Positions 1-39,575 of a stretch of 39,575 nucleotides of DNA are shown here, one piece after another. Each line of letters opens with the position of its first letter. The stretch's first letter is position 1. The translations under genes were made by a program, and so were the position numbers. This stretch comes from Gloeomargarita lithophora Alchichica-D10. Lineage in GTDB: Bacteria; Cyanobacteriota; Cyanobacteriia; Gloeomargaritales; Gloeomargaritaceae. The stretch is from assembly GCF_001870225.1 (NCBI RefSeq), contig NZ_CP017675.1, forward strand, positions 1,693,372 to 1,732,946, given 5' to 3'. The notes under the pieces are model-generated. The model was not told the DNA's origin. It saw nothing but the letters and a program-made list of their open reading frames with translations, and searched no databases.

Positions 1-594
1 GCCATCCGCTCCAGGTAATTCATCAAAAATAATTTCCTCATAAACCTGCTCAATCACCACACTTAAATCAATGCTCTTAAATTCCACCCTATCCCCCGTA
101 CGATAATTCAAAATCACCCAATCTCCCGCCTCATTTTTATGGTAAATATCAATTCCTATCTCATCAGAACTGACCAAAACATAATCAACTAGATGAGGAT
201 TACGGCGATATTTTTCAAACTTTTTACCCCGGTCGTAGGCTTCCGTCGTTTCTGATAGGACTTCCACAATTAAACAAGGATAGGTAATATACAAAGAATG
301 CTCCCTATCTCTCTCATCACAGGTCACGCTAAGATCAGGATAAGTATAGTTGGACGTGTGGAGAATGTTTACCTTCAAATCAGAGTTAAAAACACGACAA
401 GGTTTTCCCCGTAAATATGCTCTGATTATGCTTACAACATTTAATTTAATCGCACTATGATTTTGCGTACCACCACTCATCGCATACACCCGACCATCAA
501 TTAGCTCATATTTTTCTAATTGCTTTTCTTCCCAAGCAAAATACTCTTCAGGTGTAAAGTAACGGTCATCCTTTTGTACTGCGACTATAGCCAT
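1..594 (-). CDS. Uma2 family (DUF820) putative endonuclease, truncated by window edge
   Basis: The reading frame is open for 198 codons from an ATG at 594 to the left edge, so the C-terminus is outside the window. The translation has the Uma2/DUF820 pattern: an N-terminal YFTPEEYFAWEEK segment, ELIDGRVYAMSGGT, then the PD-(D/E)XK-like core with YPDLSV, a LIVEVLSE strand carrying the acidic residue, and a Lys-rich KKFEKYRR helix. Uma2 proteins are restriction-endonuclease-fold proteins that are numerous in cyanobacteria and of unknown biological role. An in-frame ATG at 606 is an alternative start; neither has a strong ribosome binding site. It is AT-richer than the permease next to it, which fits an accessory gene. 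It is not closely similar to the three Uma2 genes near 8.5-10.8 kb. Confidence 0.8.
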   Translation of the reverse strand, partial: MAIVAVQKDDRYFTPEEYFAWEEKQLEKYELIDGRVYAMSGGTQNHSAIKLNVVSIIRAYLRGKPCRVFNSDLKVNILHTSNYTYPDLSVTCDERDREHSLYITYPCLIVEVLSETTEAYDRGKKFEKYRRNPHLVDYVLVSSDEIGIDIYHKNEAGDWVILNYRTGDRVEFKSIDLSVVIEQVYEEIIFDELPGADG

Positions 595-675
595 ATATTT
601 TTTCATCCAAAGGGAGTAATATCAGTCTATAACTCATAACTTAAACCCTGCAAATTAGCCCACACTTAAAATACC

Positions 676-1779
676 CTAACGCCCCGCTTGCCGGGGATCA
701 AAACTATCCCGCAGACCATCCCCCAACAGATTAAACCCCAGAACCGCCAGAATAATCATCAAAGCGGGCGGCCATACCAGCCAAGGATGTAATAACATTA
801 TCGAAACATTGGTCGCCAGGGAGAGCATATTCCCCCAAGACGCATCTGGCTGTTCAATCCCCAAGCCAATCAAACTCAGCACCGATTCCGCCACAATAAA
901 CCCCGGCACCGTCAGCGTGGCGGAAATAATCACATAGGTCGTGGTTTGGGGTAAAATGTGCCGCCACAAAATCCCCAACGGTCTCGCCCCCAACACCCGT
1001 GCCGCCTGGACAAAACCCTGTTCTTTCCCACTCAATACCTGCCCCCGAATCACCCGCGCCAACCCCGCCCAATTGATAAACGAAGTAATGAACACGATTA
1101 ACAAAAACCGTTGACTGCTGGTCAAACCAGGGGGCAAAACGGCGGCCAGAGCCACCAGCAGATAAATGCTGGGAATGGTCATTAACACTTCCACCAGACG
1201 CATCAGCAGACCATCCCACCAGCCCCCCGCATAGCCCGCCACCCCCCCCAACAGGATACCGATGGGAAAGGTGATGAGAATTCCCACCAGCCCCACCGAC
1301 AAACTAATCCGGCTCCCCAGCAATAACCGGCTGAATTGATCCCGCCCCTGGTCATCGGTTCCCAACAGATTCAGATGCGCCGGTGCCGCCACCCCAAACA
1401 GATGCCAATCGCTGGGAATACCGGGAAAGACCCGCCAATCCCTCACCTGCCAGCCCCGTGCCGTCCGTTGGGGCAGGGGTACGGTTAATTCGAGCCAGCG
1501 GTACTGGTAACCCCGGACAAACAATCGCACCGGCCTGGGTTGCGTGCGATCCACCCGCAATTCCCGTGCGCCGGTATCCAAGTCCAACGGCCCTTGGGTG
1601 GTGGGATAAACCTGCGGCCAGGGTTGCCATTGCACCTGGGTGGGAGGGAGCAATGCCCCGTTTTCCTGGCTGGCATAGGGGTCATAGGGAGCTAAAAAAT
1701 CCGCCCCCAACATCCCTAAATACAGCACCAGCAGAATCATTGCCCCCCAACGGGCGAGGGGATTGCGCCACCAATTCAT
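676..1779 (-). CDS. ABC transporter permease, dipeptide/oligopeptide/nickel (DppC/OppC) type
   Basis: This 367-residue protein is an inner-membrane permease of the peptide/nickel importer family. It has an N-terminal membrane anchor at about residues 10-28, a long periplasmic linker of roughly 100 residues, then the DppC core starting at LLGTDDQGRDQFSRLLLGSR, with five further membrane segments. The cytoplasmic coupling loop that contacts the ATPase is visible as AARVLGARPLGILWRHILPQ (EAA-type loop). The linker before the core is longer than in enteric DppC, as is common in cyanobacteria. No substrate-binding protein, partner permease or ATPase lies within the window, so the substrate cannot be assigned. 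The gene is divergent from serA, with a 68-base gap between the two starts. Confidence 0.88.
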   Translation of the reverse strand: MNWWRNPLARWGAMILLVLYLGMLGADFLAPYDPYASQENGALLPPTQVQWQPWPQVYPTTQGPLDLDTGARELRVDRTQPRPVRLFVRGYQYRWLELTVPLPQRTARGWQVRDWRVFPGIPSDWHLFGVAAPAHLNLLGTDDQGRDQFSRLLLGSRISLSVGLVGILITFPIGILLGGVAGYAGGWWDGLLMRLVEVLMTIPSIYLLVALAAVLPPGLTSSQRFLLIVFITSFINWAGLARVIRGQVLSGKEQGFVQAARVLGARPLGILWRHILPQTTTYVIISATLTVPGFIVAESVLSLIGLGIEQPDASWGNMLSLATNVSIMLLHPWLVWPPALMIILAVLGFNLLGDGLRDSFDPRQAGR

Positions 1780-1847
1780 AAAAAAATCCTATCCGAATCC
1801 CTACTAAACAGGGTAGATTAAAGGGCAATTGTTTAATGTGAACTGTT

Positions 1848-3428
1848 ATGCCCCGCGTACTGGTGACGGAACCGATTGACCCGGCTGGGGTTGCCATCCT
1901 TTCCCAGGTGGCGCAGGTGGATCAACGCCACAACCTGACCGCCGCTGAATTACAGGCTTGTATTGGCGAATACGATGGCCTGCTGGTGCGCTCGGCCACC
2001 AAAGTCACCCAGGGATTGATCACGGCGGGCCATAACTTGAAAATCATTGGCCGCGCCGGGGTGGGGGTGGACAACATTGATGTCCCGGCGGCCACCCGCC
2101 AAGGGATTGTGGTGGTCAATTCCCCGGAAGGGAACACCATCGCCGCCGCCGAGCAGACCGTCGCCCTGATGCTGGCACTTTCCCGCTACATTCCCCAGGC
2201 GAACCAGTTGGTCAAAGCCGGGGAGTGGAACCGCAAGGAGTTTTTGGGGGTAGAAGTTTATAAAAAAACCCTGGGCATCGTGGGCTTGGGTAAAATCGGT
2301 TCCCACGTGGCAACAATTGCCCGGGCGATGGGAATGCGCCTGCTGGCCTACGACCCGTTTATTTCCCAGGAGCGGGCGGAACAGTTGGGCTGTAGCCTAA
2401 TGGAGCTAGAAGTTCTATTTCGTGAAGCCGATTACATTACCCTGCACATTCCCAAAACCCCGGACACCACCCATCTGATCAACCGGGAAAGTTTCAAAAA
2501 AATGAAACCCACCACCCGGATCATCAACTGCGCCCGGGGCGGATTGATTGACGAAGTGGCACTGGTGGATGCGATCAAAGCGGGACGCATCGCCGGGGCA
2601 GCCTTGGATGTGTTTGAACAGGAACCGCCCGCCGGTAGTCCCCTACTTTTGCTGGGTAAAGAAGTGGTTTTAACCCCGCACCTGGGCGCTTCTACCATCG
2701 AAGCCCAGAGCAACGTGGCGACAGACGTGGCGGAGCAAATCCGGGATGTGCTGTTGGGGCTACCGGCTCGCTCGGCGGTGAATATCCCCGGTTTAAGTGC
2801 GGAGGTCTTAACTCGCTTAAAGCCCTACCTGGAACTGGCGGAACTGCTGGGGAATCTGGCGGGTCAGTTGGCCGGGGGGCGGGTGGAAACCCTGGGGGTG
2901 CGCTTGCAGGGAGAATTGGCGAACAATGCCAGCCAGCCGGTGGTGATTGCCGCCATCAAGGGCTTGCTGGGGCCGGCTTTACAAGAGCGGGTGAATTATG
3001 TCAATGCCGCCCTAGAAGCCAAGGAACGGGGGATTCGGGTGGTGGAAACCCGGGATGAATCCATGCGGGACTACAGCGGCTCTTTGGTGATCACCGCCCA
3101 GGGCAGTCAGGGGGAACATAGCGTGGCCGGGGCATTGTTAGGCACGGGGGAACTGCGGATCACCAGCATTGACGGCTTTCCCATCAGCGTCGCCCCCACC
3201 CGCTATATGTTGATTACTTTGCACCAGGATATGCCGGGGATTATTGGTAAAATTGGCTCACTTTTGGGCAGTTTTAATGTGAATATCGCCAGTATGCAGG
3301 TGGGGCGCAAACTCATCCGCGGGGATTCAGTGATGGTACTCAGCATTGACGACCCCCTACCCGATGGAGTCGTGAGCGAAGTGGTGCAAATTCAGGGGAT
3401 TCAGGATGCCTATGTGGTGAATTTGTAG
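1848..3428 (+). CDS. serA: D-3-phosphoglycerate dehydrogenase
   Basis: SerA oxidises 3-phosphoglycerate to 3-phosphohydroxypyruvate with NAD+, the first step of serine synthesis. The 526-residue length and domain order match the long bacterial/plant form. Residues 1-300 hold the substrate and nucleotide domains, with the dinucleotide motif GLGKIGSHVATIARAMG, the catalytic Arg in NCARGG and the catalytic His in LTPHLGAST. Residues about 310-450 form the intervening allosteric substrate-binding domain. The last 75 residues are an ACT domain (TLHQDMPGIIGKIGSLLG), usually the serine-sensing site. The start is the ATG of MPRVLVTEPID, standard for the family. The gene stands alone and is followed by a weak hairpin. 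Confidence 0.97.
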   Translation: MPRVLVTEPIDPAGVAILSQVAQVDQRHNLTAAELQACIGEYDGLLVRSATKVTQGLITAGHNLKIIGRAGVGVDNIDVPAATRQGIVVVNSPEGNTIAAAEQTVALMLALSRYIPQANQLVKAGEWNRKEFLGVEVYKKTLGIVGLGKIGSHVATIARAMGMRLLAYDPFISQERAEQLGCSLMELEVLFREADYITLHIPKTPDTTHLINRESFKKMKPTTRIINCARGGLIDEVALVDAIKAGRIAGAALDVFEQEPPAGSPLLLLGKEVVLTPHLGASTIEAQSNVATDVAEQIRDVLLGLPARSAVNIPGLSAEVLTRLKPYLELAELLGNLAGQLAGGRVETLGVRLQGELANNASQPVVIAAIKGLLGPALQERVNYVNAALEAKERGIRVVETRDESMRDYSGSLVITAQGSQGEHSVAGALLGTGELRITSIDGFPISVAPTRYMLITLHQDMPGIIGKIGSLLGSFNVNIASMQVGRKLIRGDSVMVLSIDDPLPDGVVSEVVQIQGIQDAYVVNL

Positions 3429-3432
3429 TTGG

Positions 3433-3470
3433 GCAGGAGTGAAAAGTATATTTACGTTTCCTGCAATTTT
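3433..3470 (+). terminator. possible weak terminator after serA
   Basis: GCAGGA at 3433-3438 can pair with TCCTGC at 3459-3464, with partial inner pairing of GTGAAA with TTTAC, and four T follow at 3467-3470. The loop is large and the stem short, so this is only a plausible rho-independent terminator for serA. Confidence 0.35.
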
Positions 3471-3531
3471 CAAATATAATAAAGACTAAGCGTCAGGCGC
3501 ATTCTTAGATACTAAAACTCATCTAAAGCAA

Positions 3532-3756
3532 ATGGAAATTCAAGAATTAAAGGCGTTAATCAAAGAAAGCATCCGAGAAGTTCTACGAGAAGAGCGGCTT
3601 CTGCTCTGTAAATCTCTTGTTCCTTACATCTCTAACGAAGAGCAAGCAGAAATAGAAGCTGAATTTGGTTCTCCCTCAGACTATAAAGCTGAGGAACTTG
3701 TTGACATGACACATTGGGTTAAATATGGCAGTCAAATTTCGCAAGGAAGCAATTAA
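3532..3756 (+). CDS. putative antitoxin of a RelE-type toxin-antitoxin pair
   Basis: This 74-residue protein is small, acidic and predicted helical: an N-terminal ELKALIKESIREVLREERLLL helix, then SNEEQAEIEAEFG. It precedes a RelE/ParE-like gene whose start overlaps its 3' end by 32 bases, the usual arrangement for a type II antitoxin translated ahead of its toxin. In such systems the antitoxin binds and neutralises the toxin and often represses the shared promoter. The antitoxin family cannot be named with certainty, and no DNA-binding motif is obvious. The pair is AT-rich compared with serA, consistent with acquisition by transfer. Confidence 0.72.
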   Translation: MEIQELKALIKESIREVLREERLLLCKSLVPYISNEEQAEIEAEFGSPSDYKAEELVDMTHWVKYGSQISQGSN

Positions 3757-4003
3757 GTTTTTGCAGAAGGCATTCCCTGAAGATGTTGCCAGAATTCAAG
3801 CTCAACTCAATCAGCTTCTTATCGCTGTTGAAGAGCAAGGCATCATTCCATTTATTGATCTAGATATTAAGAAAATGAAGGGGAAATGGGAGGGATTTTA
3901 TCGGCTTCGAGTTGGCAAAATTAGAGTTATCTTTGCACTAAGTACTGATTCCGATAGCATTGAAGTCATCACAATTGGAGCTAGAGGAGATGTGTACAAG
4001 TAG
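3725..4003 (+). CDS. RelE/ParE family toxin
   Basis: This 92-residue protein has the RelE-superfamily layout: an N-terminal helix pair (FRKEAIKFLQKAFPEDVARIQ), then IKKMKGKWEGFYRLRVGKIRVIFAL, the signature in which the toxin's basic strand carries the compact R-L-R-V-G-K-I-R-V motif, and a C-terminal strand ending EVITIGARGDVYK. RelE toxins of this type cut mRNA in the ribosome, while ParE members inhibit gyrase; the sequence does not decide between them. It lies 3' of and overlaps the antitoxin gene, so the two are almost certainly co-translated. Confidence 0.82.
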   Translation: MAVKFRKEAIKFLQKAFPEDVARIQAQLNQLLIAVEEQGIIPFIDLDIKKMKGKWEGFYRLRVGKIRVIFALSTDSDSIEVITIGARGDVYK

Positions 4004-4022
4004 AGTTTTAAATCTGACAAAT

Positions 4023-4110
4023 GCATAACAACCGCACTGCACCAGAACTTTCTAAACCATTTGATTCAATTGTTATCTTACTTGATGTCCGGTGAGTTCA
4101 ACCGTTGGGT
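4023..4110 (+). other. attC-like imperfect inverted repeat downstream of the toxin gene
   Basis: An 88-base segment begins with GCATAAC (4023-4029) and ends with GTTGGGT (4104-4110), which resemble the RYYYAAC and GTTRRRY core sites of integron attC recombination sites. Between them CAACCG (4029-4034) and CACCAG (4040-4045) can pair with CCGTTG (4102-4107) and CCGGTG (4089-4094), each with one mismatch, giving a long interrupted hairpin. Its position just after a small toxin-antitoxin cassette fits the integron-cassette layout. The left core deviates from consensus at one position and no integrase is in the window, so this is tentative. Confidence 0.35.
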
Positions 4111-4213
4111 TGTTGCAAATATTGGTGAAGGTAAGATTTCAAAACAACCCGTGGGGGTTCAGAGTTTAATTGAGATTAAAATATGGGCATGACTTGGTGT
4201 TTTGCGAGAAGCT

Positions 4214-4459
4214 ATGCAATCAATTGAGCAACTGACGAAGGAAATTCTATCCCTACCAAGCGTATCAAGGGCACTCCTGGCAGAAAAACTTGTGGAAAGC
4301 TTGGAATTTGACACTGACTCAACCATTCAGGTGGCTTGGGTAACTGAGGCCAAAAGGCGCAGAGATATAGTGCGGAATGGGAGCATAACGCCGATTCCTG
4401 GAGAAGAAGCTTTGGCTCAGGTTAGGTCTCTGCGACCTATTTTTAGAGATGTCCTTTAA
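4214..4459 (+). CDS. addiction-module component (TIGR02574-type) antitoxin, orphan, 3' end altered
   Basis: From the ATG at 4214 the protein is 81 residues (a TTG at 4202 would add four). It matches the TIGR02574 addiction-module family: SVSRALLAEKLVESLE near the N-terminus, then VTEAKRRRDIVRNG and IPGEEALAQVR. Family members normally sit directly upstream of a RelE-like toxin. Here there is no toxin, because the next gene is convergent on the minus strand. The final codons (RSLRPIFRDVL) are encoded by the right-hand end of the dispersed MITE-like repeat (CTGCGACCTATTTTTAGAG, seen again near 28.06 kb). The gene therefore seems to have lost its natural 3' end and partner. Confidence 0.62.
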   Translation: MQSIEQLTKEILSLPSVSRALLAEKLVESLEFDTDSTIQVAWVTEAKRRRDIVRNGSITPIPGEEALAQVRSLRPIFRDVL

Positions 4460-4460
4460 T
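4426..4460 (+). repeat. right end of the dispersed MITE-like element
   Basis: The sequence CTGCGACCTATTTTTAGAG followed by ATGTCCTT matches the right end of the fullest copy near 28.06 kb with few differences. Only the end is present. It overlaps the last codons and stop of the orphan antitoxin gene. Confidence 0.6.
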
Positions 4461-5540
4461 TCACTGCTGATCACCAAACCATTTTTGGTACAGGGTGGCA
4501 TAGGTGCCATCCTCCTGAATTTGCAATAATGCTTTGTTAATCGGTTCCCGGTAGGGGCTACCGTTGGGTAGGGCGATGGCGTAGCTCTCTTTCTGGAAAA
4601 CCGACCCCACCAGCATCATCCGCCCCCGACCGGCATTGGCGGTATAGTGCAGCAACACCGGCGCATCAAACACCACCGCCTCCACCCGACCTTCAGTCAG
4701 AGCGGTATAGGCTTCATCAATAACTTTGACCGCCAGGACATCGGCTCGTTGATTTTGCAGATAGGTAGCCGCCGTACTACCCACCGTGGTGGCGACCCGT
4801 TTCCCCGGCAAATCCTCCGGCCCACGGATGCCCCCTTGCAGTTGCTGAACGGTCAGGGAAGTGGTTACCGTGGCCGTAAAGTAGGCCACAAAGACCACGC
4901 TGGTCAACATTGCCCCCAGGGCAATAATGCGCCCCCAGGGACTTTTGGGCATCTCATCCGCCTGCGCCGAGAGGGTAGCCGCCGCCCACCAACAGGCTTT
5001 GAAAATACCCGGAATATACCCTTGTCCCTCAATAATTCCCCCCGGCTTGCGTTCCAAAAAATAGATAATATGGGCGGGCACCAAAATCAAGATCAACATC
5101 AACCCCAGCAGTTGCCCCAAGGCCGGGGAAAGCAAGAGCGTGAGTAAGCCCAGGCCAGAATTATCCGGCTTGGCTCGAACCATAATCGCCAAACCCGAAT
5201 CAAAAATAGGATGGGAAAAATCAAAATCCCGCTCCCGCACCGCCGTCACGGAAATGGCCGCTACCCCCACATCCGCCCGTTTTTCCCGCAGGGATTGGAG
5301 CAAATTCTGCACATTGGCTTGCACTTGAAATTCGGATTGTTTGCCCAAACGCGCCGCCACCTGTTGCCACAGGTCAATGCTAAACCCCGTCAACTGCTGA
5401 TTGGATTCCTGGATTACAAAAGGCGGAATCAACCGGGTCGAAACCCGCAGTGAAGCGGTCGTTTGTGCCATCCCCGGCGTGGCAATCGCCAGCACCGTCA
5501 CCACACCCAAAACCCACTGCCGCACCACCCGCTGACGCAT
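4461..5540 (-). CDS. ionotropic glutamate-receptor-like ligand-gated channel (GluR0-type architecture)
   Basis: A signal peptide ending near AQT is followed by a periplasmic-binding S1 half carrying the ligand-carboxylate Arg in VRERDFDFSHP. Next come a membrane helix (LLGLMLILILVPAHIIYFLE), a re-entrant pore segment (ACWWAAATLSAQADEMP), a second helix ending in FTATVTTSLTV, and the S2 half with the conserved acidic residue in AVVFDAPVL. This S1-M1-P-M2-S2 order is that of bacterial glutamate receptor GluR0. Unlike GluR0 the pore lacks the potassium filter TVGYG; SAQADEMPKSPWGRI looks more like animal receptor pores. I chose ATG 5540 (AAGG six bases upstream) over ATG 5591, which has no ribosome binding site. 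The ligand is unknown. Confidence 0.85.
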   Translation of the reverse strand: MRQRVVRQWVLGVVTVLAIATPGMAQTTASLRVSTRLIPPFVIQESNQQLTGFSIDLWQQVAARLGKQSEFQVQANVQNLLQSLREKRADVGVAAISVTAVRERDFDFSHPIFDSGLAIMVRAKPDNSGLGLLTLLLSPALGQLLGLMLILILVPAHIIYFLERKPGGIIEGQGYIPGIFKACWWAAATLSAQADEMPKSPWGRIIALGAMLTSVVFVAYFTATVTTSLTVQQLQGGIRGPEDLPGKRVATTVGSTAATYLQNQRADVLAVKVIDEAYTALTEGRVEAVVFDAPVLLHYTANAGRGRMMLVGSVFQKESYAIALPNGSPYREPINKALLQIQEDGTYATLYQKWFGDQQ

Positions 5541-5614
5541 AGAAACCCTTACACCATCATTAGCCGCTATCGTCCCATATTCTTGCCTCATCCAGGGAGT
5601 GACCCACCGAAAAC

Positions 5615-6763
5615 CTACCCCCGCAGTTGAATCGGCATCACCAGATAGGTCATTTTCAGCTCCCCCAGGGGTGAAAATATCACCGGGGCAGTGGCGGAAT
5701 TTAACTGCATCTGCACCTGGGAGGATTGCATCGCCTTCAGCCCCTCCAGCACATACTTCACATTAAAAGCCACATCCAATGCTTCCCCCTCAATCTCCGC
5801 CGGAATTTGCTCCTGGCCTTGCCCCAATTCCCCGCCCTCCGTCGCCAGGATCACATTATCCAAATCCAGGGAAAATTTCACCACATTGCGACTGCCCGCC
5901 AACACCGCCAACCGCTCCAAAGCATGGATCAAATCCTCCCGCTCCATCACCACCCGGCGAGCAAAATCCTTGGGCAGTAACTGGCGATAATTTGGATACA
6001 TCCCATCCAACAACCGGGTCACCAACCGCTGGTGAAACCCCTCCCCCGCAACCACAGGCAGTTGAAAATCCGCCTGGTGGGGTTCCAGAGCAAACCGCAC
6101 CACCTCCCCCTCGTACTTGGGCAAAAGCCGCTCCACCTCCCGCAAAGCCCTGGCCGGAATCGTGGCCTGCACCGGCTCCCCAAGGCTGGTCAATTCGGTT
6201 TCCACAATTGCCAAACGATGCCCATCCGTAGCGGCAAATTCCAGGGTTTCCCCCCGAGTTTGCAAATGCACCCCGGTCAAAATCTGCTTGGTTTCATCAC
6301 TACTAGCGGCAAACAACACCCCCTTTAATCCCTGCAAAAATGCCTCTCGCTCCAAGGGCACCGCCGTTGCGGTCACCTCAGGTAAGGCCGGGAAGTCCTC
6401 CCCAGGCAGGCCAGAAATCTGATAAGGTCCCGCCAGGGTATCTTTCTTCCCTTCCCGTTCCAGGCGGGCGCGCAGAGTCGCCTGCAAGTCAGCAATTTTA
6501 ATTTCCACCTCCGCCGTGGGTAAACGGGAAACCAAATCCCCCAAGGTGCGGGCGGGTAAGGTAATAGTTCCCGACTCATACACGGTCGCAGCCATCTGGC
6601 TTTGTAAACACAAGGTTTGATCAAAAGCACTCAAAATGACCTGATTACCGTCCGCTGAAAACAACACATTCGCCAAAATGGGATTCGTAGGTCGGTTGGC
6701 CACTGCACGGCTGACCATGCTCAAGTGGTTGCTCAAATCTTTTTGGGAACAGGTCACATACAT
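5615..6763 (-). CDS. dnaN: DNA polymerase III beta sliding clamp
   Basis: DnaN forms the ring that holds the replicative polymerase on DNA. The 382-residue protein shows the three clamp subdomains: an N-terminal MYVTCSQKDLSNHLSMVSRAV, a middle domain with TGVHLQTRGETLEFAATDGHRLAIVE, which is the family signature, and a C-terminal domain ending in the conserved VIFSPLGELKMTYLVMPIQLRG (the P-M-x-L/I-R tail that contributes to the peptide-binding pocket). The start is the ATG of MYVTCSQ. It is transcribed leftwards, away from the DnaA-box cluster that begins about 110 bases upstream, so it is co-oriented with a fork leaving the origin. No dnaA gene is in the window. Confidence 0.98.
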   Translation of the reverse strand: MYVTCSQKDLSNHLSMVSRAVANRPTNPILANVLFSADGNQVILSAFDQTLCLQSQMAATVYESGTITLPARTLGDLVSRLPTAEVEIKIADLQATLRARLEREGKKDTLAGPYQISGLPGEDFPALPEVTATAVPLEREAFLQGLKGVLFAASSDETKQILTGVHLQTRGETLEFAATDGHRLAIVETELTSLGEPVQATIPARALREVERLLPKYEGEVVRFALEPHQADFQLPVVAGEGFHQRLVTRLLDGMYPNYRQLLPKDFARRVVMEREDLIHALERLAVLAGSRNVVKFSLDLDNVILATEGGELGQGQEQIPAEIEGEALDVAFNVKYVLEGLKAMQSSQVQMQLNSATAPVIFSPLGELKMTYLVMPIQLRG

Positions 6764-6853
6764 ACCGGCAATTTACCCCAGAGTGATGCCATCCTGCCAC
6801 CCCAATTTTCCAGCCGTGCCTCTACTCCGGTCTAAAAGATCAAAAATTTTCTT

Positions 6854-6883
6854 TAGTAGATAGTAGTAGAGGCCTGTGGATAT
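6854..6883 (+). other. candidate DnaA-trio unwinding element
   Basis: Five TAG trinucleotides (6854-6859 and 6861-6869, with one extra A at 6860) are followed by a short GC-rich spacer AGGCC (6870-6874) and then a DnaA box at 6875-6883. This order of trinucleotide tract, GC-rich gap and DnaA box is that of the basal unwinding system described for Bacillus subtilis, where DnaA spreads from the box onto single-stranded trios. It sits at the dnaN-proximal edge of the box cluster. Confidence 0.6.
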
Positions 6884-7092
6884 GTGGATAACTTATGTGG
6901 ATTATTGACGGCGACGGGGTTTGCCACCCCACCCCCCTGTGGATAACTTGTGGATAACCTGTGGATAAAATCCTAAGTTATCCACAGCCCCCTTTTTTTA
7001 TCCACAACCCCCCCCGATTTATCCCCAAATAATCCACAGGCCAAGCCCGACTTATCCACAGATTTTTGCCACTTATCCACAGGTTATCCACA
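6854..7092. other. chromosomal replication origin (oriC): DnaA box cluster
   Basis: Nine perfect DnaA boxes are present. Four read TGTGGATAA on the + strand (starts 6883, 6938, 6949, 6960) and five read TTATCCACA (starts 6978, 6998, 7052, 7073, 7084). There are four near matches at 6875 (TGTGGATAT), 6896 (TGTGGATTA), 7019 (TTATCCCCA) and 7030 (TAATCCACA). The two orientations form left and right arms that meet between 6968 and 6978, and several neighbours are exactly 11 bases apart (6938/6949/6960 and 7073/7084). The location in the dnaN-thiO gap and the absence of any other gene support this as the initiation site. DnaA would bind here in its ATP form and melt the adjacent DNA. Confidence 0.95.
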
Positions 7093-7098
7093 GGTTTT

Positions 7099-7200
7099 GC
7101 GCCAAAAACTGTAATAATTTTTAATAATTTGATTTTTGATTTAGAGCCGTTAAAAGCCTAATAATGTCCTAATAGTGTCTATCACTAGTGTACAGCGAAT
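7099..7200. other. AT-rich segment beside the DnaA boxes, alternative unwinding region
   Basis: Immediately right of the last DnaA box the sequence becomes very AT-rich (TAATAATTTTTAATAATTTG and similar) and includes the near-repeat CCTAATAATGTC / CCTAATAGTGTC at about 7157-7180. It contains no gene. It could be a duplex-unwinding element on the thiO side of the origin, or the 3' flank of thiO. Confidence 0.4.
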
Positions 7201-7222
7201 TGCCAGATAATGACTTCAAAAA

Positions 7223-8281
7223 TTACAGAAGTTCTAGGGAGCTGGCAAAGCGATTCCACCGGCAAAAATCCAGTTCTGAAGGCCAGGGTTGACCGTTTAG
7301 ATAATTGCCAATCAATTCTGCGGTGATGGGTGCGAGTAAAATCCCATTCCGGTAGTGGCCGGTGGCGAGGGTGAGATTCTCCCAGGGGCTAGGGCCGAGG
7401 ATGGGACATTCATCGGGGGTGACCGGTCGGTAACCCCACCAGGTTTCCAAGATGGGCCAATCCTGGAGCGGGGGATAGGTGTGGATGGCTCGTTCCAGGA
7501 GGCTGTGCAACCCACCTGCGGTGATACCCCCTTGAAACCCCACGTCTTCATTGGTCGCCCCCACCACCAAGCGTCCATCCCGGCGGGGGACGAGGTAGGC
7601 ACTGGCGAAAACCACCTGGTTCAAGGCGGGGGCATGGGGTGCTTGGAGTGCCAGCATTTGCCCTTTGCGGGGGTGGACGGGCAGGGAGAGCAGTTTTTGC
7701 GTCCAAGCACCGGTGGTTAAAATGTAATGCGCCGCTTGATGGGAAGCCTGATGGGTAACGACTTGGGTAATCCGGTCGCCAACCGGTTCGATGCGTACCA
7801 CGGTTTCCTGGGAAAAGAAGTGAACCCCCAGGGTTTGGGCAACGTGACGCAGAACTTGGGTCAGCAAGCGGTTGTCCACCTGGCCATTGTCGGGATACCA
7901 CCACCCGCCCTGGAATTGCGCCCCTAGCCCCGGTTGTTGCCGGTCAAGTTCCCCCCGGTTGAGCCAAATTCCCCTGTGGTATCCCATCGCTTGGCTGGTC
8001 ACCGGCACCAGGATACCGCAAGGCCAGTAACCGGTGGTTTTGCCGGTGCGTTCTTCCAAATCCTGAATCCACGTTGGGTATCGTTGCAAACTGGCCTGAC
8101 ACAAATCGAGCAGGGCACCGGCGGGTATTTGTTCTGCACCGGGGGCGAGCATTCCAGCGGCGGCGGGGGTAGCAGTACTGGGGAAACCGCCCTCCACAAT
8201 TCCCACTTGGCGTTGCGTTTTCGCTAGTTCTACGGCAGTACTTAACCCGATGATGCCGCCGCCGATGATTAAAACATCCAT
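7223..8281 (-). CDS. thiO: glycine oxidase ThiO (FAD-dependent)
   Basis: ThiO oxidises glycine to iminoglycine, a precursor for the thiazole ring of thiamine. The 352-residue protein starts with the FAD-binding motif DVLIIGGGIIGLSTAVELA and has the D-amino-acid-oxidase fold signatures: AAAGMLAPGAEQ after the flavin site, KGQMLAL in the middle, VPRRDGRLVVGATNEDVG, and a C-terminal LTLATGHYRNGILLAPITAE flavin loop. Length and order fit a stand-alone ThiO; in many cyanobacteria ThiO is fused to ThiG, which is not the case here. The gene is transcribed towards the origin, with no partner thiamine gene nearby. Confidence 0.9.
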   Translation of the reverse strand: MDVLIIGGGIIGLSTAVELAKTQRQVGIVEGGFPSTATPAAAGMLAPGAEQIPAGALLDLCQASLQRYPTWIQDLEERTGKTTGYWPCGILVPVTSQAMGYHRGIWLNRGELDRQQPGLGAQFQGGWWYPDNGQVDNRLLTQVLRHVAQTLGVHFFSQETVVRIEPVGDRITQVVTHQASHQAAHYILTTGAWTQKLLSLPVHPRKGQMLALQAPHAPALNQVVFASAYLVPRRDGRLVVGATNEDVGFQGGITAGGLHSLLERAIHTYPPLQDWPILETWWGYRPVTPDECPILGPSPWENLTLATGHYRNGILLAPITAELIGNYLNGQPWPSELDFCRWNRFASSLELL

Positions 8282-8372
8282 ACCTAAACCGATTGCTGAT
8301 CATTAAATGAAGATATGTCTATCGTAACGAAGCCGTATTCATAGTTATTCGGGGGCTGGTTATCAGAGACTT

Positions 8373-8480
8373 GGGCACCTCTAAAAATAGGTAGCTGGGG
8401 TATCGCCCCCGTCAAAGAAGCACCTGTGGTGGATGGTTTTTCAGAATATCTATTTGCAAATCCCGTGAGATTGCTATGGT
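8373..8480. repeat. MITE-like element copy (left end GGGCACCTCTAAAAATAGGT)
   Basis: The left end matches the inverted right end of the copy near 28.0 kb (ACCTATTTTTAGAGGT). The interior carries GGTATCGCCCCCGTC and TCAGAATATCTATTTGC, which recur in the copy near 35.9 kb (GGCACCGCCCCCGT, TCTGAATATCTGTTCGC). Its last bases, GAGATTGCTAT, recur in other copies. It lies directly upstream of the tandem Uma2 genes. Confidence 0.6.
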
Positions 8481-8521
8481 TACTTGTTATATTTTAAGAG
8501 ATAAAGAACAGGGTAACAGCA

Positions 8522-9292
8522 ATGACCCTCACTGGAACACGGTCAGTAATTTATCCCGATAGCGATGGGGAACCCTTGGCAGAGACGCAGACCCATGTGT
8601 GGGTGATATTGAGTTTATTAAGTATGTTGAGCCAGTATTTGGGAGAACGGGCGGTGGTATTTGCCGACCAGTTTTTTTATTACATAGAGGGGAATGCGCG
8701 GGCGAGGGTTGCCCCGGATGTGATGGTGGTGTTTGGGATCGAGCCGGGAATGCGCCGCAGTTATAAACTCTGGGAAGAGGGAGAGATACCGGGGATTATA
8801 TTAGAAATCACCTCCGAAGGGACGAGGGAGACGGATTGGGGATTCAAGAAGAGATTGTATGAACAAATTGGGATTCGGGAGTATTGGTTATTTGACCCGC
8901 TGGGGGAATGGATTGAGGGACAATTGCGGGGTTATCGCTTGAATGAGGATGGGGTATATCGTGCGATTACTAATCCGGTGAGTGAGGTATTGGGGTTACG
9001 GTTGGAAGCGGGTATGGGACGGCTGGATTTGTATCGCTTGGATAATGGGGAAAAGTTACTCACCCTCGATGAATTGGCGCAGGAGTTGGCACAAACCGAA
9101 CAAGATTTGTTCCAAAAAGAACAGGTATTAGAACAGACTCAGCAGGAGTTGCTCCAAAAAGAGCAGACGTTAGAACAAAAAGAACAGACGTTAGCACAAA
9201 CTCAGGAGCAATTAAACCAAGAACGGCAACGGGCAGAGCGGTTAGCGGCGTACTTACGCAGTCAGGGGATGAATCCTGATGAGATTGTCTAA
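8522..9292 (+). CDS. Uma2 family putative endonuclease with coiled-coil tail (copy 1)
   Basis: Residues 1-180 form a Uma2/DUF820 domain with the PD-(D/E)XK residues recognisable as APDVMVVFG, GIILEITSEGT and the Lys-containing GFKKRLYEQIGIREYWLFDP. Residues about 185-256 are a Gln/Glu/Leu-rich coiled coil made of imperfect QKEQ-LEQTQ-QELLQ repeats, ending in RAERLAAYLRSQGMNPDEIV. This short C-terminal motif is shared with the two following genes. The domain portion is almost identical at DNA level to copy 2. Role unknown; the coiled coil suggests oligomerisation or a scaffold. The start is the ATG of MTLTGTRSVIYPDSDGE, with AGGGTAAC upstream. Confidence 0.85.
   Translation: MTLTGTRSVIYPDSDGEPLAETQTHVWVILSLLSMLSQYLGERAVVFADQFFYYIEGNARARVAPDVMVVFGIEPGMRRSYKLWEEGEIPGIILEITSEGTRETDWGFKKRLYEQIGIREYWLFDPLGEWIEGQLRGYRLNEDGVYRAITNPVSEVLGLRLEAGMGRLDLYRLDNGEKLLTLDELAQELAQTEQDLFQKEQVLEQTQQELLQKEQTLEQKEQTLAQTQEQLNQERQRAERLAAYLRSQGMNPDEIV
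8550..9096 (+). repeat. 547-base direct repeat, unit 1 (unit 2 at 9363-9909)
   Basis: The segment recurs 813 bases downstream with a single difference that I can see (A at 8800, T at 9613, a synonymous Ile codon change). Similarity falls off at both borders. It covers most of the Uma2 domain. Confidence 0.93.
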
Positions 9293-9334
9293 CAATCTGG
9301 TTGCTATAGTAGATGAAAGCACTGCATCCCACTC

Positions 9335-10045
9335 ATGACCACAGCCGAAGCACGGTCAGTAGTTTATCCCGATAGCGATGGGGAACCCTTGGCAGAGACG
9401 CAGACCCATGTGTGGGTGATATTGAGTTTATTAAGTATGTTGAGCCAGTATTTGGGAGAACGGGCGGTGGTATTTGCCGACCAGTTTTTTTATTACATAG
9501 AGGGGAATGCGCGGGCGAGGGTTGCCCCGGATGTGATGGTGGTGTTTGGGATCGAGCCGGGAATGCGCCGCAGTTATAAACTCTGGGAAGAGGGAGAGAT
9601 ACCGGGGATTATTTTAGAAATCACCTCCGAAGGGACGAGGGAGACGGATTGGGGATTCAAGAAGAGATTGTATGAACAAATTGGGATTCGGGAGTATTGG
9701 TTATTTGACCCGCTGGGGGAATGGATTGAGGGACAATTGCGGGGTTATCGCTTGAATGAGGATGGGGTATATCGTGCGATTACTAATCCGGTGAGTGAGG
9801 TATTGGGGTTACGGTTGGAAGCGGGTATGGGACGGCTGGATTTGTATCGCTTGGATAATGGGGAAAAGTTACTCACCCTCGATGAATTGGCGCAGGAGTT
9901 GGCACAAACTGAGCAGGAGTTGCTCCAAAAAGAGCAGGATTTAGAGCAAACCCAGAATCAATTAGAACAAGAATGCCAACGGGCAGAGCGGTTAGCGGCG
10001 TACTTACGCAGTCAGGGGATGAATCCTGATGAAATTGGAGGTTAG
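9335..10045 (+). CDS. Uma2 family putative endonuclease with coiled-coil tail (copy 2)
   Basis: This 236-residue protein is a tandem duplicate of the preceding gene, 42 bases downstream. It differs at the extreme N-terminus (MTTAEARSVV instead of MTLTGTRSVI) and in the coiled coil, which is 20 residues shorter because some Gln/Glu repeat units are missing. The catalytic-type residues are all retained. The tail ends RAERLAAYLRSQGMNPDEIGG. A 5-base gap separates it from the third gene, suggesting one transcript for all three. Function unknown. Confidence 0.85.
   Translation: MTTAEARSVVYPDSDGEPLAETQTHVWVILSLLSMLSQYLGERAVVFADQFFYYIEGNARARVAPDVMVVFGIEPGMRRSYKLWEEGEIPGIILEITSEGTRETDWGFKKRLYEQIGIREYWLFDPLGEWIEGQLRGYRLNEDGVYRAITNPVSEVLGLRLEAGMGRLDLYRLDNGEKLLTLDELAQELAQTEQELLQKEQDLEQTQNQLEQECQRAERLAAYLRSQGMNPDEIGG
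9363..9909 (+). repeat. 547-base direct repeat, unit 2 (unit 1 at 8550-9096)
   Basis: Second unit of the near-perfect tandem duplication, with one mismatch to unit 1 at 9613. It covers most of the Uma2 domain of the second gene. Confidence 0.93.
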
Positions 10046-10050
10046 GAAAT

Positions 10051-10758
10051 ATGAAAATGGTGTCAAGTCCCAGTGTAATTTATCCTGATAGCGATGGGCA
10101 ACCGATGGCGGATAATACGTTGCAATTTCGGTGGATTGTATTATTCAAAGAGAATTTGGAATGTTTATTTCGGGATAATTCTGAAGTGTTTGTGGCTGGG
10201 GATTTGCTGTGGTATCCGATGGAGGGGTATCCAGAGATACGGGTTGCCCCGGATGTAATGGTGGCGTTGGGTCGTCCGAAGGGGGAGCGGGGTTCCTACC
10301 GGCAATGGGAAGAAAATGACATAGCGCCCCAAGTCGTGTTTGAGATACTTTCACCGGGGAATCGCTTGGGGGAAATGGTGAAAAAATTCAAGTTCTACGA
10401 TCGGTATGGGATAGAAGAATACTACATTTATGACCCGGATAGAAATGAATTGAGTGGGTTTACTAGAGAAGAGTCAGGATTAAATGTGGTTGAAGAAATA
10501 AATCAGTGGGTAAGTCCCCGTTTAGGAATCCGGTTTGAATTAAATCCTGATGAATTGGTAGTGTATTACCCCAATGATGAGCGATTCAAATCTACAGTGG
10601 AATTGGCGCAACAGTTAGAGCAAACTCAACAGGAATTACTATTAGAAAGGCAACGGGCAAGCCAAGAAACAGAACGAGCGGAACAGGAACGCCAACGGGC
10701 AGAGCGGTTATCAGCCTACCTCCGCAGTCAGGGCATAGACCCCCAGCAAATCCCCTAA
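10051..10758 (+). CDS. Uma2 family putative endonuclease with coiled-coil tail (diverged third gene)
   Basis: This 235-residue protein keeps the same plan as its two neighbours, opening with SVIYPDSDGQPM, but its core is clearly diverged. It has RVAPDVMVALGRPKG, VVFEILSPGNRLGEMVKKFKFYDRYGIEEYYIYDP and a different C-terminal part of the domain, followed by a Gln/Glu/Arg coiled coil and the shared ending RAERLSAYLRSQGIDPQQIP. It belongs to a different Uma2 subgroup, so it is an older paralogue than the tandem pair. It starts 5 bases after copy 2 and probably shares its mRNA. Confidence 0.85.
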   Translation: MKMVSSPSVIYPDSDGQPMADNTLQFRWIVLFKENLECLFRDNSEVFVAGDLLWYPMEGYPEIRVAPDVMVALGRPKGERGSYRQWEENDIAPQVVFEILSPGNRLGEMVKKFKFYDRYGIEEYYIYDPDRNELSGFTREESGLNVVEEINQWVSPRLGIRFELNPDELVVYYPNDERFKSTVELAQQLEQTQQELLLERQRASQETERAEQERQRAERLSAYLRSQGIDPQQIP

Positions 10759-10764
10759 GCAAGC

Positions 10765-10794
10765 AAAAAAGGGGCAGTCAAACGACCGCCCCTT
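10765..10794 (-). terminator. rho-independent terminator of the pilin gene
   Basis: AAGGGGC (10769-10775) pairs with GCCCCTT (10788-10794), with inner GTC/GAC pairing. Read on the minus strand, the hairpin is followed by six T (10770-10765). It lies just beyond the pilin stop codon and could also end the Uma2 transcript from the other side. Confidence 0.85.
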
Positions 10795-10826
10795 ATGACC
10801 TATGCTAGAAAAATTGAACGCTCCAG

Positions 10827-11405
10827 TTACGGCTTACCAGTACGGAAGTCAATGTTGCCACTGCAATCAACCACCGGGGGATCGCCAGTGATGATGGGAG
10901 CGGCGATTTGATCCGTACCTACGTTGGTGGCTTCACAGATACCATCGGGCATATCCACGGAAATTTCGGTCGTGTCACCGGCGGCGGTCGTGATGGTGAT
11001 AACTTTGTCGGTCACGATCACCACGGAAGCAGAGTAGCTCTTCAGGTCTTGGGCACGGCTGTCGCCGAAGGCATCCGCATTGGTATCACCAGAGGCACCA
11101 TTGGCGTAGGTGTAGGTGTAGTTTTTGGTCTCCGTTCCCAAACCCAAGGACAGGGAAGTCCAGTCGGGGGAGAAGGTGCTGTTTTCGGTGCGGAAGGCTT
11201 TTTGCGCCTTCGCCCAGGAACCCAGATAGGTGCGGGCTTCGGACTGTTTGGCCTTGGCGGTCTGAGCCAGGAAGGAAGGCAGGGCAATCGCAGCCAGAAT
11301 ACCAATGATCACGACCACTACCAGCAGTTCCACCAGGGTGAACCCTTCGTTGGCTTTTTTCTTCGCCAAGTGCTGGAGCAGTTTTACTTTCAAGTTAGCG
11401 GCCAT
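10827..11405 (-). CDS. pilA: type IV major pilin (PilA-like)
   Basis: The 192-residue prepilin has a 21-residue basic leader ending in Gly, then FTLVELLVVVVIIGILAAIALPSF. This is the class III signal cut before Phe22 by PilD, with the conserved Glu at mature position 5. The hydrophobic helix is followed by an alpha-1 extension (QSEARTYLGSWAKAQKAFRTE) and a beta domain with two C-terminal Cys (GICEA and VVDCSGN) that probably form the D-region disulfide. It would build type IV pili for motility and DNA uptake. An AGGAG ribosome site lies about 8 bases before the ATG, and a terminator follows. The 200-base 5' region suggests a long leader. Which pilA paralogue it is cannot be told. Confidence 0.93.
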   Translation of the reverse strand: MAANLKVKLLQHLAKKKANEGFTLVELLVVVVIIGILAAIALPSFLAQTAKAKQSEARTYLGSWAKAQKAFRTENSTFSPDWTSLSLGLGTETKNYTYTYANGASGDTNADAFGDSRAQDLKSYSASVVIVTDKVITITTAAGDTTEISVDMPDGICEATNVGTDQIAAPIITGDPPVVDCSGNIDFRTGKP

Positions 11406-11610
11406 GGATGTACTCCTAGAAAAAGAGAGATGATTTATGACTAGGGGTTTGTTTTCCCCATTGCTAACTTACCCAGGCGGTTCACCGGATCGATCAGGGG
11501 GATTGATTATTTTTACTTATCTGTATCAAAGTAGATTTCCCGTAAAAAGACCCTTACCAGTCTATATGAAATATAAGCTAAAATTATCAATGGCTGGTTT
11601 AGCACTCCGG
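11406..11610 (-). promoter_or_regulatory. upstream region of the pilin gene
   Basis: This 205-base gap separates the pilin start from the preceding coiled-coil gene. It is AT-rich near 11510-11600 and contains the ribosome site AGGAG just upstream of 11405. A small hairpin, GGGGAAAACAAACCCC on the minus strand, is the only structure I see. No known riboswitch is recognised. Confidence 0.35.
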
Positions 11611-11988
11611 CTATGGCCGCCCATTGGGGGATTGGCGTTGGAGGAGGTCGAGGATAGATTGACTTTGGGCATAGAGGATGCGGATGTCCTGTTGTGCTTC
11701 AGCCCAACGATTTTGTTGCTCCTGATAGAGTTGGATGAGCATCGCTTGGGCTTCCCGCAGTTCCGCAATGTCACGGGCATTGGCTTGGGTTTGGGCCTTG
11801 AGTTCCTGCATCTCTTCGTGGAACTGGGCAATGTTGCGAGTATTTTCGGCAATCTGAATGGCGTTGGCTTGGGTTTGCGCCTTGAGTTCTTGCATCTCTT
11901 CGTGGAACTGGGCAATATTGCGAGTATTTTCGGCACTGACAGCCGCCAGTTGATTCAACATTTCGGGAGTCCAGTTGGGGGCACTCAT
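11611..11988 (-). CDS. small coiled-coil protein with internal tandem repeat
   Basis: This 125-residue protein has no recognised domain. After a short start (MSAPNWTPEMLNQLAAVS) it carries two tandem 28-residue units, each beginning ENTRNIAQFHEEMQELKAQ, at residues 20-47 and 48-75. Further heptad-like sequence (LREAQAMLIQLYQEQQNRW) follows, and it ends SILDLLQRQSPNGRP. The composition is that of a continuous coiled coil, probably oligomeric and cytoplasmic. Similar short coiled-coil proteins are frequent in cyanobacterial accessory regions. Function unknown. Confidence 0.65.
   Translation of the reverse strand: MSAPNWTPEMLNQLAAVSAENTRNIAQFHEEMQELKAQTQANAIQIAENTRNIAQFHEEMQELKAQTQANARDIAELREAQAMLIQLYQEQQNRWAEAQQDIRILYAQSQSILDLLQRQSPNGRP
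11764..11931 (-). repeat. two tandem 84-base units inside the coiled-coil gene
   Basis: Units 11848-11931 and 11764-11847 encode 28-residue repeats that differ at only two or three residues (IQIA versus RDIA at the end). The DNA is also nearly identical, so the duplication is recent. Confidence 0.85.
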
Positions 11989-12062
11989 GGGCTTGGGGAA
12001 GGGATGATTTTACGCTTTGATTGTAGATGACATACTGCCTCGATACTAAAATACCTGTAAAA

Positions 12063-12082
12063 CAAGGGGCTTAAGCCCCTTG
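12063..12082 (-). terminator. perfect 20-base palindrome, likely terminator of the toxin-antitoxin operon
   Basis: The sequence CAAGGGGCTTAAGCCCCTTG is a perfect palindrome. Read on the minus strand it is followed by TTTTA, so it could terminate transcription coming from the toxin gene at 12253. The flanking GGTTATGGG-CAAGGGGCTTAAG is repeated at 23740-23760, showing that this is a dispersed repeat and not unique. Confidence 0.5.
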
Positions 12083-12132
12083 CCCATAACCCATCCGCCT
12101 GAAAAATGCTGTAATTGGGACAAGTCCAAGTC

Positions 12133-12222
12133 TTAGGCAGAAATTTTTTCATACTTCACCTCTGGAATCCCTATCCTGTCTTTGGCGTGTTCAATGTTCA
12201 TTCCACAAAGCTGTCCTGCCAT
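12133..12222 (-). pseudogene. fragment of a DUF2283 gene
   Basis: Over about 82 bases this segment matches the 3' half of the intact DUF2283 gene at 12816-13022, with only a handful of substitutions. It still reads GMNIEHAKDRIGIPEVKYEK in frame and ends in a stop two residues before the intact gene does. The N-terminal half of the domain is missing. An ATG at 12222 could give a 29-residue peptide, but a functional product is unlikely. Confidence 0.75.
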
Positions 12223-12252
12223 TCGGTGCATACAACCGATTGGTCATGTCCC

Positions 12253-12513
12253 TCACATCTTGGCTATGAGCTTGTCATAGTCGTGATGAGAGCCTATCCA
12301 AATCCATAAATATCCTCCTTCGATTTCTGCGGCTACTGCCCGATAACTTATTCCAACCCTAGCAGACCAGACCTTGCCTACTTTTTTGAACTGCAATGAC
12401 GGATGATAAATATCAGTCTTCAATAGGTCAAAGTTCTTATTAGCAAGACGGCAAATTTCAACGGGTAAGTTTTCGTAACACTCCCAGAAACTCTTTGCTG
12501 TTTTATGTATCAC
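12253..12513 (-). CDS. RelE/ParE-like toxin
   Basis: This 86-residue protein starts with GTG. It reads MIHKTAKSFWECYENLP, then LLKTDIYHPSLQFKKVGKVWSARVGISYRAVAAE, and ends WIWIGSHHDYDKLIAKM. The K-x-W-S-A-R-V-G-x-x-Y-R-A-V segment and the terminal IGSHHDYD are characteristic of a cyanobacteria-rich RelE/HigB-like toxin group, probable ribosome-associated mRNA interferases. Its start overlaps the antitoxin stop by four bases (GTGA), indicating translational coupling. The pair is flanked by an intact and a broken DUF2283 gene. Confidence 0.8.
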   Translation of the reverse strand: MIHKTAKSFWECYENLPVEICRLANKNFDLLKTDIYHPSLQFKKVGKVWSARVGISYRAVAAEIEGGYLWIWIGSHHDYDKLIAKM

Positions 12514-12710
12514 AGGTCTTTTGCTTTCCCTTGATGATACTCAGCCAATGCAGTACTTATTAAAAAATCTAGTTTTCCTGCATTGGAATCTGATTCAATT
12601 TTTTTGTCCCAAACTGATTGATCAAATTCAATAAACCAGTCCCGTAATCTGCTGTATGATTCATGATCGAGTTCTGCAATCTGCTTGGCAATGATTTCTA
12701 ACTGGTTCAT
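12510..12710 (-). CDS. antitoxin partner of the RelE-like toxin
   Basis: This 66-residue protein is helical and acidic. It begins MNQLEIIAKQIAELDHESYSRLRDWFIEFD, continues WDKKIESDSNAGKLDFLISTALAEY, and ends in a basic tail (HQGKAKDL). This layout is typical of a group of small cyanobacterial antitoxins that sit directly before RelE-like toxins. It lies first in a two-gene operon with a 4-base overlap. It presumably binds and blocks the toxin; no DNA-binding motif is evident. Confidence 0.75.
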   Translation of the reverse strand: MNQLEIIAKQIAELDHESYSRLRDWFIEFDQSVWDKKIESDSNAGKLDFLISTALAEYHQGKAKDL

Positions 12711-12751
12711 CTCTACTTCCCATTCAATTTGCCAGGGAAATTATATCATAA

Positions 12752-12820
12752 ATACACCTCTATTTATTTGAATCAATAGAAAATCCCATCGCTAAAGCAC
12801 AGAAATTCGGGAGAACTAGA
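12752..12820. repeat. MITE-like element, left half only
   Basis: Starting ATACACCTCTATTTATTTGAA, this aligns with the left half of the copy near 27.96 kb through AGAAA, the CATCGCT region and GGGAGAACTA. The right half is absent. It lies between the antitoxin start and the DUF2283 stop. Confidence 0.6.
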
Positions 12821-13022
12821 ATTGTTGGGCAGAAATTTTTTCATACTGCACCTCTGGAATCCCTATTCTATCTTTGGCGTGTTCAATTGTCATTCCACAA
12901 AGCTGTCCTTCTGCGTCTAAGTCTAGTAGGGTATTTTGGTCAATTTCTCTTGTCTCCCTTGGACTTTTTTGTGAAAAGGTTATGTATAAAGTGTCCGTAT
13001 CTTCAAAGTATTGAATTTTCAT
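12816..13022 (-). CDS. DUF2283 family protein
   Basis: This 68-residue protein begins MKIQYFEDTDTLYITFSQK and contains REIDQNTLLDLDAEGQLCGMTIEHAK, the pattern of DUF2283 (a small all-beta/alpha domain with conserved D-T-L-Y-I and N-x-L-x-D-x-D). Such proteins often accompany DUF4258 or toxin-like genes, and their function is unknown. Its 3' half is duplicated as the fragment at 12133-12222. It sits two bases downstream of the malate dehydrogenase stop, so it may be expressed from that operon. Confidence 0.8.
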   Translation of the reverse strand: MKIQYFEDTDTLYITFSQKSPRETREIDQNTLLDLDAEGQLCGMTIEHAKDRIGIPEVQYEKISAQQF

Positions 13023-13024
13023 TT

Positions 13025-13981
13025 TTACGCCTCAATGCCTATCCTGGCCTGCTGTAGCACCTGCGCCGCTGTCTGTAATCCGCTGTATTCCCGGTCATTT
13101 AAGGGGATATTCACTACCCGACTGACCCCTTGCCGGTTCACCACCGCCAATAAGCTCAGATAAACTTCCCCCAAATCGTAATACCCCTGCGCCAGACAAC
13201 TGACGGGCATGACCCGCTCCTGATGCCCCAAAATCGCCCCCACCAGATAATCCACCGCCAGGGCGATGCCATAACTGGTACTGCCTTTGCGCCGGATGAC
13301 CTCCTGCCCCGCCCGCAAAACCTGCCCCCACAGCCGTTCCTGCTCCGGGATGGGCATTTCCCAGGGGGCACCCCCCACCGTCACCCGACTCCACAGGGGC
13401 ACGGCTTTGTCGCCATGTTCCCCCAGCACCGGGGCATGGACGCTACTCGCCGCCACCCCCAATTCCTGCGCCAGCAGGGTTTGCCAGCGTGCCATATCCA
13501 ACAAGGTGCCGGAACCGACCACTTTTTCCTTGGGCAGTCCTGACCATTTCCAGGCGTAATAGCTCATCACGTCCACCGGGTTGCTCACCACCACCCACAC
13601 CGCCTCGCCACAGACGGCCTGCAATGCCCCGACAATTTCCCGCAGGATGGCCGCATTTTTCTTCAGCAACGCTAGGCGGCTTTCATCCGCTCCCCGTCGT
13701 GCCCCCGCCGTGATCACCACCACCTGGGCACCGGCGGCCTCTGCATACCCGCCAGCACGCACCCGCAGGGGTTCTCCAAAGGGTAACCCGTGACTCAAAT
13801 CCAGGGCTTCCCCCGCCGCCCGCTGACCGTCTGCGTCAATCAAAACCAATTCATCCGCCCGCTGACGCACGGCCATGGTCAAAGCACAGGCCATCCCTAC
13901 CTGACCCGTGCCCACAATCACCACTTTGCGCCAACCCTGGCTCACCGCCCCCAACCCGTGGGGAATCAGCAAACCCCCCAT
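13025..13981 (-). CDS. mdh: NAD-dependent malate dehydrogenase, lactate-dehydrogenase-like subgroup
   Basis: The 318-residue protein has the LDH/MDH fold: dinucleotide motif VVIVGTGQVGMACAL, then TAGARRGADESR on the mobile loop, the NPVD segment, GSGTLLDMARWQ and the active-site GEHGDKAVPLWS. Catalytic residues equivalent to LDH Arg109, Asp168, Arg171 and His195 are present (local R102, D162, R165, H189). The position equivalent to Gln102, which gives LDH its pyruvate specificity, is Arg96 here, the residue expected for oxaloacetate/malate. I therefore call it malate dehydrogenase, interconverting malate and oxaloacetate. It starts 2 bases after the stop of the upstream membrane-protein gene. 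Confidence 0.82.
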   Translation of the reverse strand: MGGLLIPHGLGAVSQGWRKVVIVGTGQVGMACALTMAVRQRADELVLIDADGQRAAGEALDLSHGLPFGEPLRVRAGGYAEAAGAQVVVITAGARRGADESRLALLKKNAAILREIVGALQAVCGEAVWVVVSNPVDVMSYYAWKWSGLPKEKVVGSGTLLDMARWQTLLAQELGVAASSVHAPVLGEHGDKAVPLWSRVTVGGAPWEMPIPEQERLWGQVLRAGQEVIRRKGSTSYGIALAVDYLVGAILGHQERVMPVSCLAQGYYDLGEVYLSLLAVVNRQGVSRVVNIPLNDREYSGLQTAAQVLQQARIGIEA

Positions 13982-13983
13982 CC

Positions 13984-14298
13984 CTAGGCTGTGGCCTCGG
14001 AAGTCGTGGGGGCAGGGGTTTCACCCGTAGGCCGCACCCGGCGAGTTTGCAGGGCGGATTCTACGGCGTACATTTCTACATGGCTAAACAATGTGGTAAC
14101 AAATGCAAACAACAAAAACGGCAAAGACAGCACCAAAATCAAGCCCATAGCGGCCAAGGCGAAAATCGGACTGGTGGCTAACGCCGACAGGGACACCGCC
14201 AAGCTGAGAAAAATCACCACCAACCAAGCAATTACCTGGCCGTAGATGTCCCCAAATTTTAAGGTACATACGAACCGATAACGGTTGAACTTATCCAC
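13984..14298 (-). CDS. small two-helix membrane protein, unknown
   Basis: This 104-residue protein has two hydrophobic segments, IYGQVIAWLVVIFLSLAVSL at about residues 18-40 and an Ala/Leu-rich stretch ending LVLSLPFLLFAFVTTLF at about 45-68. It then has a cytoplasmic-type tail ending in a Pro/Thr/Glu-rich stretch (GETPAPTTSEATA). No family is recognised. It lies between the carboxysome operon and the dehydrogenase on the same strand, 110 bases after ccmN. The gap to mdh is 2 bases, which implies co-transcription with mdh. Confidence 0.65.
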   Translation of the reverse strand: MDKFNRYRFVCTLKFGDIYGQVIAWLVVIFLSLAVSLSALATSPIFALAAMGLILVLSLPFLLFAFVTTLFSHVEMYAVESALQTRRVRPTGETPAPTTSEATA

Positions 14299-14408
14299 AG
14301 CAGTCGCCTCAAAAACTCGTATCTAAAACTTAACAGAACGATGCAATCCTGCCCCGATTTTGGACAAAAATTGTCATATCCTGCCAAAAACTGCAATCAA
14401 TCGCAACT

Positions 14409-14918
14409 TTATAATACCCCCCGTGTCCGCAGGGTGACCCGCAGTTGATTAAAGTACTGCAATCCCACCACCGCGGGCTGGGTGGCTTGGGCAGTTTCCA
14501 CCACCAGGGTTTCCTCAGTCATCACCGGCGTTTCCGGCTCAGCTAGGGTTTCCATCACCACCTCGCTGGCGACCCGCCCGGTTTCCCCCACCAGCGAACC
14601 CGGCAGGATCACCTGGTTGGCCGGAATGATAGCGTTATACACTGTACTGGCAGAACCAATACAGGTTTGCGCCCCCACCCGCACCGCCCCGATGAGCAAA
14701 ACCCCCGCCCCTACGATTACGCCGGATTCTAGGACAATCCCTTCCCCGTGGGCGTGCAGAATGGTGCCCATGCCCAAACACACCCCCGCCCCCACCTGAA
14801 TCCGACTGCCGGGATTGGCAATCAGGCAAACTCCGGGAGCCACCACCGCCTGGGGGTCGAGGGTAATGTCCCCCTGGAGGTGGCTGGTGGTATGCACCGG
14901 GGCGGGGATGGTGAGCAC
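14409..14918 (-). CDS. ccmN: beta-carboxysome assembly protein CcmN
   Basis: CcmN bridges the CcmM-Rubisco core to the CcmK shell during beta-carboxysome assembly. The 169-residue protein has an N-terminal left-handed beta-helix (hexapeptide repeats such as LIANPGSRIQVGAGVCLGMG and GVIVGAGVLLIGAVRVGAQT). A Glu/Thr/Pro-rich linker follows, and then an amphipathic C-terminal encapsulation peptide (VVGLQYFNQLRVTLRTRG) that binds the shell. The start is a GTG one base after the ccmM stop codon, so the two are translationally coupled. Its position last after ccmM is the standard operon order. Confidence 0.95.
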   Translation of the reverse strand: MLTIPAPVHTTSHLQGDITLDPQAVVAPGVCLIANPGSRIQVGAGVCLGMGTILHAHGEGIVLESGVIVGAGVLLIGAVRVGAQTCIGSASTVYNAIIPANQVILPGSLVGETGRVASEVVMETLAEPETPVMTEETLVVETAQATQPAVVGLQYFNQLRVTLRTRGVL

Positions 14919-14919
14919 C

Positions 14920-16851
14920 TTAGGGTTTTTGGATAATGGACTCTAACACCCGCCGTTTGGCCTTGGGGTCAATCCCCAGCAGCCGCACGTATTCCCCCCG
15001 ATAATCCCGGAGCAGGCTGGCCAGGGCGGATAAAACCTCCCCTTCCCGTTGGCTGGCGGGCAGGGCACACCCCAACCAAGAACTGGTCTTGAACCGGCGG
15101 CTATCGGCGTGTTCGGCTCCCACCCGGTACCCCTGGGCCAACAACTGCCGCACTTGGGCGACCACGGCTCCATCTAAGCCACTGGCCGGGGCGGGGGGGG
15201 CGGGGGATGGACTGGCGCCGGTCGGGCTGGGGGTAATGGGCGGGTTTACCCCCTGGGGACGTTGGATAATTTGTTCGCTGACCCGGCGTTTGGATTTGGC
15301 ATCAATGGCCAGTAACCGCACATAATTCCCCTGGGATTCGGCCAGCAGGTTCTCAATCGCCGCTGTTACTTCCCGTTCTTGGTTGCTACTCGGTAAACCC
15401 ACGCTCAACCAGGAACTGGTCTTGAACCGCCGGGGGTCGGCCACCTCCGCCCCGATGCGATAGCCCTGCATTAACCATTGCCGCACCTGTTGCCCCACCG
15501 GGCTTGACCCTGGATTGGCGGTTGACTGCGCCGGGGTGGGGGTAGAAACGCTCCGGGTCGGGGTGGGACTGCCCTGGGGACGTTGAATGATCTGCTCACT
15601 CACCCGTTTTTTTGCCGTTGGGTCAATGGCCATCAAGCGCACATAATCCCCGGCGGATTCCCGCAAAAGATGCTCAATCGCCGCCACCACCTCGTATTCG
15701 CTCCGGGAGCTAGGCAAACCCACACTCACCCAGGAACTGGTTTTGAACCGCCGGGGGTCGGCCACCTCTGCCCCGATGCGATAGCCTTGCCCCAACCACT
15801 GGCGTACCTGGTGGGTGAAGTCATCGGCCAAAGAACTGTTGGTCACCCCTGGGGTTCCCGGAGCAACCGTGCTGGCTACCTTTGCCCCATAATGGACAGA
15901 CATGGTGGCAGTTGGCGGGTCGCCGGGGCGTTGAATCACCTGTTCTCCCATCCGTTTTTTCGCCTTGTGGTCAATCCCCAACAGCCGCACGTACTCCCCC
16001 TGGTGTTCCTGCAAACAGGCTTCCAAAGCCGGGATCACCTCCGCCAGATGGGTGGCCGTAATCGGGCTACAACTGCGCCAGGAACTGGTCTTGAACCGGC
16101 GTTCGTCCGCGTGTTCCGTGCCGATGCGATAACCCTGGGTGAGCCATTGCCGCACCTGTTCCACCACCTGGGGAGCCAACCGGGTCGCACCCCCATCGCC
16201 ATTACGACCATTATTCATAGAAGTTCCTTGTTTTAGAGGGGCAATACATTCAATATTGGCGGCACAGCGATAGCCCGCCCGCAACGCATCGTTAATGCCC
16301 ACCACGTGCTGGGCAAAGGCCACATCCTCAGGACTCACCGGGGGGAGCCGGTCCGCCTGCTGTTGCATCGTGATCACGGTACCAGAAGCGACAAACCGCC
16401 CCGCCGGGATTTCCACATCCTGGATCAGGCAGTGCATCATCACGATACAACCGTCGTTCACCCGGGCGTTAAACACCATCGAACGAAAGCCGATAAAGCA
16501 ATTTTTGCCCACGTAGGCCGGCCCATGCACCAGTACCCCGTGGGTAATCGAACTGTCCTCCCCAATCCACACGGAATAGGCTTGGCCGTCCTCCCCCGTC
16601 ACCCGCCCCTGCTCCAAACCGTGGATGATCACCCCGTCCTGCAGATTGGTGCCCGCCCCGATGTGAAACGGACTGCCCTCATCGGCACGAATTGAAGTCC
16701 CCGGCGCCACCAACACCTCCGCCCCGATCCGCACGTCCCCAATGATATTTGAGAACGAATGGACAAAGGCCGTCGGGTCAATCCGCGGTTCCGCCAAGGT
16801 TTTTGACCAAGGAGTGGGGGGAGCCGCCGCACTACGCACTACCATAACCAT
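14920..16851 (-). CDS. ccmM: carboxysome scaffold and gamma-carbonic-anhydrase-like protein CcmM
   Basis: CcmM condenses Rubisco inside the beta-carboxysome. Residues about 20-210 are a gamma-carbonic anhydrase domain with the zinc-type His residues in VIIHGL and ITHGVLVHG, and a Cys pair at 196 and 202 spaced as in the pair needed for activity in thermophilic CcmM. Four Rubisco-small-subunit-like modules follow, each beginning VRQ-L-QGYR-G-E and containing RRFKTSSW. Three Pro/Thr/Ser-rich linkers separate them. Module 1 carries two Cys 18 residues apart (261 and 279), the redox pair known from Synechococcus CcmM. An internal ATG at 16218 probably yields the short M35-type form. Most cyanobacteria have three to five modules. 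Confidence 0.97.
16216..16229 (-). promoter_or_regulatory. internal ribosome binding site and start for short CcmM
   Basis: On the minus strand AAGGAA (16229-16224) stands five bases before an in-frame ATG (16218-16216, Met212 of CcmM). The site lies exactly between the carbonic anhydrase domain and the first Rubisco-like module. Initiation here would give a 432-residue protein with only the four Rubisco-like modules, equivalent to the known M35 isoform. Confidence 0.75.
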
Positions 16852-16890
16852 GCCTCAACGCAACATCAATTCACTCAAATGGACTTGGGT

Positions 16891-17196
16891 TTAACCACGA
16901 GCCTGTGCCCGCTTGCTGTACATCAATTGTCCTGCGATGGTCACCGTATCAATGATCCCAATCACGGCGGCATCCACCGGCAGGGGTTCCCCCCGGTCAA
17001 TTTTCCGAGCCGAACTCCCCTCGCTTACCAGCACCCATTCATCCACCCCGGCTCCCACCCGGTCGGCGGCCACCTGGTACCCCGGCGTGAGTTGCCCCTG
17101 GATGTCCACCAACTGCACCAGGAGGAATTTCACCCCCTGGAGCGTGGGTTCTTTTTGGGTACTGACCACCGTGCCCGCCACCCGGCCAATCTGCAT
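16891..17196 (-). CDS. ccmL: carboxysome vertex protein CcmL
   Basis: CcmL is the pentamer that closes the vertices of the icosahedral shell. The 101-residue protein starts [21 protein letters not shown] and has the family core (KFLLVQLVDI, AADRVGAGVDEWVLVSEGSSAR, DAAVIGIIDTV), matching the EutN/CcmL fold at normal length. Its ATG overlaps the stop of the upstream ccmK gene by one base (TAATG), so the two are coupled. About 40 bases separate its stop from the ccmM start. Confidence 0.97.
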   Translation of the reverse strand: MQIGRVAGTVVSTQKEPTLQGVKFLLVQLVDIQGQLTPGYQVAADRVGAGVDEWVLVSEGSSARKIDRGEPLPVDAAVIGIIDTVTIAGQLMYSKRAQARG

Positions 17197-17537
17197 TAGG
17201 GACGCAGGTAGGGACGGACATTGGTGGCATCTTCCCGGAACTGTTGCACCTGCTCCGTATAACGGATGGGCAGGACGTACTCCAGGTTTTCGTGGGGACG
17301 GGCAATAATATGGTGGGACAGCATTTGCCCCCCCGCCACCCGCTTGACCGACTCAATCCCGGCGGCCACCGAAGCCTGCACCTCGGACACATCCCCCCGG
17401 ACGATCACCGTCACCCGGCCACTGCCGATCTTCTCGTAACCCACCAGGGTCACCCTGGCCGCCTTCACCATGGCATCCGCGGCTTCCACCACCGCCGGAA
17501 ACCCCAAAGTCTCAATCATTCCTACTGCAATGGGCAT
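17196..17537 (-). CDS. ccmK1: carboxysome shell hexamer protein CcmK (CcmK1-like)
   Basis: This 113-residue BMC-domain protein forms hexagonal shell tiles with a central charged pore. It reads [53 protein letters not shown], then [19 protein letters not shown], diagnostic for CcmK. It is nearly identical to the upstream paralogue and differs mainly in its longer C-terminal tail ([20 protein letters not shown]), a feature of CcmK1 as opposed to CcmK2. The ribosome site TTAGGAG lies about 8 bases before the ATG. The close DNA identity with its neighbour points to gene conversion or recent duplication. Confidence 0.93.
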
Positions 17538-17567
17538 GACAAATTACTCCTAACGTATCGTGATTAA

Positions 17568-17876
17568 CTAAACCCGAAACTGTTCCACTTCCGGGGTGTA
17601 ACGGATGGGCAAAACGTACTCCAGGTTTTCGTGGGGACGGGCAATAATGTGGTGGGACAATATCTCCCCACCGGCCACCCGCTTGGCGGACTCAATCCCC
17701 GCCGACACGGAAGCCTGCACCTCGGACACATCCCCCCGGACGATCACCGTCACCCGGCCACTGCCGATCTTCTCGTAACCCACCAGGGTCACCCTGGCCG
17801 CCTTCACCATCGCATCCGCAGCTTCCACCACCGCCGGAAACCCCTTGGTTTCAATCATTCCCACTGCAATCGGCAT
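17568..17876 (-). CDS. ccmK2: carboxysome shell hexamer protein CcmK (CcmK2-like)
   Basis: This 102-residue BMC-domain protein is first in the carboxysome operon. The sequence [20 protein letters not shown] through [15 protein letters not shown] is typical of CcmK2, the main facet protein of the beta-carboxysome. I chose the ATG at 17876 because AAAGGAG lies about 9 bases upstream and MPIAVGM is the conserved start; an in-frame ATG at 17900 would add eight unconserved residues. It is followed 30 bases later by the CcmK1-like gene. Confidence 0.95.
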
Positions 17877-17912
17877 GAATTTAACTCCTTTGTTGCACAA
17901 CGTAAAAATCGA

Positions 17913-17941
17913 GTTACAATTGACAAAAAATGTTTGTCAAT
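17913..17941 (-). promoter_or_regulatory. likely promoter of the carboxysome operon with overlapping palindrome
   Basis: ATTGACAAA (17919-17927) and TTTGTCAAT (17933-17941) form a perfect 9-base inverted repeat with a 5-base spacer. On the minus strand the distal arm contains a consensus -35 hexamer TTGACA (17940-17935), and 16 bases further is TGTAAC (17918-17913), a 4/6 match to a -10. The start codon is about 37 bases beyond. A dimeric regulator bound here would cover the -35 and spacer. The site is not an obvious match to the published CcmR/NdhR or CmpR motifs, so the regulator is unknown. Confidence 0.55.
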
Positions 17942-18162
17942 CATAAGAATGGCTACTCGCTCAAACCCTGATAGGGACGGGGATAGCGAACTTAGCTTAC
18001 TTCAGTTTTCAGCATAAGTCCCCCATGTCACCCTTGGCAATCATCCACCGATGAATGTTTGAGATAGGTGGGATTAGTTTGGCTAATCGTTCTGGAGAAC
18101 CAAGTCCGAGGGCTATGGCACCCCCGATGATGCCAATCATTAGGTGATAAACCCTAGCCACT

Positions 18163-18690
18163 TCAGACCGGGGGGTGGGGATTTCCGGCGGGTTGCGTGC
18201 GCAGATAATGCAAAAAATCCAGCAATTCCTGGTCATTCAAATCCTGGCGACTGTTGCGGCCATAGGTGCGGCGCAGATACTCCCGTCCCTGGGTATTGCT
18301 CCACCCCAACCGTTTCATTTCCGCCGTCGTTTGCGCCAAAATATCCAACATATCTAACTTGGGAACAGGGGCTTCCACCACCACGGGTGCCGGGGTTAGG
18401 GAGGCCACCGCCTGGGTCTCAATCGTCGCCGGTGGTTTCGCTTCCGTGGGGGGCAAAATGGGACGATTGGGTTCCTTGACCGGCGGCGGAGTCAGCCCCA
18501 AGGCCACCAGTGCCCGCTCCCGCGCCCGGTCTTCCGCAATTTCGATGGTGTTACCACCGCCCAACCCCGTGGCCAGGGTCACCCCACCCGCTTGCACCGT
18601 CACCCGCACCAAATAATGCCCCTCATGGATTTGGAGCAATTCACTACTCAGGCATCCCAGGGGATACCGCTGGCGAAATTCCCCCACCAC
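18163..18690 (-). CDS. conserved cyanobacterial protein, two-part, unknown function
   Basis: This 175-residue protein starts MVGEFRQRYPLGCLSSELLQIHEGHYLVRVTV and continues LATGLGGGNTIEIAEDRARERALVALGL. The latter resembles the compact alpha/beta folds of single-strand annealing or double-stranded-RNA-binding-like domains, where a helix follows IEIAEDRARERAL. A Pro/Ala-rich linker of about 60 residues leads to a C-terminal helical piece (MKRLGWSNTQGREYLRRTYG, then LNDQELLDFLHYLRTQP). That last motif recurs in cyanobacterial proteins and is the best-conserved part as I know it. A nucleic-acid-related role is a guess. It sits between the carboxysome operon and curT. Confidence 0.7.
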   Translation of the reverse strand: MVGEFRQRYPLGCLSSELLQIHEGHYLVRVTVQAGGVTLATGLGGGNTIEIAEDRARERALVALGLTPPPVKEPNRPILPPTEAKPPATIETQAVASLTPAPVVVEAPVPKLDMLDILAQTTAEMKRLGWSNTQGREYLRRTYGRNSRQDLNDQELLDFLHYLRTQPAGNPHPPV

Positions 18691-18704
18691 GGTCGTAATT
18701 GGGG

Positions 18705-19103
18705 CTAACCTTGACCAGTTATTTTACCAATAAACTCACTAAATTCCTGCACCACCGCCTTCCGGGAGTCCGCCATCACCAAATAACGGGCGGCGAACCA
18801 CAGCCCTAAAATCTCCAACACCGCCGGTAAAAAGGGAATGGCATTGATAATTCCCAACATCCCGAAGACCAACACCAGCACCACCACGGCCAAGGAAATC
18901 AGCACCACACTACTGATCGTTTTCCGCTGTTCTCCAAAAAAAGCCTGCGCCTTCTCCCAGGTCGGCCCCATAAAGCTGAGAGAATCCGCCAACGATTGCC
19001 GCAACGAGTCCACCAACGAACCAGACGTGGCGACCGGGGCTACCGCCGGTTCAACGCTGGGGGTCGTTTCTTGAACTTCCGGGGTCTGCAACTCAGATTC
19101 CAT
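18705..19103 (-). CDS. curT: thylakoid membrane curvature protein (CURT1/CAAD domain)
   Basis: This 132-residue protein has an acidic, Pro/Thr-rich N-terminus, an amphipathic segment (VDSLRQSLADSLSFM) and then two close membrane helices (SVVLISLAVVVLVLVFGMLG and a second through FLPAVLEILGLWFAARYLV). It ends in a helix (SRKAVVQEFSEFIGKITG). This is the CAAD/CURT1 pattern. In Synechocystis CurT shapes thylakoid biogenesis centres. The same domain is also found appended to some cyanobacterial aminoacyl-tRNA synthetases, but here it stands alone. Confidence 0.88.
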   Translation of the reverse strand: MESELQTPEVQETTPSVEPAVAPVATSGSLVDSLRQSLADSLSFMGPTWEKAQAFFGEQRKTISSVVLISLAVVVLVLVFGMLGIINAIPFLPAVLEILGLWFAARYLVMADSRKAVVQEFSEFIGKITGQG

Positions 19104-19201
19104 TGAACCTACCTCATGAAATATTGCTTGATGCGACTTTACCTTCCCAACCCTCGTTCCGGCAAGCCCTCCCTAGGTGCAAATTCCTAAGACAACCCGA
19201 T

Positions 19202-20197
19202 TCAACGGAACATACTACTCACCGAACTATCCTCATGCACCCGCCAAATCGCCTCCCCAATCACATTCGCCACCGAGAGAATTTTCAGTTGGGGAAAATG
19301 CTTTTCTATCGGCAGGGGAATCGTATTCGTCACCACCACCTCCGTAAACACACTGTCCGCCAAAAGCCGGGGTGCCCGCCCAGAAAACACCGCATGGGTG
19401 GCACAGGCATACACCGATTGCGCCCCCTGATCCAGCAGTAACCGTGCCCCCTCGGTCAACGTCCCCCCCGTGTCAATCATGTCATCAACTAAGATGGCCG
19501 TTTTGCCCCGCACATCGCCAATGATATTCAATACCTCCGCCACGTTATGCCCCTGGCGCCTTTTATCAATGATCGCCAAGGGCGCATCGTCTAACTTTTT
19601 GGCAAACGCCCGCGCCCGCGCCACCCCACCCACATCGGGAGAAACCACCACAAAATCCCGCAATCCTTTGCTGACAATATACTGCTGTAATACATTGCTG
19701 GCATAAACATGATCAAAGGGAATATCAAAATAGGCTTGAATCTGCGCCACGTGCAAATCCATCGCCAAAATCCGGCTCGCCCCCGCCCCGGTGATTAAAT
19801 TGGCCACCAACTTGGCCGTAATCGCCTCCCGTCCCGCAGTTTTGCGATCCGCCCGGGCGTAGCCATAGTAGGGAATCACCGCCGTAATCTGCCGTGCCGA
19901 TGCCCGCCGACAGGCATCAATCATGATCAACAATTCCATCAGGTGGTCATTCACCGGGTGGCAGGTGGGTTGCAGGAGATACACATCACAGCCCCGCACC
20001 GACTCCTGGATTTGGACATACAATTCCCCGTCCGAAAACCGCTTGCGGACAATCGGCCCCAAATCCACCCCCAGGTAGCGGGCAATCTCCTCCGCCAAAG
20101 GCACATTTGCCGAGCCAGCCAAGAGCCGCAGGCGCGTGTGGTCACTCGTAACCGGCAGGGGCAACGGCAAAGGACGGGGGGTCTGAAGCACGAGCAT
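19202..20197 (-). CDS. prs: ribose-phosphate pyrophosphokinase
   Basis: Prs converts ribose 5-phosphate and ATP to PRPP, the precursor for purines, pyrimidines, histidine, tryptophan and NAD. The 331-residue protein contains LAGSANVPLAEEIARYLG near the N-terminus, the flexible loop ARADRKTAGREAITAK, the RILAMDLHVAQIQAYFDIP motif, VVSPDVGGVARARAFAK, and the PRPP-binding loop LVDDMIDTGGTLTEGA. Length is close to the usual 315-330. The N-terminal extension of about 20 residues (MLVLQTPRPLPLPLPVTSDH) is not conserved, and translation could begin later. Confidence 0.97.
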   Translation of the reverse strand: MLVLQTPRPLPLPLPVTSDHTRLRLLAGSANVPLAEEIARYLGVDLGPIVRKRFSDGELYVQIQESVRGCDVYLLQPTCHPVNDHLMELLIMIDACRRASARQITAVIPYYGYARADRKTAGREAITAKLVANLITGAGASRILAMDLHVAQIQAYFDIPFDHVYASNVLQQYIVSKGLRDFVVVSPDVGGVARARAFAKKLDDAPLAIIDKRRQGHNVAEVLNIIGDVRGKTAILVDDMIDTGGTLTEGARLLLDQGAQSVYACATHAVFSGRAPRLLADSVFTEVVVTNTIPLPIEKHFPQLKILSVANVIGEAIWRVHEDSSVSSMFR

Positions 20198-20261
20198 ACC
20201 CTGAAAATGCTACCTGACATCCTACCATTTCTGCCTACCGCTGGCGGGGTAAACGCCCGGT

Positions 20262-21506
20262 CTAACGCCGGGGGCGCCGCCGTTTCAGGAAATCAGGGAT
20301 GTCAATCTCCGGCGGGGGCTCCTCGGGTTTGGGCTTGACCTCAACCGCTGGCGGGGCAGAGGGCACCGGGGTCACCGAACGCATCGGTGGCTGGGTACGG
20401 GACAAAGGCCCGGTACTGGGTAAGGCCGGTTGGAACCCCGTGGCGATCACCGTAATCTGCACTTCCCCCTGCAAGCGTTCATCCAAGACCGCCCCAAAAA
20501 TGATATTCGCATCCGGGTCAACCACACTGTAGATGGTTTCGGCGGCTGTGTTCACCTCGTGCAGGCTCAGGTCACTGCCCCCGGTGATATTAAACAACAC
20601 CCCCTTCGCCCCCTGGATTGAGGATTCTAGCAGGGGTGAGGCAATCGCCATGTTGGCCGCCTCCGCCGCCCGTCCCTTGCCCGAACCGGTGCCAATCCCC
20701 ATCAACGCCGACCCCGCATCCGCCATGATCGCCTTCACATCGGCAAAGTCCACATTTACCAAGCCGGGAATGGTAATAATATCCGAAATCCCCTGCACCC
20801 CCTGGCGCAAAATGTCGTCCGCCACCCGAAACGCCTCCTGGACGGGCGTGGATTCCCCAATGGCACTCAACAAGCGGTCATTGGGGATCACGATCAGCGT
20901 ATCCACCCGACTCTGGAGCATATTGATGCCTTCTTCCGCCTGTGCCGCCCGCCGCTTGCCCTCAAAGGTAAAAGGACGGGTGACAATCGCCACCGTCAAC
21001 GCCCCCAATTCCTTCGCCACTTCCGCCACAATCGGTGCCGCCCCGGTGCCCGTACCCCCCCCCATCCCGGCGGTGATAAACACCAAATCCGATTGATCCA
21101 GGGCGGCCATGATTTCTTCGCGGGACTCTTCAGCGGCCTTTTGACCAATGGCGGGATTGCCCCCGGCGCCCAGCCCCCGGGTGAGCTTTTGACCAATTTG
21201 CAACCGCTTGGTATTCACCAAGTGATGTAGGGCTTGGGCATCCGTATTCACCATCCAAAACTCGATGCCGCCCAGACTGCCCGCAATCATCCGGTTGACC
21301 GCATTGCCACCCCCGCCCCCCACCCCGATGACTTTAATCCGCGCCAAACTGCTGGGGACAATCTCGTTGCTATAAGTCACAGCGTCAACCTGGTGATGGA
21401 TTTGCACAAGCGAAGATTCCCCATCTGCCGGTACCGCCGTAGCCGTTGGGGTGGGAGCCAGTTTTCCAGACTCAAATTCGGGCACATCACATGCATATAG
21501 AGACAT
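20262..21506 (-). CDS. ftsZ: cell division GTPase FtsZ
   Basis: FtsZ polymerises into the division ring. The 414-residue protein has the cyanobacterial N-terminal extension (about 50 residues) before [18 protein letters not shown], the tubulin signature [18 protein letters not shown], and the T7 loop region [21 protein letters not shown] Pro-rich linker follows, ending in the conserved tail [15 protein letters not shown] that binds anchoring partners such as SepF or ZipN. The start [12 protein letters not shown] is the one with an open upstream region. It is divergent from the ABC exporter genes, with a 152-base gap. Confidence 0.98.
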
Positions 21507-21658
21507 TATCCGCCAGTGAATCCAAATTTGCTCCGGTCAACCAGAACAATTTTATCCCTAACATATTAAGGGGTAACCTGTAAAAAAGAAACCATCTGTG
21601 GCACAATCCTTTTACCCGTGCGTCTCCCTGCATTGTACCCGCTCTGTCCCCGAATTCT

Positions 21659-22876
21659 ATGGACATTCGTGAATCTTTAGCCATGGCCACCCGTACTTTG
21701 GCGGCCAACCGTTTACGCAGTTTGCTCACGGTGTTGGGTATCGTCATTGGCAATGCCGCTGTGATCAGCATGGTGGGGGTGGGACAGGCCGCCCAACGCT
21801 ACACCCAGGGGCAGTTCGCCTCCCTGGGCACGAATGTTCTATTTGTGGTGCCGGGACGGGAGGATGCCCGACGCCGGGGAATTGAACCCCCGGCCACGTT
21901 GACCTGGGAGGATGCCCAAGCAATTGCCACGCAAGTCCCGCCGGTGCGCTGGGTGGCGGCGCAAATCAGTGATAGTTTTCTGGCGACCTACGGCAATCGC
22001 ACCACCCGCACCAATGTCACGGGCACGGAGCCGGATTTTTTCCGGATTCAGAGTTTTGACCTGGCCGGGGGGCGGTTTTTTAATGAACTGGACGTGCAGA
22101 GACAGAGCCGGGTGGTGGTGCTGGGGAGCGACTTGGCGGTGAAATTATTTGGTAACCGTACCCCCCTGGGCAACCGCATCCGGCTGAGTAATCTCAGTTT
22201 TGAGGTGATTGGGGTATTGGCACCCAAGGGAGCCTTTTTGGGCACCAACCGGGATGATGCGGCCTACCTGCCCCTGACCACGATGGCGAACCAACTCACG
22301 GGTCGCCGGTCGCCCTACGGATTGACCGTGGGATTTATTTCCATCTCCGCCCGGGACGAAGCCAGCGTCAGTGCCGCCCAGTTTCAAATCACCAACCTGC
22401 TGCGCCGGCGCCATAAAATTGTGGATGAGGATGATTTTTATATCCGCACCCAAAAAGAAGCGGTGGCGGTGGCCGGGAATGTCACCGGGGTATTGACCAT
22501 CCTGCTGGCGGCCACGGCGGGAATTTCTCTGCTCGTGGGGGGGATTGGCATTATGAATATCATGCTGGTTGCGGTGACCGAACGTACCCAGGAGATTGGT
22601 TTACGCAAAGCAATTGGGGCGACGGAACGGGATGTTTTACAACAGTTTTTATTAGAAGCGATTGTCCTGGCCATCGCCGGGGGGATATTGGGCACCGTCG
22701 TCGGCACCGCAGGGGTGGTGGGGATTGCCCTGGTCACGCCCCTTCAAGCCCAGGTCTCCTGGGGAGCGGTGGCCTTGGCGGTGGGGGTATCGGGAACCAT
22801 TGGCCTGGTGTTTGGGGTGGCACCGGCGCAACGGGCTGCCCGCCTTGACCCGATTGTGGCCTTACGCAGTGCTTAA
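21659..22876 (+). CDS. ABC exporter permease, MacB/DevC (FtsX-domain) type
   Basis: This 405-residue protein has a cytoplasmic N-terminal helix (IRESLAMATRTLAANRLRS), a first membrane helix (LLTVLGIVIGNAAVISMVGV) and a large periplasmic MacB-like domain of about 230 residues. Three C-terminal helices of the FtsX domain follow (TVLLAATAGISLLVGGIGI, ending PAQRAARLDPIVALRS). That last motif is diagnostic for MacB-family permeases. Such exporters act as mechanotransmitters with an ATPase and a membrane fusion protein. The fusion protein (DevB/MacA-like) is not next to this pair, so the substrate is unknown. It is followed 14 bases later by its ATPase. Confidence 0.92.
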   Translation: MDIRESLAMATRTLAANRLRSLLTVLGIVIGNAAVISMVGVGQAAQRYTQGQFASLGTNVLFVVPGREDARRRGIEPPATLTWEDAQAIATQVPPVRWVAAQISDSFLATYGNRTTRTNVTGTEPDFFRIQSFDLAGGRFFNELDVQRQSRVVVLGSDLAVKLFGNRTPLGNRIRLSNLSFEVIGVLAPKGAFLGTNRDDAAYLPLTTMANQLTGRRSPYGLTVGFISISARDEASVSAAQFQITNLLRRRHKIVDEDDFYIRTQKEAVAVAGNVTGVLTILLAATAGISLLVGGIGIMNIMLVAVTERTQEIGLRKAIGATERDVLQQFLLEAIVLAIAGGILGTVVGTAGVVGIALVTPLQAQVSWGAVALAVGVSGTIGLVFGVAPAQRAARLDPIVALRSA

Positions 22877-22890
22877 GGGAGGATGGTGGC

Positions 22891-23607
22891 ATGGTTAAAC
22901 TCATTCAGTTGGAACAGGTCAGCAAAATCTACGGCCAAGGGGATAATTGCGTCCATGCCCTGCGGGAGGTGTCCCTAACCATTCAGGGTGGGGAATACTG
23001 CGCCATCATGGGGACTTCCGGCTCCGGCAAATCCACGGCCATGAATGTCATCGGCTGTTTAGACCGCCCCACCAACGGGAATTATTACCTCCAGGGGGAG
23101 AATGTGGCGGGCTGTACTGCGGCGCAACTGGCTCACGTGCGTAACCGGCAGATTGGGTTTGTGTTTCAGCAGTTTCATCTCCTGCCCCAACTCACTGCCC
23201 TGGAAAATGTGACCTTACCTTTGGTGTATGCGGGGCTACCGACTCGCGAACGGCAACGGCGCGCCCGACTGGCTCTGGAGCAGGTGGGTCTAGGGCATCG
23301 GTTGGGCAATAAACCCACCCAACTCTCCGGTGGGCAACAACAACGGGTGGCGATTGCTCGGGCAATGGTCAACCAACCGGCCTTGCTTTTGGCGGATGAA
23401 CCCACGGGTGCCCTGGATTCCCGCACCAGCCAGGAGGTGATGGAACTATTTGCCCAATTGCACCAACAGGGGGTAACGATTGTGATGGTGACCCATGAAC
23501 CGGATATTGCCCGGCGGGCGGAACGGATCATCTGGTTCCGGGATGGACAGGTGCTTCAGGAGCATTTACGCCCGGAAGATGTCCAACACGCTATTATGAC
23601 GATGTAA
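22891..23607 (+). CDS. ABC exporter ATP-binding protein, MacB/DevA/LolD type
   Basis: This 238-residue ATPase powers the preceding permease. It shows Walker A GTSGSGKSTAMN, the family-typical FVFQQFHLLPQLTALENV Q-loop region, the signature LSGGQQQRVAIARAM, Walker B LLLADEPTGALD with the DevA/LolD-type D-loop SRTSQEV, and the H-loop VTHEPDIA. The spacing of 14 bases from the permease, with GGGAGG near the start, indicates one operon. Both gene order and sequence subgroup fit MacB-type exporters split into two polypeptides. Confidence 0.95.
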   Translation: MVKLIQLEQVSKIYGQGDNCVHALREVSLTIQGGEYCAIMGTSGSGKSTAMNVIGCLDRPTNGNYYLQGENVAGCTAAQLAHVRNRQIGFVFQQFHLLPQLTALENVTLPLVYAGLPTRERQRRARLALEQVGLGHRLGNKPTQLSGGQQQRVAIARAMVNQPALLLADEPTGALDSRTSQEVMELFAQLHQQGVTIVMVTHEPDIARRAERIIWFRDGQVLQEHLRPEDVQHAIMTM

Positions 23608-23747
23608 GTATAATATAATGAAATAGGGTGAAATAGCGACCTCCAAATGCAGAAGCACCGCTGGCGGGGCGTTGCCCTGTGGCCTTGATGATGTCAATCA
23701 TGACTTGATTCGTTGATACAGCCTTTTTAACGCTGATGGGTTACGGG

Positions 23748-23760
23748 CAAGGGGCTTAAG
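23748..23760 (+). repeat. half copy of the CAAGGGGCTTAAG palindromic repeat
   Basis: The sequence GGGTTACGGGCAAGGGGCTTAAG (ending at 23760) matches the flank and first 13 bases of the palindrome at 12063-12082, in the inverse orientation. It then stops exactly where the MITE-like end GGCACCTCTA begins. Confidence 0.6.
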
Positions 23761-23880
23761 GGCACCTCTATAAATTGAAAATTAGCGGTCGCAGGGGCGC
23801 AGCCCCGCTCTGGTTCTGATCGCCTGCGTGGCGTAGCCATGTAACCTTGTTATTCACATAAATCGTCTGAGATTGCTATA
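23761..23880. repeat. MITE-like element copy in the exporter-znuC gap
   Basis: It begins GGCACCTCTATAAATTGAAA, shares the internal GGTCGCAGGGGCGCAGCCCC motif with other copies, and ends with GAGATTGCTATA, the same ending as the copy near 8.47 kb. Together with the sequence from 23608, this fills a 277-base gap without a gene. Confidence 0.6.
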
Positions 23881-23884
23881 TTCA

Positions 23885-24601
23885 CTAACAAAATAAGGGC
23901 GGTTTTTGTCTCTCCAAGTTGAACGAACTGGGATTTTTTGCATAAGTATGTTGCAAAAATTCGGGAGTCATTACCTCCTGGGGTGTGCCCACCGCAATTA
24001 ACCGTTGATTCAGCAACATCACCCGGTTCATTTGTTGCAAAAATTCCCCCCAATGGTGGGTACTGACTAGGATCATTGCCCCATTTTGTCGCAGTTCTGT
24101 TAGTACATCAAGTATCACCTGCTCTGCGTGGGCATCCACCCCCGTCAATGGCTCATCCAGGCAAAATACATCCGCCCCCTGCACCAACGCCCGGGCCAGA
24201 AATACCCGCTGTTGTTGCCCCCCGGATAAGGCTCCAATCCGCCGCCGCCGCAGAGCCAGCAAGCCCAGGCGTTCCAAGGTGGACAACACCTGGGGACTCC
24301 TTCGCCCCCCACAGCCCAAGCGCACCACCTGCTCCACCGTGATCGGATAATCCCAATCAATCTCGGAACGCTGGGGGATATAGGCCACCCGTTGCCGCTG
24401 GTGGAGTAAAGGCCGCAATTCTAACCAAACCCGCCCGCTTACCTGGGGCAATAACCCCAACAACGCCTTCAGTAAGGTGCTTTTTCCCGCCCCGTTCGGC
24501 CCGACCAGCCCCACCATCTCCTGGGGCGCCAGCGTAAAACTCACCTCCGCCAACACCGGTCGCCCCGGATAACCGGCGGACAGGGACTCTACCACTAACA
24601 T
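23885..24601 (-). CDS. znuC: zinc/manganese ABC transporter ATP-binding protein
   Basis: This 238-residue ATPase is of the metal-importer subgroup. Walker A GPNGAGKSTLLKALLGL, the Q-loop region VAYIPQRSEIDWDYPITVEQVV (the ERS/SEIDWDYP wording is typical for ZnuC/MntB/SitB), signature LSGGQQQRVFLARAL, Walker B VFCLDEPLTGVD and H-loop VSTHHWGEF are all present. It would drive uptake through an inner-membrane permease, but no permease gene is adjacent. It is divergent from znuA, with two Zur-type boxes in the shared upstream region, which strongly suggests zinc regulation. A manganese role is less likely but not excluded. Confidence 0.85.
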   Translation of the reverse strand: MLVVESLSAGYPGRPVLAEVSFTLAPQEMVGLVGPNGAGKSTLLKALLGLLPQVSGRVWLELRPLLHQRQRVAYIPQRSEIDWDYPITVEQVVRLGCGGRRSPQVLSTLERLGLLALRRRRIGALSGGQQQRVFLARALVQGADVFCLDEPLTGVDAHAEQVILDVLTELRQNGAMILVSTHHWGEFLQQMNRVMLLNQRLIAVGTPQEVMTPEFLQHTYAKNPSSFNLERQKPPLFC

Positions 24602-24659
24602 GGGCTACCCCAGAATTTTGGTCGCAACGTTAGACCCCGCATAACGATAGATGGATGAG

Positions 24660-24695
24660 AATGATTATCATTGAATCATAAAAACGATTATCATT
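24660..24695. promoter_or_regulatory. two Zur/Fur-type operator boxes between znuC and znuA
   Basis: AATGATTATCATT (24660-24672) is a perfect inverted repeat around a central T, and AACGATTATCATT (24683-24695) differs from it by one base. The centres are 23 bases apart. Both resemble the Fur-family consensus (GATAATGATAATCATTATC). Because the flanking genes encode a zinc-type importer with a His-rich binding protein, Zur is the likely regulator and both genes would be induced by zinc shortage. Confidence 0.82.
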
Positions 24696-24723
24696 CTATA
24701 ACACCCAATCTGGAGCAACCATA

Positions 24724-25740
24724 ATGATCATGGCTCGCACTTGGTTTATCCCGTTGACTTTGCTGGCGGTGGGCTGTGGGGTCACCGCCAAACCTGTAGC
24801 GGAAGTTTCCCCTACCCCCGCCGCTGATGCTCCCAAGGTGGTCGCCACCTCCTCGGTGATTTGCGACCTGACCCGCCAGATTGCGGCCGAGCGGGTGCCT
24901 TTGACCTGTCTCGTCCCCGCCGGGGTAGATGCCCACAATTACCAACCCACCCCGGCCAACCGGCAAGCCCTGGAAACGGCACAGGTAGTGTTTTACAACG
25001 GTTATGACTTTGAACCCCAGGTGGAAAAACTGATCCAGGCCGCCCCGAAGACGGTCACCCGGGTGGCGGTGGGGGAATTGGCCGTGCCCAAGCCTCTTAT
25101 GGGCGAGCATGACCACGGGCATGATCATGGGCACAGTCACGGGGAGGAAAAAAAGGCCGAAGTACCCGACCCCCATGTGTTTCACACGGGAACCAACGTC
25201 GCTAACATGGCTGAAGTGATTGGGAAAAAACTCGCCCAGGTGTATCCTGCCCAGGCGGAAGTCTTTACGAAAAATACCCAAAATCTAGTCGGCGAGTTGC
25301 AACAACTGGATAGCTGGATGCGCCAACAGGTCCAAACCATTCCCCCCAACCAGCGCAAACTGGTGACCACCCACGAAGCCCTGGGGTATTTCGCCCAAGC
25401 CTACGGGTTACAACTGACCGGCGCCTTGCAGGGGATCAGCACCCAGGAACAGCCCAGTGCCAGCCGTTTAGCGGCATTAACTAAAGACATCAAACAAGCC
25501 CAAGTCCCCACCATCTTTGCCGAGGTGAGCGTCAATCCCCAGCTCATTAATACGGTGGCGCAGGAAGCGGGGGTCAAAATCGCCCCAAATCCTTTGTTTG
25601 CCGATGGTTTAGGCGCACCAAACAGCCCCGGCAATACCGTGCAAAATATGCTGATCAGCAATACCCGCACCATCGTGGAAGGCTTGGGCGGCACTTACAC
25701 CCCTTTTAACGGGAACCAAACCCAGTCACGATTGTTTTGA
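24724..25740 (+). CDS. znuA: zinc ABC transporter substrate-binding lipoprotein ZnuA
   Basis: This 338-residue cluster A-I binding protein captures Zn2+ (possibly Mn2+) in the periplasm. It has an N-terminal signal with a lipobox-like LAVGC (Cys18). The metal ligands expected for ZnuA are recognisable in GVDAHNYQPTP, DPHVFHTG and TTHEALGYFAQ. A His/Asp-rich loop at about residues 121-138 (GEHDHGHDHGHSHGEE) is typical of zinc-specific members. GGAG lies 8 bases before the ATG; an in-frame ATG two codons later is also possible. Its last 35 bases overlap the 3' end of the convergent sugar transferase gene. It is divergent from znuC. Confidence 0.92.
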   Translation: MIMARTWFIPLTLLAVGCGVTAKPVAEVSPTPAADAPKVVATSSVICDLTRQIAAERVPLTCLVPAGVDAHNYQPTPANRQALETAQVVFYNGYDFEPQVEKLIQAAPKTVTRVAVGELAVPKPLMGEHDHGHDHGHSHGEEKKAEVPDPHVFHTGTNVANMAEVIGKKLAQVYPAQAEVFTKNTQNLVGELQQLDSWMRQQVQTIPPNQRKLVTTHEALGYFAQAYGLQLTGALQGISTQEQPSASRLAALTKDIKQAQVPTIFAEVSVNPQLINTVAQEAGVKIAPNPLFADGLGAPNSPGNTVQNMLISNTRTIVEGLGGTYTPFNGNQTQSRLF

Positions 25741-26959
25741 TGGTTTTGGCCAGGATTAACCCATCCAACCAGAGGGACAAATACTTGACATAGTACAAAT
25801 CGTATTCCAGTTTCAAACGGGTTTCCTGCACCCCGGCGGCATAGCCCTGGCTCACCTGCGCCCAGCCGGTAATCCCCGGTTTTACCAGGTGGCGGCACAT
25901 ATAGTAGGGAATGCGCTGGCTAAATTCCCGGGCGAAGGGCACCTGTTCCGGGCGGGGGCCGATCAAACTCATTTCCCCCCGCAGGACGTGCCACAACTGG
26001 GGCAATTCATCCAACCGGAAGCGGCGAATCCATTTGCCCACCCGGGTCAGCCGTTGATCCGCCGCCCGGGCAAACTGCGCCCCGGTAGCCTGCGCCCGCA
26101 TACTGCGGAACTTGACCATCCAGAAGGGTTTACCCCCCTGTCCCATGCGTTCTTGCCAAAACAACACCGCTCCGGGGGAATCCCACCGCACCGCCAGTGC
26201 CACCAGCCCCGCCAAGGGTAACAACCCAGGTAAAGCCAACAAAATCAACCCGGTTTCCCCCACCCGCTTGAGGAGGAGATACGCCCGCTCCGGCGGCGCA
26301 GGCAAAAGCCCTTCCCCCAAGTGCGCCAGGGACACCCGCCCGGTCATCCCCTCCCACACGGTAGCGGCATGGTGCACCGGCAGACCCCGCAGGCGACAAT
26401 CGGCCAAAAACCGCATCCAAGGGGGGGACAAGGCATCGTGCAAATCCACCACCACCCCGTCTAACCCCAGACCGGTGCTATTTTCATGCAACCAAGACCA
26501 GTTCACCCCCGGCAGATGACCAATGGCCGTCACCAACTCCCCCGGCACCAGCCCCAGGCACAACCGGCGCCCCCACCCGGCCAGCACCCATTGCCACACC
26601 AGAGTTAGCCCATAGCTCACCCCCAAAAACGTACGGGAGTAGTACCAACGGGTCAGGCTGACCACCCCCAACAACCCCAGAAAACACAAACTCACACTCA
26701 CCAGCACCACCCGCGTCCTCTGCACCCCCGGAAACCGGCCTACCCGGGCTTCCAACCCCACCGCCGTCCCATAGGTCACCGCCACCGCCACCGCCAAACG
26801 GAGATAGTCCCCCTGGCGCCAAAAATCCCCTTCCCCCCAGGCCGCCTGCGCCGCCAGCCCGACCACGCCCACCAGCCCCAAACCATAGCCCAGGGTACGC
26901 CAGCCCCCCCACCGACGCACCACCTGCTCCCGCCACGTTACCGCTGTCATCGGTGCCAT
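25706..26959 (-). CDS. exopolysaccharide initiating sugar transferase (WcaJ/WbaP-type polyprenyl glycosylphosphotransferase)
   Basis: The 417-residue protein would transfer a sugar phosphate to undecaprenyl phosphate, starting an extracellular polysaccharide or O-antigen unit. The N-terminal half has four or five membrane segments and a variable nucleotide-fold-like region. The C-terminal bacterial sugar transferase domain starts at the helix GLILLALPGLLPLAGLVALA and contains FWQERMGQGGKPFWMVKFRSM, RRFRLDELPQLWHVLRGEMSLIGPRPE and HLVKPGITGWAQVSQG, the family's catalytic motifs. A second start at 26950 is possible. No other polysaccharide genes are in the window. The 3' end overlaps znuA on the opposite strand. 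Confidence 0.93.
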   Translation of the reverse strand: MAPMTAVTWREQVVRRWGGWRTLGYGLGLVGVVGLAAQAAWGEGDFWRQGDYLRLAVAVAVTYGTAVGLEARVGRFPGVQRTRVVLVSVSLCFLGLLGVVSLTRWYYSRTFLGVSYGLTLVWQWVLAGWGRRLCLGLVPGELVTAIGHLPGVNWSWLHENSTGLGLDGVVVDLHDALSPPWMRFLADCRLRGLPVHHAATVWEGMTGRVSLAHLGEGLLPAPPERAYLLLKRVGETGLILLALPGLLPLAGLVALAVRWDSPGAVLFWQERMGQGGKPFWMVKFRSMRAQATGAQFARAADQRLTRVGKWIRRFRLDELPQLWHVLRGEMSLIGPRPEQVPFAREFSQRIPYYMCRHLVKPGITGWAQVSQGYAAGVQETRLKLEYDLYYVKYLSLWLDGLILAKTIKTIVTGFGSR

Positions 26960-27087
26960 TAATTCCCACCAATTTCCTTTTTATTATGCCCAAAACCCGG
27001 TCAGCCAGTTGTAAATTTTCAGCTAAACCGTTATCTTGATAGAAACTAGGCTTAATTCAGCCGACTTTTTGTTCGTTTGAGGAGTGA

Positions 27088-27615
27088 ATGACCATGAAAA
27101 TCAAAAGTTTGTTTTCTGTATCTATCGCTACGGTTTGCACCCTCGTTTTGGGAATGAATGTGGCGCAGGCCAATCCCAAGTTGGAAACCGTTACTGAAGA
27201 CGGGGAAGTATGGCCGAGCTTTATGATGCCGGGGGGTGGGATTCCCATTTCCTTCCCGCCGGAAGCTCCCTATATGTATCCCACCTACCTGAACTACGAC
27301 AGCAAAACCTTCATCCTGGGGGTGAATCAAAACACCAACATTCGCACCAACAGCGTGCTCACCGATAAATTCACCATTGCCCCCTTCCGGGACTACACCG
27401 GGGACGGGGTGCAAAATCTGGATGACATTCCGGGGCACCAAAAGCAATACAATCAGGCTCTCGCCGCTTGGATCGCCAAGGTGCAGGGTTGTTTGGCCGA
27501 CCGGCCTAATATGTTCCGGGTGGTGGGTGAAGATATTAAGGTGCCCATCACCGTCAACGGTCAAGCGGGCAAAATTTTCCTAAACGCCAATAAAAAGCCG
27601 GTTTGTCCCGGTTAA
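27088..27615 (+). CDS. secreted protein of unknown function
   Basis: This 175-residue protein has a clear signal peptide (KIKSLFSVSIATVCTLVLGM, cleavage likely after AQA) and a mature part of about 145 residues. That part is rich in Pro, Asn and Tyr (SFMMPGGGIPISFPPEAPYMYPTYL) with two Cys (VQGCLAD and KPVCPG) that may form a disulfide. I recognise no family. GAGGAG-type sequence about 8 bases upstream of the start and a good terminator downstream mark a single, probably well-expressed gene. Export to periplasm or medium is inferred. Confidence 0.75.
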   Translation: MTMKIKSLFSVSIATVCTLVLGMNVAQANPKLETVTEDGEVWPSFMMPGGGIPISFPPEAPYMYPTYLNYDSKTFILGVNQNTNIRTNSVLTDKFTIAPFRDYTGDGVQNLDDIPGHQKQYNQALAAWIAKVQGCLADRPNMFRVVGEDIKVPITVNGQAGKIFLNANKKPVCPG

Positions 27616-27660
27616 ATCCGACTGGATAGCGTTGGTTATTGATTGCTAATTTTTTGAACG

Positions 27661-27692
27661 AATCCGTAGCCTCCTGGGTTACGGATTTTTTT
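27661..27692 (+). terminator. rho-independent terminator of the secreted-protein gene
   Basis: AATCCGTA pairs with TACGGATT across a small GC-containing inner stem (GCC/GGG), directly followed by seven T. It lies about 45 bases after the stop codon. Confidence 0.88.
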
Positions 27693-27699
27693 GTGGGTT

Positions 27700-27950
27700 A
27701 CCTCTTCGGGATTAGGTCAAACATTCTCGAATGAGCGATATAGCTAACCAAGCAATTATTGACATAATGGGACTTTATAAGTTTTAAGCCCTAAAACAGG
27801 CTCAAGCTCAAGCAAGACAGGCAAAACACATCGGCAAGGTAATAATGGCTGGAACCCAGTCGCATCAAGAAAATATGCTGATCGAGGTAAAACAATTGCT
27901 GTGTCTAGGTCTGAGGCCGTTTAGGAGCCAGTTTCTCTCAAAGTCCCAAT
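27700..27950. other. non-coding stretch with no recognised feature
   Basis: This is the first part of a 480-base gap between the secreted-protein gene and the EamA transporter. It contains only an 18-codon open frame (ATG at 27731) and a short open stretch reading GKVIMAGTQSHQENMLIEVK on the + strand, which may be remnants of a lost gene. I could not identify either. Confidence 0.3.
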
Positions 27951-28088
27951 AAGGACACCTCTATTTATTTGAACCAGCAGAAAGTTACCTCGCTGGAATA
28001 CCGGTATTACCGAGAACCATACACCGCAGGTGCTTCTGGTACGGGGACTACGCCCCTGCGACCTATTTTTAGAGGTATCCTATAAATA
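27951..28088. repeat. MITE-like element, fullest copy with terminal inverted repeats
   Basis: The left end AAGGACACCTCTATTTATTT and the inverted right end (reads TATAGGATACCTCTAAAAAT on the minus strand) agree over about 17 bases. The total length of about 138 bases and lack of any coding sequence are typical of a MITE. The interior holds GGGGACTACGCCCCTGCGACC, of which the last part recurs in several copies. Confidence 0.7.
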
Positions 28089-28095
28089 CAACGAA

Positions 28096-29085
28096 TTAAA
28101 ATCCTTGAAAGCCCATCGTATTTACAGCTATTGTTTTTTCATCACTTCCATTGACCTGGGAAGAAAATTGCTGTTGTCTCAAACCAATTTGATGTAGAAA
28201 AATTCCTAAAAGAATGAATACGCCACCCCCATACTGTGCTGAGGTAGGGGCTTCTCCTAAAAGTAAATAGGCGGCAAAAAAACCCGCAATCGGATAAATT
28301 GAATGGGCAAAAGCAATTTCTGAAGTACTCGAAACCCGCAAACCTCGATACCAAGCGAGTTGTCCCCCAATGACAATCACCAAACTATAAACCAACATCC
28401 ATCCCCATACGATCGGATTGCCTAAATCATAGAAATGCCCTACCCCAAATAACACCCAAGTCAGTAGCGCAAATACCATTGTGCCTAGCAATGTTCGCAC
28501 GATATTAAAGAATCCTAACGGCACATTTTGCAATGCAGATTGACTCAACACATTGCCCACAGCGGCACACCCCGCTCCGGCCAGAGCTAACCATTCCCCG
28601 GTGCTAATCGGCAGTCCCATGACCCCTTGATCCACTCCTGAAAATAGAATCGTTACCGCCACCCCCAGAAAGGAAACCCCGGCGGCCAGCACCGTCCAGC
28701 CCCGAATCCGTTCACCCCCCAGGCAAGCCACCACCGCCAAGGTCAACAGGGGTTCCGCCCGGGAAATAATCACCACATTGTTCGCCGAGGTGCGTTCTAA
28801 GGCCAATAAAATAGCGGCGGGGGCAATCACCCCAGACAATACCGCCACCCCCATCAAACGTAGCCAATCGCGCCGGGGCAAGCGGGGCATACGCTTAGGA
28901 AATCCCAGCGGCAGGAAAAAGGCCAACGCCCAGAGATTACCAACTAGAAGTAGATTGCAAAAGGTCAATAGGTTCGCCCCCTCAGCATTGGTTCCCAAGG
29001 TCATCAGCTTTTGGGTAAACGCATTGGCAGCCCCAAAAATAGTCACCGCCAAAATTAACCAGAGTCGCCCGGAACCCATCTTCAT
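28096..29085 (-). CDS. EamA/DMT family transporter
   Basis: This 329-residue inner-membrane protein has ten hydrophobic segments in two EamA repeats. The first begins LWLILAVTIFGAANAFTQKL and contains LERTSANNVVIISRAEPLLT, and the second contains GEWLALAGAGCAAVGNVLSQSA and AFAHSIYPIAGFFAAYLLLGE. Drug/metabolite transporters of this group export amino acids, nucleotides or other small metabolites; the substrate cannot be inferred. The C-terminal 25 residues are polar and unconserved, and the stop codon lies 8 bases from the end of the MITE-like repeat. Confidence 0.88.
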   Translation of the reverse strand: MKMGSGRLWLILAVTIFGAANAFTQKLMTLGTNAEGANLLTFCNLLLVGNLWALAFFLPLGFPKRMPRLPRRDWLRLMGVAVLSGVIAPAAILLALERTSANNVVIISRAEPLLTLAVVACLGGERIRGWTVLAAGVSFLGVAVTILFSGVDQGVMGLPISTGEWLALAGAGCAAVGNVLSQSALQNVPLGFFNIVRTLLGTMVFALLTWVLFGVGHFYDLGNPIVWGWMLVYSLVIVIGGQLAWYRGLRVSSTSEIAFAHSIYPIAGFFAAYLLLGEAPTSAQYGGGVFILLGIFLHQIGLRQQQFSSQVNGSDEKTIAVNTMGFQGF

Positions 29086-29218
29086 TAGAAATTTGTACCC
29101 ATAAATTCATTTCATCCTAGCCGTTTTGTATTCCTGTTGACAGAATAACTGCCATTCCTAAAATGTTCCAGTTACAATCAGGGTGTCACCCGGTCTAGGG
29201 ATCACGGGGTAAAAAACT

Positions 29219-30043
29219 ATGAAAATTGTCCATCGGGATGAAGAACGGTTGGTGATTGAAACCTGGCTGCAAAGTTTACAAGGAAAATGGATTGTATTTG
29301 GTTTATTCACGTTTATATGGCTTGGGGTTGGTGGGGGTATCATCGCCCAAACCCGCTCTATTCGTTGTGAAAAAATTGAACCTACCATTGTCAACTGTTA
29401 CATTACAGACACCCTATTTTGGGGTGCGCTCCGGCGAGTAAAAGTAGTAAACGGTGTCCAGCGAGTTTTTATAGATGAAGAAATTGGGTATAGCGATGCC
29501 AGTCAGTATCCCATTTATAAAGTGTTTTTAGCTACTAATAATGCTCAAGAAGTACCTTTCACCAATTGGGAACGGAGTCTGGATTTTACAAATCGAGTCA
29601 AAAACTCCCTAGAAACATTCCTAAAATCTGAAACAACAACTTATCAATTCACCTTAAATAATTATCGTAATATTGTGGGAGCGATATTTTTTATTGGCGT
29701 GAATTCTATTAACCTATTGTTTTTAATTGCCGACCCCTATAGAAAACGGCTTATTTTGGATAAAACTGCCAACCAAGCCCTAATGATTGTGAATTTTGTA
29801 CTCAACACCCGCAAAGAATCCCTAAATTTAGGCCGGGTTTCTCTAAAATTCATGGAAGATACCGATAGTGACGGTGACACCTATTATGCTGTTTTGTTAA
29901 ACACTCCAGGTATTGGGGATAAGAGTTATTCATTAAAATCCAGTAGCAATCGCCAAGTAGTTGAGGATTACTGGCGGACTAATCCTGATATTCAGACACT
30001 CAAAGAATTTGTGCGCTCTGAAGAAATTTTACCCAATTCCTAA
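29219..30043 (+). CDS. membrane protein of unknown function with two membrane segments
   Basis: This 274-residue protein has two hydrophobic helices, WIVFGLFTFIWLGVGGGII at about residues 24-44 and IVGAIFFIGVNSINLLFLIA at about 152-172. Between them is an exported domain with two Cys (RCEKIEPTIVNCY). The C-terminal 100 residues (RLILDKTANQALMIVNFVLN, then LKEFVRSEEILP) are cytoplasmic in the likely topology. The N-terminal KIVHRDEERLVIET resembles small PH-like membrane proteins, but I cannot assign a family. It is AT-richer than its neighbours, consistent with an accessory gene. Confidence 0.7.
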   Translation: MKIVHRDEERLVIETWLQSLQGKWIVFGLFTFIWLGVGGGIIAQTRSIRCEKIEPTIVNCYITDTLFWGALRRVKVVNGVQRVFIDEEIGYSDASQYPIYKVFLATNNAQEVPFTNWERSLDFTNRVKNSLETFLKSETTTYQFTLNNYRNIVGAIFFIGVNSINLLFLIADPYRKRLILDKTANQALMIVNFVLNTRKESLNLGRVSLKFMEDTDSDGDTYYAVLLNTPGIGDKSYSLKSSSNRQVVEDYWRTNPDIQTLKEFVRSEEILPNS

Positions 30044-30060
30044 CTCGATTCGAGCAATAA

Positions 30061-30140
<80 letters not shown>

Positions 30141-30152
30141 AAGCATTCTTCA

Positions 30153-30500
30153 TTATAGGGTTAATAACTTGAGATTAAATCCCACCGGACGTTGAGCTTG
30201 CAAAGTTGTGAGTAGGGCTTGTCCTTGTTGGATCAATTCCCTAAAATCCCAATCAGCAGGCAGTTCCGGGCACCGCCGCAGACGGCTCAACCCCTCTCCC
30301 AGAAGTAAAACTGCTCCCCGCTGATTGTCATTACCCAGGTGATAGCCCGCCACCGCAATTTGCAATAACCCCTGATACAGTGTGCGTTCTGGCTCCATCG
30401 CTTCCATCCACAGGGCTTCCAGGGTGTCATGGCAGGCGTAGTATTCCCCGCAGTTGAATTGGTTGATCGCTTGGAGAAATTCGGGTGGATAATCATTCAT
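30153..30500 (-). CDS. DUF309 domain protein
   Basis: This 115-residue helical protein contains the DUF309 signature: FNCGEYYACHDTLEALWMEA, then RTLYQGLLQIAVAGYHLGNDNQRGAVLLLGEGL. The His, Glu and Trp of the HDTLEALW motif form the conserved core of this metal-binding-like fold. Function is unknown. Its start codon overlaps the aspS stop by one base (TGATG), so it is the second gene of an aspS operon and is probably translated by coupling. A tRNA-Leu gene follows 12 bases after its stop. Confidence 0.88.
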   Translation of the reverse strand: MNDYPPEFLQAINQFNCGEYYACHDTLEALWMEAMEPERTLYQGLLQIAVAGYHLGNDNQRGAVLLLGEGLSRLRRCPELPADWDFRELIQQGQALLTTLQAQRPVGFNLKLLTL

Positions 30501-32278
30501 CAGGTTTTAGGCAATTCTGGGCGCACATTTAACTCCTTGAGTTGTTCTGGGATGACCGCCGCCGGAGCATCCGTGAGTAAATCCCGTGCCTGTTGCGTCT
30601 TGGGAAAGGCCATGACATCTCGGATCGAATCTTCCCCCGCTAATAACATTACCCAGCGGTCTAAGCCATAGGCAATTCCCCCGTGGGGTGGTGCGCCATA
30701 CTCTAAAGCTTCGAGTAAAAAACCAAATTTTTCTGCGGCTTCATCAGGGGACAAACCAATCAAATTAAAGATTTTTTCCTGGGTAGAACGTTGATAGTTC
30801 CGTAAACTGCCCCCCCCAATTTCCGTGCCATTCCACACCAAGTCGTAGGCCAACGCCCGCGCCCGCTCTAAATGCAACCTATCCTCAGGATGGGGAGCGG
30901 TAAAGGGATGGTGCAATGCCTCATACCGTTTTTGTTCCGGGTGCCATTCTACCAAGGGGAAATCCACAATCCAAAGGAGGGAAATGGCATGGGGATCAAT
31001 CAAATTCAATTCCCGTCCCAGAAATTGACGCAAGTGATCCAAGGATTTGTTTACCAAAGATTCTGGCCCGGCTGCAAAGAGTAATAAATCCCCCGGTTGG
31101 GCATTGGTGCGTTCTAAAATTGCTTGCTTTTGCCCTGCGGTTAAATGGTCTTTAATGGCGCCAATGGTATCTAACTCCAAACCCGCCCGCACTCGCATAT
31201 ACGCCAAACCTTTGCCCCCGGCTTCGGTGACTAACTTAAATAAATCCCCCCCCGGTTTGATCCGCACATTGGAGATGGTTTCATTCCCACCGGGTACGGG
31301 TAAAATTTTCACCAAACCCCCGTTTTGGACTGCTTCCCGAAACACCCGAAATCCCGAATCCGCTAACACATCCGAGACATTCACCAATTTCAAATCAAAG
31401 CGGGTATCGGGGCGGTCGGTGCCATACCATGCCATCGCTTGGGAATAACTTAAACGGGGAAAGGGTTGGGCTAATTGGATGCCCTTAATTTTGTCAAACA
31501 CATGGCAGACCAATGCTTCATTGAGTTGGAGCATTTCCTCTAGGGAAATAAAACTCAATTCCATGTCCAGTTGGGTAAATTCTGGTTGCCGGTCTGCCCG
31601 CAAATCCTCATCCCGAAAACAGCGGGCAATCTGATAGTAACGGTCGCACCCGCCCACCATCAGCAACTGCTTAAATAACTGGGGGGATTGGGGTAGGGCG
31701 TACCATTGCCCTGGATAGATACGCGAGGGAACCAGGTAATCCCTGGCTCCTTCGGGGGTAGAACGGGTAAGTAGGGGGGTTTCCACTTCCAAAAAACCCA
31801 ACTGGTCTTCCAAATAACGGCGCAGGCATTGGACTACCCGATGACGCAGGCGTAAATTGTGCTGTAATGCCTCCCCACGAATGGTTAAGTAACGATACTT
31901 CAAACGTAATTCTTCCCGCACCGGATCACCCCCAGAAAGTAAAAAAGGTAGGGGACGGGTGACCGGGTTCAATACCACCAATTCCGTAGCATAAATTTCC
32001 AGTGCCCCCGTAGATAAACGGGGATTTTCCGAACCCGTTGGCCGCTGGCTGACCGTACCGCAAATCTGCACCACCGATTCCAGCCGTAACTGTTGCGCCA
32101 CCGGATAGGAGTCCGGGGTGCGTTCCGGGTCGCTGACAATCTGCACTCGCCCGCTATAGTCCCGCAGATCGAGAAAAATTACCCCCCCATGATCCCGGTA
32201 ATACTCGACCCAGCCGCACAACTGGACGGCCTGCCCCACCTCGGCTGAGCTGATCCGGCCACACAAATGACTACGCAC
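30500..32278 (-). CDS. aspS: aspartyl-tRNA synthetase
   Basis: AspRS charges tRNA-Asp, and the tRNA-Asp gene itself lies at 37064. The 592-residue bacterial-type enzyme has an N-terminal OB-fold anticodon-binding domain ([22 protein letters not shown]), class II motif 1 [20 protein letters not shown], motif 2 [20 protein letters not shown] and motif 3 [15 protein letters not shown]. Between motifs 2 and 3 is the large bacterial GAD insertion (about residues 280-420). It starts with a GTG, as the conserved opening [11 protein letters not shown] requires. It forms an operon with the downstream DUF309 gene. Confidence 0.98.
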
Positions 32279-32365
32279 GCAATTTTCCCCTTGGGATGGC
32301 TTCCCTATGGTAACTCGCAGGTGGGAATGTGCATCGTGAGCGGCACATCTTCAGCGGATAAGAAT

Positions 32366-32487
32366 CATATCAATTTATTTGAAGCTATAGAATATGACAC
32401 GATTAACGAACAGAAATTCCCCAGAACCAACTCCGGGGGGTGCCCCCCTGCGACTGCTATGCAAAATTCAAATCAGATTGCTACATA
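32366..32487. repeat. MITE-like element copy upstream of aspS
   Basis: The stretch AATTTATTTGAAGCTATAGAA, then CAGAAATTCCCCAGAACCAA, GGGGTGCCCCCCTGCGACTGCTAT and the final CAGATTGCTACAT align with other copies. It fills most of the 282-base gap between aspS and ftsY, in which I see nothing else. Confidence 0.55.
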
Positions 32488-32560
32488 ATTGCGAATAAAT
32501 ATAAGGTATCCAGATGCAATTTTGCGCTGATTTTGGATTGAATTGAAAACAAATTCACCC

Positions 32561-33880
32561 CTAAATTCCCATCAATGCTTCCACAAATTCATAACTAGAA
32601 AATGGCCGCAAATCCATCAGACCTTCCCCGGCGCCCACAAACCGAATCGGTAGCCCCAATTCCTGGGTAATCGCCAGGGCAATTCCGCCCCGCGCCGTGC
32701 CATCCAGTTTGGTTAAAATCACACCGGTTAAATTGGCCGCTTCGGTAAAAACTTGGGCTTGCCGCAAGCCATTTTGTCCCAACGTGGCATCTAAGACCAG
32801 GAGGGATTCAACCGTGGCATTGACCGCTTTTTTATCAATAATGCGCCGGACTTTTTGCAGTTCAGCCATCAGATTTTGCTTATTTTGCAAGCGTCCCGCC
32901 GTATCTACCAAAAGTAACTCCACCCCCCGGGATTGGGCGGCACCAATGGCATCAAATACGACAGCGGCGGGGTCGGCGTTGGCACTGGGATTGCTGACTA
33001 CCCCCACCCCCGCCCGTTCGCCCCAAATTTTCACCTGCTCTACGGCGGCGGCACGGAAGGTATCAGCGGCGGCAATTAGGCATTTATACCCGGATTTGGT
33101 GGCCAGGTGCGCCAATTTGCCGATGGTGGTGGTTTTGCCCACCCCGTTGACCCCGGTGATTAACCAAATGTTCAACTGACCCGGCACCGGGGTTAAATTG
33201 GGGGCGTGATGCTGGTAGGGACGCTCCAATACCTGCCGCAGTAAGCCCGACAGCAGTTTCAAGGCCAGTTCCGGGGGCAGAGCTTCCTGGCGAATTTGGG
33301 CTTGGATTTGTTGAATCACCCAGTCCGTGACCGTCACCCCCACATCCGCCTGCAGCAGGAGGGTTTCCAACTCCGTGACCGCCCGTTCATCTAGGGGGCC
33401 TTGCCCGACAATCGCCTTCAGTTGGTTCAGGACACTGCGGCGGGTTTTGGCAAGCCCCTGGCGTAGTTTCTGTAACCAGTTAATTTCCTCTAGGGTGACT
33501 TCCTCTGGCCTCCGCCCCTGGGCAGCTAAAATTTCCGCCGACCACAAAAACCCCTCGTCTAATTCCGGTGCGGGGGTCGCCGGGGTCGGCACTGGGACGG
33601 GGGCAACCTCCGGGGCGGCGGGTTCTGAAGTGACCAGGGATGCTTTCAAAGCGGCCAGCCGACTCTGACGCAAGGCCGCCGCCCGCGCTAAAAATGAGGT
33701 GGGAGCCGGGGGTGCTTCCTCTACCGGTGGGGACTCCGGGGGAGGGGTAGGTTCAGAGACGGGAACCTGTTGCTGTTGGCGGATATGTTCATACGCCCGC
33801 TTTGCCCAAGCCACATAGTCCGCCGGGGTATCGGGAGCGGGGGTGGTGTAGGTGCCACGTTCAAACCAATTTAAGCTCAT
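32561..33880 (-). CDS. ftsY: signal recognition particle receptor FtsY
   Basis: FtsY docks SRP-ribosome complexes at the membrane. The 439-residue protein has a variable Pro/Glu/Ala-rich N-terminal region (about 130 residues) and then the NG domain: GVNGVGKTTTIGKLAHLA (P-loop), AADTFRAAAVEQVKIWGER, LLVDTAGRLQNKQNLMAEL, ILTKLDGTARGGIALAI and FVGAGEGLMDLRPFSSYEFV. All GTPase motifs of the SRP family are intact. The start MSLNWFERGTY is the first plausible ATG. It stands alone, with about 210 bases upstream before the next gene. Confidence 0.98.
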   Translation of the reverse strand: MSLNWFERGTYTTPAPDTPADYVAWAKRAYEHIRQQQQVPVSEPTPPPESPPVEEAPPAPTSFLARAAALRQSRLAALKASLVTSEPAAPEVAPVPVPTPATPAPELDEGFLWSAEILAAQGRRPEEVTLEEINWLQKLRQGLAKTRRSVLNQLKAIVGQGPLDERAVTELETLLLQADVGVTVTDWVIQQIQAQIRQEALPPELALKLLSGLLRQVLERPYQHHAPNLTPVPGQLNIWLITGVNGVGKTTTIGKLAHLATKSGYKCLIAAADTFRAAAVEQVKIWGERAGVGVVSNPSANADPAAVVFDAIGAAQSRGVELLLVDTAGRLQNKQNLMAELQKVRRIIDKKAVNATVESLLVLDATLGQNGLRQAQVFTEAANLTGVILTKLDGTARGGIALAITQELGLPIRFVGAGEGLMDLRPFSSYEFVEALMGI

Positions 33881-34094
33881 GGGTCAAGCCATTGCCCAGT
33901 GTGACCAGTATAAACACTTCCCCCTGCCCCCGGCGGCAGTAACCTCAAGAACCCTAAATGGAACAAAATCCATATCACAAAGATGCAAACTTTCACCAGG
34001 ATTCCTTTGCAAAAGTTAAATGATTCCGTGATTCTGTAGGAATACCAGGAATAAGTGCCTAGGATAAATTCAAGCCGAATATTGAGGGTTTGCC

Positions 34095-34433
34095 ATGCAA
34101 GGGCAATTAGAAGAACAGCTACAACAACTCAGTCAAAAGGTCGAAGCCCTGGAGGGACTCATCGAACGGTTCCGGCTCGAACTCTTCAACTCCCTGGACT
34201 TGGGGCATCACCCCACTCGGCCTGTCCTGCAAACCAATTATTTGGGGGGCATCTCTGACCATCGGGATATTCTCGTTGAGTCCCCGCCCCAACAAAACTA
34301 TGCCCAAGACGGTCAGGATTTACCCCCGGAAATGCAAATCCAACGGTTGATGGCGCAACTGACGGCGGCCTACAGCCGCATTGCCACCCTGGAAGAACAA
34401 CTGGTTGCCTGTCGCATCCACAGCAGTCGCTAG
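34095..34433 (+). CDS. small coiled-coil protein, unknown
   Basis: This 112-residue protein begins with a coiled coil (MQGQLEEQLQQLSQKVEALEG, continuing to about residue 35). A polar segment follows (SDHRDILVESPPQQNYAQDG), and then a second helix (MQIQRLMAQLTAAYSRIATL) to residue 107. It matches no family I can name. An adapter or cell-division-associated role is possible but unsupported. It is monocistronic, with about 210 bases of upstream sequence shared with ftsY. Confidence 0.65.
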   Translation: MQGQLEEQLQQLSQKVEALEGLIERFRLELFNSLDLGHHPTRPVLQTNYLGGISDHRDILVESPPQQNYAQDGQDLPPEMQIQRLMAQLTAAYSRIATLEEQLVACRIHSSR

Positions 34434-34439
34434 GGTTAC

Positions 34440-34560
34440 ATCGCCATCCCAATTGAATTTGGAATAGCAGTCCCAGGAGCGGTGTCCCCGACCCTAGTTC
34501 TACGGAAATTGGGTTGGTAAATCCTATGGGATTGCTGTATTTCTGTCATAATTGTTCATA
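34440..34560. repeat. diverged relative of the MITE-like element
   Basis: AGGAGCGGTGTCCCCGACC (complementary in style to GGGGCACCGCCCC of other copies) and GGGATTGCTGTA occur here, the latter also near 35.93 kb. No clear terminal repeats are seen, so membership is uncertain. The 158-base gap holds nothing else. Confidence 0.3.
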
Positions 34561-34591
34561 TAAAGCAATTTCGTAAACATCGGTTGGTGCT

Positions 34592-35797
34592 ATGGCAGAT
34601 CGGGGTCGTACCCAGGGTGACTGGGATTACGATGTACTGATTGTAGGCGGTTCACTGGTCGGGTTGACCTTGGCCGCTTGGTTGGGGCAGGGCGGCGTGC
34701 GGGTCTTGGTGGTCGAGGGGCAACGGGGGGTGGCGGGCAGTGCCTCTCGCATCTATGCGCTCATGCCTTTGACCCAGATGGTGTGGGAAACCCTGGGGGT
34801 TTGGCCGCTGATTGCGCCTCAGGTGCAGACCTATGACCAGATTGATTTATCCGACCAGGGACGGTCTGGGGTGTCCTTTACCCCGGCGGATTTGGGGGGC
34901 AAGCGGCGATTGGGTCATGTGGCGGAACATGGGCGCATTTGGCCGGTTTTGCGGGATTTTATCAGCAAAATTCCCAGCGTCACCTACTGGGAAGCAACGG
35001 AATTGGTTGACTTTACCCTAGGGCTAACCGAAGTTGCAGTGAACATACAACGTAATAGTGAAATGATTCATTTAGCGGTGGGACTAATCGTTGGGGCGGA
35101 CGGGGCAAAGTCCCAGGTGCGGCAGCAAGCGGGCATTGGCACCTGGGGGTGGCGCTATGGGCAGTCTTGTCTAACGACGGTGCTTCGAGCCGACCAGCCC
35201 CCCACTGCCTACGAACGCTTTTGGCCGACAGGGCCTTTGGCGGTTTTACCTTTGCCTGACCAGCGTTGGGGCATTGTGTGGACGCTGTCCCACGCCCAGG
35301 CGACTCATTGGGTGGACGCACCGGCAGGGGATTTTTTGGCAGAATTGACTCCCTATTTGCCGTTCCAGGAGGTGACTTTGGCCGGGGAACGGCGGTGTTT
35401 TCCGGTGGGGTGGCGGCAGGCACGCCGGTATGTGCGCCCCCGGCTGGCGTTGGTGGGGGATGCGGCCCATGGGTGTCATCCGGTGGGGGGACAGGGTTTG
35501 AATTTGGGCATTCGGGATGCGGCGACCCTGGGGGAAATTTTAGCCTCAGCCCACCGATGGGGGAATGATTTAGGTCAGTTAGATATACTGCAATCCTATG
35601 AAAAATGTCGGTGGCCGCAAAACCTGTTATCGCTCCTATTTACCGATAGTTTGAACCGGGTATTTTCGCAGGGGTGGGTGCCTTTGGTGGGCTTGCGGGC
35701 GGTGGTTTTAGCCGCCCTAAACCGAGTGGGTGGGTTACGTCGTCTGTCGTTGCACTTTATGGCGGGCTTGTGGGGCAAACTGCCGGATAATTTGTAG
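34592..35797 (+). CDS. UbiH/UbiF/COQ6-type FAD-dependent monooxygenase
   Basis: This 401-residue flavoprotein has the FAD-binding YDVLIVGGSLVGLTLAAWL, the DG-type motif LIVGADGAKSQVRQQAG and the second FAD-binding region LVGDAAHGCHPVGGQGLNLGIRDA, which together define the UbiH/VisC/COQ6 family. Relatives hydroxylate the ring of ubiquinone, menaquinone-related or plastoquinone precursors. In a cyanobacterium a quinone or tocopherol-type ring is a sensible but unproven substrate. It is monocistronic. Confidence 0.9.
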   Translation: MADRGRTQGDWDYDVLIVGGSLVGLTLAAWLGQGGVRVLVVEGQRGVAGSASRIYALMPLTQMVWETLGVWPLIAPQVQTYDQIDLSDQGRSGVSFTPADLGGKRRLGHVAEHGRIWPVLRDFISKIPSVTYWEATELVDFTLGLTEVAVNIQRNSEMIHLAVGLIVGADGAKSQVRQQAGIGTWGWRYGQSCLTTVLRADQPPTAYERFWPTGPLAVLPLPDQRWGIVWTLSHAQATHWVDAPAGDFLAELTPYLPFQEVTLAGERRCFPVGWRQARRYVRPRLALVGDAAHGCHPVGGQGLNLGIRDAATLGEILASAHRWGNDLGQLDILQSYEKCRWPQNLLSLLFTDSLNRVFSQGWVPLVGLRAVVLAALNRVGGLRRLSLHFMAGLWGKLPDNL

Positions 35798-35869
35798 GTG
35801 GCACTCTTGCCTGGTTGGGGAATCGTTTGGGTTCTGAGCATTTCTATCAATTCAGTATCATCAGTATCA

Positions 35870-35956
35870 ACGGTCGTAGGGGCACCGCCCCCGTATTTGA
35901 TTCTTCTGAATATCTGTTCGCTAATCGAGTGGGATTGCTGTAGAGGTGCCCTATAA
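35870..35956. repeat. MITE-like element copy with right end TAGAGGTGCCCTATA
   Basis: The right end is the inverted form of the AGGGCACCTCTA left ends seen at 8373 and 23759. The interior (GTAGGGGCACCGCCCCCG, TCTGAATATCTGTTCGCTAAT, GGGATTGCTGT) matches the copy near 8.4 kb. It lies immediately upstream of the DUF29 gene. Confidence 0.62.
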
Positions 35957-36036
35957 TCGCAACTGCAAGTGTTAGCATTGAAATGTCGTGCGGCTTTATT
36001 GATCGGTGTTACATACTGTTAAAGTGCCAATTGAAT

Positions 36037-36486
36037 ATGAGCAAGCCATATCAATATCTAGGGGATTTTAATGCGTGGATTCACCAAACAGCCGAACTGT
36101 TGCGAGCGCGCCGTTGGCATGAAATTGATGTCCTCAATTTGATTGCAGAGGTTGAAGACTTGGGCAAAAGTGAACGACGGGGTATTGCCAGTCAACTCAC
36201 CCGTCTTTTGTTGCATCTGCTGAAGTGGCAGTATCAACCTCAACGCCGCTCAGATAGTTGGCTTGACTCGATTACGGATGCCCGCACCCAGATTGAATTA
36301 GCCATTGAAGATAGCCCTAGTTTAAGAAATTATCCCACTGAGCAACTGGCAGAGAGTTATCAACGCGCCCGGCGGCAAGCGGCTCAGCAAATGGCTAGGG
36401 AAATTTTAGCGTTTCCCGAAGTGTGCCCCTACTCTTTAGAACGGGTCTTGGCAGAAAACTGGCTACCAGAGAGCGAAATGGGGTAA
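36037..36486 (+). CDS. DUF29 family protein
   Basis: This 149-residue helical protein contains the DUF29 pattern: an initial YLGDFNAWIHQTAELLRARRW, then DVLNLIAEVEDLGKSERRGIASQLTRLLLHLLKWQYQP, and a later AESYQRARRQAAQQ with CPYSLERVLAENWLPE at the end. DUF29 proteins are extremely common in cyanobacteria, often near mobile or toxin-like genes; their function is unknown. I chose the ATG at 36037 because MSKPYQYL matches the family start; the in-frame ATG at 35983 adds 18 unconserved residues. Confidence 0.85.
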   Translation: MSKPYQYLGDFNAWIHQTAELLRARRWHEIDVLNLIAEVEDLGKSERRGIASQLTRLLLHLLKWQYQPQRRSDSWLDSITDARTQIELAIEDSPSLRNYPTEQLAESYQRARRQAAQQMAREILAFPEVCPYSLERVLAENWLPESEMG

Positions 36487-36537
36487 GGCGGTTAGCACTA
36501 CGAGAGAGGGTAGCCAATTTACCAAACGGAACCCAAC

Positions 36538-36996
36538 TCAAGAGGGTGTGACCCGGCGAATGTCGGAGTAAAAAGCCACCGATTCTAATCCATTGGCTCC
36601 CCGCACCCGCACCGTTCGCAGGCGCAGATTGGCACTGGCAAACCAGAGCCGTTCTACCACCTTCTGCCCTGAGAGTAGGGGTAAGGTCAATTCCAGTACC
36701 CCAGTTTTGCTCCAGGTGTAGTGTCCCCCTTGGGATGTGTCTGCCCGATGATTCTGAGAGAATTGCGGCGAATCCAGGTCAAAAGTCAGGGTCGTGGAAC
36801 CAACGGGGCGATTATTTTCATGCCAAGTGAGCAGGATACCCAGGGGTGGGGGCGCATGATCCGGGGATAAACCGGTAATTTCTAATTGGGCTTTACCGTG
36901 GTTGGCGGGGGTGCCATCCAAGTAAAAACGGGTGCGCTGGCAAATCCAGGTGCCCCAGTGATGTGCCAGCAGTTGGCTGAGGTGATGAAATTCCAT
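36538..36996 (-). CDS. CpcS/CpeS-family phycobiliprotein lyase-like protein
   Basis: This 152-residue protein fits the lipocalin-like CpcS/CpeS family, which attaches bilins to phycobiliprotein cysteines. Visible signatures are the N-terminal GTWICQRTRFYLDG (family: G-W-S-Q-R-T), the central EITGL, LTFDLDSPQF, and above all the C-terminal VERLWFASANLRLRTVRV and SVAFYSDIRRV, where F-A-S-x-N-L-R-L-R-T is diagnostic. It is somewhat shorter than CpcS/CpeS (about 180), which suggests a divergent lyase such as a CpcU-like partner. No phycobilisome genes are in the window. Confidence 0.75.
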   Translation of the reverse strand: MEFHHLSQLLAHHWGTWICQRTRFYLDGTPANHGKAQLEITGLSPDHAPPPLGILLTWHENNRPVGSTTLTFDLDSPQFSQNHRADTSQGGHYTWSKTGVLELTLPLLSGQKVVERLWFASANLRLRTVRVRGANGLESVAFYSDIRRVTPS

Positions 36997-37063
36997 AGTG
37001 ATCCATCATAAGGCTTGGCACAAAACCGGATCGCTTCTGGCATAATAGAAAAGCTACAAATTA

Positions 37064-37137
37064 GGGTCTGTAGTTCAATTGGTTAGAGCACCGCCCTGTC
37101 ACGGCGGAAGTTGCGGGTTCGAGCCCCGTCAGACCCG
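37064..37137 (+). tRNA. tRNA-Asp (anticodon GUC)
   Basis: GGGTCTG pairs with CAGACCC, the D-arm contains TTCAATTGGTTAGA, and the anticodon arm CCGCC-CTGTCAC-GGCGG gives GUC at 34-36. The T-arm is GCGGG-TTCGAGC-CCCGT with normal loop, and the discriminator is G. CCA is not encoded. Length 74 bases. Confidence 0.97.
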
Positions 37138-37236
37138 TGGTTTTGGGGTAATTTCTGTTTGATTGACCTGGGGAAGTTGCGGATAGCGCCAGGAGCGGCT
37201 GTGCCTAGAAGCCCCATTGTTATCTAAGCTAATTAT

Positions 37237-38415
37237 CTACGCCAAACTCTCCCGCTTGCGACTTTCTTTCGCCGAGGGGAGCAGTTGACCCAAGCCACTG
37301 CGTTGTAACTGTTCCTCGATCATGGCAAAAAACCTTGCCCGATCCCCCGTCCGTACCACCGCCTGATTGTGGGCTTCTGCTAAAGCTACCGGATACCCAT
37401 ACCCTTTACCCACCTGCGCCAGGAGTAAACTCAATCCCTGATTTAATAATTCTGGAGCCTGGGCAACCCAGTCAGGAAATTCGATGCGGGCAATTTCTAT
37501 ACCAACATTAACATAACAAAATACTACTTGCTGTTCCCCATAATGCTCCAAAATCCGATTGGTACTCCGCCACAGGGGGCCCCGTTGCCCCGGTGCCAGC
37601 CAGGTTTGCATCAAGGTCGTATCCCGTAGGGGTTTCAGCTTATCGCAGGGGGCACCTTCCGTGTGGCCGTCACAATGGCTCTGGCAGTCGGGTACCAGGT
37701 GGGGGCACAAGCCCAGGCGCAAAAAATTCATCACCTCCAGGGAACGCCCCGCACTCAGGTAGCTCATTAGCGGCACGCCCAAGCGTTGACAGACCTGCCA
37801 CGCCTCAAAAATCGGGGTTAAAATCAATGACCGAGCCGCAGCGGGCAACCCCTCCAAAAACCAATAGGTTAATGAACCGTCCACCAAGGCCACCGCCGGT
37901 TCTTGCACGCCCGTTGTGCGCCAATCCGTTGCCAATTCCGCTAAGATAATGGCCTCCAACTGGGTGCGCCGATGCCCCAGCCATTCTTCGGTGCGAATCC
38001 CCCATTGCCGACATTGATACAAATCCTGGGGTTGATAAAACACCTCAGGGATACTATCTAAACGGGGCAAACGCCCGGAGCCGTAATGTAAAAGCACATA
38101 ACCAATGTTAATCAAATAGCAGTACACCGCCTCGTGGTGACTGGGGGCAATTTGGGAACCATCCGTCGCCAACACCGTATGGACTGGCGGGGCTGGGGGA
38201 ATGGTGACTTTGGTGGTGAGGGGTTCCAGGGGGACGGCGGGGGAAAAACCCAACCCGGCAGACTGCACCCGTTCGAGCCAATCTGACTGCTGGTCAATGG
38301 CCTGCCCCAGCAAGGCTTGCGCCACCTGGAGTCGCTGCCGATTGGCGACGGTTTCCTGGTTCAGATAGCGACTCAGACCAGGTAATTGTCCCGCTAATTT
38401 ACTAAAATCCAGCAT
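37237..38415 (-). CDS. NurA domain protein (5'-3' nuclease-like)
   Basis: This 392-residue protein has the NurA nuclease-type core: VLATDGSQIAPSHHEAVYCYL (the DGS catalytic acidic residue), PAVALVDGSLTYWFLEGL (second acidic), and later IARIEFPDWVAQAPEL with a final ALAEAHNQAVVRTGDR segment. In archaea NurA works with the HerA helicase in end resection. In cyanobacteria NurA-like genes are usual, often without a neighbouring herA, as here. It is the only DNA-repair-type gene in this part of the window; the partner, if any, is elsewhere. Confidence 0.82.
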   Translation of the reverse strand: MLDFSKLAGQLPGLSRYLNQETVANRQRLQVAQALLGQAIDQQSDWLERVQSAGLGFSPAVPLEPLTTKVTIPPAPPVHTVLATDGSQIAPSHHEAVYCYLINIGYVLLHYGSGRLPRLDSIPEVFYQPQDLYQCRQWGIRTEEWLGHRRTQLEAIILAELATDWRTTGVQEPAVALVDGSLTYWFLEGLPAAARSLILTPIFEAWQVCQRLGVPLMSYLSAGRSLEVMNFLRLGLCPHLVPDCQSHCDGHTEGAPCDKLKPLRDTTLMQTWLAPGQRGPLWRSTNRILEHYGEQQVVFCYVNVGIEIARIEFPDWVAQAPELLNQGLSLLLAQVGKGYGYPVALAEAHNQAVVRTGDRARFFAMIEEQLQRSGLGQLLPSAKESRKRESLA

Positions 38416-38541
38416 GAATAAAAAACGGCTTTTTGCCCATGATAGGTCATATCTTGTTTCCCAAGGCTGGGACTGCCCGGTGCTCTCCCACCTGCCCTAA
38501 TGTCATAATAGAAAACGTCGCTAAACGGTACTGATGCCCCT

Positions 38542-39492
38542 ATGAATTTGGTAATTTTAGAAAATGCCTTGGATAATACGGCCTTTGCCCTGCTGTTGGT
38601 GACCACCTTGGGGTACTGGGTGAATCTGGCGTTTGCCGGTAATTTTGCCAACTGGGGCACCCTGGGGATGGGGTTAGCCAATGGCACGATGGCCGCCCTG
38701 CTGATTGCCCGCTGGGTGGAGGGGGGTTATTTCCCGTTAAGTAATTTGTATGAATCTTTATGCTTTTTGGCCTGGGGCATTACGGCGGTGCATCTACTGG
38801 CGGAACGATTGAGTGCCAGCGCCTGGGTGGGTGGGGTGACTGCTCCCGTTGCCCTGGGGGTGACGGCGTTTGCGGCTCTTTCCTTACCCCCGGAGATGCA
38901 ACAGTCGGCTCCCCTGGTGCCCGCCCTCAAGTCCAATTGGTTGATGATGCACGTTTCGGTGATGATGCTCAGCTATGCCGCCCTGTTGGTGGGTTCCCTG
39001 CTGGCAATGGCCTTTTTGGTGGTGATCCGGGGGCAGGCGGTCATCCTGCGGGGCAGTTCCGTGGGGACGGGAGCCTACCGGGGACAGGCGGTAACCCTGG
39101 CGGTGCCAGCCCCAGTTCAGGGCAATACGGCGGTACTCACCCGGCCTGCGGTGACCCTTACTCCAGAGCGGTTGACTTTGGCGGAGACGTTGGACAATCT
39201 CAGTTACCGAGTGATTGGGCTGGGGTTCCCTTTGCTGACCGTGGGGATTATTTCCGGGGGTGTGTGGGCAAATGAGGCTTGGGGTTCCTACTGGAGTTGG
39301 GACCCGAAGGAAACCTGGGCATTGATTACCTGGTTGGTATTTGCGGCCTATCTCCACGCCCGCATCACCCGGGATTGGCAGGGGCGACGACCGGCCATCC
39401 TCGCCACCGTGGGGTTTGGGGTGGTTTGGGTCTGTTATTTGGGGGTGAATATCCTGGGCAAAGGCTTACACAGCTACGGTTGGTTTTTGTAA
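38542..39492 (+). CDS. ccsA: cytochrome c biogenesis protein CcsA (system II)
   Basis: CcsA delivers and handles heme for covalent attachment to c-type cytochromes on the thylakoid lumen side, together with Ccs1 (not in this window). The 316-residue membrane protein has about eight helices and the tryptophan-rich WWD heme motif [20 protein letters not shown]. Conserved His residues occur in [27 protein letters not shown] and [11 protein letters not shown]. The name ccsB is also used for this protein in bacteria. The start [12 protein letters not shown] is the normal one; no strong ribosome binding site is visible. Confidence 0.95.
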
Positions 39493-39575
39493 CCTGACAT
39501 CCTACCCAGGGCGGCGCAATTCTTGTGTCTAGAACAAAGGCATAAAACATTGATGTTATTACATTTAGTGTATTA

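What the first reader, a model, noticed from the sequence alone, without database searches (positions are those of the whole stretch)
4925..5000. Glutamate-receptor-like channel whose pore lacks the potassium filter and resembles animal receptors
GluR0 of Synechocystis has a K+-channel filter (TVGYG). Here the pore loop reads WWAAATLSAQADEMPKSPWGRI. It lacks that filter and shows similarity to the animal pore (QQGCD-x-SPRSLSGRI): a Q before an acidic residue and P-x-S-x-x-GRI at the helix entry. The ligand-binding Arg and acidic residues are intact, so the protein is probably functional. It may represent a bacterial channel with a different ion selectivity and be informative for how animal pores arose.
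Basis: partly seen in the sequence, partly recalled or inferred. Interest (0 to 1): 0.6.

Follow-up and report, generated by a model that had tools for sequence, protein, structure and literature searches.

The report
Bacterial glutamate-receptor channel without potassium filter
The gene encodes a bacterial relative of nerve-cell glutamate receptors whose pore has lost the usual bacterial potassium filter; it belongs to a widespread family that was first listed in 2010 but for which I found no electrical measurements, so it is real and worth testing but not new in kind.

Summary
The minus-strand gene at 4461-5591 encodes a 376-aa prokaryotic ionotropic glutamate receptor: a split amino-acid-binding domain around M1, a re-entrant pore loop and M3. 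The pore reads WWAAATLSAQADEMPKSPWGRI and has no TVGYG. AlphaFold (mean pLDDT 88) and Foldseek put it in the AMPA-receptor LBD-pore fold, so it is not a plain binding protein. The loop is no oddity of this genome. Q210 (67/68) and an acid at 212 (64/68) are conserved across a clade from cyanobacteria, Armatimonadota and proteobacteria. The solved Nostoc 'GluR0' ligand domain (2PYY) is 99% identical to a clade member. Ger et al. 2010 already listed such receptors as 'Group 2'. The likeness to the animal pore is weak: D-x-x-P-x(4)-[GA]R also occurs in K-filter relatives, the Q is in a different register, and the filter is two residues shorter than K-type. With pore columns left out, the clade is single-origin (99/99) and sister to K-filter receptors, away from eukaryotes, suggesting independent loss of the filter; an AU test does not exclude a link to eukaryotes (p 0.17). 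Best reading: an amino-acid-gated cation channel that is not K+-selective. Conductance is untested.

The parts
4461..5591 (-). Ligand-gated channel gene (376 aa; the likely real start is M18 at 5540, with AAGGG about 6 nt upstream and a signal peptide MRQRVVRQWVLGVVTVLAIATPGMA)
   Evidence: ORF; Pfam SBP_bac_3/Lig_chan; start choice and signal peptide are inferred by eye
5175..5453 (-). S1 lobe of the ligand-binding domain (residues 47-139), with binding Arg R119 at 5235-5237
   Evidence: alignment to 2PYY; R119 in 65 of the 66 clade sequences with a residue there
5052..5126 (-). M1 transmembrane helix (residues 156-180)
   Evidence: AlphaFold model
4971..5018 (-). Pore (M2) helix, residues 192-207
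   Evidence: AlphaFold model, pLDDT about 90
4947..4976 (-). Filter segment TLSAQADEMP (residues 206-215) in place of T-x-x-TVGYGDxxP; two residues shorter than K-type
   Evidence: alignment of 63 receptors; conservation
4836..4940 (-). M3 helix with gate-like motif AYFTATVTTSLTVQQL (residues 218-252), counterpart of animal SYTANLAAFLTV
4467..4832 (-). S2 lobe of the ligand-binding domain (residues 254-375), with D309 at 4665-4667

Best explanation
A two-transmembrane prokaryotic ionotropic glutamate receptor of the non-K+ 'Group 2' kind. The periplasmic S1/S2 clamshell binds L-glutamate or a related amino acid (inferred from the 56%-identical solved Nostoc domain). Closure pulls on M1 and M3 and opens an M3 bundle in a presumed tetramer (inferred from AMPA receptors). 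Ions pass a shortened filter whose conserved Q210 and acid 212 replace the GYG carbonyl cage, so the channel is probably a non-selective or divalent-permeable cation channel and not a K+ channel (inferred). The clade most likely arose once from K-filter bacterial receptors by loss of GYG with a two-residue deletion, independently of the animal pore.
For: Pfam domains in channel order. Closest solved chain is 2PYY, E 2e-68, VIA Z 34.2 at 56% identity. AlphaFold shows M1, pore helix and M3 at high confidence, and Foldseek aligns the whole model (365-375 columns) to AMPA receptor LBD-TMD chains. The pore is conserved across a large clade. 2PYY's domain is 99% identical to that of L084, which carries WWAAATLATQADEMPK. 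The tree without pore columns gives one QAD clade, 99/99, next to K-filter receptors, 96/89.
Against: No conductance or assembly data. The query lacks the near-invariant W227 (66/68 have W; here A) and F229, so this copy could be altered. AU tests do not reject grouping QAD with eukaryotes (p 0.17; 0.28 without long rows) or putting all K-filter rows on one side (p 0.28). Selectivity cannot be read from sequence.
Confidence: 0.8

Rival explanations
1. The clade is the prokaryotic stem of eukaryotic (plant/animal) receptors: the K filter was lost once, and the eukaryotic pore descends from a QAD-like pore.
For: Plant GLR3.4 has the same 21-residue W-to-GR pore length, and M3-S2 shows shared residues; Ger et al. 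2010 found Group 2 nearer to human receptors in BLAST; AU p 0.17 for eukaryotes+QAD and 0.116 for plant+QAD.
Against: The best trees put QAD beside K-filter bacterial receptors and eukaryotes elsewhere. Price et al. [quoted passage not shown] The filter register differs from animals.
Confidence: 0.1
2. A binding protein or sensor anchored by two helices, in which the pore no longer conducts (loss of GYG left a non-conducting receptor).
For: The query has lost W227 and F229; a sister subclade (L049, L050, L052, L057, L059) has even lost the S2 acid; databases call relatives 'transporter substrate-binding domain-containing protein'.
Against: Filter residues Q210 and acid 212 are about as conserved as the ligand Arg, which is unexpected for a dead pore; the pore helix is kept in the model.
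Confidence: 0.12
3. It still conducts K+ selectively through a different filter geometry.
For: Nearest relatives are K-filter channels.
Against: The GYG carbonyl motif is deleted, and no K+-selective channel with this motif is known to me.
Confidence: 0.05

Closest known systems
Group 2 prokaryotic iGluRs (Ger et al. 2010, PMC2950845; includes Nostoc/Anabaena proteins)
   Same: Split glutamate-binding domain around two TM helices and a pore loop, no K+ signature, conserved Arg and Asp
   Different: The window's protein is a further member in another genus; Ger's group as listed also contains proteobacterial proteins that may have other filters. I could not fetch Ger's exact accessions.
Nostoc punctiforme 'GluR0' ligand-binding core (PDB 2PYY)
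   Same: 56% identity over the ligand domain; the full-length relative L084 (99% to 2PYY) has the same QADEMP pore
   Different: Only the ligand domain is solved; about half the sequence differs
Synechocystis GluR0 (slr1257) and K-filter cyanobacterial receptors
   Same: Same architecture and topology
   Different: TVGYG or TFGYG filter; the GluR0-like protein L149 is a distant relative (about 25% identity)
Animal AMPA/NMDA receptors and plant GLRs
   Same: Same LBD-M1-P-M3 fold; acid near the filter; YxTA-type M3 motif
   Different: They have M4 and an amino-terminal domain; different filter register and length (GluA2 22, GluN1 23, GLR3.4 21, here 21)

Membership tests
Prokaryotic ionotropic glutamate receptors | S1 and S2 of a family-3 binding protein flanking M1-P-M3 | tested here: met
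   Pfam, AlphaFold topology, Foldseek to AMPA LBD-TMD
Prokaryotic ionotropic glutamate receptors | Ligand Arg in S1 and acid in S2 | tested here: met
   R119 and D309; alignments
Prokaryotic ionotropic glutamate receptors | Tetrameric amino-acid-gated conductance | not testable with these tools
   needs electrophysiology; no tetramer prediction was offered
Group 1 / GluR0-type K+ receptors | T-x-x-TVGYG filter | tested here: not met
   pore TLSAQADEMP
Group 2 (Ger et al. 2010) | iGluR topology without a recognised K+ filter | tested here: met
   definition
Group 2 (Ger et al. 2010) | Same clade as Ger's listed Nostoc/Anabaena proteins | tested here: inconclusive
   many Nostocaceae receptors, including a 99% match to 2PYY, are in the clade, but Ger's accessions themselves were not fetched
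Animal iGluRs | Q/R/N site with acid at +4, SYTANLAAF motif, M4 and amino-terminal domain | tested here: not met
   register differs; motif AYFTATVTTSL; no M4 or ATD in 376 aa
Plain ABC-transporter substrate-binding protein | no membrane pore between the two lobes | tested here: not met
   M1, pore helix and M3 lie between the lobes

The most novel reading that the evidence does not exclude
The QA[DE]xMP clade is a bacterial, non-K+-selective (perhaps Ca2+-permeable) amino-acid-gated channel family that shares an exclusive ancestor with eukaryotic glutamate receptors, so that the eukaryotic pore started from such a shortened filter.
Probability: 0.08. Interest if true: 0.65.

Novelty: new member of a known kind. 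Interest (0 to 1): 0.3.

Why it matters
Reviews of iGluR evolution still use the K+-selective GluR0 as the bacterial model. A large bacterial clade with a conserved, shortened, non-K filter and a solved ligand domain gives small, tractable proteins for asking how a K+ pore became non-selective, even if by a route parallel to that of animals.

Tried and rejected
Plain binding protein without a pore: rejected. Loop unique to this genome: rejected. Animal-specific P-x-S-x-x-GRI: rejected as specific, because K-filter relatives share it. Recent foreign DNA by base composition: the channel gene's GC (about 0.56) matches neighbouring genes, while the adjacent toxin-antitoxin-like stretch is about 0.40, so GC gives no support. 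Direct evolutionary link to plant or animal pores: neither supported nor rejected. No paper in the held library links Gloeomargarita with glutamate receptors. A first try to search around L140 failed because a genome handle was needed; redone.

Full report
Observation. The minus-strand ORF 4461-5591 encodes 376 residues. Pfam finds SBP_bac_3, Lig_chan-Glu_bd and Lig_chan above their cut-offs, and Ion_trans_2 just below. A likely start is M18 (5540), preceded by AAGGG and followed by a typical signal peptide (by eye). The genome has 3,049,282 bases in one contig. From memory this fits Gloeomargarita lithophora Alchichica-D10; this is an inference that no tool confirmed.

Structure. AlphaFold on an alignment of 53 relatives gives mean pLDDT 88, with M1 156-180, pore helix 192-207 and M3 218-252 between the two binding lobes. 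Foldseek aligns the whole model to AMPA receptor ligand-binding and pore regions. The ligand domain matches Nostoc 2PYY (L-glutamate bound) at Z 34.2 and 56% identity.

The loop in its family. Homologues with WWAAATLATQA[DE]EMPK occur across cyanobacteria and in Armatimonadota, Alphaproteobacteria, Burkholderiales and others. In 68 sequences below 90% identity Q210 is kept in 67, an acid at 212 in 64 and P215 in 66, about as strictly as the ligand Arg R119 (65 of the 66 with a residue there). In a sample of 388 Cyanobacteriia genomes, 93 have a match at E <= 1e-25. Of the 97 genes I read, 28 have the QA-type filter, 66 a GYGD or GFGD-type K filter, 1 another (GGAD) and 2 could not be read (my count). 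The solved 2PYY domain is 99% identical to L084, which has the QADEMP pore, so the family already has a crystal structure of its ligand domain.

Comparison of pores. From the pore-helix W to the GR at the M3 entry there are 23 residues in K-type receptors and GluN1, 22 in GluA2, and 21 here and in plant GLR3.4. Position by position the acid (D212) is at W+11 here and W+12 in GluA2, and the conserved Q is at W+9, where GluA2 has its second Q and not the Q/R site. The D-x-x-P-x(4)-[GA]R stretch is shared by K-filter receptors, so it is not an animal signature. M3 (AYFTATVTTSLTV) corresponds to SYTANLAAFLTV. The eukaryotic sequences used are those printed from PDB chains.

Phylogeny. A careful tree without the pore columns (63 rows) puts all 43 QAD receptors in one clade (99/99), beside K-filter cyanobacterial receptors (96/89), with eukaryotes apart (98/91). 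Leaving out long rows keeps the QAD clade (99/98). The simplest reading is that the filter was lost in bacteria, with a two-residue deletion, independently of the eukaryotic loss. The AU tests are not strong enough to exclude eukaryotes+QAD (p 0.17 and 0.28), plant+QAD (p 0.116), eukaryotes+NGG (p 0.27) or one K clade (p 0.28). Price et al. [quoted passage not shown]

Local history. None of the six congeners searched nor the one other family member has the gene. In the nearest congener by dnaN identity (G004, 91%) serA and dnaN lie tail to tail a few bases apart. In the window they are 2.2 kb apart, with a small toxin-antitoxin-like cassette and the channel gene between them. Gain in this lineage is the simplest reading; loss in the others is not excluded. 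The closest row in the main tree is an Armatimonadota MAG (L078, 59% identity, support 82/80); without the long rows, other rows come nearer by path, so the donor is unsettled.

Prior knowledge. Ger et al. 2010 (PMC2950845) defined Group 1 (K filter) and Group 2 (no recognised filter, including Nostoc and Anabaena) and already argued that Group 2 is closer to eukaryotic receptors. Recent papers still use GluR0 as the bacterial model. I found no functional study of a Group 2 channel in the held library. The kind is therefore known; this is a further member.

Mechanism. Shown: sequence, domain order, predicted fold, conservation. Inferred: amino-acid binding (from 2PYY), gating by clamshell closure (from AMPA receptors), tetramer, and non-K+ selectivity (absence of GYG). 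Query-specific changes (W227A, F229L) are a caution about this copy.

Noticed in passing
L153/L140, L160, L158 (Rhodobacteraceae and another genome of the class): Bacterial receptors with pore WWALNLVVNGGFEERVPRSLFGR, which aligns without gaps to GluN1 ([23 protein letters not shown]), including the N-site Asn and an acid. They form their own clade (100/100). More animal-like by eye than the window's pore, but AU p 0.27 leaves any link to eukaryotes open.
   Followed up: partly
L049, L050, L052, L057, L059: A subclade with pore mostly VGQAEEMP whose S2 acid (FDAP) is replaced by AP[RAG]P; possibly paralogues with another ligand.
   Followed up: no
L171: A cyanobacterial receptor with yet another filter, FLVGGADNKGP.
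   Followed up: no
window 3429-5614: 2.2 kb between serA and dnaN that the nearest congener (L142) lacks. It holds a low-GC toxin-antitoxin-like cassette (3532-4003, 4202-4459) and the channel gene.
   Followed up: partly
L060 about 2184-2315 (G002): A 44-aa remnant, 48% identical to the C-terminal end, with two stops; may be a relic of such a channel or of a binding protein.
   Followed up: partly
plasmid records NZ_CP117262.1 and NZ_CP117256.1 (Rhizobium tumorigenes; hits H2 and H3): Family relatives are annotated as 'transporter substrate-binding domain-containing protein', hiding the channel part.
   Followed up: no

What the first reader, a model, noticed from the sequence alone, without database searches (positions are those of the whole stretch)
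6854..6883. A TAG-trinucleotide tract, GC spacer and DnaA box match the DnaA-trio unwinding architecture
Seen: TAG x2, one A, TAG x3, then AGGCC, then TGTGGATAT and immediately TGTGGATAA. In the B. subtilis unwinding system, trios of this form lie next to a GC-rich gap and DnaA boxes, with the trio strand in the same relative orientation. The match in a cyanobacterium, on the dnaN side of the box array, suggests that melting starts at 6850-6870 and not in the longer AT-rich tract on the thiO side. That both candidate sides exist is itself unusual.
Basis: partly seen in the sequence, partly recalled or inferred. Interest (0 to 1): 0.6.

Follow-up and report, generated by a model that had tools for sequence, protein, structure and literature searches.

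The report
Origin-opening element of a cyanobacterium
The TAG repeats beside the DnaA boxes look like the standard bacterial element where the chromosome is opened to start replication, kept nearly letter for letter in relatives; the element is a known kind, though comparing many origins also turned up a possible light-regulator site on the opposite flank.

Summary
Confirmed: TAG×2 (6854-6859), A, TAG×3 (6861-6869), AGGCC, then tandem DnaA boxes at 6875 and 6883. The element has the sequence features of the known basal unwinding system (BUS), already shown in vitro for Synechococcus elongatus DnaA (PMC8287927): a new member of a known kind. The inner three trios are unchanged in all 7 family relatives (63/63 positions; background 0.563); the outer two, out of phase, are not conserved (27/42). 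A strict trio-spacer-tandem-box pattern occurs in 152 of 291 class genomes (reversed control: 1). Of 119 pan-bacterial matches, trios face dnaN in 89 of 93 with dnaN nearby. The published rule accepts only the dnaN-side flank. Melting at about 6833-6869 is thus the best reading, although 7114-7143 is the least stable stretch. Two sides are not unusual: inverted box arms are the class norm (105 of 139). Against: sampled GC skew is irregular, and some distant relatives keep boxes without trios. New lead: HLR1-like repeats (RpaB-type sites) flank the opposite arm across the class (discovery 32/82 vs 6.3 in shuffles; hold-out 19/56 vs 6.0), but this window's own copy is no better than chance. Melting and binding are untested.

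The parts
6833..6862 (+). AT-rich, low-stability stretch directly 5' of and overlapping the trios; predicted opening site
   Evidence: second least stable 30-bp window of the intergenic region; in 118 of 138 class origins the trio-side flank is the less stable one, this genome being an exception
6854..6859 (+). outer TAG x2, one base out of phase with the core
   Evidence: 27 of 42 positions conserved in 7 relatives: weak support as a working part
6861..6869 (+). core DnaA-trios, TAG x3 (3'-GAT-5' read from the box)
   Evidence: 63 of 63 positions conserved in 7 relatives; meets the rule of at least three trios
6870..6874 (+). GC-rich spacer AGGCC (5 bp; 4 bp in the 7 relatives)
6875..6883 (+). 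trio-proximal DnaA box TGTGGATAT (1 mismatch)
   Evidence: invariant in 8 genomes
6883..6891 (+). second DnaA box TGTGGATAA (exact), 13 bp from the trios
   Evidence: invariant in 8 genomes; part of the longest invariant run 6872-6893; 13 bp is the commonest published spacer (PMC8287927)
6896..6968 (+). rest of the left arm: boxes at 6896 (1 mismatch), 6938, 6949, 6960 (exact), oriented towards the trios
6978..7092 (-). right arm: seven boxes at 6978, 6998, 7019, 7030, 7052, 7073, 7084 in the opposite orientation (5 exact, 2 with 1 mismatch)
7108..7143 (.). thiO-side AT-rich tract; least stable 30 bp (7114-7143); genus-conserved TGTAATAATTTTTAA; best HLR1 match of this genome at 7111-7128 with 4 of 16 mismatches (chance level)
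5615..6763 (-). dnaN, DNA polymerase III beta subunit
   Evidence: TIGR00663 over cut-off
7223..8281 (-). thiO, glycine oxidase
   Evidence: TIGR02352 over cut-off

Best explanation
6833-6891 is the basal unwinding system (BUS) of the chromosome origin. DnaA docks on the tandem boxes at 6883 and 6875; a DnaA filament starts there, passes the GC spacer and captures bases of the three TAG trios (6869 back to 6861) on the + strand, opening the AT-rich stretch beside them (about 6833-6869) for helicase loading. Shown here: the anatomy, its conservation and an intact DnaA. Inferred from B. subtilis and S. elongatus work: docking, base capture, opening and helicase loading. The right box arm probably helps DnaA assembly but lacks trios and is not the melting side (inferred).
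For: Only the dnaN flank meets the published rule, with 13 bp from three TAG trios to an exact box. Core trios 63/63 in 7 relatives against background 0.563 (0.354 in G007); longest invariant run of the intergenic region is the spacer end plus both boxes. Strict pattern in 38 of 59 relatives, control 0 and 152 of 291 class genomes, control 1; 34 of the 37 genomes with a located dnaN have it beside dnaN. 100 of 119 pan-bacterial stretches hold dnaA or dnaN, trios facing dnaN in 89 of 93. DnaA keeps N187, I190, I193, R202, E228, R264. S. elongatus DnaA opens its own box-trio scaffold (PMC8287927).
Against: In this genome the thiO-side stretch 7114-7143 is less stable than the trio side. Sampled GC skew gives no clear origin shift. 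139 of 291 class genomes lack the strict pattern, and L023, L028 and L031 keep tandem boxes with no TAG trios. Only three in-phase trios, the stated minimum. No biochemical data.
Confidence: 0.87

Rival explanations
1. The duplex opens in the longer AT-rich tract on the thiO side (7099-7200), driven by low stability beside the right box arm; the TAG tract is secondary.
For: 7114-7143 is the least stable 30 bp of the region; the tract is conserved in the genus, 118 of 156 positions.
Against: No BUS candidate on that flank by the published rule; 5 of 26 positions kept in G007; class-wide the trio flank is the less stable one in 118 of 138.
Confidence: 0.06
2. The element is intact but the chromosome does not depend on it: replication starts from several sites without DnaA, and the locus survives as a minor or transcription-control site for dnaN.
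For: Irregular sampled GC skew; irregular skew goes with DnaA-independent replication in some cyanobacteria (PMC7198777, abstract and passages).
Against: 63/63 conservation of trios, which have no known role except as a DnaA ssDNA site; intact DnaA; only 19 stretches were sampled, so the skew result is weak.
Confidence: 0.06
3. The thiO-side tract is a diverged HLR1-like site for an OmpR-type regulator (RpaB or RpaA) that modulates DnaA assembly. This concerns the other flank and is compatible with the main reading.
For: HLR1-like sites enriched just beyond the right arm: 32/82 vs 6.3±2.2 in shuffles, spacing peak at 10, hold-out 19/56 vs 6.0, max 11, and by genus 10/20 vs 1.6; 2-mismatch copies in G004, G005, G007; RpaB equivalog present.
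Against: This genome's best copy has 4 of 16 mismatches, as expected by chance; 37 of 56 hold-out genomes have no site; spacing 13 is also raised, 5 vs 1.3.
Confidence: 0.2
4. Chance: simple TAG repeats that happen to lie beside boxes.
For: TAG trinucleotides are short and simple.
Against: 1 of 20,000 shuffles; recurrence in 152 of 291 genomes with control 1; 63/63 conservation.
Confidence: 0.01

Closest known systems
Bacillus subtilis basal unwinding system, DnaA-boxes 6/7 plus DnaA-trios (PMC6669920 passage, PMC10721633 passages, PMC8287927 sections)
   Same: Two co-oriented boxes, short GC spacer, three or more 3'-GAT-5' trios, AT-rich stretch beyond, trios towards dnaN.
   Different: dnaA is 573 kb away; boxes overlap by one base (8 bp pitch); only three trios in phase; no biochemical test here.
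Synechococcus elongatus BUS (PMC8287927)
   Same: A cyanobacterial box-trio module; unwinding shown in vitro with cognate DnaA and abolished by trio or ssDNA-site mutation.
   Different: The S. elongatus sequence was not seen in the paper text; many cyanobacteria here use TGTGGAAAA boxes at 9 bp pitch, this genome TGTGGATAA at 8 bp.
Escherichia coli oriC with its AT-rich DUE (recalled; BUS score reported as weak, PMC8287927)
   Same: DnaA box array beside a low-stability tract.
   Different: Here a strong trio tract sits beside the boxes, so an AT-only opening model is not needed.
MtrA boxes in the Mycobacterium tuberculosis oriC (PMC4285127, passages)
   Same: Direct repeats for an OmpR-type response regulator at oriC: a precedent for the HLR1-like lead; MtrA is the second-best profile for this genome's RpaB.
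   Different: MtrA boxes lie between DnaA boxes; the HLR1-like repeats lie outside the right arm and binding is unknown.

Membership tests
DnaA-trio / basal unwinding system (BUS) | At least three trios with a middle A, mostly 3'-GAT-5' | tested here: met
   TAG x3 in phase, 6861-6869
DnaA-trio / basal unwinding system (BUS) | DnaA box within 16 bp, commonest distance to the better box 13 bp | tested here: met
   5 bp to a 1-mismatch box, 13 bp to an exact box
DnaA-trio / basal unwinding system (BUS) | Tandem co-oriented boxes | tested here: met
   6875-6883 and 6883-6891, same strand
DnaA-trio / basal unwinding system (BUS) | Lies in the chromosome origin (box cluster near dnaA or dnaN) | tested here: met
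   13 boxes with at most 1 mismatch between dnaN and thiO; 9 of 52 exact boxes of the genome. GC skew did not corroborate
DnaA-trio / basal unwinding system (BUS) | DnaA with the ssDNA-binding and arginine-finger residues | tested here: met
   N187, I190, I193, R202, E228, R264 equivalents present
DnaA-trio / basal unwinding system (BUS) | Conservation of trios with the boxes | tested here: met
   63/63 in 7 relatives; 152 of 291 in the class
DnaA-trio / basal unwinding system (BUS) | Trio-dependent strand separation and origin activity | not testable with these tools
   needs purified DnaA or genetics
HLR1 (RpaB) site on the thiO side of this window | Match to (G/T)TTACA(T/A)(T/A)NN(G/T)TTACA(T/A)(T/A) | tested here: not met
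   best 4 of 16 mismatches at 7111-7128
HLR1-like sites beside cyanobacterial oriC right arms (class level) | Enrichment over shuffles, repeat spacing 10 | tested here: met
   discovery; hold-out
HLR1-like sites beside cyanobacterial oriC right arms (class level) | Binding by RpaB or RpaA | not testable with these tools
   only the presence of an RpaB equivalog was shown

The most novel reading that the evidence does not exclude
Many cyanobacterial origins are two-sided machines: one box arm aims DnaA at the trios, where the duplex opens, and the opposite arm is flanked by an HLR1-type direct repeat where the light- and redox-responsive regulator RpaB (or RpaA) binds and decides whether DnaA may assemble. 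That would help explain why DnaA's hold on oriC in S. elongatus falls in darkness and with photosynthesis inhibitors while DnaA level stays constant. In this window's genus the oriC copy has drifted, but a second conserved DnaA-box cluster 323 kb away carries a perfect HLR1.
Probability: 0.2. Interest if true: 0.75.

Novelty: new member of a known kind. Interest (0 to 1): 0.38.

Why it matters
The module gives a base-precise prediction of where this chromosome opens, and a marker (one site per matched genome) for finding oriC in a class where GC skew often fails; three genomes here carry it more than 100 kb from dnaN (G024, G036, G049). Nearly identical modules in Thermus, Sporosarcina and this genome support the published view that the element is ancestral. 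If the HLR1-like sites beside the other arm are bound by RpaB, the question of how photosynthesis gates replication initiation becomes directly testable.

Tried and rejected
GC skew as support for the origin: 19 sampled 20-kb stretches plus the window gave irregular values with no clear shift, so skew neither helps nor settles the matter.

Loss of dnaA as the reason for missing modules: of 41 chosen genomes (40 without the strict pattern, plus G274 with it), 38 have DnaA over the cut-off. The three without (G142, G149, G156) lack the pattern, but so do 37 with DnaA. Loss of dnaA does not explain most absences; the strict pattern also misses variants such as TGGGGA first boxes in L011 and L026.

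A second BUS on the thiO flank: none by the published rule. The only opposite-strand candidates (TAAAAAAAG and GATAAAAAA before the box at 6978-6986) lie inside the array and hold no TAG.

TGTAATAATT as a special word: five copies of TGTAATAATTNTT in the genome, two of them beside DnaA-box clusters; left as a lead.

Inverted partner GCCTCTACT (6818-6826) of AGTAGAGGC (6865-6873) as a hairpin: seen by eye and not tested in this genome. The class test of mirror trios is carried largely by one genus.

Name: the genome (3,049,282 bp, one contig) is probably Gloeomargarita lithophora; this is recalled from genome size and no call named it. The genome-contig scan may leave out the window's own record. 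Whether DoriC already lists a trio for this genome was not checked.

Full report
Observation. By the parts are TAGTAG 6854-6859, A 6860, TAGTAGTAG 6861-6869, AGGCC 6870-6874, box TGTGGATAT 6875-6883 and box TGTGGATAA 6883-6891; the boxes overlap by one base. The flanking genes are dnaN (5615-6763, -) and thiO (7223-8281, -), both over NCBIfam cut-offs. dnaA lies about 573 kb away at C1:1126621. 9 of the genome's 52 exact TTATCCACA copies fall in this intergenic region.

More than chance. A pattern covering the element hits one place in the genome and the reversed control none. 1 of 20,000 mononucleotide shuffles of the 111 bases to the left reproduced TAGTAGTAG within 16 bp of the boxes.

Published rule. 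PMC8287927 (passages and the results section) asks for a DnaA box with at most 2 mismatches, a spacer of 0-16 bp and at least three trios with a middle A; the commonest spacer is 13 bp. On both strands of 6764-7222 the only flank candidates are the TAGTAGTAG run with 13 bp to the exact box and with 5 bp to the one-mismatch box. The thiO flank has none; two opposite-strand candidates lie inside the array and hold no TAG. The same paper reports trio-dependent unwinding by S. elongatus DnaA, so a cyanobacterial trio is not new.

Close relatives. dnaN was found in 58 of 59 genomes; six others share the genus and one (G007) the family. All seven keep TAGTAGTAG, a GC spacer and both boxes. The longest invariant run of the intergenic alignment is GCCTGTGGATATGTGGATAACT (6872-6893). 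Core trios score 63/63, the outer TAG x2 27/42, background columns 1268/2254 = 0.563 (0.354 for G007). The spacer is 5 bp here and 4 bp in the seven relatives; with the 8 bp box pitch the exact box is 13 bp from the trios here and 12 bp there.

The class. The strict pattern is in 38 of 59 relatives and 152 of 291 class genomes, one site per matched genome in the second search; the reversed control gave 0 and 1. Of the 37 matched genomes in which located dnaN, 34 have the module within about 600 bp of it; G024, G036 and G049 have it elsewhere, and G050 gave no dnaN. In 139 fetched origins the spacer is 4 bp in 135, and spacer plus pitch is 13 bp in 123. The trio flank is the less stable one in 118 of 138, with AT content 0.83 and 0.90 at 10-20 and 20-30 nt from the trio end. 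This genome is an exception: its thiO-side window 7114-7143 is weaker than 6833-6862. 139 of 291 lack the strict pattern; some have variant boxes (L011, L026), and L023, L028 and L031 keep tandem boxes with no TAG trios.

Beyond the class. 100 of 119 contain dnaA or dnaN by tblastn with this genome's proteins, and trios face dnaN in 89 of 93 with dnaN. Thermus arciformis (L075) and a Sporosarcina (L085) carry almost the same letters. The dnaN-facing orientation is the common arrangement, kept here although dnaA lies elsewhere.

DnaA. The genome's DnaA aligns to B. subtilis DnaA (8btg) over its length and has the equivalents of N187, I190, I193, R202, E228 and R264. PMC10721633 (passages) reports severe growth defects for alanine at the first five; R264 is the arginine finger in PMC8287927.

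Two sides. The box array is two inverted arms, six boxes then seven. A strict two-arm order holds in 63 of 82 and 42 of 57 fetched origins, 105 of 139 in all. Two sides are therefore ordinary in the class. The thiO-side AT tract is conserved in the genus (118/156) but not in G007 (5/26).

What the other flank may be. Reading right flanks by eye suggested TTTACA-type direct repeats like HLR1, the RpaB site (consensus from PMC11633204, passages). Within 100 bp beyond the right arm, 32 of 82 genomes have a match with at most 3 of 16 mismatches against 6.3±2.2 in shuffles (max 12); 13 of the 15 best are on the + strand; KTTACA pairs peak at spacing 10, 15 against 1.3. This set includes genomes in which I first saw the motif (such as G012), so I wrote down a test and fetched 57 further origins. 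Result: 19 of 56 against 6.0 (max 11 of 200 shuffles), first genome of each genus 10 of 20 against 1.6, left-flank control 7 of 57 against 10.5, spacing 10 seen in 6 against 1.0. Against it: spacing 13 is also raised (5 against 1.3), 37 of 56 have no site, two genomes that I guess to be S. elongatus-like from size (G018, G037) show coding-like sequence there, and this window's best match has 4 of 16 mismatches, which is chance level. The genome encodes an RpaB equivalog; MtrA, the next-best profile for that protein, binds direct repeats in the M. tuberculosis oriC (PMC4285127, passages). In S. elongatus, DnaA binding to oriC falls in darkness and with photosynthesis inhibitors while DnaA level stays constant (PMC6478999, passages). 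Searches of the held open library for RpaB with oriC, HLR1 with DnaA, and RpaA with oriC and related terms found no paper on such a link; in the two cyanobacterial replication papers RpaB stands only in the reference list.

Caveats. GC skew, sampled in 19 stretches, is irregular; PMC7198777 (abstract and passages) ties irregular skew to DnaA-independent replication in some species, so a relic or minor origin is not excluded. Nothing here measures melting, binding or replication. The genus name is recalled, not shown.

Verdict. A well-formed, conserved BUS: a new member of a known kind. Opening at about 6833-6869 is the best-supported reading; the HLR1-like flank found across the class is the new lead.

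Noticed in passing
L161 (G000 C1:1377400-1378500), outside the window: A second DnaA-box cluster (three exact boxes at 1377895-1377968 plus several near-boxes) upstream of an ORF that looks like a glycolate-oxidase-type FAD subunit (not tested), flanked by a perfect HLR1 (GTTACATTTTGTTACA, 1377871) and a one-mismatch copy (1378013); conserved in G001-G006, with a weaker match in G007. Possibly a DnaA titration or regulatory site.
   Followed up: partly
L008 (G003), L009 (G007), L263, L264, L317-L323; remnant at window 6818-6826: Mirror trios: (CTA)n on the trio strand 20-45 nt 5' of the trios in 19 of 139 origins against 5.7 in shuffles (max 11), forward TAG repeats 1; strongest in one genus (g29), where trios on both strands flank an AT-rich core. 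G007 also has a box, spacer and CTACTCC in mirror orientation. Could mark a second-strand loading site.
   Followed up: partly
window 6870-6874: This genome's spacer has one more base (AGGCC) than its seven relatives (4 bp), restoring the 13 bp trio-to-exact-box distance seen in 123 of 139 origins despite the 8 bp box pitch.
   Followed up: partly
G024, G036, G049: The module lies far from dnaN (more than 100 kb), in G024 next to dnaA instead: the module can locate oriC where gene neighbours mislead.
   Followed up: partly
L023, L028, L031 (G057, G053, G040): Tandem DnaA boxes upstream of dnaN kept, but no TAG trios beside them; candidates for lost trio-dependent opening although DnaA is present.
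   Followed up: no
window 6896-6904: The third left-arm box (TGTGGATTA) is the least conserved of the array, 0.746 identity, while the two boxes beside the trios are invariant.
   Followed up: no
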